Origin: Nocardioides ganghwensis
Lineage (GTDB): Bacteria; Actinomycetota; Actinomycetes; Propionibacteriales; Nocardioidaceae
Length of the DNA: 64,000 nucleotides
Direction of reading: 5' to 3'
Assembly (NCBI RefSeq): GCF_014779655.1
Contig: NZ_JACXYX010000010.1
Location: 62,001-126,000, forward strand
Positions 1-64,000 of the stretch are shown one piece after another. Made by a program: the position numbers and the translations under genes. Position 1 is the first letter of the stretch. Every line of letters begins with the position of its first letter. The notes beneath the pieces were generated by a model, which saw only the letters and a program-made list of their open reading frames with translations, was not told the DNA's origin and made no database searches.

Positions 1-133
1 GTATTCGTGCAGGGAAATCGCAGGAATCCTCAAGAAAACCGGGTACGTGTGTGTTCGCGCACGCGGGCCCCTAGTTTCGTCATCGGAGCCATCGTGGGGA
101 TGGCGCCTTCCGAGGAACGTGGGGGTTCCAGGC

Positions 134-595
134 ATGTCCCAGTACAACCGCAGGACGATCGTGCGCGGAGCCGCGTGGACCATTCCCGTCGTCGCCGTCG
201 CCTCGACGGCCCCGGCCTTCGCCGCGTCGACCGACACGCCCGTCGTGCCGGGACCCGGCGCCTTCACGGTCTGCAAGCAGCCGGGCGGGCCCAACGGCCC
301 GAACTGCCAGGGCTACAAGTTCTCGCTCAACCTGACGGTTCAGCCCAGCGACACCTGGACGATCCAGTTCACCCAGCTCACCGTCGACGGGACCAACTTC
401 CTGCCGCAGACGAGCCCGCAGACCTTCCAGGTGACGGCGACCGCGAACCTCATCAACTTCGTCTTCTGCACCGCCTCGAGCCCGAGCCAGTTCAACCTGA
501 CGCTGCGCTACTCCGCCACCAACCAGAGGACCGGCGTGACCACGACGGGCCTCGGCGGCACCTACGTCCTCAGCGGCGTCCGGAACTGCGCCTAG
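134..595 (+). CDS. Secreted protein with Tat-like signal peptide, function unknown
   Basis: 153 residues from the ATG at 134, chosen because it opens a clean signal peptide; a longer reading frame from 47 adds residues with no signal character. The N-terminus carries an Arg-Arg pair (NRRTIVRG), then a hydrophobic stretch (TIPVVAVASTAPAFA) ending in a probable signal peptidase site near residue 32. The rest is rich in Thr, Asn and Gln with four cysteines (VCKQ, NCQG, FCTA, RNCA) that could form two disulfides, which suggests a small exported beta-rich domain. Short secreted proteins with this leader are common in Nocardioides-type genomes. No enzymatic motif was seen and no function is proposed. 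Confidence 0.75.
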   Translation: MSQYNRRTIVRGAAWTIPVVAVASTAPAFAASTDTPVVPGPGAFTVCKQPGGPNGPNCQGYKFSLNLTVQPSDTWTIQFTQLTVDGTNFLPQTSPQTFQVTATANLINFVFCTASSPSQFNLTLRYSATNQRTGVTTTGLGGTYVLSGVRNCA

Positions 596-598
596 CAT
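593..598 (+). promoter_or_regulatory. -10 box TAGCAT, 7 nt before the start at 606
   Basis: TAGCAT shares its TAG with the stop codon of the preceding gene. It sits 7 nt from the GTG of the cytochrome b561-like gene, the spacing expected for a leaderless transcript. No clear -35 box. Confidence 0.45.
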
Positions 599-605
599 TC
601 ACCGG

Positions 606-1169
606 GTGCCCGGACCCGAGCCCCGCGTGGGCTACCGCGCCTCGCAGAAGGTGCTGCACTGGCTGACCGTGCTCGCGGTCGCCGCCCAGCTGGCGGTCGG
701 CTACAACCTCGACCTCGACGACGGGTGCGACCCGGCGGGGGAGGACCGCAGCGGCGGCGACACCAGCGACGCCGAGGAGGAGCGCCTCGACCGCCTCGAG
801 GACGCGTGCGAGGCGCGCGCCGACGACCACGACCTGCTCGGGGGCGGCTTCGACCTCGCCGAGGTGCACCTGCTCCTGGGGCTGGCGGTGCTGGCGCTGG
901 GCGTCGTACGGCCGCTGTGGCGTCGCGTCGCCGGCCTCCCGCCGTGGTCCGAGCACCTGTCACCCGCCCGGCGGCGTCTCGCGACCCGGACCGAGCGCGC
1001 CCTGATGACGCTTCTGGTGGTCGTGCCGCTCACCGGGCTCGTGCTCGTCGGCACGGGCGACGACGCCTGGGTGCCGCTGCACGTCGGCGCGCACGTGGCG
1101 TTCTTCGTGGCCCTGGCGGCGCACCTGTCCAGCAACCTGCGACCGGCGATCCTGCGCCGGATGTTCTGA
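606..1169 (+). CDS. Cytochrome b561-like four-helix membrane protein
   Basis: 187 residues from a GTG start. Four hydrophobic segments (about residues 15-35, 85-105, 125-148, 157-175) carry histidines placed as in di-haem b561/Ni-Fe hydrogenase b-type cytochromes: LHWLTV in helix 1, a His in EVHLLLG before helix 2, and LHVGAHV plus AAHLSSN near helix 4. The likely role is haem-dependent electron transfer in the membrane. An acidic insert of about 45 residues between helices 1 and 2 contains two cysteines (DDGC and DACE) and is unusual. The gene is convergent with the thioredoxin-rhodanese gene, only 15 bp away. Partner and substrate are unknown. Confidence 0.65.
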   Translation: MPGPEPRVGYRASQKVLHWLTVLAVAAQLAVGYNLDLDDGCDPAGEDRSGGDTSDAEEERLDRLEDACEARADDHDLLGGGFDLAEVHLLLGLAVLALGVVRPLWRRVAGLPPWSEHLSPARRRLATRTERALMTLLVVVPLTGLVLVGTGDDAWVPLHVGAHVAFFVALAAHLSSNLRPAILRRMF

Positions 1170-1184
1170 CGAGCCGGGGCCGGG

Positions 1185-1865
1185 TCAGGACTCGAGCGGC
1201 CACCCGCGCTGCGCCCAGCCGCCGGTGCCGCCGGCGACGTTGATGGCGTGCAGGCCCTGCGCGCGCAGGTGGTCGACCACCTGACGGCTGCGGCCACCGG
1301 CTTGGCAGATGACGAAGAACGGCTTGTCCTTCGGCAGCTCCGCGACGCGGCCGGGGACGTCGTTCATGGGGATGTGCACGGCGCCGGGCACGCGCCCGTC
1401 GGCCACCTCCTCGGCCTCGCGCACGTCGACGACGTACGCCCCCTGGCTGTGCGCGGCGGCGAAGTCGTCGAGACCGACCTCGTCCTGCGGGCCGTTGGCG
1501 GCGGCCTCCTGCGCGGCCTGCACCTCCTGGCGGACGGCGTCCATGTCGAGCTCCCGTGCCTGCTGGATCACCCCGGCCAGGGCCTGTGCAGGCAGCGCGC
1601 CGGCCTGGTTGAAGAGCAGCACGCCGTCGCGGAAGAGCATCAGCGTCGGGATCGAGCTGATCGCCGCCATCTGGGCCAGCTGCTGCTCGGCCTCGGTGTC
1701 GACCTTGCCGAACACGATGTCGGGGTTGTCCTCCGCCGCCTTCTCGTAGACCGGGGCGAACTGGCGGCAGGGACCGCACCAGGCGGCCCAGAAGTCGACG
1801 AGGACGATGCCCTCGCTGCTCACGGTCTGCTCGAAGTCGGCCAGGGTCAGCTCTCGCGTGCTCAT
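1185..1865 (-). CDS. Thioredoxin-rhodanese fusion protein
   Basis: 226 residues from the ATG at 1865; the reading frame extends further upstream but that part is antisense to the next gene. Residues about 1-105 are a thioredoxin domain with the active site WCGPC (FWAAWCGPCRQF). A linker follows, then from about 130 a rhodanese domain with VVDVRE and the catalytic loop CQAGGRS. A single chain could therefore move sulfane sulfur and reduce the resulting persulfide. It lies 19 bp downstream of the glyoxalase II-like gene on the same strand; MBL-fold persulfide dioxygenases are often paired with rhodaneses. A general thioredoxin role is equally possible. Confidence 0.8.
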   Translation of the reverse strand: MSTRELTLADFEQTVSSEGIVLVDFWAAWCGPCRQFAPVYEKAAEDNPDIVFGKVDTEAEQQLAQMAAISSIPTLMLFRDGVLLFNQAGALPAQALAGVIQQARELDMDAVRQEVQAAQEAAANGPQDEVGLDDFAAAHSQGAYVVDVREAEEVADGRVPGAVHIPMNDVPGRVAELPKDKPFFVICQAGGRSRQVVDHLRAQGLHAINVAGGTGGWAQRGWPLES

Positions 1866-1884
1866 GCACCCAGCCTGCCACGGA

Positions 1885-2574
1885 CTACCAGCCGCGCTCG
1901 CGCCACTCCGCGAGGTGGGGGCGCTCGTCGCCGAGGACGCCGTCGTTGCCGTGGCCGGGGTAGAACCAGGTCTCGTCCGGCAGCCGGCCGAAGAGCTTGT
2001 GCTCCACCTCTCCGACCAGCTGCGAGAACTTGTCGACGTCGCCGAAGGTCGCTCCGACGCCCCCCGGGAAGAGGCAGTCGCCGGTGAACAGGTGCGGGGT
2101 GGGCGAGACCTTCTCGTCGTCGAGGACCAGGCAGATCGACCCCGGCGTGTGGCCGGCGACCGGGATGACCGCGAGCTCGCAGGTCCCCACCGGGACGGTG
2201 TCGCCCTCGCCCACGCGCCGGCCGACCGTGACGCCGGTCTGCTCCTCGATCGCATCGGCGTCGGGTGCGCCCGCCACGACGACCGCACCGGGGTGGGCGG
2301 CCGTGACGGCCGCCAGCCCGCGGTGGTGGTCCCAGTGCTGGTGCGTGGTCACGACCGAGGTCAGCGTCCGGTCACCGATGAGCTCCAGGAGCCGCTCAGG
2401 CTCGGCCGCGGCGTCGACCAGGACCACCTCGTCGGTGTCGCTGCAGTGCAGCACGTAGCAGTTGTTGGACATCTCCGGGTCGACGGCGACCTTGGTCAGC
2501 GTCAGGCAGCCCAGTCGGCGTACGTCGGGGTCGCCGCCGGGGGAGACGTCCCCGGTGTAGGTGTCGGTCACCAT
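1885..2574 (-). CDS. MBL-fold hydrolase, glyoxalase II / persulfide dioxygenase-like
   Basis: 229 residues from the ATG at 2574, which overlaps the end of the upstream gene by 7 nt. The metal site is plain: HQHWDH (HxHxDH), then GHTPGS, TGDCLF and the C-terminal YPGHG followed by ERPHLAEW, as in hydroxyacyl-thiol hydrolases. The expected reaction is hydrolysis or oxidation of a thiol adduct, with mycothiol the likely thiol in an actinobacterium. Homologues sit beside uvrA in mycobacteria as well. The neighbouring rhodanese-thioredoxin fusion and the MDMPI protein support thiol or sulfide metabolism, but the substrate cannot be read from sequence. Confidence 0.75.
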   Translation of the reverse strand: MVTDTYTGDVSPGGDPDVRRLGCLTLTKVAVDPEMSNNCYVLHCSDTDEVVLVDAAAEPERLLELIGDRTLTSVVTTHQHWDHHRGLAAVTAAHPGAVVVAGAPDADAIEEQTGVTVGRRVGEGDTVPVGTCELAVIPVAGHTPGSICLVLDDEKVSPTPHLFTGDCLFPGGVGATFGDVDKFSQLVGEVEHKLFGRLPDETWFYPGHGNDGVLGDERPHLAEWRERGW

Positions 2575-3296
2575 GTCTCCACCTCCGGGAGCTCGGTCGT
2601 GTCGGACGTGAGGCCCTCGCCGGAGCCGCGGCCGGTCAGCCACCAGCCGGCGGCCGCGGACGGCCCGGTCACCACCGGGACCGTGGCGCCCGCCTGACCG
2701 GCGGCCTCGCCGTACGCCCAGGTGCCGGCGAGGTCGGTGGGGCGTACGAGGAACGGCGCGGGATAGGGCCGCTTCGTCATCGAGTCGAGCAGCAGGGTGC
2801 GGAATCCCTCCGGCCAGTCCGCGGCGGTGTAGCCCGCGTCGAGGTCGGCGTGGTGGATCTCGACCTCGCGCACCCGCATCAGGGGAACGTTGACCAGTGC
2901 GAACTCCGGTCCTCCCGGGGTCCGCTCGAACCGGCCGTCCCAGTCACCGGCGTGCATCGCCTCCAGCGCCTCGGAGAACGTCGCGGTCGAGGCCAGGAAC
3001 CGCTCGCGGATCTCCCCGGGGGTCGCCCCGGCGAGCTCCTCGATGTCGTCGTCGCGGGCCTCCGGGGAGGCGTACATCGGTTGCGGCCGACCGAGGTGGG
3101 CGCCGTGCAGCACCCCCGCCAGCCCCTCGGCGTTGAGTGCGAGGTGCGCCACGACGTGCGCACGGGTCCAGCCGGGCAGCAGCGACGGCTCGGCCCACGC
3201 CGCGTCGTCGAGCCCGTCGACGGTGCGTACGAGCGCCTGGTCGGCGGCCGGGAGAAGGTCGGGCGCGCGGCCCGCTGCATCGCTCACGGCACCCAT
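2568..3296 (-). CDS. Maleylpyruvate isomerase-type mycothiol-dependent protein (DinB/MDMPI fold)
   Basis: 242 residues from the ATG at 3296. The N-terminal half shows family hallmarks: LLPGWTRAHVVAHLALNAEGL, where the histidines serve as metal ligands in the DinB/MDMPI fold, and further on VREVEIHHADL supplies another His pair. Such proteins include mycothiol-dependent maleylpyruvate isomerase and thiol transferases. The C-terminal part (about 165-242) fits the small SCP2-like tail of the family. It overlaps the MBL gene by 7 nt, so the two are probably translated from one mRNA. Substrate unknown. Confidence 0.75.
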   Translation of the reverse strand: MGAVSDAAGRAPDLLPAADQALVRTVDGLDDAAWAEPSLLPGWTRAHVVAHLALNAEGLAGVLHGAHLGRPQPMYASPEARDDDIEELAGATPGEIRERFLASTATFSEALEAMHAGDWDGRFERTPGGPEFALVNVPLMRVREVEIHHADLDAGYTAADWPEGFRTLLLDSMTKRPYPAPFLVRPTDLAGTWAYGEAAGQAGATVPVVTGPSAAAGWWLTGRGSGEGLTSDTTELPEVETW

Positions 3297-3403
3297 GGTG
3301 CCACTCCTCGACCTCCACCCCCGAGGGTGACGGATGGGCCCGTTGTCGGTGGTGGGTCATAGTGTGGAGCGGTGCGTCGCCTTGACCGACGGCGCACGAC
3401 GAG

Positions 3404-3419
3404 GCGAACATGTGTTCGA
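3404..3419. promoter_or_regulatory. SOS box (LexA site) upstream of uvrA
   Basis: GCGAACATGTGTTCGA matches the actinobacterial LexA consensus TCGAAC-N4-GTTCGA at every conserved position except the first. It lies 32 bp before the uvrA start codon and just downstream of a possible -35 box TTGACC (3382-3387), so LexA bound here would cover the -10 region. Confidence 0.75.
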
Positions 3420-3450
3420 CTCCGCCGATGCCATCTCACCGAGGACCACT

Positions 3451-6507
<3,057 letters not shown>

Positions 6508-6571
6508 CGGCCCTGCTGGTGCACGGCCGGTAGTGTCCTTCTCAACCACTTCTGGGCGAAGGGAAGCCGTC

Positions 6572-7045
6572 ATGACGTCTGGGCCGATTCCGGGGATCAA
6601 CCGCCGCCGCACCCTGACCGGCGTCGCGGCCGTCGCGGCCGGGCTGCCGATCCTGGCCGCCTGTGGGGAGGACGAGGCCGGCTCGACCGGCGGCTCGGGC
6701 GAGGACACCGGGACGCCGAGCCCCTCGGGCTCCGAGAGTGGGTCCGGCGGGAGCGCCGGCGCCGTGGTCGCCAGTACCGCCGACATCGAGGTGGGCGGCG
6801 CGGTCTTCATCGAGGACCCCAGCATCGTCATCACCCAGCCGGAGGAGGGCGAGTTCCACGCCTTCAGCCGGACCTGCACCCACCAGAAGTGCCCCGTCAC
6901 CGACATCCAGGACGGGAAGATCCACTGTTCCTGCCACCAGAGCCTGTTCGACATGACCACCGGCGAGAACGTGGGCGGACCGGCTCCCTCCCCGCTGTCC
7001 GAGGTGGAGATCACCGTCGACGGGGACTCGATCACCCTCGCGTGA
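6572..7045 (+). CDS. Rieske [2Fe-2S] lipoprotein with Tat signal
   Basis: 157 residues. The N-terminus has RRRTLTG followed by a hydrophobic stretch and the lipobox LAAC, so the mature protein probably starts at Cys29 as an exported lipoprotein. A Gly/Ser/Glu-rich spacer of about 40 residues leads to a compact Rieske domain with CTHQKC and CSCHQ, the Cys-x-His and Cys-x2-His ligand pairs. It should carry electrons on the outer face of the membrane; partner unknown. A -10-like TAGTGT near 6531 and the purine-rich GAAGGGAAG before the ATG suggest its own leadered transcript. Similar genes between uvrA and uvrC are common in actinobacteria. Confidence 0.85.
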   Translation: MTSGPIPGINRRRTLTGVAAVAAGLPILAACGEDEAGSTGGSGEDTGTPSPSGSESGSGGSAGAVVASTADIEVGGAVFIEDPSIVITQPEEGEFHAFSRTCTHQKCPVTDIQDGKIHCSCHQSLFDMTTGENVGGPAPSPLSEVEITVDGDSITLA

Positions 7046-7086
7046 GCGCCGTCCGAGGCGGCTGAAGCGATGTGGGTGGCCGCCCG

Positions 7087-7092
7087 TAGGGT
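7087..7092 (+). promoter_or_regulatory. -10 box TAGGGT, 6 nt before the uvrC start
   Basis: TAGGGT ends 6 nt before the GTG at 7099, predicting transcription start at or next to the start codon and a leaderless uvrC mRNA. It supports the GTG at 7099 as the true start. Confidence 0.5.
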
Positions 7093-7098
7093 TGGCGG

Positions 7099-9087
7099 GT
7101 GGCCAGCCCGAGCTCCTACCGACCCGCGGCCGGGTCGATCCCGACCAAGCCGGGGGTCTACCGCTTCCGCGACGCCAAGGGCCGCGTCATCTACGTCGGC
7201 AAGGCCAAGAGCCTGCGACCCCGTCTGTCGTCCTACTTCCAGGACATCGGCAACCTGCACCCGCGCACGGCCACGATGGTCACCACCGGCGCGAGCGTCG
7301 AGTGGACGGTCGTCGACACCGAGGTCGAGGCCCTCCAGCTCGAGTACAGCTGGATCAAGGAGTTCGACCCGCGCTTCAACGTCAAGTACCGCGACGACAA
7401 GTCCTATCCCTGGCTCGCCGTCACTGTCGGTGACGAGTTCCCGCGGGTGATGGTCGGCCGCGGCGCCAAGCGCAAGGGCACCCGCTACTTCGGCCCCTAC
7501 AGCCATGCGTGGGCGATCCGCGAGACCGTCGACCTGCTGCTGCGGGTGTTCCCGATGCGCTCGTGCAGCAACGGCGTCTTCAAGCGCTCGGCCCAGATCG
7601 GTCGCCCGTGCCTCCTCGGCTACATCGACAAGTGCGCCGCCCCGTGCGTCGGCAACGTCACCGCCGAGCAGCACCGGGAGATCGTCGACGACTTCTGCGA
7701 CTTCATGGGCGGCAACACCACCGCCTTCGTCAAGCGCGTCGAGCGCGAGATGTACGCCGCCTCCGAGGCGCTCGACTTCGAGAAGGCCGCGCGGCTGCGC
7801 GACGACCTCGGCGCGCTCACCAAGGCCCTCGAGAAGCAGGCGGTCGTGCTCGGCGACGGCACCGACGCCGACGTGATCGCGCTCGCGGAGGACCCGCTCG
7901 AGGTCGCGGTGCAGATCTTCTACGTCCGCGGCGGGCGGATCCGCGGCCAGCGCGGCTGGGTGGCCGACCGGTCGGACGACAGCGACACCGCCGGGCTGGT
8001 CCAGGAGTTCCTGCTCCAGCTCTACGGCGGCGCCGACCCCGATGCGGGAGACACCATCCCGCGCGAGGTGCTCGTGCCCGCGCTGCCGCCCGACCACGAC
8101 GTGCTCGAGCAGCTGCTGGGCGAGCGGCGCGGCAGCAAGGTCGCCATCCGGGTGCCGCAGCGCGGCGACAAGCGCGACCTCCAGGCGACGGTCGCCAGCA
8201 ACGCCGCGCAGGCGCTCGCGCTCCACAAGACCAAGCGCGCCAGCGACCTGACCACACGCAACCGTGCGCTGGAGGAGATCCAGCAGTCGCTGGGGCTCGA
8301 CGAGGTGCCGCTGCGCATCGAGTGCTACGACGTCTCCAACCTCCAGGGCACCGAGGTGGTCGCCTCCATGGTCGTCTTCGAGGACGGCCTGCCCCGCAAG
8401 TCCGAGTACCGCCGCTTCGTGATCCGCGGCGTCGACGGCCAGAACGACGTCGCCTCGATGCACGAGGTGATCACCCGGCGTTTCAGGCGGCTGCTCGACG
8501 AGCAGGCGCGCAGCGAGACGGTCTCGACCGAGTCCGGTCCGATGCTCGTCGATCCCGAGACCGGCCGGCCCCGCAAGTTCGCGTACGCCCCCTCCCTCGT
8601 CGTCGTCGACGGGGGACCGCCGCAGGTGGCGGCGGCCCGGCAGGCACTCGCCGAGCTGGGCATCGACGACGTCCCGGTGTGCGGGCTGGCCAAGCGGCTC
8701 GAGGAGGTGTGGCTGCCGGGGGAGGAGGACCCGGTGATCATGGCGCGCACCAGCGAGGGGCTCTACCTCCTCCAGCGCATCCGCGACGAGGCGCACCGCT
8801 TCGCCATCACCCACCACCGCAACCGACGCTCCAAGTCGATGGTCGAGAGCACGCTCGACGACGTCCCGGGGCTCGGCGAGGTGCGGCGCAAGACGCTCCT
8901 CAAGCACTTCGGGTCGCTCAAGAAGCTGCGGGAGGCCGAGGTCGACGAGATCGCGCTCGTCCCCGGCATCGGTCCGCGCACGGCCACGGCCATCAAGGAC
9001 GCGGTCGCGAAGGCCGACACGACCCGCAAGACTGCTGCCAGCACGCCGACGGTCAACACCGCCACTGGCGAGATCATGGAGGACTAG
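7099..9087 (+). CDS. uvrC: Excinuclease ABC subunit C
   Basis: 662 residues. UvrC makes both incisions in nucleotide excision repair. In order: GIY-YIG nuclease (PGVYRF...[11 protein letters not shown], residues about 16-95), UVR helix pair ([15 protein letters not shown], near 220), an RNase H-like nuclease domain ([10 protein letters not shown] near 410, VVVDGG near 500) and C-terminal helix-hairpin-helix motifs ([25 protein letters not shown]). Length is normal. Its stop lies 3 bp before rapZ, so uvrC-rapZ-yvcK are probably cotranscribed. Unlike uvrA it has no visible SOS box. Confidence 0.97.
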
Positions 9088-9090
9088 GGC

Positions 9091-9969
9091 ATGTCCCTCA
9101 CCAACGAGCCGACCCCCGGCGAGCTGGTGATCGTCACCGGCATGACCGGTGCCGGTCGCAGCACGGCCGCCAAGGAGCTCGAGGACCTCGGCTACTTCGT
9201 GGTCGACAACCTGCCACCCACGCTGGTGCGTGACGTGGTGCGGCTCGTCGACGACAGCCGCGGCATCCACCAGCCGATCGCCGTGGTCGTCGACGTCCGT
9301 TCGGGCTCGTTCTTCGACTCCCTCCAGGCCAACCGCCACCAGCAGGTCACCGGCCGGCCGACCACGCTCCTGTTCCTCGAGGCCACCGACGAGGTGCTCG
9401 TACGCCGCCAGGAGGCCGCCCGGCGACCGCACCCGCTCCAGGGTGGCGGGCGCCTGCTCCACGGCTTGCAGCGCGAGCGCGGGGTGATGGCCGACCTCCG
9501 CGGCGACGCGGACGTGCTGCTCGACACCTCCAACTTCAACGTCCACCAGCTCCAGGACCGCATCGCCGAGCTGTTCGGCACCGCGGCGTCGACGCGGCTC
9601 AAGGTCACCGTGATCAGCTTCGGCTTCAAGTACGGCATCCCGGTGGACGCCGACTGGGTGGCCGACATGCGGTTCCTGCCCAACCCGCACTGGGTCCCCG
9701 AGCTGCGCCCGCAGAACGGCCGCGACCCGGATGTGTCGGCCTACGTGCTGTCCCAGCCCGGGGCCGGGCAGTTCCTCGAGCAGTACCTCCCGGTCCTCCG
9801 CACCGTCGCCGAGGGCTACCTCACCGAGGGCAAGCGCTTCATGCAGGTGGCGGTCGGCTGCACGGGGGGCAAGCACCGCAGCGTCGCGATGACCGAGGCG
9901 ATCGCGGGGCTGCTGCGCGAGGCGGGCTACGACGTCAGCACCGCCCACCGCGACCTCGGCAGGGAATGA
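9091..9969 (+). CDS. rapZ: RNase adapter / nucleotide-binding protein RapZ
   Basis: 292 residues from the ATG at 9091. Walker A GMTGAGRS at residues 17-24 and the C-terminal signature VGCTGGKHRS near 250 identify the RapZ/YvcJ family. In E. coli RapZ steers small-RNA decay controlling amino-sugar synthesis; in Gram-positives it binds nucleotides and the exact role is less clear. The order uvrC-rapZ-yvcK-whiA is conserved in actinobacteria. The yvcK start codon follows the stop by 1 bp, indicating tight coupling. Confidence 0.95.
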   Translation: MSLTNEPTPGELVIVTGMTGAGRSTAAKELEDLGYFVVDNLPPTLVRDVVRLVDDSRGIHQPIAVVVDVRSGSFFDSLQANRHQQVTGRPTTLLFLEATDEVLVRRQEAARRPHPLQGGGRLLHGLQRERGVMADLRGDADVLLDTSNFNVHQLQDRIAELFGTAASTRLKVTVISFGFKYGIPVDADWVADMRFLPNPHWVPELRPQNGRDPDVSAYVLSQPGAGQFLEQYLPVLRTVAEGYLTEGKRFMQVAVGCTGGKHRSVAMTEAIAGLLREAGYDVSTAHRDLGRE

Positions 9970-9970
9970 C

Positions 9971-10939
9971 GTGGCGCGCGACACCGCGCAGGCCGCGGTG
10001 GCCCTCGGGGGCGGGCACGGCCTGTTCGCCACGCTCTCGGCGTTGCGGCGGCTCCACGACGACCTGACGATCGACGAGCTGACCGCTGTCGTCACCGTCG
10101 CCGACAACGGCGGGTCGTCTGGGCGGCTGCGCGGGGAGTTCGGCGTACTGCCTCCCGGCGACCTCCGCATGGCGCTGGCCGCGCTGTGCGGCGACGACGA
10201 GTGGGGCCGTACGTGGGCCGACGTCATCCAGCACCGTTTCGCCGGCCAGGGGGAGATGAACGGCCACGTCATCGGCAACCTCCTGATCGTCGGGCTCTGG
10301 GAGCTGATGGGCGACCACGTCCGGGCGCTCGACTGGGTGGGGCGGCTCCTCGGAGCGCACGGACGCGTGCTGCCGATGGCGACGACCCCGATGGACATCA
10401 CCGCCCGGGTGCGCGGTGTCGACCCGGCCGCGCCGGACGCGGTCACCCTCGTACGCGGCCAGGTCGAGGTGGCGACGACCGAGGGCCGCATCGACTCCGT
10501 CGCGCTCGTCCCCGAGGACCCGCAGGCGTGTCCGGAGGCCGTCGACGCGATCCTCGCGGCGGAGTGGGTCGTGCTCGGTCCCGGCTCGTGGTTCAGCTCG
10601 GTGATCCCGCACCTGATGGTTCCGGGCCTGCGCCGGGCGCTGGCCGAGACGCAGGGGCGCCTCGTCGTCGTGCTCAACCTCGAGGCACAGGCGGGGGAGA
10701 CCACGGGCTTCGGGCCCGCCGACCACCTCGCCGCGCTCTTCGAGCACGCGCCGGACCTGACCGTCCACGCCGTCCTCGTCGACTCCTCGGCGCTCGCCAA
10801 CGACCACGCCCGGCTGGAGAAGGACGTCGCCGACCGCGGCGCCCGGCTCGTGGTCGCCGACATCGCCGTGCCGGGGGAGCCTCGCCACGACCCCGACCGA
10901 CTCGCCGAGGCCTTCCGGCGGATCGTCGACGAGGCCTGA
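9971..10939 (+). CDS. yvcK: Gluconeogenesis factor YvcK (CofD-like)
   Basis: 322 residues from a GTG placed right after the rapZ stop. GGGHG at residues 13-17 and [13 protein letters not shown] near 44 are the nucleotide-sugar binding signature of the YvcK/CofD family. YvcK (CuvA in mycobacteria) binds UDP-activated sugars and links carbon source to cell wall synthesis. It precedes whiA and the glycolytic genes here, which fits a carbon-flux role, though regulation cannot be seen from sequence. Confidence 0.95.
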
Positions 10940-11016
10940 GCCGAGTCGACCGACTCCCTCCTGAGGGGTGGGTGAGGGGGATTTCGGTTGTTGACCAACG
11001 TGGCAGGATGCGCCCC

Positions 11017-13186
<2,170 letters not shown>

Positions 13187-13191
13187 CGGCG

Positions 13192-14406
13192 ATGACCGAC
13201 TCCACCGCAGGGATCGAGTCGCTGGGTGACCTGAAGGGCAGGCGCGTGCTGGTCCGCTCGGACCTCAACGTGCCCCTCGACGGCACCGCGATCACGGACG
13301 ACGGCCGGATCCGGGCGAGCGTCCCCACCATCAAGCATCTGTCCGACGCGGGCGCCAAGGTGGTCGTCCTCGCCCACCTCGGCCGCCCGAAGGGCGCACC
13401 CGACCCGCAGTACTCGCTGCGGCCGGTCTCCGAGCGGCTCGCCGAGCTGCTCGGTCGCCCGGTCGCCTTCGCCACCGACACGGTCGGGGCGAGCGCGACG
13501 GAGACGGTGGCGGGCCTGCAGGATGGCGACGTCGCGGTCCTGGAGAACGTCCGCTTCAACGACGGCGAGACCAGCAAGGACGACGCCGTGCGCGGCGCGT
13601 TCGCCGACCAGCTCGCGCAGCTGGCCGACGCCTTCGTGTCCGACGGTTTCGGGGTCGTGCACCGCAAGCAGGCCAGCGTCTACGACGTCGCGCTGCGGCT
13701 GCCGTCGGCGATGGGCGGCCTGGTCGCGTCCGAGGTCGACGTCCTGCGGCGTCTCACCGAGCACCCCGAGCGGCCCTACGTCGTGGTGCTCGGCGGCTCC
13801 AAGGTGTCCGACAAGCTCGGCGTCATCGACAACCTGATCGACAAGGCCGACAAGCTGCTCATCGGCGGCGGCATGGTCTTCACCTTCCTCAAGGCCCAGG
13901 GCCACGAGGTCGGCAAGAGCCTGCTCGAGGCCGACCAGCTCGACACCTGCACCCGCTACCTCGCCGAGGCCGCGGACCGCGGTGTGGAGATCGTCCTCCC
14001 GACCGACGTGGTGGTCGACACGGCCTTCCCGTCGGGCGACCGCGAGCCCGAGCCCACTGTCGTACCGGCCTCCGAGATCCCGGCCGACGCCCTCGGCCTC
14101 GACATCGGGCCGGAGTCGGCAGCCGCGTTCGCAGCGGAGCTGGCCGACGCGCGGACGGTCTTCTGGAACGGCCCGATGGGCGTGTTCGAGGTCGACGCCT
14201 TCGCCGGCGGCACCCGTGCCGTCGCCGAGGCCCTCACCAAGGTCGAGGGGCTCTCGGTCGTCGGCGGCGGCGACTCGGCCGCGGCCGTACGCCAGCTCGG
14301 CTTCGACGAGGCCGCGTTCGGCCACATCTCCACCGGCGGTGGCGCGTCGCTGGAGTTCCTGGAGGGCAAGGAGCTCCCGGGCATCGCCGTACTGGAGAGG
14401 GACTGA
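13192..14406 (+). CDS. pgk: Phosphoglycerate kinase
   Basis: 404 residues from the ATG at 13192, 5 bp after gap. Transfers phosphate from 1,3-bisphosphoglycerate to [16 protein letters not shown] near residue 19 is the substrate-binding signature; [15 protein letters not shown] near 198 and GGGDSAAAV near 358 build the nucleotide site. Length is normal for a bacterial monofunctional enzyme. Close spacing to gap and tpiA indicates one operon. Confidence 0.97.
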
Positions 14407-14411
14407 ACACC

Positions 14412-15200
14412 ATGGCGCGCACACCCCTGATGGCCGGCAACTGGAAGGCCAACCTCAACCACCAGGAAGCGGTGGTGCTGGTCCAGAAGCTCGCCTGGAC
14501 GCTCGCGGACAAGCGGCACGACTTCGGCAAGGTCGAAGTCGTCGTGGTGCCGCCCTTCACCGACCTCCGCTCGGTGCAGACGCTGGTCGACGGCGACCGC
14601 CTGGCGATCCGCTACGGGGCCCAGGACGTCTCGGTCCACGACGGCGGCGCCTACACCGGTGAGATCACCGCCGGGATGCTGTCCAAGCTGGGCTGCTCCT
14701 ACGTCGTGGTCGGCCACAGCGAGCGCCGGATGTACCACAACGAGTCCGACGAGCTGGTCAACGCCAAGGCGCACCAGGCGCTCCACGCGGGCATGACGCC
14801 GATCGTGTGCGTCGGGGAGGGCCTCGACACCCGCCAGGCGGGCGAGCACGTGTCGTTCACGCTCTCGCAGGTCGACGGCTCGCTCGACGGCTTCACCGCC
14901 GAGCAGGTCGCGGGCCTCGTGGTCGCCTACGAGCCCGTCTGGGCCATCGGCACCGGCGAGGTGGCGACCCCCGACGACGCGCAGGAGGTCTGTGCGGCCA
15001 TCCGCGAGCGCGTGCGTGAGGTGCACGGCGACGGGGCGGCCGACGGGCTCCGGATCCTCTACGGAGGCTCTGTGAAGGCCGCCAACGTGGGCGGGATCAT
15101 GGAGAAGGCCGACGTCGACGGGTGCCTCGTCGGCGGCGCCAGCCTGCAGGTCGACGAGTTCGGCGGGATCTGCCGGTTCTACGACATGCCGGTGCTGTGA
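14412..15200 (+). CDS. tpiA: Triosephosphate isomerase
   Basis: 262 residues. Interconverts glyceraldehyde 3-phosphate and dihydroxyacetone phosphate. NWKAN near residue 10 (catalytic Lys), VVGHSERR near 98 (catalytic His), [11 protein letters not shown] near 174 (catalytic Glu) and the phosphate loop YGGSVKAAN near 218 are all intact. It starts 5 bp after pgk and ends 44 bp before secG, which has its own promoter-like box. Confidence 0.97.
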
Positions 15201-15231
15201 GGGCACCCGCCGGTTCCCGCGAGACGTGACG

Positions 15232-15237
15232 TAGGCT
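15232..15237 (+). promoter_or_regulatory. -10 box TAGGCT, 7 nt before the secG start
   Basis: TAGGCT is 7 nt from the GTG of secG, giving secG a possible leaderless transcript independent of the glycolytic operon. Confidence 0.45.
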
Positions 15238-15244
15238 TCCGACC

Positions 15245-15484
15245 GTGATTCTGCTCTTCACCATCCTGCTCGTCATCACGAGCGCGATTCAGATCCTGCT
15301 GGTCCTCCTCCACAAGGGGCGAGGTGGCGGCTTGTCCGACATGTTCGGCGGCGGCGTCTCCAGCAGCTTGGGGGGATCGTCGGTGGCTGAGCGCAACCTC
15401 GACCGCTTCACGGTCGGCGTCGGCGTCATCTGGTTTGCCTGCATCATCGCCTTGGGCCTTCTCATGGCCTACCAGGGCAACTGA
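15245..15484 (+). CDS. secG: Preprotein translocase subunit SecG
   Basis: 79 residues from a GTG start. Two transmembrane helices (about 2-22 and 54-74) joined by a Gly/Ser-rich cytosolic loop with GGGLSDMFGGG, the SecG hallmark. It is the non-essential third subunit of the SecYEG channel and improves export efficiency. The position after tpiA is conserved across actinobacteria. Confidence 0.95.
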   Translation: MILLFTILLVITSAIQILLVLLHKGRGGGLSDMFGGGVSSSLGGSSVAERNLDRFTVGVGVIWFACIIALGLLMAYQGN

Positions 15485-15518
15485 TAATCCCCCTGAGCGT
15501 TTCTGAGAAGGAGTCGTC

Positions 15519-15878
15519 ATGGCTGGTGCTGGGAACGCGATCCGCGGTAGTCGGGTCGGAGCCGGTCCGATGGGCGAGGCCGAGCGCGGTGACGCCGCGC
15601 CGCGGCAGACGGTGACCTACTTCTGCAGCCACGACCACCGCTCGGTGGTCACGTTCGCCATCGAGGCGGCCGTGCCGGACTCGTGGGACTGCCCGAAGTG
15701 CGGGCTGCCCGCCAGCCTCGACAGCGAGAACCCGCCGCCGGCGCCGAAGATCGAGCCCTACAAGACGCACCTCGCCTACGTGAAGGAGCGTCGCAGCGAG
15801 ACCGAGGCCGCCGACATCCTCGACGAGGCCGTCGCCCTGCTGCGCAGCCGCCGCAAGGCCGGCGAGATCATCTTCTGA
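15519..15878 (+). CDS. rbpA: RNA polymerase-binding protein RbpA
   Basis: 119 residues. RbpA binds RNA polymerase and group 1/2 sigma factors and stabilises the open complex; it is actinobacteria-specific. A central zinc-binding-like module (CSHDH near residue 36, WDCPKCGLPA near 60) and the C-terminal sigma-interaction helix (EPYKTHLAYVKERRSE) are clear. AGAAGGAG is a strong ribosome site. Oddly, the TGA stop at 15876-15878 is also the first triplet of a 32-bp tandem repeat. Confidence 0.95.
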   Translation: MAGAGNAIRGSRVGAGPMGEAERGDAAPRQTVTYFCSHDHRSVVTFAIEAAVPDSWDCPKCGLPASLDSENPPPAPKIEPYKTHLAYVKERRSETEAADILDEAVALLRSRRKAGEIIF

Positions 15879-16001
15879 GCGGGCACTCCCGGCCCCGCCA
15901 CACGCGCTGAGCGGGCACTCCCGGCCCCGCCAGGCGCGCTGAGCGGGCACTCCCGGCCCCGCCACACGCGCTGAGCGGGCACTTGCGGCCCCGGTGGGCA
16001 G
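15876..16001 (+). repeat. Array A: 32-bp tandem repeats, three full units plus one diverged
   Basis: Units run 15876-15907, 15908-15939 and 15940-15971, with a degenerate fourth from 15972. Each begins TGAGCGGGCACT and continues through CCCCGCCA to a GCGCG end; the first TGA is the rbpA stop codon. Units 1 and 3 are identical as read and unit 2 differs by two bases. Within a unit GCGGG can pair with CCCGC, and CGCGC with GCGCG across unit junctions. The same unit occurs inverted at 17054-17135. There are no unique spacers, so this is not CRISPR. Confidence 0.9.
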
Positions 16002-16012
16002 ACGGCGCTGTG

Positions 16013-16037
16013 GATGACGGCCGACGCTCTCGTCATC
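16013..16037. promoter_or_regulatory. Inverted repeat GATGACG-N11-CGTCATC, possible operator
   Basis: Perfect 7-bp arms (16013-16019 and 16031-16037) lie 20 bp before the start of the AbiEi-like gene. AbiEi proteins autoregulate by binding inverted repeats at their promoter, so this is a plausible self-operator; that link is inference. Confidence 0.5.
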
Positions 16038-16056
16038 GGCGCGGCATCGTGGGTGG

Positions 16057-17055
16057 ATGCCCTCGAAGCCCTACTGGTGTCGCGATGTCGTGCTCCTCGA
16101 CAGCGATGCACCGATTCCGACCGACCGCCCGTTCACCACGGCCCAGGCGCAGTCCGCCGGCGTACCAGCGCGGCTGCTGAGCGACCTCGTGGCTCGAGGA
16201 CTGCTGCGTCCGTTGCTCCGCGGCGTTCACGTGGCCGTGCAAGTGCCTGACTCGCTGAGCCTGCGGGTGGACGCCGCAGCGCTGGTCGTCCCGCCGCACG
16301 TCGTGCTGGTGGACCGCACCGCTGCTTGGGTGCACGGAGTCGACGCGCTGCCTCGCAGCGCGATCCACCTCATGCCGTCCCTCGACCTCTTCAGCACCTC
16401 TGGGAGTCGCATGAGACGCAGCGGGATCTCGAGCGGAACCCGGAACCTGCTCGCACGCGACGTCGAGCAGGTGGGCACGCTCGCAGTCACGACCCCGCTA
16501 CGCACGACGTGCGACCTGGGACGACTGCTCTGGAGGTACGACGCGCTGGCCGCCATCGACGGCTTCCTGCGGCTCGGCGTGGATCCGGCGGAGCTCCTGC
16601 ACGAGATCGACCGGTTCAAGGGCTATCGCGGGGTGCGCCAGCTCCGGTTCCTCGCGCCGCTCGGCGATGACGGCGCCGAGTCACCTCCGGAGAGCGCCCT
16701 GCGCCTGCACTGGTACGAAGCCGAGATCCCGGCCCGCCCACAGACCCAGATCTGGGAGCACGACGACGCGGGCGTCCCCGTCTTCAGGATCGATCTGGGC
16801 GATCGAGAGGTGCGCTACGGGGCGGAGTTCTTCGGCGAAGCCTTCCACGGAGTCGACGCCGAGAAGCACGACGAGGCAAGGCTGGCGTGGCTCGCCGATG
16901 AGCGCTGGTGGTCGATGGACGTCTTCACCAAGGCGGACGTCTACGGCAATGAGCTCGCCGCGTCGGACCGCCTGAGCCGTGGCTTCGAGAAGGCGCGTGC
17001 TTCGCTGGGCACGAGGGAGAAGCGCCACATCGACCTCGCACGCCGGGCGTCGTGA
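16057..17055 (+). CDS. AbiEi-like winged-helix protein with Vsr/DUF559-like C-terminal domain
   Basis: 332 residues from the ATG at 16057. The N-terminus (TTAQAQSAGVPARLLSDLVARGLLRPLLRGVHV, here only partly quoted: TTAQAQSAGV, LLRPLLRGVHV) is the winged-helix typical of AbiEi antitoxin-like proteins. The C-terminal part resembles the DUF559/Vsr nuclease fold: ESALRLHW (Glu), FRIDL (Asp), GAEFFGEAFH (Glu; the usual EYDG is degenerate here), then KHDEARLAWL and a WWSMDVF strand. No AbiEii toxin gene is adjacent. Codons such as AGA and CGA and a slightly lower GC than its neighbours suggest transfer. It interrupts the conserved rbpA-pgl neighbourhood and is bracketed by mirrored 32-bp repeat arrays. 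Function unknown; a solitary regulator or a remnant nuclease are both possible. Confidence 0.7.
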   Translation: MPSKPYWCRDVVLLDSDAPIPTDRPFTTAQAQSAGVPARLLSDLVARGLLRPLLRGVHVAVQVPDSLSLRVDAAALVVPPHVVLVDRTAAWVHGVDALPRSAIHLMPSLDLFSTSGSRMRRSGISSGTRNLLARDVEQVGTLAVTTPLRTTCDLGRLLWRYDALAAIDGFLRLGVDPAELLHEIDRFKGYRGVRQLRFLAPLGDDGAESPPESALRLHWYEAEIPARPQTQIWEHDDAGVPVFRIDLGDREVRYGAEFFGEAFHGVDAEKHDEARLAWLADERWWSMDVFTKADVYGNELAASDRLSRGFEKARASLGTREKRHIDLARRAS

Positions 17056-17135
17056 AGGAAGTGCCCGGTCGGCGCGCCTGGCGGGGAAGGAAGTGCCCGG
17101 TCGGCGTCTCTGGTGGGGACGGAAGTGCCCGGTCA
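17054..17135 (-). repeat. Array B: inverted copy of the 32-bp repeat, two full units plus a partial
   Basis: Read on the minus strand, units run 17135-17104 and 17103-17072, with an 18-nt partial to 17054. The first opens TGACCGGGCACTTCC and its TGA is the stop codon of pgl. The second unit matches array A unit 2 at 27 of 32 positions. The plus-strand end of the array abuts the stop codon of the AbiEi-like gene. The shared stretch GGCGCGCC is palindromic. Confidence 0.9.
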
Positions 17136-17861
17136 GGGGAGGGCCGAGGCGGCAGCCTCGTCGAGCCACCAGACGGTCTCGTCACCGCGTACGCCGCGGG
17201 CGGGCGTCTCGGCCACGGAGCCGTCGTCGGCCAGGGCGCGGGCGACGGCCTCCGCCTTGCCCTCCCCGCTCGCGATGAACCAGACGGCGCGACAGCGTTC
17301 CATCGCCTCGAAGGTGAGGCTCACGCGGTCCGGTGGCGGCTTGGGGGAGTCGTGCACGGCGACGGCGATCGCGTCGCGGGCGTCGAGCGCGGGATGGTCC
17401 GGGAACAGCGAGGCGCAGTGGCCGTCGGGACCGATGCCGAGCATCAGCACCTCGAAGAAGCCGGCGCCGTGCTCGCGCAGGGCCGTGCTGTACGCCTTGG
17501 CCGCGTCCTCGGCCGTCGCGACCTGGTCGCTGGCGGGCACCTCGTGGACGTTGGCCGGGTCGACGGAGACGTGGTCGAGCAGGGCCGCGCGCGCCTGCCC
17601 GGCGTTGCGGTCGGGGGAGTCGGCCGGGACGAACCGCTCGTCGCCCCACCAGAACCTCACGCGTGACCAGTCCACCGACGAGTCCACGGCCCGCCGTGCC
17701 AGCTCGCGGTGGAGCTCCTCGGCGATCGAGCCGCCGGTGAGCCCGATGTCGGGGGTCTCCCCGCGCGCCTGCGCGGCCTCGATCCGGTCGAGCAGCGCCG
17801 ATGCGACGTCGCCGACCAGGACGTCGGCGTCGTCGTGACGCCGGACCTCCGGGGCGTTCAC
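17133..17861 (-). CDS. pgl: 6-phosphogluconolactonase
   Basis: 242 residues from a GTG at 17861 that overlaps the opcA stop (GTGA). Hydrolyses 6-phosphogluconolactone, the second step of the oxidative pentose-phosphate pathway. Family motifs: GLTGGSIAEEL near residue 42, WWGDERFVP near 70, and LGIGPDGHCASLFP near 142 with the catalytic histidine. Length is normal. Last gene of the tkt operon; its stop codon lies inside repeat array B. Confidence 0.93.
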   Translation of the reverse strand: MNAPEVRRHDDADVLVGDVASALLDRIEAAQARGETPDIGLTGGSIAEELHRELARRAVDSSVDWSRVRFWWGDERFVPADSPDRNAGQARAALLDHVSVDPANVHEVPASDQVATAEDAAKAYSTALREHGAGFFEVLMLGIGPDGHCASLFPDHPALDARDAIAVAVHDSPKPPPDRVSLTFEAMERCRAVWFIASGEGKAEAVARALADDGSVAETPARGVRGDETVWWLDEAAASALP

Positions 17862-18769
17862 TTCGCGCTCCTGAGCTTGACGAGCCGCGCGGCGACGTGG
17901 GCGTACACGTCGTCCTCGTCGAGGCGGCGCAGCTCCTCGGAGAGCAGTGCGGGGACCTCGCGCCGTTTCAGTGCGACCGGTCGGTCCGGCCGGTGGGGCG
18001 AGGAGAACGTGGCCAGTCGCCCGTCGGCGCGCGAGATCCGGATGGCGCCTTCCTTGGTGTCCATGCTGACCTCCGTGATGCCGGGTCCGTCCGAGGTGCC
18101 CCGGGTCACGTCGACCTTGAGGCGGTCGGTGAGCCAGGCGACGAGCAGGTCGGCGCTCGGGCTCACCCGCTCGGCGACGACGCGCGCGCCGGTGACCTTG
18201 AGGGGGTGCTGGTCGAGTGCGGCGGCCAGCAGCGCACGCCACGGCGTGAGCCGGGTCCAGCTCAGGTCGGTGTTGCCCGGAGCGTAGGTCTGGCACTGGT
18301 TGAGCATCGCCGTGGCCTTCCCGCGCGACACGGCGGCGGAGTCGGTGATGCGACGCTGCGCGAGCGCGCCGAGCGGATCTGCGGCCGGGTCGGCGGGCGC
18401 CGCGGTGGGCCACCAGATCGCGACGGGTGAGTCGGGCAGCAGCAGGGGCAGCACGACGGACTCGGCGTGCTTGACCACCTCGCCCTTGAGCCGGATGAGC
18501 GCTGTCTCGCCGCCCCACCCGTCGCCGCTGCCGACCTGCGCGTTGACCTGCGCGGCCCCGCGGGCGTCGCCGAGGATCACGCCGAGCACGCGGGAGGGGT
18601 GCTCGCGCGAGGCGCGCTTGGCTGCGGCCATCGCCTCGGCGGCGTCGTCCTCCGGGGCGACGATGATGAGCGTCATCACCATCCCCATCGCGGGGCTGCC
18701 GGCGCGGGTGCGCGCCTGGACGAACTCCGCGGCGATCTTCGACGAGTTGGTGTCGGTGAGCTCGATCAT
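17858..18769 (-). CDS. opcA: Glucose-6-phosphate dehydrogenase assembly protein OpcA
   Basis: 303 residues from the ATG at 18769, sharing one base with the zwf stop (TGATG). OpcA is an allosteric activator and assembly factor for Zwf in cyanobacteria and actinobacteria. Conserved features include LIIVAPEDD near residue 33, a DSPVAIWWP segment near 110 and a long helical C-terminus. It is not itself an enzyme. Placement directly after zwf with coupled translation supports stoichiometric production. Confidence 0.92.
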   Translation of the reverse strand: MIELTDTNSSKIAAEFVQARTRAGSPAMGMVMTLIIVAPEDDAAEAMAAAKRASREHPSRVLGVILGDARGAAQVNAQVGSGDGWGGETALIRLKGEVVKHAESVVLPLLLPDSPVAIWWPTAAPADPAADPLGALAQRRITDSAAVSRGKATAMLNQCQTYAPGNTDLSWTRLTPWRALLAAALDQHPLKVTGARVVAERVSPSADLLVAWLTDRLKVDVTRGTSDGPGITEVSMDTKEGAIRISRADGRLATFSSPHRPDRPVALKRREVPALLSEELRRLDEDDVYAHVAARLVKLRSAK

Positions 18770-20292
18770 CAGGGCCTCCTCCACGTGCGGCCGTCGCGGG
18801 CCAGCATCTTGTCCGCCGACGCGGGTCCCCACGTGCCGGAGTCGTACGCCTCGGGCTTGCCCTTCCTGGCCCAGTGCTCGATCACCGGGTCGAGGATCTT
18901 CCAGGACAGCTCGACCTCCTCGTGGCGCGGGAACAGCGGCGGGTCGCCGAGCAGCACGTCGAGGATGAGCCGCTCGTACGCCTCGGCGCTGGCCTCGGTG
19001 AAGGAGCCGCCGTAGGCGAAGTCCATGTTGACGTCGCGGATCTCCATCGCGGTGCCGGGCACCTTCGAGCCGAACCGCATGGTCATGCCCTCGTCGGGCT
19101 GGACCCGGATGACGAGCGCGTTCTGGGTCAGGTCCTCGGTCGAGGTCTGGCTGAACGGCAGGTGCGGCGCGCGCTTGAAGACGACGGCCACCTCGGTGAC
19201 GCGACGACCGAGCCGCTTGCCGGTGCGGAGGTAGAACGGCACGCCAGCCCAGCGGCGGGTCTCGACGTGCACGGTGATGGCGGCGAAGGTCTCGGTGGTG
19301 GAGGTCTTCTTGATGCCGTCCTCCTCGAGGAACCCGTTGACCTTCTCGCCACCTGCCCAGCCGGCGGTGTACTGGCCGCGGGCGGTGGTGGTGTCGAGTC
19401 GCGGCGGCAGCGTGGTCGAGGCGAGGACCTTCTGCTTCTCGATGCGCAGGCTCTCGGCGTCGAAGGAGATGGGCTCCTCCATCGCCACGAGCGCCATCAG
19501 CTGGAGGAGGTGGTTCTGGATGACGTCGCGCGCCGCGCCGATGCCGTCGTAGTAGCCGGCGCGGCCGCCGATGCCGATGTCCTCGGCCATCGTGATCTGC
19601 ACGTGGTCCACGTAGTTGGCGTTCCAGATCGGCTCGAACATGTTGTTGGCGAACCGCATGGCGAGGATGTTCTGGACGGTCTCCTTGCCGAGGTAGTGGT
19701 CGATGCGGAAGACCGAGCCCGAGGGGAAGACCCCGGCGAGGGTCTCGTTGAGCTCGCGCGCCGACTCGAGGTCGTGGCCGAAGGGCTTCTCCACGACGAC
19801 GCGGCGCCACTGGTCGGGACCGGGGTCGGCGAGCCCGTGCTCCTTGAGCTGGCCGACGACCGTGCCGAAGAAGGACGGCGGGATCGCGAGGTAGAAGGCC
19901 ATGTTGCCGCCGGTGCCGCGCAGCTGGTCGAGCTCTTCGACGGTGCGGCGCAGCTGCTCGAAGGCGGCGTCGTCGTCGAAGTCGCCCGAGACGAAGCGGA
20001 AGCCCTCGGAGAGCTGGCGCCACACCTCCTCGCGGAAGGGCGTACGGGCGTGCTGCTTCACCGCGTCGTGCACGATCTGCGCGAAGTCCTGGTCGGCCCA
20101 GTCGCGGCGGGCGAAGCCCACCAGGCTGAACCCGGGCGGCAGCAGGCCGCGGTTGGCCAGGTCGTAGATGGCCGGCATGACCTTCTTGCGCGACAGGTCG
20201 CCGGTCACGCCGAACAGCACCATCCCGCAGGGGCCGGCGATGCGGGGCAGGCGGCGGTCCTGGGGGTCCCGCAGCGGGTTGGTGTGAGCCAT
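18769..20292 (-). CDS. zwf: Glucose-6-phosphate 1-dehydrogenase
   Basis: 507 residues from the ATG at 20292 (TGATG junction with pgi). Oxidises glucose 6-phosphate to the lactone with NADP. LFGVTGDLSRKK near residue 28 is the dinucleotide-binding loop; RIDHYLGKETVQN near 194 carries the catalytic DHYLGK; YLRTGKRLGRR near 350 is conserved. Commits carbon to the pentose-phosphate route and NADPH supply. Confidence 0.97.
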   Translation of the reverse strand: MAHTNPLRDPQDRRLPRIAGPCGMVLFGVTGDLSRKKVMPAIYDLANRGLLPPGFSLVGFARRDWADQDFAQIVHDAVKQHARTPFREEVWRQLSEGFRFVSGDFDDDAAFEQLRRTVEELDQLRGTGGNMAFYLAIPPSFFGTVVGQLKEHGLADPGPDQWRRVVVEKPFGHDLESARELNETLAGVFPSGSVFRIDHYLGKETVQNILAMRFANNMFEPIWNANYVDHVQITMAEDIGIGGRAGYYDGIGAARDVIQNHLLQLMALVAMEEPISFDAESLRIEKQKVLASTTLPPRLDTTTARGQYTAGWAGGEKVNGFLEEDGIKKTSTTETFAAITVHVETRRWAGVPFYLRTGKRLGRRVTEVAVVFKRAPHLPFSQTSTEDLTQNALVIRVQPDEGMTMRFGSKVPGTAMEIRDVNMDFAYGGSFTEASAEAYERLILDVLLGDPPLFPRHEEVELSWKILDPVIEHWARKGKPEAYDSGTWGPASADKMLARDGRTWRRP

Positions 20293-21959
20293 CAGCCTCG
20301 GTTCTCCTGGTAGTAGGCGATGAGGGACTGCGTCGAGGGATCCTGCTCGGCAGCGACCGCGGCGTCGCCCGACACGGCCGGTCCGAGCTGCTGGGCGAGC
20401 TGCTTGCCGAGCTCGACGCCCCACTGGTCGAAGCTGTCGATGCCCCAGACCGCCCCCTGGACGAAGGTGATGTGCTCGTAGAGCGCGACCAGCTGGCCGA
20501 GCACCGAGGGGGTGAGGGCTGGCGCCATGATCGAGGTCGTGGGCCGGTTGCCGGGGAAGGTCCGGGCGGACACCAGCTCCTCCGCGACCCCCTCGGCCCG
20601 TACCTCGTCGGCCGTCCTGCCGAACGCCAGTGCCTTGGTCTGGGCGAAGAAGTTGGCCAGGAACAGCTCGTGCACGTCGATGCTCTGCCCGTCGGGACCG
20701 GTGTCCGTGAGGGCGTACGCCGGCCGCGCGAAGGCGATGAAGTCAGCGGGGACCAGCCGGGTGCCCTGGTGGATCAGCTGGTAGAACGCGTGCTGCCCGT
20801 TGGTGCCGGGCTCTCCCCAGAACACCTCGCCGGTGTCGTGGTCGACGGGGGTGCCGTCCCAGCGCACGCTCTTGCCGTTGGACTCCATGGTGAGCTGCTG
20901 GAGGTAGGCCGGGAAGCGGTGCAGCAGCTGCGCGTAGGGCAGGACCGCGTGGGTGTGGGCGCCGAGGAAGTTGGTGTACCAGACGTTGAGCAGGCCCATC
21001 CTGAGCGGCACGTTGGCGGCGGCCGGCGCGGTGCGGAAGTGCTCGTCCATCGCGTGGAAGCCGCCGAGCATGTCGCCGAAGTGCTCCGGGCCGATCGCCA
21101 CCATCAGGGACAGGCCGATCGCGGAGTCCATCGAGTAGCGGCCGCCGACCCAGTCCCAGAAGCCGAAGGCGTTCTCGGGGTCGATCCCGAAGTCGGCGAC
21201 CTTGTCGAGCGCCGTCGAGACCGCCACGAAGTGCTGTGCGACCGCTGCCTCGGGGTCGGCGCCGTCGGGGAGCCGGTCGAGCAGCCACGCCCGGCACAGC
21301 CGCGCGTTGGTCAGCGTCTCGAGCGTGCCGAAGGTCTTGCTGGAGACGATGAAGAGCGTCGTCTCGGGGTCGAGGCCGGACAGCGTCTGCCCGGCGTCGG
21401 TCGGGTCGATGTTGCTGATGAACCGGCAGGTCAGGCCCTCCTGCCGGTAGGGCTCGAGCGCCTCGTAGGCCATGACGGGGCCGAGGTCGGAGCCGCCGAT
21501 GCCGATGTTGACGATCGTCTCGATCCGCCGGCCGGTGACGCCGGTCCACCCACCCGACCGCACACGGTCCGCGAAGGCGTACGCCCGAGCGAGCACCTCG
21601 TGCACCTCGGGCACGACGTCCTGCCCGTCGACGGTGAGCGATGCGTCCGCGGGCAGCCGCAGCGCCGTGTGCAGCACGGCGCGGTCCTCGGTGACGTTGA
21701 TCCGCTCGCCGGAGAACATCGCCTGCCGCCGCCCGGCGAGGTCGACCTCGTCGGCCAGGGCGAGCAGCGCCTCCTCGACCGCGTCGTCGACGAGGTTCTT
21801 GGACAGGTCGACGTGCAGGTCGCCCGCGAGCAGCGTGTGCTTCTCGACCCACGACGTGGTCAGGGTCCCGCGGAGGTCCGCCTCGTAGGCGTCGGCGAGC
21901 CCGGCGAGCCGGGCCCACGCCGCGGTCGTGGTCGGGTCGACCGGCTCGCCGGCGCTCAT
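20292..21959 (-). CDS. pgi: Glucose-6-phosphate isomerase
   Basis: 555 residues from the ATG at 21959, overlapping the tal stop (ATGA). Interconverts glucose 6-phosphate and fructose 6-phosphate. [11 protein letters not shown] near residue 152, the SIS-type segment [23 protein letters not shown] and the catalytic region [11 protein letters not shown] with GVELGKQLA near the C-terminus are intact. Its presence between tal and zwf lets the cell recycle fructose 6-phosphate made by the non-oxidative branch back into zwf. Confidence 0.97.
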
Positions 21960-23071
21960 GCCCGCGCGGCCTCGAGCGACGCGGCCAGCGTCGTCTGGAG
22001 CTCGTCCCACGCGACGACGAACTTCTCGACGCCCTCCTTGATGAGCACCGCGATCACGTCGTCGTAGTCGATGCCGGCCTCGGCCAGCGCCTGCATGTGG
22101 GCGGCCGCGTCGTCGTAGTAGGGACGGACCCGGTCTCCACGCACCTCGCCGTGGTCGGCGACCGCCTCGAGCGTCTTCTCGGGCATGGTGTTGACGGTGT
22201 TCTCGACGACCAGGTCCACGACGTACATCGTGTCGTCGTAGTCGGGGTTCTTGACGCCGGTCGAGGCCCACAGCGGACGTTGCCTGCGCGCGCCCTTGGC
22301 CTCGAGCGCCTCCCAGCGCTCACCGCTGAAGAACTCCTCGTACATCTGGAAGGCGAGCCGCGCGTTGGCGACGCCGGCCTTGCCGCGCAGGGCCGGGTCC
22401 GTGCCGGGGCCCTCGGTCGTCGCCTCCAGCCGCTTGTCGATCTCGGTGTCGACGCGCGAGACGAAGAACGAGGCGACCGAGTGGATGTCGGCGAGGTCGT
22501 GGCCGTTGTCGGCGGCCTGCTCGAGGCCGGAGACGTACGCCTCCATCACGTTGCGGTACTGCTCGAGGCCGAAGATCAGGGTGACGTTGACCGAGATGCC
22601 GGCGGCGATGGTCTCGGTGATCGCGGGCCAGCCCTCCTCGGTGCCCGGGATCTTGATCATCACGTTGGGCTCGCCGACGGTCTTGTAGAGCTCGGCGGCC
22701 TCGGCCACGGTCTGCTCGGTGTGGTGCGCCAGGCCGGGGGAGACCTCGATCGAGACGCGGCCGTCGACGCCGTCGGTGGCGTCGAAGACCGGTCGCATGA
22801 CCTTGCAGGCCTCGCGCACGTCGTCGGTGGTGATCACGAGCGTGGCGCGGTCGACGTCGGCGCCGTCGGCCGCGAGATCGCGGACCTGGGCGTCGTAGCG
22901 CTCGCCGTCGGCCAGCGCGGTCTGGAAGATCGACGGGTTGGACGTGACGCCCACGACGCTGCTGGTCTCCACGAGGTCGGCGAGGTTGCCGGTCTCGAGG
23001 CGCTCGCGGGACAGGTCGTCGAGCCAGATGGACACCCCGGCGTCGGCCAGGGCCTTGAGGCGGTCGTTCAT
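21956..23071 (-). CDS. tal: Transaldolase
   Basis: 371 residues from the ATG at 23071 preceded by GGGAGGA. Transfers a dihydroxyacetone unit between sugar phosphates. [12 protein letters not shown] at residues 14-25, VTSNPSIFQ near 42 and [15 protein letters not shown] near 136, which contains the Schiff-base lysine, mark the actinobacterial long-form transaldolase. The 53-bp gap to tkt holds a short direct repeat (CCCATCCAC, twice). Confidence 0.96.
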
Positions 23072-23124
23072 GCGGTTCCTCCCGTGGATGGGGTCCGTGG
23101 ATGGGTCTGGACGGTCGGGATCGG

Positions 23125-25254
23125 TCAGGCGTTGACGACGGCGACGCTGTCGCGCGCGGCGTCGGCGACGGCCTGGGCGGTGATGCCGAACTCGGTGTAG
23201 ATCCGGGCGTAGTCGGCCGACGCGCCGTAGTGCTCGATCGAGATGATCCGGCCGTTGTCGCCGACGACCTCGCGCCAGCCCTGCTTGACGCCGGCCTCGA
23301 CGGACACGCGCGACTTCACCGTGGGCGGCAGGACGGTGTCGCGGTAGGACTCGTCCTGCTCCTCGAACCACTCCAGGCAGGGCATCGACACCACGCGGGC
23401 GTCGATCCCGTCCTCGGCGAGCAGCGCCCGCGCCTCGACGGCGAGCTGGACCTCCGAGCCGGTGCCGATGAGGATCACGTCGGGCGTGCCCTTGTCGGCG
23501 TCGAGCAGCACGTAGGCGCCGCGGGCCACGCCCTCGGTCGAGCCCCACTCGAGTCCGGTGTCGGAGTCGGTGCCGCGCGGGAAGACCGGGACGTTCTGTC
23601 GGGTCAACGCCAGGGCGGCCGGCGAGTCGGTGCGGCTCAGGATGGTCCGCCAGGCGGCGACGGTCTCGTTGGCGTCCGCCGGGCGTACGACGTCGAGGCC
23701 GGGCATGGCACGCAGCGCCGCCAGGTGCTCGATCGGCTGGTGCGTCGGGCCGTCCTCGCCGAGGCCGATGGAGTCGTGGGTCCACACGTAGGTGACCGGC
23801 AGCTTGCTCAGCGCGGCGACGCGCACCGAGCCGCGCATGTAGTCGGAGAACGTGAGGAAGGTGCCGCCGAAGACACGGGTGAGCCGGTCGGCCGCGATGC
23901 CGTTCATGATCGCGCCCATGCCGTGCTCGCGGATGCCGAAGTGGAGGACACGACCGGCGTACGGGTCGGTGCTCCACTCGCCGATCTCGGCGACCTCCGG
24001 ACCGACGGACGGGGCGCTGGTGATCGTCGTGTTGTTGGAGCCGGCGAGGTCGGCGGAGCCGCCCCACAGCTCGGGCAGCACCGGCGCGATCGCGTTGATC
24101 ACCTTGCCGGAGGCCGAGCGGGTGGCGACGCCCTTGGCGTCGGCGGGGAAGGTCGGCAGCGCCTCGTCGAGGCCGACGGGCATCTCCCGGCGCTTGAGCC
24201 GGTGCAGCAGCTCGGCGGACTCCGGGTGCGCCTCGGCCCAGGCGGCGTACTTCTCGTCCCACTCCGCGCCCCACGCGGAGCCGCGCTCGCGCAGCCCGCG
24301 GGTGTGCTCGAGCACGCCCGGCGGGACCTCGAAGGTCTGGTCGGGGTCGAAGCCGAGGATCTTCTTGGTGGCGGCGACCTCGTCGGCGCCGAGCGCGCTG
24401 CCGTGGGCCGCCTCGGTGCCCTGGGCGTTGGGGGCGGGCCAGGCGATGACCGTGTCGAGGACGATCAGCGAGGGCTTGTCGCTCACGCCGTGGGCCTTGC
24501 GGATGGCGGAGTAGAGGGCCGGCACGTCCTCGACGTACTCGGTGCCGCCGTTGGTCCAGTCGACCGTCTGGACGTGCCAGCCGTACGCCTCGTAGCGGGC
24601 GGCGACGTCCTCGGTGAAGGCGATGTCGGTGTCGCCCTCGATCGAGATCTGGTTGCGGTCGTAGATGACGGTGAGGTTGCCGAGCTTCTGGGTGCCGGCG
24701 ATCGAGCTCGCCTCGGAGCTGACGCCCTCCTGCAGGTCACCGTCGGAGGCCAGGACGTAGACCTGGTGGTCGAAGAGGCCCTCGCCGGGAGCGGCGTCCG
24801 TGTCCAGCATGCCGTGGACGCGTCGGCCCGAGAGGGCCATGCCGACGGCGTTGCCCACGCCCTGGCCCAGCGGGCCCGTGGTCACCTCGACACCGGCGGT
24901 GTGGCCGAGCTCGGGGTGGCCGGGGGTCTTGGAGCCCCAGGTGCGCAGCGCCTTGAGGTCGTCGAGCTCGAGGCCGAAGCCGCCGAGGTAGAGCTGGATG
25001 TAGAGGGTGATGCTGGAGTGGCCGCAGGACAGCACGAACCGGTCGCGTGCGACCCACTCGGGGTCGGCCGGGTCGTGCCGCATGACCTTCTGGAACAGCA
25101 GGTAGGCCGCCGGGGCGAGGCTCATCGCCGTGCCGGGGTGGCCGTTGCCGACCTTCTGGACCGCGTCCATCGCGAGGACCCGGGCGGTGTCGACCGCGCG
25201 CTCGTCGACGTCGTCCCACTCGAGCGTGGCGGGCAGGGCGGACTTCTCGGTCAA
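23125..25254 (-). CDS. tkt: Transketolase
   Basis: 709 residues. The start is a TTG at 25254 preceded by GAGAGGA; no ATG or GTG closer to the conserved N-terminus fits. Thiamine diphosphate-dependent transfer of two-carbon units. [13 protein letters not shown] near residue 36, the ThDP loop [13 protein letters not shown] near 160, [15 protein letters not shown] near 490 and the catalytic Glu region GIREHGMG near 437 are clear. First gene of a six-gene operon ending with pgl. Confidence 0.97.
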
Positions 25255-25317
25255 CGCGGTTCCTCTCGGGTGGAATGCAGGTGCAGGTCCGGTGCGGACC
25301 CGGTGGTGACGGGGGTG

Positions 25318-25344
25318 CAGCCCAGATCACAGGGGTCCGGGCTG
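25318..25344. other. Hairpin-forming repeat in the tkt-ctaB divergent region
   Basis: CAGCCC and GGGCTG arms about 15 nt apart lie in the 235-bp gap between divergent tkt and ctaB. A -10-like TAGACT near 25376 faces ctaB and, on the other strand, TAGGCT near 25355 faces tkt. Individually weak. Confidence 0.3.
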
Positions 25345-25489
25345 CCTCGACTGCGAGCCTATCGCCGTGGCCGAGTAGACTCGACCCCGCCCGAGGGTCG
25401 TCCCGGACGCTGGTCGACACGGTTGTCGATGCCCCTCGGTGCCCCGTTGTCCGCGTTCCATCCGCCCACGTCCCCTGAGGTCTGCCACC

Positions 25490-26455
25490 GTGTCCCACGC
25501 CGGTCCGAACGCAGCTGCGTCCGCCCGGCCGTCGAGCGGTGACGACGGCGAGGCAGAGGGCCCCAAGACCTGGCGCGACGTCGTCGCCGCCTACGTGGGG
25601 CTGACCAAGCCGCGCGTGATCGAGCTGTTGCTGCTGACCACGGTGCCGGTGATGTTCTATGCCGCCCGCGGCGTGCCCGACCTGGCCACGGTCGTGTGGA
25701 CCGTGCTCGGTGGCACCTTCTCCGCGGGCTCCGCGTCGGTCTTCAACTGTGTCTACGACCGCGACATCGACGAGCAGATGCGCCGGACCCGGCGTCGGGC
25801 GCTCCCGCGGCACATCGTCTCCCCGCGCGCCGCGCTGGTCTTCGGGTTCGTGCTGGGGGTCCTGTCGACCGTGATCCTCTGGGCGGGGGTCAACACGCTG
25901 TCGGCCGTGCTGTCGGTGACCGCGATCGCGTTCTACGTCTTCGTCTACACGATGCTGCTCAAGCGGCGCACGACGCAGAACATCGTGTGGGGCGGGATCG
26001 CGGGCTGCTTCCCGACCCTCATCGGCTGGACCGCCGTCACCGGCTCGCTCGCGTGGACGCCGGTGGTGCTCTTCATGGTGGTGTTCTTCTGGACGCCGCC
26101 GCACACGTGGGCGCTGGCCCTGCGCTACCGCGAGGACTACCGCAACGTCGACGTCCCGATGCTCCCGGTGGTCAAGCCCGCCCGCGAGGTCGGCCGGCAG
26201 GTCGTCGTCTACAGCTGGGTGATGGTGGCGACCTCGCTGCTGCTCTGGCCGGTCGCGGACACGAGCCTGGTCTACCCGGTGGCAGCCGCGGCGCTGGGCG
26301 CGGTCTTCCTCCTCGAGGCGCACCGGATGTGGTCGCGCACCAAGACGTCCGAGGCCCTCGGCGAGATCAACCCGATGCGGCTCTTCCACGCCTCGAACCT
26401 CTACCTGTCCCTGCTGTTCGTCGCCGTCGCGCTGGACCCGCTGCTCGGCCGCTAG
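25490..26455 (+). CDS. ctaB: Protohaem IX farnesyltransferase (haem o synthase)
   Basis: 321 residues from the GTG at 25490; earlier in-frame codons lack family similarity. Adds a farnesyl group to haem b. About nine membrane helices follow a polar N-terminal tail. The prenyl-diphosphate motif NCVYDRDIDEQM near residue 86 and the YREDYRNVDVPMLP loop near 217 are diagnostic. ctaA, for the next step, is convergent nearby, so both cytochrome oxidase haem genes sit within 2 kb. Conserved next to tkt in actinobacteria. Confidence 0.95.
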   Translation: MSHAGPNAAASARPSSGDDGEAEGPKTWRDVVAAYVGLTKPRVIELLLLTTVPVMFYAARGVPDLATVVWTVLGGTFSAGSASVFNCVYDRDIDEQMRRTRRRALPRHIVSPRAALVFGFVLGVLSTVILWAGVNTLSAVLSVTAIAFYVFVYTMLLKRRTTQNIVWGGIAGCFPTLIGWTAVTGSLAWTPVVLFMVVFFWTPPHTWALALRYREDYRNVDVPMLPVVKPAREVGRQVVVYSWVMVATSLLLWPVADTSLVYPVAAAALGAVFLLEAHRMWSRTKTSEALGEINPMRLFHASNLYLSLLFVAVALDPLLGR

Positions 26456-26503
26456 CCGTACTGATCGGTCGCCAGACCCGCAGCCGAGAGCCGGGCCGGA
26501 GCG

Positions 26504-27436
26504 TCAGGCCGGGCGGGTCGCAGCGTGGGGCTGCGGCCCGCCGTCGGCCACCGCCTCGCGGTCGGCGCGGTGGGGGAGGACCGCCAGCGCGACGCGGGCC
26601 AGGCCTGCGGCCAGCAGTGCGGCTCCGAGCATGTGCAGCGCCACCAGGGCGACGGGCAGGTCCAGCCAGTACTGCGCCCATCCGAGCGCGCCTTGCAGGA
26701 CCTCGACGAGGAGCACCAGCCCGGTCACCCGGGCCAGCCACTGGTGCCCGCCGCGCACCGCCACGACCAGCAGGGCCACCGTCAGCGCGATCAGCACGTA
26801 GACCGAGACGGCGTGCACCTGGGACACCGTCGCCGGGTCGAGGCCGTTGCGCGGTGCCTCGGTGTCGCCGGCGTGCGGCCCGGCACCGGTCACCACGGTG
26901 CCGAGGTAGAGCGCGACCCAGCCCGCGGCCAGTGTCGCCCACGCCAGCGCCCGGGGCAGCGGGGGAGCGGCTGCCCGGTCGGGGCTGCGCAGCTCGTCGA
27001 GGAGCGCCACGCACACCATGACCATGGCCATCGACAGCAGGAAGTGGCCGGCGACGATCCAGGGGTTGAGGTCGGTCAGCACGGTGATGCCGCCGATCAC
27101 CGCCTGGAGCGGGATGCCGAGCCCGATGACGAGCGAGAGCCTGGTCGCGCGGCGGTGCATCGCGCCCAGCGCGGCCAGGAAGCACAGGAGCGCGACCGCC
27201 GCCAGCACGAACGTGAGCAGCCGGTTGCCGAACTCGATGGCGCCGTGGAGGCCCAGCTCCCCGTGCGCGACGTACGACTCGTCGGTGCAACGCGGCCAGG
27301 TCGGGCAGCCGAGCCCCGACCCGGTCAGGCGGACGGCCCCGCCCGTGACGACGATGCCGATGTTGGCGAGCAGGTTGGCGATCGCCAGGGGCCAGAGGTA
27401 CGGCGCGAGGCGGTCGAGGATGGCGTGTCTCATCAT
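26504..27436 (-). CDS. ctaA: Haem a synthase (COX15/CtaA family)
   Basis: 310 residues; two adjacent ATGs (27436, 27433) overlap the upstream permease stop. Oxidises haem o to haem a. About eight membrane helices with GGAVRLTGSGLGCPTWPRC near residue 32, which holds the conserved Cys pair, plus histidines in GAIEFGNR, AGHFLLS, VSQVHAVSV and ALHMLGA. Encoded behind an ABC ATPase and permease, an arrangement also found in mycobacteria (Rv1456c-Rv1458c). Confidence 0.9.
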   Translation of the reverse strand: MMRHAILDRLAPYLWPLAIANLLANIGIVVTGGAVRLTGSGLGCPTWPRCTDESYVAHGELGLHGAIEFGNRLLTFVLAAVALLCFLAALGAMHRRATRLSLVIGLGIPLQAVIGGITVLTDLNPWIVAGHFLLSMAMVMVCVALLDELRSPDRAAAPPLPRALAWATLAAGWVALYLGTVVTGAGPHAGDTEAPRNGLDPATVSQVHAVSVYVLIALTVALLVVAVRGGHQWLARVTGLVLLVEVLQGALGWAQYWLDLPVALVALHMLGAALLAAGLARVALAVLPHRADREAVADGGPQPHAATRPA

Positions 27437-28239
27437 TCCCACTTGAAGGTCCGTGCGGTCAGCACCGTGCCGAGTCCCGCCCAGGCGGCGAGCACGAGCA
27501 GCGACCGGGCGTCGATCTGTCCGTCCACGAGCGCGCCCCGCATCGCCTCGCCCAGGGCGCCGGACGGCAGCCACTCGACCAGCCCGCCCGCGGCACCGTA
27601 GGTGCTGGTCGGCAGCACGATGCCGCCGCCGGCCATGAGCAGGAGGTAGACCAGGTTGGCGAGCGCCAGCGTCGCCTCGGCGCGCAGCACCCCCGCGACG
27701 AACAGTCCGAGCGCGGCGAACGCCGCCGTGCCCAGGCCCACCGCGAGGACCAGGCCGAGCACCGTACGGACGGGGTGCGTGAGCGTGGGCTCCCAGCCCA
27801 GGAGGAGCCCGACGACGACCAGCACGACGAGCTGCAGGGCGACGACTATGAGCAGGGCCAGCGCCTTGCCCAGCAGCAGGCCGTGCCGCGGCAGCGGCGA
27901 GGCGCCGAGGAGCTTGATGACGCCGTAGCGTCGCTCGAACCCCGTGGCGATGGCCACCGACGTGAACGCCGTCGACATCACGGCGAGGGCCAGCACGCCG
28001 GGCGTGAGGACGTCGACCGCTGCGGCGCCGCCGAGGGTGCTGCCCAGGCGGCCGGCCGCGACGACGCCGCCCACGAGCACGATGACGGGGATGACGAGGG
28101 CGAGCAGGAGCTGCTCGCCGTTGCGCAGCATCAGCCGCGCCTCCATCCGTGCCTGCGCGAGCACCATCCGGGCCAGCGGTGCGCTGCCGGGTGCGGGCGC
28201 GAAGGTGGTCGGGCTCGGGCTCGTGGGGAGCGGGTTCAC
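27433..28239 (-). CDS. ABC-2 type transporter permease
   Basis: 268 residues from a GTG overlapping the ATPase stop by 4 nt. Six hydrophobic segments are visible from about residue 42 on (LLLALVIPVIVLVGGVV, LALAVMSTAFTSVAIA, LALLIVVALQLVVLVVVG, LGLVLAVGLGTAAFA, LANLVYLLLMAGGGIV, SLLVLAAWAGLG). The polar region FERRYGVIKLLGASPLPR is typical of ABC-2 exporters. With the adjacent ATPase it should form a drug or lipid exporter of unknown substrate, co-expressed with ctaA. Confidence 0.85.
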   Translation of the reverse strand: MNPLPTSPSPTTFAPAPGSAPLARMVLAQARMEARLMLRNGEQLLLALVIPVIVLVGGVVAAGRLGSTLGGAAAVDVLTPGVLALAVMSTAFTSVAIATGFERRYGVIKLLGASPLPRHGLLLGKALALLIVVALQLVVLVVVGLLLGWEPTLTHPVRTVLGLVLAVGLGTAAFAALGLFVAGVLRAEATLALANLVYLLLMAGGGIVLPTSTYGAAGGLVEWLPSGALGEAMRGALVDGQIDARSLLVLAAWAGLGTVLTARTFKWE

Positions 28240-29174
28240 GGCGCCAGCTCCCGACCGGTCAGCTCGAGGAAGACGTCCTCGAGGGTGCGCTGGCCCAGGT
28301 TCAGTGTCTGCGGGAGCACGCCGTGCTCCTCGCACCAGCGGGACACCCGCCCCAGCGTCGTGGCGTCGGCGGGCCCGTGGATGAGCATGCTGACCTCGTC
28401 GAGCTGGCGTACCTCGGTCAGCGGACCGAGCTCGGCACGCAGGGACTCGGGGGCACCGTCGGGGAAGGGGCGGTTGACGACGAGCCGGATGGTGGCCGAG
28501 CGACCACCCCGGGTCAGCTCGGCGGGCGTGCCGCTCGCGATGGCCGTGCCGTGGTCGATGATGTGGATGCGGTCGGCGAGGTGCTCGGCCTCCTCCATGT
28601 GGTGGGTGGTCAGCACGACGGTCACCCCGTCGCCCCGGATCTCCTCCAGCAGCTCCCACGTCGTGCGGCGGGCCTGCGGGTCCATGCCGGCGGTCGGCTC
28701 GTCCACGAACACCAGCTCGGGGCGCCCGACGAGGGCCACGGCCAGCCCCAGCCGCTGGCGCTGCCCACCGGACAGCCGCCGGTAGGGCGTACGGCCGCAG
28801 TCGCCGAGGCCGAGCCGATCGACGAGCATCGCGGTGTCGAGCGGGTGGGCGTGCAGCGCGGCCATGTGCTCCAGCATCTCCACGGCGCGTACGCCGCTCC
28901 AGGCGCCGCCGTCCTGCAGCATCACCCCGATGCGGGGGAGCAGGGCGGTGCGGTCGCGCTGGGGGTCCAGGCCCAGCACGCGGACCGTGCCGCGCTGCGG
29001 CGCGCGGTAGCCCTCGCAGGTCTCGAGCGTGGTCGTCTTGCCGGCGCCGTTGGGGCCGAGGACCGCCGTGATCGAGCCGCGCGCCACGTCGAGGGAGAGA
29101 CCGTCGACGGCGACCTTGTCGCCGTAGGCCATCACCAGGCCGTCGATCTCGACGGCGGGGGAGGCGTGTGGCAC
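28236..29174 (-). CDS. ABC transporter ATP-binding protein
   Basis: 312 residues from a GTG at 29174. Walker A GPNGAGKTT near residue 40, signature LSGGQRQRLGL near 133, Walker B LVFVDEPTAGMD near 155 and the switch histidine in TTHHMEEAEH. The C-terminal 90 residues resemble the accessory region of DrrA/CcmA-type exporters. Its start is 6 nt from a TAGAAT -10 box, so the operon ATPase-permease-ctaA probably has a leaderless first gene. Divergent from a second ABC pair. Confidence 0.9.
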   Translation of the reverse strand: MPHASPAVEIDGLVMAYGDKVAVDGLSLDVARGSITAVLGPNGAGKTTTLETCEGYRAPQRGTVRVLGLDPQRDRTALLPRIGVMLQDGGAWSGVRAVEMLEHMAALHAHPLDTAMLVDRLGLGDCGRTPYRRLSGGQRQRLGLAVALVGRPELVFVDEPTAGMDPQARRTTWELLEEIRGDGVTVVLTTHHMEEAEHLADRIHIIDHGTAIASGTPAELTRGGRSATIRLVVNRPFPDGAPESLRAELGPLTEVRQLDEVSMLIHGPADATTLGRVSRWCEEHGVLPQTLNLGQRTLEDVFLELTGRELAP

Positions 29175-29180
29175 GCACCG

Positions 29181-29186
29181 ATTCTA
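29181..29186 (-). promoter_or_regulatory. -10 box TAGAAT, 6 nt before the ABC ATPase start
   Basis: On the minus strand TAGAAT is followed by 6 nt and then the GTG at 29174. It is back to back with the promoter of the divergent ABC operon, 40 bp away. Confidence 0.55.
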
Positions 29187-29225
29187 GGTGCGACATATTG
29201 ACGAGCGGCTGTCGGTCCCCGCGGC

Positions 29226-29231
29226 TAGCGT
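29226..29231 (+). promoter_or_regulatory. -10 box TAGCGT, 6 nt before the DrrA-like start
   Basis: TAGCGT is followed by 6 nt and the ATG at 29238. Together with the opposing box it leaves about 60 bp of shared divergent promoter region. Confidence 0.5.
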
Positions 29232-29237
29232 GGACGC

Positions 29238-30232
<995 letters not shown>

Positions 30233-30236
<4 letters not shown>

Positions 30237-31093
30237 CCAGCCCCACGACCGACCCGACGACCCACGCGACGAGCACGCTGGAGCGACCCGAGATCCGCAC
30301 CACCGGTCTGCTCACCCAGTCCTGGGCCATCGCGCGACGCAACTTCCTCCACATCAGGCGCATGCCCGAGATGCTGATGGACGTCACCATCCAGCCGGTG
30401 ATGTTCGTGCTGCTCTTCGCCTACGTGTTCGGCTCGTCGATCGACGTCGCCACCCCCGCCGGTTATCGGGCCTTCCTGCTCGCCGGGATCATGGCGCAGA
30501 CCGTGGCGTTCGCGTCCTTCATCGTCGCGGTCGGGCTCACCGCCGACCTCGACAAGGGCATCGTCGACCGGATGCGATCGCTGCCGATCAACCCCGCCGC
30601 GGTGCTCGTCGGGCGCAGCATCTCCAGCCTGGCCCACTCCTCGATCGGCCTCGTGGTCATGTCGCTGACCGGCCTGGTCATCGGCTGGCGGATCCACACC
30701 AACGTCTTCGAGGCCGCGCTCGGCTACCTCCTGCTCCTGGGCTGGGGCTTCGCGATGATCTGGGTCGGCATCTGGGTCGGGTCGGCCATGCGGTCGGTCG
30801 AGGCCGTCAACGGCGTCATGTTCGCCACGATGTTCCCCATCACGTTCCTGGCCAACACGTTCGCGCCCACCGACCGCATGCCCACCTTCCTGCGGTTCGT
30901 CGCCGAGTGGAACCCGATCTCGTCGCTGACCCAGGCGGTCCGCGAGCTGTGGGGCAACGACCAGCCGCTGGCCGAGGGGGCGGCGTTCCCGATGCACCAC
31001 CCGATCCCGTTCACGATCGGCTGGATCATCCTGATCACCGCCGTGGTGGCGCCGCTCGCGATCCGCACGTTCCGCGCCCGTACGGCCGACTGA
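30233..31093 (+). CDS. DrrB-like ABC-2 transporter permease
   Basis: 286 residues from the ATG at 30233 inside the ATPase stop (ATGA). A polar N-terminus is followed by RRNFLHIRRMPEMLMDVTIQP and six membrane segments; NTFAPTDRMP followed by WNPISSLTQAVRELWGN is typical of DrrB proteins. Forms an exporter with the preceding ATPase. The same pair lies upstream of suf genes in related actinobacteria. Confidence 0.9.
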
Positions 31094-31139
31094 GCGCGTC
31101 CCGAGGCTGCATCTGGGCGGGCTCCGGGTGACTTAGGTG

Positions 31140-31156
31140 ACCCTTGCTTGAAGGGT
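31140..31156. promoter_or_regulatory. Inverted repeat ACCCTT-N5-AAGGGT, likely SufR operator
   Basis: A perfect 6-bp inverted repeat overlapping a good -35 box (TTGCTT, 31144-31149). With a 16-bp spacer it is followed by a -10-like TAACGT (31166-31171), and sufR starts 12 nt later. The position over the promoter fits autorepression by SufR; binding itself is inferred. Confidence 0.55.
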
Positions 31157-31183
31157 GGACCGCAATAACGTCACACTGGCGTT

Positions 31184-31872
31184 GTGGAATTCACCAGGAC
31201 GGCTGCGACCCTCGACGGGGACGCGCCCACGCGCGACCGCGTGGCGCGCACGATCCTGGAGAACGGCCCGTCCACCGCCGCCGACCTGGCGCGCCGCCTC
31301 GACCTGACGCCGGCCGCCGTACGCCGCCACCTCGACCACCTCCTCGCCGAGGGCGTCGTGGAGTCGCGCGAGCAGAAGGTCTACGGCACCCGGGGCCGCG
31401 GGCGACCCGCCAAGGTGTTCGCGCTCACCGAGGCCGGGCGTGACAGCTTCGACCAGCAGTACGACGACCTCGCCGTGCAGGCCCTGCGCTTCCTGGCCGA
31501 GACCCAGGGCGAGGACGCCGTCGTGGAGTTCGCCCGCCGCCGGGTCGCGTTCGTCGAGCGTGACTACGCCGCCGTGCTGGCCCTCGACCCCGACCTGAGC
31601 CCGGCCGAGGCGCTGGCGAAGGTCTTCACCCAGAACGGCTACGCCGCATCGGTGCGCGAGCTCGCTCCCGCGACCGGCGTGAGCGTGCCGCAGCTGTGCC
31701 AGCAGCACTGCCCCGTCTCCCACGTCGCCCACGAGTTCCCGCAGCTCTGCGAGGCCGAGACCGAGGCCATCGGCGCGGTGCTCGGCACCCACGTCCAGCG
31801 ACTGGCGACCATCGCCCACGGCGACGGCGTCTGCACGACCTGCATCCCCCAGACCCCGAAGAAGGAGAAGGC

Positions 31873-31876
<4 letters not shown>
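31184..31876 (+). CDS. sufR: SufR-type Fe-S-sensing transcriptional repressor
   Basis: 230 residues from a GTG at 31184. An N-terminal winged helix ([21 protein letters not shown]) is followed by the beta-wing [12 protein letters not shown]. The C-terminal part has cysteines in [18 protein letters not shown] and GVCTTCIP, as in SufR proteins that bind a 4Fe-4S cluster and repress suf when clusters are plentiful. The stop overlaps the sufB start (ATGA), so regulator and assembly genes share a transcript. Confidence 0.9.
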
Positions 31877-33291
<1,415 letters not shown>

Positions 33292-33294
33292 TGA

Positions 33295-33343
33295 TCCGGT
33301 GCGCACCGCGACGTCGCGAAGCGGCGTCAAGGAGCGCACCGGA
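33295..33343. other. Nested stem-loop between sufB and sufD
   Basis: Outer arms TCCGGTGCGC (33295-33304) and GCGCACCGGA (33334-33343) pair perfectly. The 29-nt loop contains the perfect palindrome CGCGACGTCGCG (33307-33318). It begins 3 nt after the sufB stop and ends 42 nt before sufD. It could be an attenuator, an RNA-processing site or a protein-binding site; there is no T-tract. Confidence 0.7.
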
Positions 33344-33385
33344 AGACATCACCGCCTGTAGCCGCGCCGATAAGAAGGAAGTGCC

Positions 33386-34609
33386 TTGACCGTCACCACC
33401 GATTCAGTCCGCTCCGCGCTGGAGCAGACCTCCGAGCTCGACCGGGTGGAGAGCCACCTGCACCCGGCCGGCTCGTTCGACGTCGCCGACCACGAGGTCC
33501 CGACCGGCCGCGAGGAGATCTGGCGCTTCACGCCGCTCAAGCGGCTCAAGGGCCTCCACGCGGACGCCCCGCTCGACGGCCGCAACACGAAGGCCACCTG
33601 GAACGCCCCTGATGGGGTGCGCGTGGACGTCGTCACCGGCGACGAGGCGACCGACCTGCGGGGCGTGAGCGGCTGGGCGCCCAACACGCGCTTCACCGCG
33701 CGCGTCCTCGCCGAGGTCCGGGCGACCCTTCTCGTCGACGTCCCGGCCGACGTCGAGGCCGGTGAGCCGATCGTGATCGACGTCGAGGGCACCGACGCCG
33801 ACGTCACCAGCGGCGCCCACGTGGTGCTGCGATTCGGTCGCCACAGCAAGGCCGTTGTCGTCCTCAACCACACGGGCTCCGCCGCGGTGTCCGCGGTCGT
33901 CGAGGTCGTCGTCGGTGACGGGGCAGAGGCGAGCGTGGTGTCGATCCAGGACTGGGCCGACGACGCCGTCCACCTCTCGCACCACCAGGCGCGGATCGGT
34001 CGCGACGCGACCTACAAGCACGCCGCCATCTCCTTCGGCGGCGACCTGGTCCGGATGGACGCCAACGTCACCTACGACGGCCCGGGCGGCTCCGCCGAGC
34101 TCCTCGGCCTCTACTTCGCCGACGCCGGGCAGCACATCGAGCACCGGATCTTCGCCGACCACACCGCCCCGCGCACCAAGTCGCACGCCGTCTACAAGGG
34201 CGCGCTCCAGGGCGAGAAGGCGCACACCGTCTGGGTCGGCAACGTGCTGATCCGCAAGGTCGCCGAGGGCATCGAGACCTACGAGGAGAACCGCAACCTC
34301 GTCCTCACCGACGGCTGCCAGGCCGACTCGATCCCCAACCTCGAGATCGAGACCGGCGAGATCGAGGGCGCCGGCCACGCCTCGGCGACCGCGCGCTTCG
34401 ACGACAACCAGCTGTTCTACCTCCAGTCGCGCGGCATCTCCGAGCAGGAGGCGCAGCGCCTGGTCGTGCACGGCTTCTTCAACGACCTGATCCGCCAGGT
34501 CGGCGTGCCGTCCATCGAGCAGCGGCTGCTGACCACGGTCGAGGCCGAGCTCGCCAAGAACGTCCTCAAGGACATCGGCTCGCTCGCCGCCTTCGGGTCG
34601 GACGACTGA
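33386..34609 (+). CDS. sufD: Fe-S cluster assembly protein SufD
   Basis: 407 residues; the start is a TTG at 33386 with AAGGAAG upstream. SufD partners SufB and is needed for iron entry into the scaffold. EEIWRFTPLKRLKGL near residue 44, the beta-helix with HHQARIGRDATYKHA near 195 and ADHTAPRTKSHAVYKG near 255, and the C-terminal ARFDDNQLFYLQSRG match the family. Its stop overlaps the start of the Rieske gene by one base. Confidence 0.95.
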   Translation: MTVTTDSVRSALEQTSELDRVESHLHPAGSFDVADHEVPTGREEIWRFTPLKRLKGLHADAPLDGRNTKATWNAPDGVRVDVVTGDEATDLRGVSGWAPNTRFTARVLAEVRATLLVDVPADVEAGEPIVIDVEGTDADVTSGAHVVLRFGRHSKAVVVLNHTGSAAVSAVVEVVVGDGAEASVVSIQDWADDAVHLSHHQARIGRDATYKHAAISFGGDLVRMDANVTYDGPGGSAELLGLYFADAGQHIEHRIFADHTAPRTKSHAVYKGALQGEKAHTVWVGNVLIRKVAEGIETYEENRNLVLTDGCQADSIPNLEIETGEIEGAGHASATARFDDNQLFYLQSRGISEQEAQRLVVHGFFNDLIRQVGVPSIEQRLLTTVEAELAKNVLKDIGSLAAFGSDD

Positions 34610-34944
34610 TGGCCTTCGAGCGCGCGTGCGCGCTGGACGAGGTCGCGACCGACCAGGCCCTGGCGGTCACCCTCGGCCGCTACGACATCGCCATCGCCCG
34701 CGACGGCGACGAGGTCTTCGCGGTCGAGGACACCTGCAGCCACGCCGAGGTCGCCCTCAGCGAGGGTGAGGTCGCCGACTGCCAGATCGAGTGCTGGCTG
34801 CACGGCTCGATGTTCGACCTGCGCACCGGCAAGCCCACCAACCTCCCGGCGACCGAGCCGGTCGCCACCTTCCCCGTCGACGTACGCGGCACCGACGTCT
34901 ACGTCGACACCGAGACCACCCTGAACGGAGTCACCCCCGCATGA
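34609..34944 (+). CDS. Rieske-type non-haem ferredoxin of the suf operon
   Basis: 111 residues. Single Rieske domain: CSHAEVAL (Cys-x-His) near residue 43 and CWLHGSMFDLRTG (Cys-x2-His) near 62, resembling bacterial dioxygenase ferredoxins and NirD-like proteins. No signal peptide, so cytoplasmic. It sits between sufD and sufC with one- and four-base overlaps, an arrangement conserved in actinobacteria, suggesting it supplies electrons for cluster assembly or repair; that role is inferred. Confidence 0.9.
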   Translation: MAFERACALDEVATDQALAVTLGRYDIAIARDGDEVFAVEDTCSHAEVALSEGEVADCQIECWLHGSMFDLRTGKPTNLPATEPVATFPVDVRGTDVYVDTETTLNGVTPA

Positions 34945-35702
34945 GCAAGCTCGTCATCACCGACCTCCACGTCACCGTCGAGACCGAGGACGGCCCCAAG
35001 GAGATCCTCAAGGGCGTCACCCTCACCATCAACGAGGGCGAGACCCACGCCATCATGGGCCCCAACGGCTCCGGCAAGTCGACGCTCGCCTACTCCATCG
35101 CCGGTCACCCCAAGTACACGATCACCAGCGGCTCGGTGACCCTCGACGGCCAGGACGTGCTCGCGCTGTCCGTCGACGAGCGCGCCCGCGCCGGCCTGTT
35201 CCTCGCGATGCAGTACCCCGTCGAGGTCCCCGGCGTCTCGGTGTCGAACTTCCTGCGTACGGCCAAGACCGCCATCGACGGCGAGGCGCCCAAGCTCCGC
35301 ACGTGGGTGAAGGACGTCAACGGCGCCCTCGAGCGGCTCAACCTCGACCCGAGCTTCGGAACCCGGAGCGTCAACGAGGGCTTCTCCGGCGGCGAGAAGA
35401 AGCGCCACGAGATCGCCCAGCTCGAGCTGCTCGACCCCAAGGTCGCGGTGCTCGACGAGACCGACTCCGGCCTCGACATCGACGCGCTCAAGATCGTGTC
35501 CGACGGCGTCAACCGGTTCCGGCAGCGCGAGGGCAAGGGCGTCCTGCTCATCACCCACTACACGCGCATCCTGCGCTACATCGAGCCCGACTTCGTCCAC
35601 GTGTTCGTCGACGGCAGGGTCGCCGAGTCCGGTGGCAAGGAGCTCGCCGACCAGCTCGAGGCCGAGGGCTACGACAAGTACCTCAAGGCCGTTCAGGCCT
35701 GA
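34941..35702 (+). CDS. sufC: Fe-S cluster assembly ATPase SufC
   Basis: 253 residues. ABC-type ATPase that drives the SufBCD complex. Walker A GPNGSGKST near residue 39, signature FSGGEKKRHEI near 150, Walker B VAVLDETDSGLDIDAL near 170 and THYTRIL in place of the switch-His loop, all as in SufC. Starts within the Rieske stop codon (ATGA), 37 bp before sufS. Confidence 0.97.
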   Translation: MSKLVITDLHVTVETEDGPKEILKGVTLTINEGETHAIMGPNGSGKSTLAYSIAGHPKYTITSGSVTLDGQDVLALSVDERARAGLFLAMQYPVEVPGVSVSNFLRTAKTAIDGEAPKLRTWVKDVNGALERLNLDPSFGTRSVNEGFSGGEKKRHEIAQLELLDPKVAVLDETDSGLDIDALKIVSDGVNRFRQREGKGVLLITHYTRILRYIEPDFVHVFVDGRVAESGGKELADQLEAEGYDKYLKAVQA

Positions 35703-35739
35703 CCTGCCGCCCACACTGCACCCGGAGAGGAGGACCACG

Positions 35740-36975
35740 ATGGAAGGACTGCTTCCGGATCTCGACGTGATCCGCAAGGACTTCCCGATCCTCGAGCGCA
35801 CGCTCGCGGGCGGAGTGCCGCTGGTCTACCTCGACAGCGCAAACACCTCGCAGAAGCCGCAGGTCGTCATCGACACGATGGTCGACCACCTCGAGCGGCA
35901 CAACGCCAACATCGCCCGGGCGATGCACCAGCTCGGCGCGGAGTCGACCGAGGCCTACGAGGCGGCGCGCGACCACGTGACGGCCTTCCTCAACGCGCCG
36001 TCGCGCAACGAGGTCGTCTTCACCAAGAACGCCACCGAGGCGCTCAACCTGCTGGCCCGCACGATCGAGCTCTCGCCCGGTGACAACGTGGTGATCACGG
36101 AGATGGAGCACCACTCCAACATCGTGTCGTGGCAGCTCGCGTGCGAGCGGGCCGGCGCCGAGCTGCGCTGGTTCGGCCTGACCGACGACGGCCACCTCGA
36201 CCTCTCGAACGCCGACCAGCTGGTCGACGAGAACACCAAGGTGCTCGCCTTCACCTGGGTCTCCAACATGCTCGGCACGATCAACCCGGTCGCCGACCTG
36301 TGCGCCCGTGCGAAGGCCGTCGGGGCGTACTCCGTCATCGACGCCTCGCAGGCCGCGCCCCAGCTGCCCGTCGACGTCCAGGCCGTCGACTGCGACTTCC
36401 TGGTCTTCACCGGCCACAAGGTCTGCGGTCCGACCGGCATCGGCGTGCTGTGGGGCCGTGAGTCGCTCCTCAACGAGCTGCCGCCGTTCCACGGCGGGGG
36501 CGAGATGATCGAGACCGTCACCATGGCCCGCTCGACGTACGCCAGGGCGCCGCACCGCTTCGAGGCCGGCACCCCGCCGATCGTCGAGGCCGTCGGCCTC
36601 GGCGCTGCGGTCGACTACCTCCGCCACGTCGGGCTGGACGCGATCCACCGCCACGAGCAGGCGATCACGGCGTACGCCCTCGAGGGCCTGCAGTCCGTGC
36701 CGGGCGTGACCGTGCTGGGCCCGCTCGACGCGGCGCAGCGCGGCGGCGCGATCTCCTTCGAGCTCGACGGCGTGCACCCGCACGACATCGCCCAGGTGCT
36801 GGACTCGCGCGGCGTCGCGGTCCGGGCGGGACACCACTGCGCCAAGCCGGCGCACGCCCGTTTCGGCGTGCAGAGCTCGACGCGGATGTCGTCCTACCTC
36901 TACACGACGCCCGCCGAGATCGACGCGCTCGTGGAGGGCCTTCACCACACCCGCAGCTACTTCAAGGTGGGATGA
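35740..36975 (+). CDS. sufS: Cysteine desulfurase SufS
   Basis: 411 residues from the ATG at 35740 preceded by GGAGAGGAGG. PLP enzyme that mobilises sulfur from cysteine. The PLP lysine lies in FTGHKVCGPTGIGVLWG near residue 227, the pyridoxal-ring His in MEHHSNIV near 124, and the persulfide cysteine in RAGHHCAKP near 367. A group II (SufS) desulfurase, normally activated by the zinc protein SufU encoded next. Confidence 0.96.
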   Translation: MEGLLPDLDVIRKDFPILERTLAGGVPLVYLDSANTSQKPQVVIDTMVDHLERHNANIARAMHQLGAESTEAYEAARDHVTAFLNAPSRNEVVFTKNATEALNLLARTIELSPGDNVVITEMEHHSNIVSWQLACERAGAELRWFGLTDDGHLDLSNADQLVDENTKVLAFTWVSNMLGTINPVADLCARAKAVGAYSVIDASQAAPQLPVDVQAVDCDFLVFTGHKVCGPTGIGVLWGRESLLNELPPFHGGGEMIETVTMARSTYARAPHRFEAGTPPIVEAVGLGAAVDYLRHVGLDAIHRHEQAITAYALEGLQSVPGVTVLGPLDAAQRGGAISFELDGVHPHDIAQVLDSRGVAVRAGHHCAKPAHARFGVQSSTRMSSYLYTTPAEIDALVEGLHHTRSYFKVG

Positions 36976-36976
36976 G

Positions 36977-37444
36977 ATGAGCACCGATCTCGACGCGCTC
37001 TACCAGGAGATCATCCTGGACCACTACAAGAACCCGCACCACAAGGGGCTGCGCGACCCCTTCGAGTCCGAGGTGCACCACGTCAACCCGACGTGCGGCG
37101 ACGAGGTGACCCTCCGGGTGCACCTGTCCGACGGTGCCGACGGCCCCGTGGTCGAGGACGTGTCCTACGACAGCGTCGGCTGCTCCATCTCGCAGGCGTC
37201 GGCGTCCGTGCTGACCGACCTCGTGATCGGCAAGCCGGTGGACGAGGCCATGACCATCCACCAGACCTTCCTCGAGCTCATGCAGGGCAAGGGGCAGGTC
37301 GAGCCCGACGAGGACGTCCTCGAGGACGGGATCGCCTTCGCCGGCGTCGCCAAGTTCCCTGCGCGCGTGAAGTGCGCGCTCCTCTCCTGGATGGCGTGGA
37401 AGGACGCGACCACCCAGGCCCAGACTGAAGGAGAGACCGCATGA
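36977..37444 (+). CDS. sufU: SufU zinc-dependent sulfurtransferase
   Basis: 155 residues, starting 1 nt after the sufS stop. IscU-fold protein with HHVNPTCGDEV (Cys40 region), YDSVGCSISQASAS near 70 and RVKCALLSWMAWKD near 130, the three cysteines that with an Asp bind zinc in SufU. It accepts persulfide sulfur from SufS by ligand exchange. The long insert between Cys2 and Cys3 distinguishes SufU from IscU. Confidence 0.95.
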   Translation: MSTDLDALYQEIILDHYKNPHHKGLRDPFESEVHHVNPTCGDEVTLRVHLSDGADGPVVEDVSYDSVGCSISQASASVLTDLVIGKPVDEAMTIHQTFLELMQGKGQVEPDEDVLEDGIAFAGVAKFPARVKCALLSWMAWKDATTQAQTEGETA

Positions 37445-37824
37445 GCGAGCCCCAGAAGGCCGACCACTCCGACCTGCCCGAGGTCCCCGAGGCCGCCCCC
37501 GGCGCCGGTACGTCCACCGTGACCGTCGAGGACGTCACCGAGGCGATGAAGGACGTCGTCGACCCCGAGCTCGGGATCAACGTCGTCGACCTGGGCCTGG
37601 TCTACGACGTCCACCTCGACGAGCACAGCAACGCCGTGCTCGACATGACGCTCACCTCCGCGGCATGCCCGCTGACCGACGTGATCACCGACCAGACCGA
37701 GTCGGCCCTCGAGGGCCTGGTCGGCGACGTCGCGATCAACTGGGTCTGGATGCCGCCGTGGGGTCCGGACAAGATCACCGAGGACGGCCGCGAGCAGCTG
37801 CGCGCCCTCGGCTTCAACGTCTGA
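37441..37824 (+). CDS. sufT: SufT-like MIP18/DUF59 protein
   Basis: 127 residues overlapping the sufU stop by 4 nt. A polar N-terminal 25 residues precede a DUF59 domain: VTEAMKDVVDPELGINVVDLGLVYDV and SAACPLTDVITDQTESAL, with the conserved cysteine near residue 78, and WMPPWGPDKI near the end. Such proteins act late in Fe-S maturation, passing clusters to client enzymes. Last gene of the suf operon. Confidence 0.92.
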   Translation: MSEPQKADHSDLPEVPEAAPGAGTSTVTVEDVTEAMKDVVDPELGINVVDLGLVYDVHLDEHSNAVLDMTLTSAACPLTDVITDQTESALEGLVGDVAINWVWMPPWGPDKITEDGREQLRALGFNV

Positions 37825-37833
37825 GGTCGGGCA

Positions 37834-37848
37834 CGCGCGCAGCGCGCG
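37834..37848. terminator. GC-only hairpin at the convergent suf / beta-propeller junction
   Basis: CGCGCGC and GCGCGCG flank a single A, able to fold into a short stem just after the sufT stop and before the end of the opposing gene. No T-tract, so termination is only a suggestion. Confidence 0.35.
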
Positions 37849-37872
37849 ACGGTCGGGTCGACACCTCCGGGC

Positions 37873-38835
37873 TCAGCTCCCGGCCTTCGCCCGCACCCTG
37901 GTCACCCAGTAGTCGGTGGTCGGGGTCGCCGGCGTGGTGAAGCGCGCGTTGGGCAGGTAGAGGTGCGAGCCGAACTTCGCGACCGTGGTCGGCACGTCGA
38001 AGGACGTCGACGCGGGCAGGTCGCCGGCGGTGATCGTCCGGACCAGGCGTCCGGTGAGGCCGGAGCGCGAGAGGCGCAGCACGGCGACCTCGTTGATGCG
38101 GTTGCGCACGACGTAGAGGGTGCGGCCGTGGCGGAGCATGCCGTCGCCCATCGTCAGCGACGCCCCGCCGAGGTCGACCTGCGTGGCCTCGCCGGTGGCC
38201 GGGTCGACGCGGTAGAGCAGCCCGGTCGTGGAGTTCACCACCAGCAGCGCGCGGCCGGTCGGCGTGGTGCTGATGCCGTTGGCGCCGAACCCCGTGCCCT
38301 GTACCCACTCGCCCGTCAGGGGCAGCGTGGTGGTGGCCGTCCCGGGCTCACCGCCCGCCCCGCGGTCGACGCGGTAGAGCTGGGGCTGTGAGGAGTCGGT
38401 GAACCACGCCGCGGTGCGCGTCAGGACCACGTCGTTGACGAAGCTGGCGCCGGTCGTGAGGGTCCGGTCGGCCAGCACGGCGCCGGTCTCGGTGTCGATG
38501 ATCCGGGCGGTGCCGGAGCTGCCACCGGCGACGTAGAGGCGACCCTGCCGGTCGGACTTCATCCCCACCGAGGGGGTGCCGGGCCCCTCGCTGATGACGG
38601 TGCCCTCGCCGGTGCGCAGCGAGACCTCGTAGATGTCGCCGTCGGCCCGGGACCCGAACCACGCCGTCGGTCCCGGGCCGAGGGCGATCCCCTCCGGCTG
38701 GAAGCCGTCCGGCAGCTCGATGCGGTCGGGGAAGGTGCCGGTGGGTGCAGCGGTCACACCGCTGGCGGTCGGGACGACCGGAGACAGGGCGACACCGAGG
38801 GCGGCGGCGGTGCAGGTGAGGACGAGGCGACGCAT
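37873..38835 (-). CDS. Secreted SMP-30/NHL-like beta-propeller protein
   Basis: 320 residues with an N-terminal signal (RRLVLTCTAAALGVALSPVV) and probable cleavage around residue 30. The mature part consists of repeated strands with GIALGPGPTAWFGSRADGDIY, RLYVAGGSSGTARIID and GISTTPTGRALLVVN, the layout of SMP-30/gluconolactonase or NHL six-bladed propellers. Likely an extracytoplasmic sugar-lactone hydrolase or binding protein; catalytic metal ligands could not be assigned with confidence. GGAGG ribosome site upstream. Divergent from the nucleotidyltransferase gene. Confidence 0.7.
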   Translation of the reverse strand: MRRLVLTCTAAALGVALSPVVPTASGVTAAPTGTFPDRIELPDGFQPEGIALGPGPTAWFGSRADGDIYEVSLRTGEGTVISEGPGTPSVGMKSDRQGRLYVAGGSSGTARIIDTETGAVLADRTLTTGASFVNDVVLTRTAAWFTDSSQPQLYRVDRGAGGEPGTATTTLPLTGEWVQGTGFGANGISTTPTGRALLVVNSTTGLLYRVDPATGEATQVDLGGASLTMGDGMLRHGRTLYVVRNRINEVAVLRLSRSGLTGRLVRTITAGDLPASTSFDVPTTVAKFGSHLYLPNARFTTPATPTTDYWVTRVRAKAGS

Positions 38836-38966
38836 GTGGACCTCCGGTTGGGTGGGGGGACCTTCGACCGTAGCCCGCGGACCCCAGCCGGACCAGCGGC
38901 GCGGGACCGGTGCGCACGCCCCGATAATCCGTGGCGTCCGGGCGCGTACGGGCGCACACTCCAACC

Positions 38967-39749
38967 GTGCTGAACCCCCACCCGACGCGTTACGCCGAGC
39001 TCAACGGCGTGCTGCACGACCTCGTCACCGGCGCGCAGTCCGCCCTGGGCGAGTCGTTCGTCGGGGCGTACCTCCAGGGCTCCTTCGCACTCGGCGCGGG
39101 GGACCGGCACAGCGACTGCGACTTCCTCGTCGTCGTCCGCGAGCGACCCGACGCCGGGCAGGAGGCGGCGCTCCGCGAGCTGCACGCGGAGCTGCCCCAG
39201 CGTCCCGGCTTCTGGAACCGTCACCTCGAGGGGTCGTACGCCGTCGCGGGGGACCTGCGTACGCCGGACGGGCTCGGCCGCCAGTGGCTCTACGTCGACC
39301 ACGGGTCGGACCGGCTCGAGTGGTCGGAGCACTGCAACCAGCCCTGGACGCGATGGATCCTGCGCGAGCACGGGATCACCCTCGTCGGTCCGTGCGCCGT
39401 CGAGGTCGTGGCCCCGGTGCCGGACGACGTGCTCCGGGAGAGCGCGCGCGCGGGGCTGGCGACGCTGGCCCACGACGTCCTCGACTGGTGTCCGCCCGCC
39501 GTCGCGTGGTGCCAGCGCTACCTCGTGGTGCAGGCGGCGCGCAGCCTCTACACGGTGCGCACCGGCGAGGTGGCCAGCAAGCGGGACGCGCTGCGCTGGG
39601 CGATGATGCACGGCGACCCCGGGTGGCGCCCGCTGCTGCAGCAGGTGCTCGCCGACCGCGACCTCGGCCTCGACCCGCTGGCCCCGCCGCGGCCCGGCTC
39701 GATGGAGGCGGCGCGCGAGTTCGCGGCGTACGTCGCGGCCGTGGCCTAG
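38967..39749 (+). CDS. Nucleotidyltransferase with DUF4111-like C-terminus (AadA-like)
   Basis: 260 residues from a GTG at 38967. The polymerase-beta-type core GSFALGAGDRHSDCDFLVV near residue 36 has both metal-binding Asp residues. The C-terminal helical part (LVVQAARSLYTVRTGEVASKRDALRW) matches the DUF4111 domain of streptomycin/spectinomycin adenylyltransferases. Resistance is possible, but many chromosomal homologues have unknown targets, so no drug is assigned. A -10-like GATAAT lies near 38922. Confidence 0.75.
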   Translation: MLNPHPTRYAELNGVLHDLVTGAQSALGESFVGAYLQGSFALGAGDRHSDCDFLVVVRERPDAGQEAALRELHAELPQRPGFWNRHLEGSYAVAGDLRTPDGLGRQWLYVDHGSDRLEWSEHCNQPWTRWILREHGITLVGPCAVEVVAPVPDDVLRESARAGLATLAHDVLDWCPPAVAWCQRYLVVQAARSLYTVRTGEVASKRDALRWAMMHGDPGWRPLLQQVLADRDLGLDPLAPPRPGSMEAAREFAAYVAAVA

Positions 39750-39766
39750 TCCGACCGGCAGGTCGA

Positions 39767-39772
39767 TAGGCT
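39767..39772 (+). promoter_or_regulatory. -10 box TAGGCT, 6 nt before the start at 39779
   Basis: TAGGCT, 6 nt, ATG: predicts a leaderless mRNA for the ASCH-like gene. Confidence 0.5.
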
Positions 39773-39778
39773 GCGGCC

Positions 39779-40165
39779 ATGGAGGAGCCCGAGGTCGACC
39801 TGTCCCTGATCGCGTTCGACCACGAGGAGCTCCGGGTCTTCTGGGACCTCGCCCGGTTCCACGCCAAGCTCAACGCGGCGCCGACCTACTTCGGCCCCAC
39901 GACGCTCGAGTCCGTGCCGCCCCCCGCGTGGGCCTACGGCGAGACGCCAGAGGAGTCCGACGCGTTCGTCGCGCAGGTCCTCGCCGACGAGAAGGGGAGC
40001 ACCACGGCGGCCGAGGCCGACTACGCCGGCGAGCTCCCGCAGAGCGGCGTGCTCTCGATCCTCTGCGACGGGTCGGGCGTCCCGCGGGCGCTCGTCGAGG
40101 TGACCGAGGTGGACGTGGCCGGCGACGAGGTCGTCGAGTCCTTCAAGGTCGTCTACCAGGCCTGA
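39779..40165 (+). CDS. ASCH-like domain protein
   Basis: 128 residues. FWDLARFHAKLNAAPTYFG leads into DEKGSTTAAEADYAGELPQSGVLSILCDG and VPRALVEVTEVDV, the pattern of ASCH proteins, where a lysine-rich loop precedes a Ser/Thr tract and a Pro-x2-Gly turn. ASCH domains (PUA-like fold) bind or modify RNA or nucleosides. The protein is short for the family and the usual GxKxxT loop is altered (EKGSTT). Possibly cotranscribed with the NYN and acVLRF1 genes downstream, also linked to RNA. Confidence 0.6.
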   Translation: MEEPEVDLSLIAFDHEELRVFWDLARFHAKLNAAPTYFGPTTLESVPPPAWAYGETPEESDAFVAQVLADEKGSTTAAEADYAGELPQSGVLSILCDGSGVPRALVEVTEVDVAGDEVVESFKVVYQA

Positions 40166-40200
40166 CGGCCGGCCCGCGGCCGGTGTGGGAGAGTCCTCGC

Positions 40201-40746
40201 ATGGCCGAGCGGATGACCTACCTCCTCGTCGACGGGGAGAACATCGACGCCACCCTGGGCACCTCGATCCTGGGCCGGCGCCCCCGCCCGGAGGAGCGCC
40301 CGCGTTGGGACCGGCTGCTCGAGTGGGCGGAGCGGGCCTTCGACCAGGACGTCACGGGCCTGTTCTTCCTGGCCGCGACCACCGAGCTGCCGACGAGCTT
40401 CGTCCAGGCCCTGCTGGCGATCGGCTTCAAGCCCATCCCGCTGAGCGGCGAGGGCAAGATCGTCGACATCGCGATCCAGCGCACGGCCGAGGCGCTCGTC
40501 CACCGCGATGCCGACGTGGTGCTCGTCAGCCATGACGGCGACTTCGTGGAGCAGGTCTCCGCCCTCTGCGACGGCAGTCGTCAGGTCGGCGTCATCGGGT
40601 TCACCGAGTTCGTCAACTCGCAGTTCCGCAACCTGCCGGGCCTGCGGATCTTCGACCTCGAGTACGACCTCGGCGCCTTCAACTCCGCGCTGCCGCGCAC
40701 CCGGGTCATCCCGATCGACGAGTTCGACCCGCTCGACTTCCTCTGA
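40201..40746 (+). CDS. NYN-domain (PIN-like) putative ribonuclease
   Basis: 181 residues. YLLVDGENIDATLG at residues 6-19 carries the first acidic residues, KIVDIAIQRTAEALVHRDADVVLVSHDGDF near 85-115 the remaining ones; these Asp residues form the metal site of NYN/LabA-type nucleases. Expected to cut RNA, substrate unknown. The next gene, 14 bp away, encodes an acVLRF1-type ribosome-rescue factor, so a joint role in RNA or translation quality control is plausible. Confidence 0.8.
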   Translation: MAERMTYLLVDGENIDATLGTSILGRRPRPEERPRWDRLLEWAERAFDQDVTGLFFLAATTELPTSFVQALLAIGFKPIPLSGEGKIVDIAIQRTAEALVHRDADVVLVSHDGDFVEQVSALCDGSRQVGVIGFTEFVNSQFRNLPGLRIFDLEYDLGAFNSALPRTRVIPIDEFDPLDFL

Positions 40747-40760
40747 GGACCTCCGTCACC

Positions 40761-41366
40761 GTGCCCCACGTCCTGGTCCCCGTCGCGCGCTGGGAGCGCT
40801 GGGTGGCCAACTTCACCACCGGTCACGGCGGCGCCACGCTGTCGGTGGCCGACGGCGCCCTGCGCGGGGAGGCCGCGGACGGCTCGCACTTCACCGCCCG
40901 ACTGCCCTTCGGGGCGTCGTACGCCGGGGAGCCCGAGGCGGCAGCGTTCGCGACCGCGGCGGTCGCGCCGGGGGAGTGGGGAGTGCTCCTGGTGCGCAAG
41001 GGCGGGTTCGCCGTGGCGCGGCTGCGGGGCACGGACCTCGTCGAGCACAAGGTCGGCCAGCGGCACGTGCAGGGCCGCACCAAGGCCGGCGGCCAGAGCC
41101 AGCAGCGGTTCGCGCGGCGCCGCGACAACCAGGCGCGCCAGGCCTACGAGGCCGCCGCCGACCACGCCGCCCGGATCCTGGGCGCGGTGCCGGTCGTCTC
41201 CACCGGGGGCGACCACGCAGCGGTCGACGCGGTGCTGGCCGATCCGCGCCTCACCGGTCTCACGGTGGTCGAGCCGTGGCTGGCCGTGCCCGACCCGCGC
41301 CGCGCGGTGCTGGACGCGGCGATCGCCGACACGCAGGCGCTCCGCGTCGATGTCGTCAACGCCTGA
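40761..41366 (+). CDS. acVLRF1-type peptidyl-tRNA hydrolase (Vms1/eRF1-like)
   Basis: 201 residues from a GTG at 40761. The central GRTKAGGQSQQRFARRRDNQA near 108-128 is the catalytic loop with the GGQ-like GGQSQQRF motif of Vms1/RQC-type release factors; acVLRF1 is the actinobacterial branch. It should release stalled nascent chains from tRNA on ribosome subunits. No nearby partner (such as RqcH) is encoded. The start and close spacing argue for coupling with the NYN gene. Confidence 0.85.
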   Translation: MPHVLVPVARWERWVANFTTGHGGATLSVADGALRGEAADGSHFTARLPFGASYAGEPEAAAFATAAVAPGEWGVLLVRKGGFAVARLRGTDLVEHKVGQRHVQGRTKAGGQSQQRFARRRDNQARQAYEAAADHAARILGAVPVVSTGGDHAAVDAVLADPRLTGLTVVEPWLAVPDPRRAVLDAAIADTQALRVDVVNA

Positions 41367-41373
41367 GGTCGGC

Positions 41374-41379
41374 TAGGTT
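41374..41379 (+). promoter_or_regulatory. -10 box TAGGTT, 7 nt before the start at 41387
   Basis: TAGGTT, 7 nt, ATG: leaderless arrangement for the phosphotransferase-like gene. Confidence 0.45.
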
Positions 41380-41386
41380 CACCACC

Positions 41387-42316
41387 ATGGACGGGTCCGC
41401 CGCGACGGCCTGGCAGCCGGAGCCGGGGTGGCAGCGCCTCCCGGGGGCAGGGCCGGCCACCGTCGGGCTGTGGTCCGCGCAGATGGGCGGTCGCGACGTC
41501 GTCGTGAAGCGGCTCGCGCGCCCCGACCCGTACGACGCCCGTGGCCCGCTGGCGCCCGCCGACGTGAACTACTGGCGGCGTGCTGCCGACGTCGCCCTCA
41601 GCGGCGTCGTCGCGGACTCGCCCGGGCTCCGCGAGGCGCCGGTGGTGCGGGTCGACGAGGACGACGAGGGCCTCACCCTGGTCCACGTCCGGGTGGAGGC
41701 CGACGACGCTCCGGGCCTCTGGCTGGCCGCCTGCCTCGGGCGGTTCGCCGCGGCCGACCTCGGCACCCACCCCTGGCTCGCGCGCGACCAGCTCCGCAGC
41801 CGGCTGGCGCTGGTGGAGCGCCGCGGCGGCTGGCGCACCCTCGCGCGCACGCCGATGGCCGACATCGCCGACCACCTCTGGCGGCACCGGACCGTGTGGC
41901 TGGACCGGTGCGACGCGTTGCCGCAGGTGGCACAGCACGGCGACCCGTCCGCCGCCAACATCCCCGGACGGGTGCCCGGCGGCGAGGGCGCGATCGCCAT
42001 CGACTGGGCCCACCTGGGTCGTGGCCCGGTCGGGGCTGACCTCGGCTACCTCTCCCTCGCCACCCGCGAGGACGTCGAGCCGCTCGTCGAGGCGTACGTC
42101 GACGCGCTGCCGGCCGGCCTGGCCTCACCCGACGAGGTGGTGACGGGCGCGCGCGTGATGGCCGTCTACACCGCCCTCACGCGGCTGGACTGGGCGCTGG
42201 CCCGGGTCGCCGACGGGGAGGGAGCGCTGGCGGGCAAGTTCCGCCACCCGAGCGTCGCTCCCTACATCTACGCCATGCAGCGCCAGGTCGGGCACATCGA
42301 GGCGCTGCTGGCCTGA
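41387..42316 (+). CDS. Aminoglycoside phosphotransferase (APH)-family kinase-like protein
   Basis: 309 residues. A kinase-like fold: DVVVKRLARPD near residue 35 for the nucleotide lysine, the catalytic loop QHGDPSAANIPG near 187 (HGD with downstream Asn) and the metal-binding AIDWAHLGRGPVGADLGYL near 204. Such proteins phosphorylate aminoglycosides, sugars or choline-like metabolites. Substrate not predictable. Stands alone; the next gene is convergent 13 bp away. Confidence 0.8.
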   Translation: MDGSAATAWQPEPGWQRLPGAGPATVGLWSAQMGGRDVVVKRLARPDPYDARGPLAPADVNYWRRAADVALSGVVADSPGLREAPVVRVDEDDEGLTLVHVRVEADDAPGLWLAACLGRFAAADLGTHPWLARDQLRSRLALVERRGGWRTLARTPMADIADHLWRHRTVWLDRCDALPQVAQHGDPSAANIPGRVPGGEGAIAIDWAHLGRGPVGADLGYLSLATREDVEPLVEAYVDALPAGLASPDEVVTGARVMAVYTALTRLDWALARVADGEGALAGKFRHPSVAPYIYAMQRQVGHIEALLA

Positions 42317-42329
42317 GCGCCGGCCCGGG

Positions 42330-43256
42330 TCAGAGCTCGCTGGCGGAGAAGGTGTCGCACGACTCGAGCGTGCCCTCCTCGTAGCCGCGGCTGAACCACC
42401 CCATCCGCTGCTCCGACGAGCCGTGGGTCCAGCCGTCGGGGTCGACGCCCTGCCCGGACTTCTGCTGGATGCGGTCGTCGCCGACGGCCTTGGCGGAGTC
42501 GAGCGCCTCGGCGATGTCGCCGTCGTCGAGGGTGAGCAGCTCGCTGTCCTCGGCGTAGGCGGTCCACATGCCGGCGTAGCAGTCGGCCTGCAGCTCGAGG
42601 CGTACGGCGTCGGAGTCGGCGCCCTGCTGGGTGCGGACCTTGCCCATCGTGCCCATCAGGTTCTGGATGTGGTGGCCGTACTCGTGGGCGAGGACGTAGG
42701 GCTCGACGAAGTCGCCGCCCTGGCCCCCGAGCTGCTGCTCGAGCACTTGGGGGAAGAACGTGGTGTCGAGGTAGATCTGCTGGTCACCGGGGCAGTAGAA
42801 GGGGCCGACCTGCGAGGTCGCCTGACCGCAGGCAGTGTCGACGCCGCCGGCGAAGGTGTTGATCGTGGACGGCTGGAACTGGACGTCACCCTGCTCGGGC
42901 AGGGTCTCGCCCCAGTAGTCCTCGAGCGAGACCGCGACACCGAGGCGGGCGCAGTCGGGGTCGTCGTCCGCGTCCGCGCCGGTCTTGCAGTTGGCGTAGC
43001 GCTTGTCGCCGGTGTCGATGCCCTCGGGCTGGGTCTGCGAGCCGGAGCCGCCGGGACTGGGCAGGCCACCGCCTCCACCCACGCACTGCGTCAGCACGAC
43101 GAACAGGATGATGATGATGAGGCCTCCGATCCCGCCGCCGGCCCGGGTGCCGCCGGGGATCGGGATCCGCATCCCGCCACCACCGCCACCGCCGCCGCTG
43201 CCGCCGACGTCGCGGACGCGGCCACCGCTGATGTCTGCCTTCGGGTTGAAGCGCAT
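42330..43256 (-). CDS. Neutral zinc metallopeptidase (YpfJ/KPN_02809 family)
   Basis: 308 residues. Cytoplasmic N-terminus MRFNPKADISGGRV with a Gly tract, one membrane helix (IGGLIIIILFVVLTQCV, about 44-62), then an extracytoplasmic domain with the zinc motif HEYGHH near 196 and the third ligand in ELQADCYAGMW near 225. Cysteines (NCKTG, DCARLG, ACGQ, YCPGD, DCYAG, SCDTF) could form disulfides. Membrane-anchored protease of unknown substrate; common in many bacteria. Confidence 0.88.
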   Translation of the reverse strand: MRFNPKADISGGRVRDVGGSGGGGGGGGMRIPIPGGTRAGGGIGGLIIIILFVVLTQCVGGGGGLPSPGGSGSQTQPEGIDTGDKRYANCKTGADADDDPDCARLGVAVSLEDYWGETLPEQGDVQFQPSTINTFAGGVDTACGQATSQVGPFYCPGDQQIYLDTTFFPQVLEQQLGGQGGDFVEPYVLAHEYGHHIQNLMGTMGKVRTQQGADSDAVRLELQADCYAGMWTAYAEDSELLTLDDGDIAEALDSAKAVGDDRIQQKSGQGVDPDGWTHGSSEQRMGWFSRGYEEGTLESCDTFSASEL

Positions 43257-43366
43257 GGGAGTCGCCTTTCCGCGGATCTGGGGGGCTGGGGGAGCCTTTG
43301 CGCACAGTAGCGCGAACGCCGCCGATGGGGCTCTCGGAGCCACCCCTTCGTAGGATGGCGCCCGAG

Positions 43367-44965
<1,599 letters not shown>

Positions 44966-44981
44966 GGTTACCGACGGGTAG

Positions 44982-44987
44982 TAACCT
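44982..44987 (+). promoter_or_regulatory. -10 box TAACCT, 7 nt before the start at 44995
   Basis: TAACCT, 7 nt, ATG: leaderless arrangement for the enoyl-CoA hydratase gene. Confidence 0.45.
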
Positions 44988-44994
44988 CGCGCCC

Positions 44995-45780
44995 ATGACT
45001 CCCGAAGACCTCGCCGCCGTCGGCCTCCGCCTCGACATCGACGGCCAGGTGGCCACGGTGACCCTCGACCGTCCCGAGGTCCGCAACGCGCAGACTCCCG
45101 CGATGTGGATCGCGCTGGGCGAGATCGGCCGCACGCTGCCGCACGACGTCCGGGTCGTCGTGGTGACGGGGGAGGGGGAGACCTTCTCCGCCGGGCTCGA
45201 CCGGGCCATGCTCGACCCGTCGACGGCCGGCCAGGAGAGCGTCGTCGGCCTGCTGGCGCTCAGTGACGACGAGGCCGCCGCACGCATCGACGAGTTCCAG
45301 GGCGGCTTCACCTGGCTGCGCGACCCGCGCTTCGTCTCGATCGCCAAGGTGCGCGGCCACGCCATCGGCGCCGGCTTCCAGCTCGCCCTGTCGTGCGACC
45401 TCCGGGTGGTCGCCGACGACGCCAAGTTCTCCATGAAGGAGTCGGCCCTCGGCCTGGTGCCCGACCTCACCGGCACCAAGCCCCTGGTCGAGCACGTCGG
45501 CTACGCCCGGGCGCTGGAGATCTGCGCCACCGCGCGGGTCGTGCCCGCCGAGGAGGCGGTCCGCATCGGGCTGGCCACTGCATCGGTGCCCTCCGCCGAC
45601 CTCGACGCGGCGGTCGCCGACCTGGCCGCCGCCCTGGTCGCCCCGATGCCCGGCGTCGTGGCCGAGACCAAGACGCTGCTCCAGGGGGCGGCCGACCGCG
45701 ACCTCGACGAGCAGCGCCGGCTCGAGCGGGAGGCGCAGGTACGCCGCTTCCGCGCCGTGGCGGCCGCCCTCGCGGACTGA
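44995..45780 (+). CDS. Enoyl-CoA hydratase/isomerase family protein
   Basis: 261 residues. Crotonase fold: VATVTLDRPEVRNAQ near residue 18, GEGETFSAGLDR near 60 forming the first oxyanion loop, and GHAIGAGFQLALSCDLRV near 120 with the second. Family members act on acyl-CoA thioesters in fatty acid or side-chain breakdown. KESALGLVPDLTG near 148 lacks a second clear catalytic Glu at the classical site, so isomerase or other activity is possible. Context matches mycobacterial echA12-Rv1473. Confidence 0.85.
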   Translation: MTPEDLAAVGLRLDIDGQVATVTLDRPEVRNAQTPAMWIALGEIGRTLPHDVRVVVVTGEGETFSAGLDRAMLDPSTAGQESVVGLLALSDDEAAARIDEFQGGFTWLRDPRFVSIAKVRGHAIGAGFQLALSCDLRVVADDAKFSMKESALGLVPDLTGTKPLVEHVGYARALEICATARVVPAEEAVRIGLATASVPSADLDAAVADLAAALVAPMPGVVAETKTLLQGAADRDLDEQRRLEREAQVRRFRAVAAALAD

Positions 45781-45855
45781 TCGTCGTACCCCTCAGGAAC
45801 ACTGGGGTCCACCGGGGCGTTCTGCCTGGGTCGGACGGGCAGAGGGAGAAGACGT

Positions 45856-47748
45856 ATGTCGATGGGACCGGGGGCAGGTGGCCCTCCGTGGCGGTTCCTG
45901 CGCAGCGACCGGAGCGTCATCGACAACAAGATCGAGCGCCAGACCGTACGCCGGGTCCTGGGGTTCGCCCGACCGCACCGGCGCCTGATCACCGCGTTCC
46001 TCGCGGTCACGGTCGTCGACGCCGCCCTCGTGGTGGCTCCGCCGCTGCTGCTCAAGGCGATCATCGACGACGGGGTCCGCACGGGCGACGTCTCGCTGGT
46101 GGTCTGGCTCGCCGCCCTCGTCGCCGTCGTCGCGGTGGTCGACGCGGGTTTCGGGCTGATCACCGGGTGGCTGTCCAGCCGCATCGGTGAGGGATTGATC
46201 TACGACCTGCGCACGCAGGTGTTCGCGCACGTCCAGCGGCAGTCGCTCGCCTTCTTCACCCGGACGCAGACCGGCGCGCTGGTGAGCCGCCTCAACAACG
46301 ACGTGATCGGCGCCCAGCGCGCCTTCACCTCGACGCTCCAGGGCACGGTGTCCAACATCATCGCCGCCGTCGTGGTGGGCGTGACGATGCTGTTCCTCAG
46401 CTGGCCCGTCACGGTGCTGTGCCTCGCGCTCTTCCCGATCCTGCTGGTGGCCTCACGCCTGGTCGGCGCGAGGCTGGCCGACCTGTCGCGCCAGCAGATG
46501 GACGGCAACGCCGACCTCGGCAACGCCATGACGGAGCGGTTCAACGTCGGCGGCGCGATGCTGCTCAAGCTCTTCGGACGGCGCGAGGCCGAGGACGTCG
46601 CCTACGCCCGCAAGGCCGCGGTCGTGCGCGACCTCGGCGTGCGCATATCGCTGCTGACCCGGATCTTCTTCGCGGCCATGACGCTGGTGCCGCAGCTGGC
46701 CACGGCGCTCGTCTACGGCATCGGCGGCTGGCTGGCCATCCGCGGGGACCTGTCGGTCGGCACGATCGTCGCGCTCGGAGTGCTGCTCACCCGGCTGCTC
46801 GGCCCCCTCCAGGGCCTCTCCAACGTCCGCATCGACGTGATGACTGCGCTGGTCAGCTTCGACCGGGTCTTCGAGGTGCTCGACCTGCCGTCGCTCATCC
46901 GCGAGAAGCCCGACGCGGTCGTCCTGCCTCCCTCCGCCTCCCGGCTCGAGTTCGACCACGTCGCCTTCACCTATCCCCGGGCCGACGAGATCTCCCTCGC
47001 CTCGCTGGAGACGGTGGCGCGCACCGAGTCCCGCGACACGGGCCGCGTGCTGCACGACGTCACCTTCACCGCCGAGCCCGGGCAGATGGTCGCCCTCGTC
47101 GGGCCGTCCGGCGCCGGCAAGACCACGGTCACCCACCTCGTCGCGCGCCTCTACGACGTCGAGTCGGGTGCGGTGCGCGTCGGCGGCCACGACGTCCGCG
47201 ACGTCACGCTCCAGTCGCTGGAGGACGTCGTCGGCTACGTCACCCAGGACGCGCACATGTTCCACGACACCATCCGCGCCAACCTGCTCTACGCCCGTCC
47301 GGACGCCGTCGAGCCCGACATCTGGGCGGCCCTCGAGGCCGCGCAGATCGCGGCGCTGGTGCGGGCCCTGCCCGACGGCCTGGACACGGTCGTGGGCGAC
47401 CGGGGCTACCGGCTCAGCGGCGGCGAGCGGCAGCGCCTGGCGATCGCGCGGCTGCTGCTCAAGGCGCCCGCCGTCGTCGTCCTCGACGAGGCGACCGCGC
47501 ACCTCGACAGCGAGTCCGAGGCCGCGGTCCAGCAGGCGCTCGACGCCGCGCTCGAGGGGCGTACGTCCCTGGTCATCGCCCACCGGCTCTCCACCGTGCG
47601 CAACGCCGACCTGATCCTCGTCCTCGACGACGGTCGCGTCGTCCAGCAGGGCACCCACGCCGAGCTGCTGGCCGCCGGCGGGCTCTACGCCACCCTCCAC
47701 GCGACCCAGTTCCGCGAGGCGAGGACCGAGTCCACCATCGCTGGTTAG
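45856..47748 (+). CDS. ABC exporter, fused membrane and ATPase domains
   Basis: 630 residues. Six-helix ABC membrane domain in residues about 35-330 (coupling loops around [24 protein letters not shown]), then an ATPase domain with GPSGAGKTT near 417, [15 protein letters not shown] near 522, [12 protein letters not shown] and [11 protein letters not shown]. An extra segment before the Walker A ([18 protein letters not shown]) lengthens the linker. Probably homodimerises or pairs with a partner; substrate unknown. Its stop shares the TAG of the promoter box of the following pseudogene. Confidence 0.92.
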
Positions 47749-47751
47749 GTT
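47746..47751 (+). promoter_or_regulatory. -10 box TAGGTT marking the dead SDR start
   Basis: TAGGTT is followed by exactly 6 nt and then CTG-GAC-CTC-CAG-CTG-ACG, which reads (L)DLQLT, a common SDR N-terminus. The usual start codon appears replaced by CTG. Confidence 0.4.
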
Positions 47752-47757
47752 GGGCGC

Positions 47758-48091
47758 CTGGACCTCCAGCTGACGCGGAGGTGCGTGGGTCGTGCTCTCG
47801 GGCCGCCCCCAGGAGTCGCTGGGGCTGCGTCCGCGCCTCGCGATGGTCGCCAAGACCCTCGCCGACGAGCTGGGCCCGCGCGGCGTACGGGTCAACGGCC
47901 TGCTGCCGGGCCGCATCGCCACCGGTCGGGTGGCCGAGCTCGACGCCACGGCCGGCGCGACGATCCCGCTCGACCGCTACGGCGAGCCCGAGGAGTTCGG
48001 GGCGGTCGCGGCCTTCGTGCTCTCGCCGGCGGCGTCATTCCTGACGGGCGTGATGCTCCCGGTCGACGGCGGTCTCCTCCGCGCCCACTGA
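47758..48091 (+). pseudogene. Short-chain dehydrogenase/reductase remnant with internal deletion
   Basis: The C-terminal third of an SDR is intact from about 47804 to 48091: VAKTLADELGPRGVRVNGLLPGRIAT and ASFLTGVMLPVDGG. The NAD-binding GxxxGxG segment and the YxxxK active site are missing. Six codons of an SDR-like N-terminus (47758-47775) sit directly behind a -10 box but in a different frame from the C-terminal part, so roughly half of the gene has been deleted out of frame. A GTG at 47792 could still give a 99-residue fragment. The 3' end overlaps the convergent SURF1 gene by 57 bp. Confidence 0.75.
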
Positions 48092-48955
48092 CCGGTCGCC
48101 CGGCTCGTCCCCCGGCTCCGCGCCCGAGTCGAGCCGCTCGCGCAGGGTGCGGCGCCGCGCCCGCGCGGGCTCGACCCGTCCCGGGGCGGTGCGCTCGGGG
48201 GTCTGTGCCTGGTTGTTCCCCCAGGGGCCGCGCCCGCCGCGCCACTCGTCGTAGATGAGGTAGAAGAACCCGAAGATCGCCAGCGCCCCGAAGAACCACC
48301 ACTGGAGGCCGTAGAAGAAGTGCGGACCCTCGTCGAGCTCGGGCAGCTCGACAGGCACCAGGGGCGTCTCCGGCTCGGGGGACTCCGAGCGCAGGTCCAC
48401 CCAGCCGCCGAGCACCTCGCGGCCGAGGGCCTCGCCGATGCGTCGGCTGTCGACGGCGCGGGTCGACCGGTCGGCGACCTCGGTGCTGTCGCCCTCGGCG
48501 TCGCGGCGCACCCACCCGGTCACGGTGACCTCGCCCGCCGGCGGCGCCGGCACGTCGGCGGTGGTCGCGCCCCGGTTGTCCGTGGCGTACCAGCCGCGGT
48601 CCACCAGCAGGCTGGTGCCGTCGGCCAGCTCGAGCGGGACGACGACGTCGACGCCGGCGGCGCCCTCGCGGGTGCGGTAGCGCACGATCACGGTGTCCTC
48701 GACCGCGTAGGTGCCGGTGGCCTCGACGATGCGCCACTCGTCGGCGAGGGCGACGTCCCGCCCGGGCGCCAGCACCTCGGCGACGGGGGCCGGGCCGGAC
48801 TCCTCGTTGCGCTGGATGATCTCGTTGCGTTCCTGGCGGTCCTCGAGGCGGTGGAACTGCCATTCGCCGAGCCGCCAGGCGACCCAGGCCAGCGCGACGA
48901 CGACGAGTGCGAAGACGATCCAGCGGCGCGAGAGCAGGAACCGCAGCTTGTGCAC
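48035..48955 (-). CDS. SURF1-family cytochrome oxidase assembly protein
   Basis: 306 residues from a GTG at 48955. Two membrane helices, near residues 12-30 (RRWIVFALVVVALAWVAWRLGEWQ) and 222-242 (FYGLQWWFFGALAIFGFFYLIYDEWR), enclose an extracytoplasmic domain with VVVPLELADGTSLLVDRGWYA and GWVDLRSE. SURF1 helps insert haem a into oxidase, consistent with ctaA and ctaB in the window. The C-terminal 60 residues are polar and Arg/Glu-rich, an actinobacterial extension overlapping the SDR remnant on the other strand. Confidence 0.88.
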   Translation of the reverse strand: MHKLRFLLSRRWIVFALVVVALAWVAWRLGEWQFHRLEDRQERNEIIQRNEESGPAPVAEVLAPGRDVALADEWRIVEATGTYAVEDTVIVRYRTREGAAGVDVVVPLELADGTSLLVDRGWYATDNRGATTADVPAPPAGEVTVTGWVRRDAEGDSTEVADRSTRAVDSRRIGEALGREVLGGWVDLRSESPEPETPLVPVELPELDEGPHFFYGLQWWFFGALAIFGFFYLIYDEWRGGRGPWGNNQAQTPERTAPGRVEPARARRRTLRERLDSGAEPGDEPGDRSVGAEETAVDREHHARQE

Positions 48956-48961
48956 GCGTCG

Positions 48962-48967
48962 AGGCTA
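48962..48967 (-). promoter_or_regulatory. -10 box TAGCCT, 6 nt before the SURF1 start
   Basis: On the minus strand TAGCCT is followed by 6 nt and the GTG at 48955. Back to back with the moaA promoter. Confidence 0.5.
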
Positions 48968-49012
48968 TCCGGCGCTTCCTGAGCGTACGGCGGGTGCCTC
49001 GGGCCCGCTCGT

Positions 49013-49018
49013 TAGACT
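49013..49018 (+). promoter_or_regulatory. -10 box TAGACT deciding the moaA start
   Basis: TAGACT is immediately before one GTG (49019) and 6 nt before a second (49025). The second fits the leaderless spacing seen elsewhere in the window and is therefore preferred. Confidence 0.5.
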
Positions 49019-49024
49019 GTGACA

Positions 49025-50014
49025 GTGACGACACCGCTGGCAGACCGCTTCGGACGCGTGGCCACGGATCTTCGTGTCTCGCTGACCGACCGCTGCAACC
49101 TCCGCTGCAACTACTGCATGCCCGCGGAGGGCCTGGACTGGCTGCCCACCGACCAGACGCTCACCGACGACGAGGTCGTCCGGTTGATCACCATCGGCGT
49201 CGAACGCCTCGGCATCCGCGAGGTGCGCTTCACCGGCGGCGAGCCGCTCCTGCGCCGCGGCCTGGTCGACATCGTGGCCCGTACGCACGCGCTCGGCGTG
49301 GAGACGTCGCTGACCACCAACGCGCTCGGGCTGTCCCGCACCGCGCAGGCCCTCGCCGACGCCGGGCTCGACCGGATCAACGCCAGCATCGACTCGGTGC
49401 GTCCGGAGACCTTCGCGACGATCACCCGTCGCGACCGCCTCGCCGACGTGGTCGCCGGCCTGGAGGCCGCGAAGGCCGCCGGGCTCGGTCCGTTGAAGCT
49501 CAACGCGGTGCTGCTGCGCGGCACCAACGACGACCAGGCCGCCGAGCTGCTCCGCTGGAGCGTCCAGCACGGCTACGAGCTGCGGTTCATCGAGCAGATG
49601 CCGCTCGACGCCCAGCACGACTGGAGCCGGGCCGAGATGGTGACCGCCGACGAGATCTTCGACGCGCTGTCGGCCGAGTTCACCCTGACGCCCCACGGGC
49701 AGCCGCGGGGGAGCGCGCCCGCCGAGCTGTTCGACGTCGACGGTGGCCCGGCGACCGTGGGCATCATCGCCTCGGTCACCCGCCCGTTCTGTGGCGACTG
49801 CGACCGCGTCCGCCTCACCGCCGACGGCCAGGTGCGCAACTGCCTGTTCGCCCGCGAGGAGTCCGACCTCCGTACGGCGCTGCGCTCCGGTGCCGGTGAC
49901 GAGGAGATCGCCGAGCGATGGGTGATCGCCATGCGCGGCAAGCGCGCCGGGCACGGGATCGACGACGTGACCTTCCTCCAGCCCGACCGGCCCATGTCCG
50001 CCATCGGGGGATGA
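49025..50014 (+). CDS. moaA: GTP 3',8-cyclase MoaA
   Basis: 329 residues from the GTG at 49025 (a GTG at 49019 would add two). Radical SAM enzyme, first step of molybdenum cofactor synthesis. The SAM cluster motif [10 protein letters not shown] near residue 24, [12 protein letters not shown] near 72, the second cluster motif CGDCDRVRL with RNCLF near 260-278, and the C-terminal Gly-Gly needed for activity are all present. No other moa gene is adjacent. The stop overlaps the next gene (ATGA). Confidence 0.95.
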
Positions 50015-50454
50015 GCGAGGTCGACCCCGCACCGGCACCGTTCAGCTCCTGGTTCGGCCCGATCCCCCCGTGGAGGTTCGCGATCTTCGCGGCTGTCGGG
50101 ACAGCTGCACACCTCGCCCTGCCCCACGTGCTCGAGGAGGCGGAGATCCGCCCTCTCCTGCTGGTCGGCGTCCTCGCCGGCGGCACCGCACTGGGCGTCC
50201 CGATGGGGCGCCACGACGCACGGCGGTCCCTGCGCCCCCGCAGGCCTCACCGTGCCGGCCTCCCCGGCGCCGGCACCATCATGGTCGGCCTCACCGGCAC
50301 GGCGCTGGTCCTCGCGCAGACGCTGTCCGACGCCGTCGCGGTGCACCTGCCCCTGGTGCTGGCGGCCATCGGTGCTGCGGGAGCCGGCGGCGCGTGGACG
50401 CGGGACCGCTCCATCCGCCGGATCAGTCGCTCGTGCGGCAGATCGCGCCCCTGA
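50011..50454 (+). CDS. Small membrane protein, function unknown
   Basis: 147 residues from the ATG inside the moaA stop. Hydrophobic segments near residues 20-40 ([18 protein letters not shown]), 47-62 ([17 protein letters not shown]) and 85-125 (two helices: [31 protein letters not shown]) with an Arg-rich loop between. No family recognised. Translational coupling to moaA suggests co-expression but not necessarily a shared pathway. Confidence 0.6.
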
Positions 50455-50476
50455 GACGCGAGTGCGGAGGCCGGAA

Positions 50477-50494
50477 CCGCCGCACGTGCGGCGG
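50477..50494. terminator. Perfect 18-bp palindrome between convergent genes
   Basis: CCGCCGCACGTGCGGCGG folds as a 7-bp stem with an ACGT loop in either direction, placed between the ends of two convergent genes. A bidirectional terminator is the simplest reading, though no T-tract follows. Confidence 0.6.
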
Positions 50495-50497
50495 CAG

Positions 50498-50701
50498 TCA
50501 GCCCGCCGGAGAGTGTGGAACGACGTCCTTCAGGAACCCTCGCGCCCCGAGGAAGTCCGAGAGCGAGGAGCGGTGCTCGTCGCACGCGAGCCACGACTTG
50601 CGGCGCTCGGGGGTGTGGATCTTCGGGTTGTTCCACTGCAGGTCCCACACGGCGTCGGCCTGGCAGCCCTTGGCCGAGCAGATGTCGCGGTCGAGGTCCA
50701 T
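50498..50701 (-). CDS. Small conserved actinobacterial protein, putative zinc binding
   Basis: 67 residues from the ATG at 50701, with GGAGGAGG upstream. MDLDRDICSAKGCQADA gives a Cys-x4-Cys pair and WLACDEH a Cys-x2-His, a plausible zinc site; WNNPKIHTPERRKSWL and LSDFLGARGFL are the conserved core in related actinobacteria. No function is known to me. A 15-bp perfect hairpin lies in its leader. Confidence 0.7.
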   Translation of the reverse strand: MDLDRDICSAKGCQADAVWDLQWNNPKIHTPERRKSWLACDEHRSSLSDFLGARGFLKDVVPHSPAG

Positions 50702-50735
50702 CGACGTCCTCCTCCGGGCGTACGTGGTGCAAAGA

Positions 50736-50776
50736 GAAGTGCCGGACAGCCACGGGGGGAAGCTGTCCGGCACTTC
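50736..50776. other. 15-bp perfect hairpin in the leader of the small zinc-binding-like gene
   Basis: GAAGTGCCGGACAGC (50736-50750) pairs completely with its complement at 50762-50776 across an 11-nt loop. In the minus-strand leader it lies 35 nt before the start codon and, in transcription order, is followed by TCTTTG. It may be a terminator for the upstream gene, an attenuator, or a mobile-type repeat; its GAAGTGCC edge recalls the 32-bp repeats at 17.1 kb. Confidence 0.8.
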
Positions 50777-50836
50777 GACGCTGACGCAGACGGGGGATGC
50801 TGCGCTCGCAGTAAAGATCATTCCATGGGACTGGGT

Positions 50837-50865
50837 GAAAACCAAACTTTAGACACGGCCGTGTC
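50837..50865 (-). terminator. Intrinsic-terminator-like palindrome after the DUF3099 gene
   Basis: On the minus strand GACACGGCCGTGTC (a perfect 14-bp palindrome at 50852-50865) is followed by TAAAGTTTGGTTTT, a rare T-rich run in this genome, 14 nt after the stop codon. Confidence 0.6.
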
Positions 50866-50878
50866 GGGCGGTATTTCC

Positions 50879-51169
50879 TCAGTCTTCGTCGCTGCGAGCC
50901 GTCAGTTCGTGTGCCCCGGCGCCGTCAGGAAGCCTGAATCCGTCGTCGCGCTGGTTCTCGGCGTTGGCGACGACCACCGCGAGGAAGGGGAGGAACACGG
51001 CTGCGGCCACCAGGATCCACCGCAGCACCCCGTCCCCGACGAACACGGCGGCCAGGAAGCAGACGGTGCGGATGGTCATCGAGATGGCGTAGCGGCGCTG
51101 CCGTGTGCGCATGTCCTCGGCCGCGCTGCTGCGGGCCGTCGTGATGCGCACAGCGTCGGACTTGGCCAT
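50879..51169 (-). CDS. DUF3099-type small membrane protein
   Basis: 96 residues from the ATG at 51169. A polar Arg-rich N-terminus (MRTRQRRYAISMTIRTVC) precedes two membrane helices, VCFLAAVFVGDGVLRW and ILVAAAVFLPFLAVVVANA, then an acidic tail. This matches DUF3099 proteins common in actinobacteria; role unknown. The start is 6 nt from a TACACT -10 box. Confidence 0.7.
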   Translation of the reverse strand: MAKSDAVRITTARSSAAEDMRTRQRRYAISMTIRTVCFLAAVFVGDGVLRWILVAAAVFLPFLAVVVANAENQRDDGFRLPDGAGAHELTARSDED

Positions 51170-51175
51170 GCCTCG

Positions 51176-51181
51176 AGTGTA
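51176..51181 (-). promoter_or_regulatory. -10 box TACACT, 6 nt before the DUF3099 start
   Basis: On the minus strand TACACT, 6 nt, ATG at 51169: leaderless arrangement. Confidence 0.5.
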
Positions 51182-51230
51182 CGTCGCTAGGCTCAACCGA
51201 CCACGTGCAGCGTCGAGCAGGAGGAACCCC

Positions 51231-51443
51231 ATGTCCAACCGCACCTACCGCGTCACCGAGATCGTCGGCACCTCGCCGGACGGCATCGACCAGGCCATCC
51301 GCAACGGCATCGAGCGCGCCGGCCAGACCCTCCGCCACATCGACTGGTTCGAGGTGACCCAGATCCGCGGCCAGGCCAAGGACGGCTCGGTCGAGCACTT
51401 CCAGGTCGGGATGAAGGTCGGCTTCCGCCTCGAGGACGAGTGA
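51231..51443 (+). CDS. Dodecin flavoprotein
   Basis: 70 residues, preceded by AGGAGGAA. YRVTEIVGTSPDGIDQAI, IDWFEVTQIRGQ and HFQVGMKVGFRLED match dodecin, a dodecameric flavin or CoA storage protein. The flavin-stacking Trp (HIDWFEV) and the Gln in TQIRGQ are present. Length is exactly as in the family. Unlike many neighbours it uses a leadered start. Confidence 0.9.
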   Translation: MSNRTYRVTEIVGTSPDGIDQAIRNGIERAGQTLRHIDWFEVTQIRGQAKDGSVEHFQVGMKVGFRLEDE

Positions 51444-51497
51444 CTCCGGGACACCCCTGTGCGGCGAGGCCGTTTCGGCATACCCTCCGGTAATCAC

Positions 51498-51503
51498 TAG
51501 CGT
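51498..51503 (+). promoter_or_regulatory. -10 box TAGCGT, 7 nt before the fabG start
   Basis: TAGCGT, 7 nt, GTG at 51511: leaderless arrangement supporting this start. Confidence 0.5.
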
Positions 51504-51510
51504 CGGGAGC

Positions 51511-52248
51511 GTGAGCCAGATTCCCGGATCCAGCGCCCCCTCCGAGCCCCGTTCGGTCCTCGTGACCGGCGGCAACCGCGGCATCGGCCGTGCGATCGCC
51601 GAGGCGTTCATCGCCCAGGGCGACAAGGTGGCCGTCACCACCCGCACCGGCGGGGCGCCCGAGGGTGCCCTCGACGTGCGTTGCGACATCACCGACCCGG
51701 ACGCCGTCGAGGCGGCGTTCAAGCAGGTCGAGGAGGCGCACGGCCCGGTCGAGGTGCTGGTCGCCAACGCCGGCATCACCAAGGACACCCTGCTGCTGCG
51801 GATGAGCGAGGACGACTGGTCGTCGGTCATCGACACCAACCTCACCGGCACGTTCCGGCTGGCCAAGCGGGCCGCCAAGGGCATGCTGCGACTGCGCCGG
51901 GGCCGGATCATCCTGATCTCCTCCGTGGTCGGCCTGCTCGGCTCCGCCGGACAGGTCAACTACGCCGCGTCCAAGGCCGGCCTCGTCGGCATGGCGCGCT
52001 CGCTGGCCCGCGAGCTCGGCAGCCGCTCGATCACCACCAACGTGGTCTCGCCGGGCTTCGTCGAGACCGACATGACCGACGTGCTGACCGACGACCAGAA
52101 GGCCGCGATCAAGACGCAGGTCCCGCTGGGCCGCTACGCCTCGACGGCCGAGGTCGCCTCCGCCGTCACCTGGCTCGCGTCCGACGGCGCGGCGTACGTC
52201 ACCGGGGCCGTCATCCCGGTCGACGGCGGCCTCGGCATGGGCCACTGA
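51511..52248 (+). CDS. fabG: 3-oxoacyl-ACP reductase FabG (MabA-like)
   Basis: 245 residues from a GTG. NADPH-dependent reduction of 3-oxoacyl-ACP. TGGNRGIGRA near residue 20 (cofactor loop), NAGITKD near 90, catalytic Ser in LISSVVG near 138 and YAASKAG near 151, with VDGGLGMGH at the end. Paired with an InhA-type enoyl reductase 45 bp downstream, the mabA-inhA arrangement of mycobacteria, here in a lineage without mycolic acids. Confidence 0.93.
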   Translation: MSQIPGSSAPSEPRSVLVTGGNRGIGRAIAEAFIAQGDKVAVTTRTGGAPEGALDVRCDITDPDAVEAAFKQVEEAHGPVEVLVANAGITKDTLLLRMSEDDWSSVIDTNLTGTFRLAKRAAKGMLRLRRGRIILISSVVGLLGSAGQVNYAASKAGLVGMARSLARELGSRSITTNVVSPGFVETDMTDVLTDDQKAAIKTQVPLGRYASTAEVASAVTWLASDGAAYVTGAVIPVDGGLGMGH

Positions 52249-52293
52249 CTCCGACCACCTGACGGCCCCCGGGTCACACGAAGGGACACACTC

Positions 52294-53064
52294 ATGGGAA
52301 TCCTCGACGGCAAGCGCATCCTCGTCGCCGGCGTGACGATGGACAGCTCGATCGGCTTCGCGACCGCACGCGTCGCGCAGGAGCAGGGTGCGACCGTGCT
52401 CATCTCCAACTTCGGCCGCGCCCTCGGCATCACCAGGCGGATCGCCAAGCGGCTGCCGCAGGAGGCGCCGGTGCTCGAGCTCGACGTCACCGACGAGGCC
52501 CACCTCGCCGGCCTCGCCGACCAGGTGCGCGAGCACGTCGACGGCCTCGACGGCGTCGTGCACTCGATCGCCTACGGCAACCCGGAGACCCTGCTCGGCG
52601 GCAAGTTCATGGACGGTCCCTGGGAGGACGTGGCCCAGGCCGTGCAGGTCTCGGCCTACTCCCTCAAGTCGCTCGCCGTCGCGACCAGGCCGCTGCTCTC
52701 GCGCGGTTCGTCCATCGTCGGGCTGACCTTCGACGCCACCACCGCGTGGCCGGCGTACGACTGGATGGGCGTGGCGAAGGCCGCGCTGGAGAACACCAGC
52801 CGCTACGTCGCCCGCGACCTCGGCCCGGAGGGGATCCGCTGCAACCTCGTCTCAGCCGGCCCGCTGAAGACGCTGGCCGCGAAGGCGATCCCGGGCTTCG
52901 AGGACCTCGAGTCGGCGTGGAAGGACCGCGCCCCGCTCGGTTGGGACGAGTCCGACCACACGCCGACCGCGCAGGCCGTGGTGGCGCTGCTGAGCGACTT
53001 CTTCCCGGCGACCACCGGCGAGATCGTCCACGTCGACGGCGGCTTCCACGCCATGGGACTCTAG
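52294..53064 (+). CDS. fabI: Enoyl-ACP reductase FabI (InhA-like)
   Basis: 256 residues with GAAGGGA upstream. NADH-dependent reduction of the enoyl-ACP double bond, last step of fatty acid elongation. GVTMDSSIGF near residue 13 is the divergent cofactor loop of FabI/InhA; GLTFDATTAWPAYDWMGVAKAALE near 145-168 contains the catalytic Tyr and Lys; HVDGGFHAMGL closes the protein. Closest in style to InhA. Confidence 0.93.
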   Translation: MGILDGKRILVAGVTMDSSIGFATARVAQEQGATVLISNFGRALGITRRIAKRLPQEAPVLELDVTDEAHLAGLADQVREHVDGLDGVVHSIAYGNPETLLGGKFMDGPWEDVAQAVQVSAYSLKSLAVATRPLLSRGSSIVGLTFDATTAWPAYDWMGVAKAALENTSRYVARDLGPEGIRCNLVSAGPLKTLAAKAIPGFEDLESAWKDRAPLGWDESDHTPTAQAVVALLSDFFPATTGEIVHVDGGFHAMGL

Positions 53065-53093
53065 GGGCCTGTGGGCAGCGGGCCGGCCTTCGG

Positions 53094-53099
53094 TAGTTT
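53094..53099 (+). promoter_or_regulatory. -10 box TAGTTT, 6 nt before the Mur ligase start
   Basis: TAGTTT, 6 nt, GTG at 53106: leaderless arrangement, separating this gene from fabG-fabI. Confidence 0.5.
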
Positions 53100-53105
53100 C
53101 CCCCG

Positions 53106-54800
53106 GTGACCTCACTCGTCGAGCTGCGCGTCCTCGAAGGCCCGAACCTCTACTTCCCGCGTGCGGCGGTCAAGCTGACCCTCGACGTCTCCACGATCAC
53201 CGAGGCGGGCGAGGAGACGGCGCTGCGGTTCGCCCGGCGCATCGGGCTGCGCACGACGCGGCCGGGAGCCGCGGGCTCGGGCTTCCGCCAGCGGTTCGCG
53301 CTGCGGGCCGTGGAGCGGCTGGTACGCGCCATCGCCGCCGAGGCCGGCACGCGTCGCCTCGCCGTGCGCGTACGCCCCACCGGTGACCCGGACGTGGTCG
53401 TCGTCGCCTTCCCCTGGCGCAACCGCGGCCGCGCGCGGGCGCTCGGCGAGGCGGTCGCGCACGCCCTCGACGCGCTCCCCACGCCCGACGTCGAGGCCGC
53501 CGTCAGTGCCGCCGCCCACGAGGTCGCGGCGGCCCCGAGGGGCGACCGGCCGGCCACGATCACGCCGACCATCCCGGTGGTCGCGGTGACCGGCACCAAC
53601 GGCAAGACGACCACCAGCCGGATGATCGCGCACATCGCGCGCACGAGCGGGCTCGTCGTCGGGTGGTCCAACACCGACGGCATCTACCGCGACGGGGTGC
53701 TCGTCGAGGCCGGCGACTACTCGGGCCCCTCGGGCGCCGGGCGGGCACTCGGGCTCGAGGGCGTGCAGCTCGCGGTCACCGAGACCGCCCGCGGCGGCAT
53801 CCTGCTCAAGGGGATCGGCATCACCCGCAACGACGTGTCGGTCGTGACCAACGTGACCGCCGACCACCTCGGACTGCAGGGCATCGACACCGTCGACCAG
53901 CTCGCCGAGGTGAAGTCCGTCGTCCCGCGCATCACCCGCAAGGACGGCTGGGCGGTGCTCAACGGCGACGACCCGCGCGTGCTCGCGATGCAGGCGGTCA
54001 TCTCCGCACAGCCGTGGATCTTCAGCCGCGACCCCGACTCGCCCGCGGTCCGCGAGGTGCTCAGCCACGGGGGTGGTCGCGCCACGACGGTCATCGACGG
54101 GTGGATCACGGTCCTCGCGCCCGGAGTCGACCCCGACCCGCTCGTCGAGCTCGTCGACGTGCCCATGACGCTCGCGGGGCTGTCGCGGTTCAACATCGAG
54201 AACGCGCTCGCGGCCGCCTCGGCCGCGCTGGCGATAGGGCTGTCCCGCGACGACGTGGTCGCGGGCCTGACCTCGTTCCGCCCCGACGCCGAGCACAACC
54301 CGGGCCGGATGAACTTCTTCTCCCTGCCCGGAGAGGTCAGCGTCGTGATGGACCTGGCGCACAACGAGGCCGGGCTCGAGGCGCTGCTGGAGATCATGTC
54401 GGGCGTACGCCGCCCCGGCGCGCGCCTGCTGCTCGGCCTCGGTGCCGTCGGTGACCGCACCGACGAGCTGATCGGAGCGCTGGGCGAGATCGGGGCCAAG
54501 GGCAGCGACGTGGTCGCCATCGGCCACAAGGAGCGCTACCTCCGCACGCGCACCATGGACGAGGTCGACGTCCTGCTGCGCGCGGGTGCCGCCCGCGTCG
54601 GCGTCACCGACATCGACACCTACCCCACCGAGGTCGCCTGCCTCGCCGCGCTCGTCGACCGTGCGCAGCCCGGCGACGTCGTCGGCCTGATGTGCCACGC
54701 CGAGCGGCAGGAGGCGTACGACTGGATCGCCGCGCACGGCGGAACCCCGGACAGCCCCGAGACCCTGTCGCAGAAGGTGCGCGCGGCGAGCGAGGACTGA
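53106..54800 (+). CDS. Mur ligase-family protein, CphA paralogue without ATP-grasp
   Basis: 564 residues from a GTG. The first 150 residues resemble the N-terminal domain of cyanophycin synthetase (RVLEGPNLYF against RVYRGPNVWS in cphA). Then follows directly a Mur ligase domain: VTGTNGKTTTSRMIAHI near residue 160 and NVTADHLGLQGIDTVDQLAEVK near 250, nearly collinear with the C-terminal half of the cphA product 2.4 kb away. The ATP-grasp domain that adds aspartate is absent. LAHNEAGLEAL near 420 fits the third Mur domain. It may ligate an amino acid to a peptide or polymer; substrate unknown. Confidence 0.8.
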   Translation: MTSLVELRVLEGPNLYFPRAAVKLTLDVSTITEAGEETALRFARRIGLRTTRPGAAGSGFRQRFALRAVERLVRAIAAEAGTRRLAVRVRPTGDPDVVVVAFPWRNRGRARALGEAVAHALDALPTPDVEAAVSAAAHEVAAAPRGDRPATITPTIPVVAVTGTNGKTTTSRMIAHIARTSGLVVGWSNTDGIYRDGVLVEAGDYSGPSGAGRALGLEGVQLAVTETARGGILLKGIGITRNDVSVVTNVTADHLGLQGIDTVDQLAEVKSVVPRITRKDGWAVLNGDDPRVLAMQAVISAQPWIFSRDPDSPAVREVLSHGGGRATTVIDGWITVLAPGVDPDPLVELVDVPMTLAGLSRFNIENALAAASAALAIGLSRDDVVAGLTSFRPDAEHNPGRMNFFSLPGEVSVVMDLAHNEAGLEALLEIMSGVRRPGARLLLGLGAVGDRTDELIGALGEIGAKGSDVVAIGHKERYLRTRTMDEVDVLLRAGAARVGVTDIDTYPTEVACLAALVDRAQPGDVVGLMCHAERQEAYDWIAAHGGTPDSPETLSQKVRAASED

Positions 54801-54843
54801 CGCTCCTGCTCGACCGACAGCCCGGCGAGCGGCGGTGCGAGCG

Positions 54844-55215
54844 TCAGACGTCGCCGGGGTCGACCTGCTCGCCGGGGGCGCCGATGTCGAGGTCGCCCTC
54901 CACGATCATCGCCGTCATGCCGCGGGGCGACCGGGTCTCGTGCACCTCTCCGGGCTCCCACACCGCGGCCTCGCCGGGGCCGAGGCGGCGTACGACCAGC
55001 TCGGCGCCGCTCACCTCCGCCTCCCCGCTCAGCACGACCAGGAGCTGGCGCGCGACGGCCGGGTGACGGCCGATGGTCCCGCCCGGGGCGAGCGTGACCG
55101 CCACCAGGTGCGCGTCGGCGCTGATGCCGAAGGCGCCCACCGAGAAGCCACGGCTGCCGTGGGCCTCGATCGGGCGGTGGGGCAGCCCGGACAGGTCGAG
55201 GACCCTCACGCGCAC
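54844..55215 (-). CDS. Cupin-fold small protein next to cphA
   Basis: 123 residues from a GTG at 55215 (another GTG two codons inward is possible). A single cupin barrel: GGTIGRHPAVARQLLVVLSGEAEV and GEAAVWEPGEVHETRSP supply the two cupin motifs, with His residues at the usual metal positions. Only 19 bp after cphA on the same strand, so probably cotranscribed. It may sense or bind a small ligand in nitrogen storage; no direct evidence. Confidence 0.7.
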   Translation of the reverse strand: MRVRVLDLSGLPHRPIEAHGSRGFSVGAFGISADAHLVAVTLAPGGTIGRHPAVARQLLVVLSGEAEVSGAELVVRRLGPGEAAVWEPGEVHETRSPRGMTAMIVEGDLDIGAPGEQVDPGDV

Positions 55216-55234
55216 ACCCTCGTCCCGGCCGGCC

Positions 55235-58009
55235 TCACGAGTCCGTCGCCGGTGGCGTGTAGTCCGGGTCGGCCGAGGGGGCGTCGGGGTTGGCCCCCGA
55301 GCCCGCCTGGGCGACGTCGGACCAGGCCTCCAGCTCCGCCATGACCTCGGCGTGCTTGTCGACGCACACCACGACGAGGTCGCCGCGGTTGGCGCGGCTC
55401 ATCGCGTGGCGGACGGCCTCGATCTCGTCGAGCACCAGCTCGGACTGCTTGCAGCGCGCGCCCTCGGCCATCGCGGTGCGCACACCGTCGAGCACCAGCT
55501 GGGCCGTCGCGCCGCGCTCGCGGCCGCGCAGGGCGACGTCCTCACGGACGATGCACACGTCGAAGTGCTGGGCCGCGATGTGGCCGAGCTCGACCATGTC
55601 CTGGTCGCGGCGGTCGCCGGCGGTGGCGATGATGCCGATCCGCGAGGGCCGGGCCAGGTCGTGCGAGGACTCCAGCGAGTCACCGACGCGGTCCACGAAG
55701 TCGCCGAGCATCTTCATGCCGGGGGCGTTGTGGCAGTAGTCGACGATGACGTTGACGCCGTTGACCTCGACCTCGTTGAGGCGGCCGGGGGAGAGGTAGT
55801 AGTTGGTCGAGAAGGTCCGCAGGCCCTGGCGGATGTCGTGCAGCGGCGCACCTGCGGCGAAGGCGGCGGCCGCCGCGGCGAGGGCGTTCTGCACGTTCAT
55901 CCGGGCCCGGCCGCTGAAGGTCGCGGGCAGGAGGTGGGTCCAGGCCAGCTGCATCTCGCGGCGGCCGTGCTGGACGACCATCATCTCGCCGCGGTCACTG
56001 GGGTTGAGGACGATCGCCTTGCCGCCGCGTCGGCAGTGGGCGTCGATCATGTCGCGCACCTCGCTGCCGGGCTCCTCCATCGAGAACCACACGACCTGGC
56101 CGGAGCACTTGCGGCGCATCTCGCGCACCAGCGGGTCGTCGGCGTTGAGGACGGCGTGCCCGTCGCGCGGCACAGCCTCGACGATCACGGCCTTGACGTC
56201 GGCGAGCTGCTCGACGGTGTCGATGCCGCGCAGGCCGAGGTGGTCGGGCTGCACGTTGAGGACCACCGCGACGTCGTTGCGCTCGTAACCGAGGCCCTCG
56301 CGGAGGATGCCCCCGCGGGCGACCTCGAAGACGGCGAAGTCGACGCGCGGGTTCTGCAGCACCATCCGCGCGGACCGCGGCCCCGACGCGTCGGCGCGGA
56401 TCAGCAGCCGCTCGTCGATGACCACGCCGTCGGTCGAGGTCATGCCGACCTTGCGGCCCATGCCCTTGAAGATGTGGCTGATCATCCGGCTGGTGGTGGT
56501 CTTGCCGTTGGTGCCGGTCACGGCCACGATCGGGATGCGCGAGGTCGCGCCGGGCGGGAACAGCATGTCGACCACCGGCTTGGCGATGAACTGGGGCTCG
56601 CCGATCGTCGGGTGGGTGTGCATCCGGAAGCCGGGCGCGGCGTTGACCTCGCAGATCGCGCCGCCGGTCTCGCGGACCGGCTGGGTGATGTCGGGACAGA
56701 TGAAGTCGATGCCGGCGATGTCGAGGCCGACCATGCGCGCGGCCTCCTCGGCGATCTCGACGTTCTCCGGGTGGGCCTCGAAGGTGCGGTCGATGGAGAT
56801 GCCGCCCGTCGACATGTTGCCGGTCAGCGCGAGCTTGACCATCTCGCCCTCGGCGGGCACCGAGTCGAGCTTGTGTCCCTGGTCGGCGAGGACCTCGATC
56901 GCCGCCTCGTCGACCTTGATGCGGGTCAGCACCTTCTCGTGCCCGACGCCGCGCCTGGGGTCGGCGTTGGTGAGGTCGACGAGCTCCTCCACCGTGGACG
57001 TGCCGTCGCCGGTGACGGACGCGGGCACGCGCTCGGCGATCGCGACCATCCGGCCGTCGATGATCAGGCAGCGGTAGTCCTTGCCGGTGACGAACGACTC
57101 GACGATGACGTTGCCGCGGCGCGACTGGCCGTGCGCGACCGGGAACGCCGCCCGCACGTCGGCCTCGTCCTGCAGGTCGAGGCAGACGCCGCGGCCGTGG
57201 TTGCCGTCGAGCGGCTTGAGCACGACGGGGTAGCCGATGCGGCGGGCGGCGGCGACGGCCCCGTCCTCCGTGCGGACCGACTCCTGCTTGGGCACCGGCA
57301 GCCCAGCGGCGCCGAGGAGCTTGGTGGTGAGGTCCTTGTCGGAGGCGATGTCGACCGCGATCGAGGAGGTCTCGGAGGTCATCGTGGCCCGGATCCGCTT
57401 GGCGTGGACGCCCTGCCCGAGCTGGACGAGGGAGTACTGGTTGAGCCGGATCCACGGGATGTCCCGCGACACCGCCTCGTCCACGATCGCCTGGGTCGAC
57501 GGGCCGAAGGCGGTGCGCTCGGCGCGACGGATGAAGTCGTCGCGCTCGGTCTCCCAGTCGAAGTCGGGGTCGCCCTCGACGAGGTGGTTGACCAGGCGTA
57601 CGGCGAGGCGGCCGGCCGTGAGGCCGACGTTCTCCTCGATGTAGCCGTAGATGATGTTGTAGCGGCCGGGCTGTCCCTTGACCTGGCGGGTCTTGCCTCG
57701 GCGGATGTCGTGGCCGACGAGCTGCTGCAGGGCGAGGGCGACGTGCTCGGCGACGTGGCCGAGCCAGGTGCCCTCGTTGAGCCGCTCGAGGAAGCCGCCG
57801 CGGCGTCCGCGCGAGCAGGAGTGCTCACGCAGGCCGGGCAGCATCGCGACGAGGTCGTCGGTGAAGCCGGGGATGGTGTTGGTCGGGAACTGCTCGAGCG
57901 AGCCCAGGTCGACCACGAGGTGGATCGACTTGTCGTAGGACCAGACGTTGGGGCCGCGGTAGACCCGGGTCTCGACGATCTCCAGGTCGGGGGTGGGCCG
58001 CTCGCTCAT
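55235..58009 (-). CDS. cphA: Cyanophycin synthetase
   Basis: 924 residues from the ATG at 58009, which overlaps the cphB stop. Polymerises aspartate and arginine into cyanophycin. N-terminal domain: RGPNVWSYDK, CSRGRRGGFLERLNEGTW and GHVAEHVAL (HxxEH). ATP-grasp domain about 225-480: DKDLTTKLL, PVVLKPLDGNHGRGV, ICEVNAAPGFRMH. Mur ligase domain from about 490: VTGTNGKTTTSRM, NVQPDHLGLRGIDTVEQLADVK, VDYCHNAPGM. Length is usual for CphA1. Located with cyanophycinase, giving both synthesis and breakdown. Confidence 0.95.
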   Translation of the reverse strand: MSERPTPDLEIVETRVYRGPNVWSYDKSIHLVVDLGSLEQFPTNTIPGFTDDLVAMLPGLREHSCSRGRRGGFLERLNEGTWLGHVAEHVALALQQLVGHDIRRGKTRQVKGQPGRYNIIYGYIEENVGLTAGRLAVRLVNHLVEGDPDFDWETERDDFIRRAERTAFGPSTQAIVDEAVSRDIPWIRLNQYSLVQLGQGVHAKRIRATMTSETSSIAVDIASDKDLTTKLLGAAGLPVPKQESVRTEDGAVAAARRIGYPVVLKPLDGNHGRGVCLDLQDEADVRAAFPVAHGQSRRGNVIVESFVTGKDYRCLIIDGRMVAIAERVPASVTGDGTSTVEELVDLTNADPRRGVGHEKVLTRIKVDEAAIEVLADQGHKLDSVPAEGEMVKLALTGNMSTGGISIDRTFEAHPENVEIAEEAARMVGLDIAGIDFICPDITQPVRETGGAICEVNAAPGFRMHTHPTIGEPQFIAKPVVDMLFPPGATSRIPIVAVTGTNGKTTTSRMISHIFKGMGRKVGMTSTDGVVIDERLLIRADASGPRSARMVLQNPRVDFAVFEVARGGILREGLGYERNDVAVVLNVQPDHLGLRGIDTVEQLADVKAVIVEAVPRDGHAVLNADDPLVREMRRKCSGQVVWFSMEEPGSEVRDMIDAHCRRGGKAIVLNPSDRGEMMVVQHGRREMQLAWTHLLPATFSGRARMNVQNALAAAAAAFAAGAPLHDIRQGLRTFSTNYYLSPGRLNEVEVNGVNVIVDYCHNAPGMKMLGDFVDRVGDSLESSHDLARPSRIGIIATAGDRRDQDMVELGHIAAQHFDVCIVREDVALRGRERGATAQLVLDGVRTAMAEGARCKQSELVLDEIEAVRHAMSRANRGDLVVVCVDKHAEVMAELEAWSDVAQAGSGANPDAPSADPDYTPPATDS

Positions 58010-58986
58010 CGATGATCTCCCTGGGTCGGGTCGGGGGTCTGGCGGGTGGTCGTACGGCGCAGCTTGAGGCGTCGCCGGATCGCGGCCGGGGTCGCGTCGG
58101 CAGCGGCGATGTCGCGGGCCAGCTGGCGCAGGTCGCGGGTCGCCTCGGCGAGCTCGTCGGCGTCCTCGGGCTCGACCACCGGCTCCTGGGGCACGAGGGC
58201 ACGGGTGGACAGGTTGAACACGGTGCCCTCGGGCAGCGTGTGGAACACGACGCCGCTGGCCAGCAGGGGCGAGGAGCGGGTGGCCTCGTAGGCGTTGGAG
58301 ACCATCCGGGCGCCGTCGAAGATCGTCACGGCCCCCTTGCCCATGACCCGCATCACCAGGTCGCCGTCGACGTCCTCGACGAGGCCGCAGGTGTCCTCGT
58401 CGACGCCGATGCCGAGCAGCTGGGGGCTCTGGGCCACGATCATCAGGAGCCGGCCGTAGCGGTTGCGCTGGTCGAAGTGCTGGTCGATCACCGCCGTGTC
58501 CACCAGGCCGAGGCCGGCGGCCACCTGGGTCATCCGCTGCTTCGGCGTGGCTCCGCCCACGCCGAAGGCCACCATGTGCGAGGACTGGATGCTGGCGCCG
58601 GCCGAGGTGCCCGCGACGACCGCGCCGCGGTCGTGGGCGCGCCTGATCGCCTCGCCCACCGGGGTGCCGCACACGATCGCGGAGAGCTTGAGCTGGTTGC
58701 CGCCGGTCATGAACACGCCGGTCGCCTCGTCGAGGGCCTTCACCAGTGCGGGGTCGTGGGCCTGCTCGCGGGACTCGGGGCGTACGGAGTCGACGCGGGC
58801 CGCACCGAACTTGGTGAACAGCGCGTCGTAGACGTCGACCACCTCACGACCGAGCGAGGACGCGGTCGGGATCACCGCGATGCGGGCGTCACGGCCCCCG
58901 CTCAGGGCCACGAAGTGCTTGAGGATGGTCGGCTTGCGCAGCTTGTCCTCGGCGCCACCGATGATCATGAGTGGTCCCTTGGGCAT
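58006..58986 (-). CDS. cphB: Cyanophycinase
   Basis: 326 residues. Serine exopeptidase that cuts cyanophycin to beta-Asp-Arg dipeptides. The nucleophile elbow VVAGTSAGASIQS near residue 125, the early GGAEDKLR loop, TGGNQLKLS near 93 and DQHFDQRNRYGRL near 170 are conserved. The C-terminal 50 residues are charged and Arg-rich, longer than in cyanobacterial enzymes. First gene of the minus-strand unit cphB-cphA-cupin, with a -10 box 7 nt before its ATG. Confidence 0.93.
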   Translation of the reverse strand: MPKGPLMIIGGAEDKLRKPTILKHFVALSGGRDARIAVIPTASSLGREVVDVYDALFTKFGAARVDSVRPESREQAHDPALVKALDEATGVFMTGGNQLKLSAIVCGTPVGEAIRRAHDRGAVVAGTSAGASIQSSHMVAFGVGGATPKQRMTQVAAGLGLVDTAVIDQHFDQRNRYGRLLMIVAQSPQLLGIGVDEDTCGLVEDVDGDLVMRVMGKGAVTIFDGARMVSNAYEATRSSPLLASGVVFHTLPEGTVFNLSTRALVPQEPVVEPEDADELAEATRDLRQLARDIAAADATPAAIRRRLKLRRTTTRQTPDPTQGDHR

Positions 58987-58993
58987 GACAGGC

Positions 58994-58999
58994 AGGCTA
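58994..58999 (-). promoter_or_regulatory. -10 box TAGCCT, 7 nt before the cphB start
   Basis: On the minus strand TAGCCT, 7 nt, ATG at 58986: leaderless arrangement and probable promoter of the cyanophycin operon. Confidence 0.5.
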
Positions 59000-59053
59000 G
59001 CGGCTGGAAGGCTGGGCCCGAGCACGAGTGGGGCAGGACTGGGGAGGGACGCC

Positions 59054-59575
59054 GTGGAACGCGTGTCGAGACGGCTGGTCGTGATGCGACATGCCAGGGC
59101 CGAGCACAGTGCGCCCACCGACCACGTCCGCGCACTGGCGGACCGGGGTCGCAGCGACGCGGAGGCCGCGGGTCGCCGGCTGCGCGAGCACGGCCTGGCG
59201 CCCGACGCGGTGCTCGTCTCCGATGCGCTGCGCACCCGTCAGACCTGGGAGCACGTCGCCCTGGGCGCAGGCTGGGACGAGGACCTCGCCGACTTCTCGG
59301 AGGCGCTCTACGCCGCCGGCACCGACTCCGCGTTCGACCTCCTCCGCGAGACCGACGCCTCCGTCCGGACGCTGGTCGTCATCGGCCACAACCCGACGAT
59401 GGCCTCGCTGGCCGAGCTCGTCGACGACGGTGAGGGCGACGCGGCGGCGACCACCGGCATGCTCACGCGCGGGTTCCCCACCGCGGCGGTGGCGGTGTTC
59501 ACGGTCGAGTGCGTGTGGGCGGACCTCGGTCCGGGACGGGCGCGGCTCGACGCCTTCCACCTCGGCGACGCGTGA
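59054..59575 (+). CDS. SixA-type histidine phosphatase
   Basis: 173 residues from a GTG at 59054 (a GTG at 59063 is an alternative). Histidine phosphatase fold: VVMRHARAEH near residue 9 with the nucleophilic His, SDALRTRQTWEH near 56 and VVIGHNPTM near 110 with the second His. SixA proteins dephosphorylate phosphohistidine on proteins; target here unknown. Its stop overlaps the start of the methyltransferase gene (GTGA). Confidence 0.85.
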   Translation: MERVSRRLVVMRHARAEHSAPTDHVRALADRGRSDAEAAGRRLREHGLAPDAVLVSDALRTRQTWEHVALGAGWDEDLADFSEALYAAGTDSAFDLLRETDASVRTLVVIGHNPTMASLAELVDDGEGDAAATTGMLTRGFPTAAVAVFTVECVWADLGPGRARLDAFHLGDA

Positions 59576-60348
59576 CGCACGCCCAGGTGGTCGCGCGGCT
59601 CCGCGCGGCCGGGTGCGTGTGGGCCGAGGCAGAGGCCGAGCTGCTGCTGGAGGCCGCCGGCGGTGCGGCCGGGCTCGAGTCGCTCGTCGCCCGACGCGTC
59701 GCAGGGGAGCCCCTCGAGCTCGTGCTCGGGTGGGTCGGCTTCCTGGGGCGGCGGCTCCGGGTGGCCCCCGGAGTCTTCGTCCCGCGCCGGCGCACCGAGC
59801 TGCTGGCCCGTACGGCGCTCGCCGAGGCAGCGGCCAGGTCCCGGCCGGGTGACGCCGGACGAGTGGTGGTCGTCGAGATGTGCTGCGGTGTGGCGCCGGT
59901 CGCGGCCTGCCTGCCGGACGCCGTCGAGGCGCACGCCGCCGACGTCAGCGCGGTCGCCCTCGACTGCGCACGCGCCAACGCGCCCCGGGCCGCCGTGCAC
60001 GAGGGTGACCTCTACGACGCGCTGCCGCGCGGGCTCCGGGGCCGGGTCGAGGTGCTGGCCGCCAACGCGCCGTACGTCCCGACGGGCCGCGTCGCCGACA
60101 TGCCGCCGGAGGCCCGCGACCACGAGCCCCTCGTGTCGCTCGATGGCGGCGTGGACGGCGTCGACGTGCATCGTCGCCTCGCCGCGGCCGCGTCCGGGTG
60201 GTTGGCGCCCGGGGGAGTGCTGGTCGTGGAGACCGGTCGGTCCCAGGTGGGCCTGACGTCGGCGGCGATGGAGGCGGCCGGCCTGACGACGCGGGTCGTC
60301 GAGGACCCGGCGATCGGTGGGTGCGTGGCCGTCGGGGTCAGGTCGTGA
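59572..60348 (+). CDS. PrmC/HemK-like putative N5-glutamine methyltransferase
   Basis: 258 residues from a GTG. N-terminal helical domain, then VPRRRTELLAR and a Rossmann-like SAM site (VVEMCCGVAPVAACL near 100), and the catalytic motif NAPYVPTG near 165 in place of the NPPY of true PrmC. This NAPY form is known in a PrmC-related actinobacterial group whose target is not established. The glycine-rich DxGxG loop is also altered (CCGVAPV). The 3' end overlaps serB, on the other strand, by 11 bp. Confidence 0.75.
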   Translation: MTHAQVVARLRAAGCVWAEAEAELLLEAAGGAAGLESLVARRVAGEPLELVLGWVGFLGRRLRVAPGVFVPRRRTELLARTALAEAAARSRPGDAGRVVVVEMCCGVAPVAACLPDAVEAHAADVSAVALDCARANAPRAAVHEGDLYDALPRGLRGRVEVLAANAPYVPTGRVADMPPEARDHEPLVSLDGGVDGVDVHRRLAAAASGWLAPGGVLVVETGRSQVGLTSAAMEAAGLTTRVVEDPAIGGCVAVGVRS

Positions 60349-61555
60349 GGGGCGGGGCGGGCGTGACGATGCCGACGGCGGCGTCGGCCTCCTCGATCTG
60401 CTCGCGGGAGATGCCGAGCAGGTAGAGGATCGCGTCGAGGTAGGGAACGTTGACGGAGGTGTCCGCGGCGTCGCGCACCATCGGCTTGGCGTTGTAGGCG
60501 ATGCCGAGCCCCGCCGCGTTGAGCATGTCGAGGTCGTTGGCGCCGTCACCGATGGCGATCACGGCGTCGACCGGCACGCCGACCTCCGCGGCGAACTCGC
60601 GCAGCGCCGTCGCCTTGCCGGCGCGGTCCACGACGTCGCCGACGATCCGGCCGGTCAGCCGGCCGTCGACCACCTCGAGCTCGTTGGCGCGCGAGAAGTG
60701 GATGCCGAGGTCGGCGGCGAGCCGGTCGGTGATCTGGGTGAAGCCGCCCGAGACGATCGCGAACCGGTAGCCCAGGCGGCGCAGCGTGCGCACCATGGTG
60801 CGGGCGCCGGGCGCCAGGACGATGGAGTCGTAGACCTCCTCGAGCGCCGACTCGGGGACGCCCTCGAGCAGGGCGACCCGCTCGCGCAGCGACGCCTCGA
60901 AGTCGAGCTCGCCGCGCATCGCCGCCTCGGTCACCCGGGCGACCTCGGCCTCCTGGCCGGCGTGGGCGGCGAGCATCTCGATCACCTCGCCCTGGATGAG
61001 CGTGGAGTCGACGTCCATCACGATCAGGCGGATGCCGCGCCGGTGCAGGGAGTCGCGCTGGACGGCGAGGTCGATGCCCTGCTTGACCGCCTCGACGGCG
61101 AGCAGCGGGCGCAACGTGTCCGCCGGTGCTCCCGAGACGTGCAGCTCGATGGCGGTGACGGGGTAGCGCGCCATCCGCTCGATCTTGTCGATGTTGGCCC
61201 CGGAGTCGGCGATCCGTCCGGCGATGGCCGACATCGCGGACGCCTTGAGCGGGTTGCCGATGATGGTGATGTGCGACCGGTCGCCCTGCCTGCTGCGGTT
61301 GTCGCCGGCGCCGCGCTCGACCTCGACGTTCATGTCGAGGTCGGCGGCGGTGCGCTCGATGACGTCGCGCAGCTTCTTCCAGTCGCGGGGCGCCGTCACG
61401 AGGATGCCCAGCACCAGGCGGCGCCGCAGCACGATCTGCTCGATGTCGACGACCTCGACCCCGGCGCCCGAGAGCGCCGCGAAGATCGCTGAGGTGACGC
61501 CCGGCCGGTCCTTGCCCGTGAGGGTGACCAGGAGAGTCTTCGGCTCGTCTTCCAT
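60338..61555 (-). CDS. serB: Phosphoserine phosphatase with ACT domains
   Basis: 405 residues from the ATG at 61555. Residues about 5-165 form two ACT-type regulatory domains (LLVTLTGKDRPGVTSAIF; HITIIGNPLKASAMSAIA), the second followed by the HAD phosphatase domain: MDVDSTLIQGEVIEML near 181 with the nucleophilic Asp, FAIVSGGFTQITD near 270 and AIGDGANDLDML near 345. Last step of serine synthesis, with likely feedback by an amino acid through the ACT domains. A -10-like TAGCCT lies 9 nt upstream. Confidence 0.95.
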   Translation of the reverse strand: MEDEPKTLLVTLTGKDRPGVTSAIFAALSGAGVEVVDIEQIVLRRRLVLGILVTAPRDWKKLRDVIERTAADLDMNVEVERGAGDNRSRQGDRSHITIIGNPLKASAMSAIAGRIADSGANIDKIERMARYPVTAIELHVSGAPADTLRPLLAVEAVKQGIDLAVQRDSLHRRGIRLIVMDVDSTLIQGEVIEMLAAHAGQEAEVARVTEAAMRGELDFEASLRERVALLEGVPESALEEVYDSIVLAPGARTMVRTLRRLGYRFAIVSGGFTQITDRLAADLGIHFSRANELEVVDGRLTGRIVGDVVDRAGKATALREFAAEVGVPVDAVIAIGDGANDLDMLNAAGLGIAYNAKPMVRDAADTSVNVPYLDAILYLLGISREQIEEADAAVGIVTPAPPLTT

Positions 61556-61721
61556 GGTGGAGGAAGGCTAGCCCCGCACGTCACCGCCGGGTGCCCGGGT
61601 CCGCGCCTCGGGCGGGCGGTAGCCCTCCGGCCGGGGTGCTGGTCCCGCGTCGCCGGATGCCCTACGGTGCTGCCGCTGGCGGTCCGGCCCACGGAACCGC
61701 CCATACACAGGGGGTAATCCA

Positions 61722-62168
61722 TTGGACTTCATGACCGCAGTCCGCACGTGTCTGTCCAAGTACGTCGACTTCTCCGGACGCGCGCGTCGCTCCGAGTACT
61801 GGTACTTCGCCCTGTTCTCGTTCCTGGTCGGCATCGCCACCAACATCATCGACACCGTCATCGGCACCGACTACGACGGCGCCACGAGCGGCGGCCTGGT
61901 CAACACCGTGGTCAGCCTGGCCCTGTTCCTGCCGAGCCTCGCGGTCGGCGTACGTCGCCTCCACGACATCGACCGCAGCGGCTGGTGGATCCTGATCGGC
62001 ATCATCCCGATCATCGGCTGGATCCTGATCATCGTGTGGTTCTGCACCGACTCCAAGGCCGACAACAAGTACGGCCCCAACCCCAAGACGGGGCCGGCCG
62101 GCTACGAGGGTGGTTACCCGCCGCCTCCCCCGGCCGCGCCCTACGGCAGCGGCCAGTACGGCGGCTGA
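61722..62168 (+). CDS. DUF805 membrane protein
   Basis: 148 residues; the TTG at 61722 is preferred because family members begin M-x-F-x-x-A, with an ATG at 61731 as the alternative. CLSKYVDFSGRARRSEYWYF is the family signature, followed by three or four membrane helices and the loop VGVRRLHDIDRSGWWILIG. The C-terminus is a cytosolic Pro/Gly/Tyr-rich tail. Function unknown. A GGGGG run supplies the ribosome site and TACGGT near 61662 may be the -10. Confidence 0.85.
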   Translation: MDFMTAVRTCLSKYVDFSGRARRSEYWYFALFSFLVGIATNIIDTVIGTDYDGATSGGLVNTVVSLALFLPSLAVGVRRLHDIDRSGWWILIGIIPIIGWILIIVWFCTDSKADNKYGPNPKTGPAGYEGGYPPPPPAAPYGSGQYGG

Positions 62169-62174
62169 GCCCTC

Positions 62175-62885
62175 CTAGGCCGGAGGCCAGACCTCGGGCG
62201 AGCACGCCGCGACGATCGCGCGGCGTGCCGCCCGACCCAGCGGCTGCAGCAGGGTGCGACGTCGCTCCACCTCGTACGCCGACACCGCACCGCCGTCGTC
62301 GACCAGCGCCAGGTCGACGATCGTCCACGCCTGCAGCCCGCGCGCAGCCAGCTCGACGCAGCGAGCCGGGGTGCCGAGCGGTGCGTCGACCGCGGGCCGA
62401 TGGTGCAGGTTCATCAGCGCGTCGGCGGCCTCGGGACGCCAGCGCGCGACGTCGAGGTCGGCGAGGTCCCCGGCCGCCCCGAGGAGCTCCTCGCGCAGCC
62501 CGCGGTCGGCCTCGCCGACGTCGGGCAGCTGGCGCCGGGCCGCGTCGTACGTCCGCCACTGCACCGTCTCGCCCAGCTCCTCGGGCACGAGGCCGAGGTC
62601 GCCGACCACCACCGCCTGGCCGGCCTCGAGGGCCGCTGCGTTGAAGGCGGGCGGTCCGCCCAGACCCAGCGGATCGCCCTCCACCGGCAGCGCCAGCCCG
62701 GCGTACGTCGCGCCGGTGCCGCGGGCGCGCACCAGCAGGTCCAGCGCCGAGCCTCCGGCGAGGAGGTGGGTGGCGTCGGCGAGCTCGTCGAGCACGTGGT
62801 CGGTCTGCTCGTGGCCGCGCAGCCACGCAGTGAGCCACCAGGCGAGCGTCGCCGAGTGGGGGAGGGCGGGGACGGTGGACGACAT
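62175..62885 (-). CDS. Conserved actinobacterial protein, function unknown
   Basis: 236 residues from the ATG at 62885, 8 nt from a TAGCCT -10-like box. The sequence is soluble, Ala/Leu-rich, without membrane segments or cofactor motifs. LAWWLTAWLRGHEQTDHVLDELADATH near the N-terminus and GATYAGLALPVEGDPLGLGG look like conserved positions. I recognise no named family. It separates the DUF805 gene from an ABC ATPase, with which it is divergent. Confidence 0.6.
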   Translation of the reverse strand: MSSTVPALPHSATLAWWLTAWLRGHEQTDHVLDELADATHLLAGGSALDLLVRARGTGATYAGLALPVEGDPLGLGGPPAFNAAALEAGQAVVVGDLGLVPEELGETVQWRTYDAARRQLPDVGEADRGLREELLGAAGDLADLDVARWRPEAADALMNLHHRPAVDAPLGTPARCVELAARGLQAWTIVDLALVDDGGAVSAYEVERRRTLLQPLGRAARRAIVAACSPEVWPPA

Positions 62886-62946
62886 CGCGGGCGAGGCTAC
62901 TCCGCCCCCACCGTCGTGTCCGTCCCGGCCGGGGGCGGCTGCTGGA

Positions 62947-62952
62947 TAGGGT
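62947..62952 (+). promoter_or_regulatory. -10 box TAGGGT, 7 nt before the ABC ATPase start
   Basis: TAGGGT, 7 nt, ATG at 62960. It argues against a longer start at the GTG 62951, which lies inside the box. Confidence 0.5.
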
Positions 62953-62959
62953 GAGGATC

Positions 62960-63766
<807 letters not shown>

Positions 63767-63783
63767 CGTCAGCATCCACTGGA

Positions 63784-63789
63784 TAAGGT
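63784..63789 (+). promoter_or_regulatory. -10 box TAAGGT, 6 nt before the NfeD-like start
   Basis: TAAGGT, 6 nt, ATG at 63796: leaderless arrangement. Confidence 0.5.
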
Positions 63790-63795
63790 CAGGGC

Positions 63796-64000
63796 ATGGA
63801 CTGGATCCGCGACCACCTCTGGGAGACCTGGCTCGCGCTCTCGATCGGCCTCGGCGTCGCCGAGATGTTCAGCCTGGACCTGATCCTGGCCATGCTGGCG
63901 GCAGGCGCCGTCATCGGGATGGTGGCAGCGCTGCTGGGCCTGCCCGTCGTCGTGCAGGTCCTCGCCGCTCTCGCCGCCTCGACCGCGATGCTCGCCTTCG
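63796..64000 (+). CDS. NfeD-like membrane protein, cut by the window end
   Basis: Only the first 68 residues are present. Two membrane helices are visible (LALSIGLGVAEMFSLDLILAMLAAG; VIGMVAALLGLPVVVQVLAALA), starting MDWIRDHLWETW, the layout of the short NfeD family. These are usually followed by a stomatin/SPFH-domain gene and act in membrane microdomains. Assignment is tentative because the OB-fold part lies outside the window. Confidence 0.65.
   Translation, partial: MDWIRDHLWETWLALSIGLGVAEMFSLDLILAMLAAGAVIGMVAALLGLPVVVQVLAALAASTAMLAF

Follow-up and report, generated by a model that had tools for sequence, protein, structure and literature searches.

Cyanophycin synthesis is commonly attributed to a single enzyme, CphA1. 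A locus in which a complete cphA gene is faced by a gene for a second, shorter CphA-like ligase raises the question of whether this second protein repeats a step of the synthetase, does something else to the polymer, or has nothing to do with it. The window analysed here, a stretch of 64,000 nucleotides from Nocardioides ganghwensis, holds such a locus, in which the following genes lie side by side:

53106..54800, plus strand: gene for a protein of 564 residues with a CphA-type N domain and a Mur ligase domain (GTG start, from the open reading frame list)
54844..55215, minus strand: small cupin-domain gene between the former and cphA, present in some related loci and not in others (Pfam)
55235..58009, minus strand: cphA, complete with N, G and M domains, 924 residues, Cx19HxxEH motif present (TIGR02068, 1180 bits)
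58006..58986, minus strand: cphB, cyanophycinase, 326 residues from ATG (TIGR02069, 235 bits)

For the protein encoded at 53106..54800 and its family we use the name NM, after the N and M domains. With these scores for CphA and cyanophycinase, the neighbour of NM is a true cyanophycin locus, as the initial annotation had held. The start of cphA overlaps the stop of cphB (ATGA), and NM, on the plus strand, faces cphA and cphB on the minus strand.

What kind of protein is NM? Its Mur_ligase_M (residues 161–373, 63.8 bits) and Mur_ligase_C (residues 400–529, 41.9 bits) domains would suit an ordinary peptidoglycan-type Mur ligase, such as MurE or MurT, that lies beside cphA by chance. However, the cyanophycin synthetase model TIGR02068 matches NM with 358 bits, albeit over residues 153–531 only (profile positions 476–849 of 862) and below its equivalog cut-off of 850 bits, versus 90 bits for MurE, which among 25 of the 28 matching families is the best peptidoglycan ligase model and has a cut-off of its own of 373 bits; within those 25 families, NM reaches the cut-off of no peptidoglycan Mur family (MurC–F, MurT). 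Moreover, NM carries a CphA N domain, and other parts of the same genome (contigs C5 and C10) give five more Mur_ligase_M matches. An ordinary Mur ligase, contradicted by the TIGR02068 score and by the match of the whole structural model to CphA1 described below, therefore has a negligible likelihood. By BLASTP, NM is collinear with the neighbouring CphA (39% identity over 434 columns), and Pfam gives no ATP-grasp match over all 564 residues. Of 146 related stretches, the best 80 show 63–94% identity to NM, the nearest named relatives being Nocardioides proteins (90–94%), and the catalytic residues are invariant in 49 aligned NM rows; NM is thus no chance reading frame. The NM stretch of Nocardioides sp. 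B-3 (L068:8001-9680) has three in-frame stops, which may reflect a frameshift in this copy or a fault in the sequencing.

For structure prediction, a check that the initial annotation had proposed, we aligned the NM of the window with 48 of the best 80 (of 146) relatives, giving 49 Nocardioidaceae-like rows; L068, with its stop codons, was left out, as were L014, L018 and others. The resulting AlphaFold2 model of the whole protein (pLDDT 90, pTM 0.88) aligns with TeCphA1 (7wae_A) at Z 53 over 521 residues, positions 2..545 of the model falling on 1..877 of the chain, and with 7lgq, 7lgj and 7lg5 at Z 48.5–49.4; over this CphA1 set including 7wae, 521–524 residues are aligned. Two CphA1 entries with 706–719 resolved residues score low (7lgn, 33.4; 7lgm, 30.2), and the best structure other than CphA is a MurE at Z 32.9. 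The Z 53 alignment, extending over N and M, suggests that both domains are placed as in CphA1, with the G domain stepped over. This confirms that NM is a reduced CphA relative that has the N domain and a complete M domain and is without the G (ATP-grasp) domain. Its two parts are:

53106..53561, plus strand: N domain, residues 1–152, a diverged CphA N domain by prediction, basic, without Cx19HxxEH (structure, hhalign, motif scan)
53562..54740, plus strand: Mur ligase (M) core and lid, about residues 153–545 (Pfam, structural alignment)

The first 150 residues give no Pfam match above cut-off, and the N domain was also folded and compared on its own. In isolation it is predicted with a pLDDT of 94; rows 1–11 of the structure comparison are all CphA1 or CphA2 (Z 8.2–11.0), followed by a row at Z 6.0, and the seven Foldseek matches at E ≤ 0.001 are CphA1 without exception. 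In hhalign, the NM N profile matches CphA N domains with E 4e-6 over 130 columns (probability 87%), versus E 0.08 for the CphA G domain, the CphA N-domain profile having been built from 17 of 33 CphA rows since the other 16 failed the start-motif search. The whole model, the isolated-domain fold and the profile–profile comparison all identify the N-terminal part as a CphA N domain that has diverged. The picture drawn in the initial annotation, of a CphA-type N domain joined directly to a Mur domain collinear with that of the neighbouring CphA, with the ATP-grasp domain missing, has thereby held up, and neither of the contrary outcomes it had named, an N-terminal segment unrelated to CphA or a grouping with a well-characterised Mur ligase, occurred. 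According to a published study, the Cx19HxxEH peptidase site makes primers in most CphA1 enzymes, about a fifth of which do without it (PMC9262961). The motif is found in 0 of 24 NM versus 22 of the 24 neighbouring CphA, the two CphA that lack it (L082 and L152) being cut or broken reading frames. The actinobacterial NM N domain is also basic, with a mean charge of +8.8 in 120 residues versus about −3.3 for the CphA N domain of the same loci, which was cut by position and includes one outlier row (L152, the broken frame). The NM M domain, on the other hand, is more acidic than that of CphA (−11 vs +2.7), and the N-terminal 180 residues of a related protein from Shinella, discussed below, have a charge of −13, so that charge gives no single direction on function. 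Weak matches to PF18921, the CphA N domain, were also seen in short frames of 136–350 residues in 33 genomes of other Actinomycetota (e.g. G188, G221 and G242), which are possible stand-alone N-domain relatives.

Is NM tied to cyanophycin outside the window? We found NM in 25 of 58 relatives searched, in 24 of 396 Actinomycetota genomes and in 29 of 393 genomes of the class, with CphA also present in 25/25, 23/24 (the exception is 67% complete) and 29/29, respectively. The three samples overlap and, pooled by handle, comprise 71 different NM genomes, 70 of them with CphA; in the 396-genome sample the NM of G206, G249, G324 and G344 was recovered as fragments or with its N part missing, and in the 393-genome sample the CphA of G511 is partial. 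This tie in 70 of 71 genomes favours an action on cyanophycin over one on an unrelated polymer. A strict two-way pairing was dropped, as 7 of the 36 matching genomes in the 393-genome sample have CphA-type matches and no NM: three of these, from one genus, have two actinobacterial-type CphA copies, one has a CphA grouping with the proteobacterial enzymes of Tatumella and Acinetobacter, and three have a diverged CphA lineage. In three actinobacterial genomes that lack NM (G469, G489 and G504; loci L172, L173 and L175), a second full-length CphA is accompanied by a separate cyanophycinase. NM is spread over several actinomycetotal families, and Shinella and Ruegeria encode related proteins next to cphA; viral contigs yielded 0 NM relatives.

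At the level of individual loci, 98 stretches were examined, of which 88 hold both NM and cphA, nine hold NM without cphA and one is without NM. The two genes are convergent in 88/88 loci holding both (L013 and L158 among them apparently being the same contig), with cphB on the cphA strand in 84; in the other four, cphB was not found or falls beyond the stretch. Eight of the nine genomes whose NM stretch is without cphA have CphA elsewhere, and one has none; among those eight CphA, one is split over two contigs and one has an in-frame stop. The CphA of the genome behind L083 (G455:C17:172416-175187) shows one in-frame TAG. Within 16 diverse loci (L141-L156), cphA and cphB adjoin NM in every case. 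The next gene cluster after these two and their shadow frames is found in 11 of 21 loci, a count blurred by the shadow frames.

The gene start has a feature of its own:

53094..53099, plus strand: TAGTTT, −10-like element, 6 nucleotides before the NM start codon (motif scan across loci)

A TANNNT element stands 5–8 nucleotides 5' of the NM start codon in 66 of 71 loci tested, versus 17 of 8000 random positions, and the 71 loci gave no match to Shine-Dalgarno patterns before the start. These 71, out of the best 80 of 146, are those with a start codon at the tested place and are close relatives, for which reason we count one feature and not 66 independent ones. In Nocardioidaceae loci it is therefore probable, as far as the sequence pattern goes, that the NM transcript is leaderless and has its own promoter. 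NM was also considered as an operon mate of fabI and rejected, fabG-fabI being upstream in 11 of 21 loci (a shadow-frame-based count) and NM having its own −10-like element. A probable separate promoter in Nocardioidaceae, together with the altered contact and lid residues described below, would be in keeping with NM making a product of its own, such as a dipeptide, a capped primer or another poly-amino acid, and not acting on cyanophycin. We regard this as improbable, because cphA and cphB stand beside NM in all 16 diverse loci, compared with only 11 of 21 for the next cluster, and NM without CphA is seen in just one of 71 genomes, an incomplete one.

If NM belongs to the cyanophycin system, does it do what the M domain of CphA does? 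The residues that bear on this are:

53592..53612, plus strand: P-loop GTNGKTT, residues 163–169, K167 corresponding to SuCphA1 K499 (alignment)
53862..53867, plus strand: catalytic pair D253 H254, corresponding to SuCphA1 D585 H586 (alignment; role from PMC9262961)
53928..53930, plus strand: R275 at the place of SuCphA1 E607, charge reversed (alignment)
54459..54551, plus strand: lid segment, residues 452–482, with T452, L455 and K475 at CphA R778, D781 and D801, and the motif YLR(G/T)R (alignment)

In two structural studies, CphA1 residues K499, T500, T522, E558, D585 and H586 are named for ATP, Mg or catalysis (PMC9427784, PMC9262961). Their places are taken by K167, T168, T190, E226, D253 and H254, identical in 24/24 diverse NM; K270, D416 and R451 likewise stand at CphA K602, D745 and R777. 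The contact residues differ. SuCphA1 E607, a cyanophycin contact as reported in PMC9262961, is E in 35 of 36 CphA, R or K in 21 of 24 NM and R in both proteobacterial NM, and the S542 place has S in 36/36 CphA and G in 26/26 NM; each of the two is kept in all of 10 further CphA. In the lid, R778 is kept in 36, D781 in 36 and D801 in 35 of the first 36 CphA, and among 24 NM the residue is a different one in at least 23, in 24 and in 24, respectively, the D801 region of NM carrying a one-residue insertion at which the alignment shifts (the Shinella and Ruegeria proteins read N/L once and E/E in a second alignment). However, the 10 further CphA keep R778 in 9, D781 in 7 and D801 in 7 cases, three of those with a changed D801 having intact G motifs, so that the lid distinguishes NM from CphA less clearly. 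The second CphA copies of L172, L173 and L175 have R, L or S at D801. In proteobacterial NM the D781 place is taken by E or D, and no more than 16 of 24 NM have K at the place of K475. By analogy with MurE, we take the D801 region to be the place where the incoming amino acid is bound.

These residues bear on another possible function for NM, a repeat of the second step of CphA in which arginine (or lysine) is joined to aspartate side chains missed by the CphA M domain, making NM a gap-filler or rate booster. The fold and the N–M arrangement are those of CphA1, R805 and R807 of the RGR motif are kept in 24 and 23 of 24 NM, and the lid residues altered in NM vary in some full-length CphA as well; this last point takes weight from the tailoring and other-amino-acid readings discussed below and adds some to a gap-filling role. 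Against such a role, E607 is reversed in 21/24 and S542 changed in 26/26 NM although both are nearly fixed in CphA, and no deficit to be filled is visible, since the adjoining CphA keeps E607, R778, D781 and D801 in 24/24 loci. On balance, we consider a gap-filler unlikely.

The descent of NM was followed in two M-domain trees, one with 67 and one with 65 sequences, which include 24 actinobacterial NM, the Shinella partner protein and one Ruegeria partner protein. In both trees these NM and partner proteins form one side of a branch apart from all sampled CphA (support 100/99), with a program warning about long branches where Shinella and Ruegeria join; in one tree, two Mur outgroup rows are identical and the root rests on one long branch. 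A clade that would make NM a recent duplicate of actinobacterial CphA was rejected (AU p 0.001), as was a clade of NM with an N–M protein from Legionella, described below (AU p 0.002). NM and CphA distances correlate with r 0.94 across 24 loci, 0 of 2000 permutations giving a value as high, which suggests that the pair has mostly been inherited together. Correlated divergence would also be seen if NM were mainly a structural or regulatory partner in a mixed oligomer with CphA, its own chemistry being secondary or dead, though shared inheritance alone would give the same. The TeCphA1 M core is described as touching three G cores in addition to its own N domain (PMC9427784), which would be in keeping with such a partner. 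The catalytic set is kept in 24/24 NM, however, which would be unexpected for a dead partner, and we hold this role to be very improbable.

What NM does, on which substrate and at which place, we infer from its domains, its catalytic residues, its linkage to cphA and its changed residues. Our preferred reading, to which we give close to an even chance, is that NM is an ATP-dependent ligase of the cyanophycin system with a tailoring or completing role, for which the acceptor, or the place on the polymer, is more likely than not other than that of the arginine step of CphA. The CphA-like N domain would hold the polymer or its carboxylate-rich backbone, and the M domain would activate a carboxylate of the polymer as an acyl phosphate and join an amino acid to it, acting after or beside CphA. 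Without a G domain, NM should be unable to lengthen the aspartate backbone in the way that CphA does. Linkage and fold suggest that its substrate is cyanophycin, or this polymer in a more acidic state; given the altered contact surface and part of the lid, it more likely than not joins a different amino acid from the arginine step, or joins it elsewhere on the polymer. A more specific version, in which NM adds an amino acid other than arginine or lysine (or caps or extends side chains at free carboxylates) to give a chemically different stored polymer, with a similar change having arisen separately in G-reduced Deinococcus CphA copies that carry arginine at E607, is possible but, in our view, rather doubtful. 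Many cyanophycin-bearing actinobacteria have, near the synthetase gene, this shortened CphA relative, which retains the domain for holding the polymer and one of the two ligating domains and probably attaches something to the polymer. Most cphA genes in the sampled actinobacteria are paired with this second ligase of a distinct clade. If NM changes the polymer, the composition and breakdown of actinobacterial cyanophycin and its use for modified polymers would need re-examination. An enzyme that has one active site and a domain for holding the polymer might also be of practical use in cyanophycin modification.

How does NM compare with the systems already known? According to PMC10206079, CphA1 has N, G and M domains, and CphA2 has a single active site and uses beta-Asp-Arg dipeptides as substrate. 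NM shares the spatial arrangement of N and M with CphA1 (SuCphA1, 7lg5; TeCphA1, 7wae; TmCphA1, 7lgn), at Z 48.5–53.0 to 7wae, 7lgq, 7lgj and 7lg5, and in 24/24 cases has the same residues for ATP, Mg and catalysis in the M domain (P-loop Lys, Mg ligands, DH pair). It differs from CphA1 in being without the G domain, which adds aspartate to the backbone, in the Cx19HxxEH motif that most CphA1 have and 0/24 NM do, in the replaced E607 and S542, and in forming a separate clade.

Second CphA homologues near cphA are already known in other bacteria. In Ralstonia eutropha H16 the second copy is named cphA' and lacks part of a loop. Such betaproteobacterial homologues are, as described, extra to cphA, like NM. 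Second homologues are recorded for R. eutropha H16 and for Sideroxydans (as 'CphA1, CphA2' side by side), with no cyanophycin detected in wild-type R. eutropha, in PMC8560796, PMC11362209 and PMC5178258; the passages concerned in PMC11362209 and PMC5178258 give no function for them. In the mainly open-access literature searched, no account of the NM family was recognised, and the words 'Mur ligase' are absent from the main text of a 2023 survey of cyanophycin genes.

Closer counterparts are the 'Mur ligase family proteins' encoded directly 3' of cphA on plasmids of Shinella zoogloeoides, Roseateles sp. XES5 and two Ruegeria, which are linked to cphA as NM is. The Shinella and Ruegeria partners group with NM in the trees (100/99, with Shinella and one Ruegeria used) and have R at E607 and G at S542, and the Shinella protein gives no ATP-grasp match. 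Unlike the convergent actinobacterial NM, the Shinella, Roseateles and Ruegeria genes are on the same strand as cphA. The N part of the Shinella and Ruegeria proteins (about 190 residues) is weakly related to that of NM (hhalign E 5e-4, 44 columns around GPNLY) and has no hhalign match to the CphA N domain, and in Shinella it is acidic whereas that of actinobacterial NM is basic. A Legionella adelaidensis plasmid encodes a protein of 622 residues (L140:5302-7170; NZ_LR134428.1 54195-56063) that has the CphA N and M domains and is missing G, and whose gene, like that of NM, accompanies a cyanophycinase gene, here directly beside it, along with one for an isoaspartyl peptidase. Unlike NM, it keeps the N-site peptidase motif, R778, D781 and D801, and has H at E607; by sequence, this is a loss of G separate from that in NM. 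Second CphA copies in Deinococcus (L139:4678-7194, L137:4663-6744 and L160:2872-5046) are without the G-domain motifs GNHGRG and EVNAxPG, with R at E607 in 3/3 and G at D801 in the two that reach that far. The second CphA-like gene of Deinococcus KNUC1210 is annotated as two reading frames. With R at E607 in both NM and the Deinococcus copies, two lineages in which G was lost or degraded have undergone a parallel change at this contact.

Finally, CphA2 (7ta5, 8fxh, 8fxi) is also a reduced member of the CphA superfamily and shares its N-domain fold with NM (Z 8.7–10.2). The initial annotation had described NM as the opposite reduction, and the structures agree: those of CphA2 match the neighbouring CphA best at 164–579, not at the end of the M half, the match ending inside the M domain. 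CphA2 combines an active G domain with a reduced M domain, and NM, conversely, has no G domain and a complete M domain.
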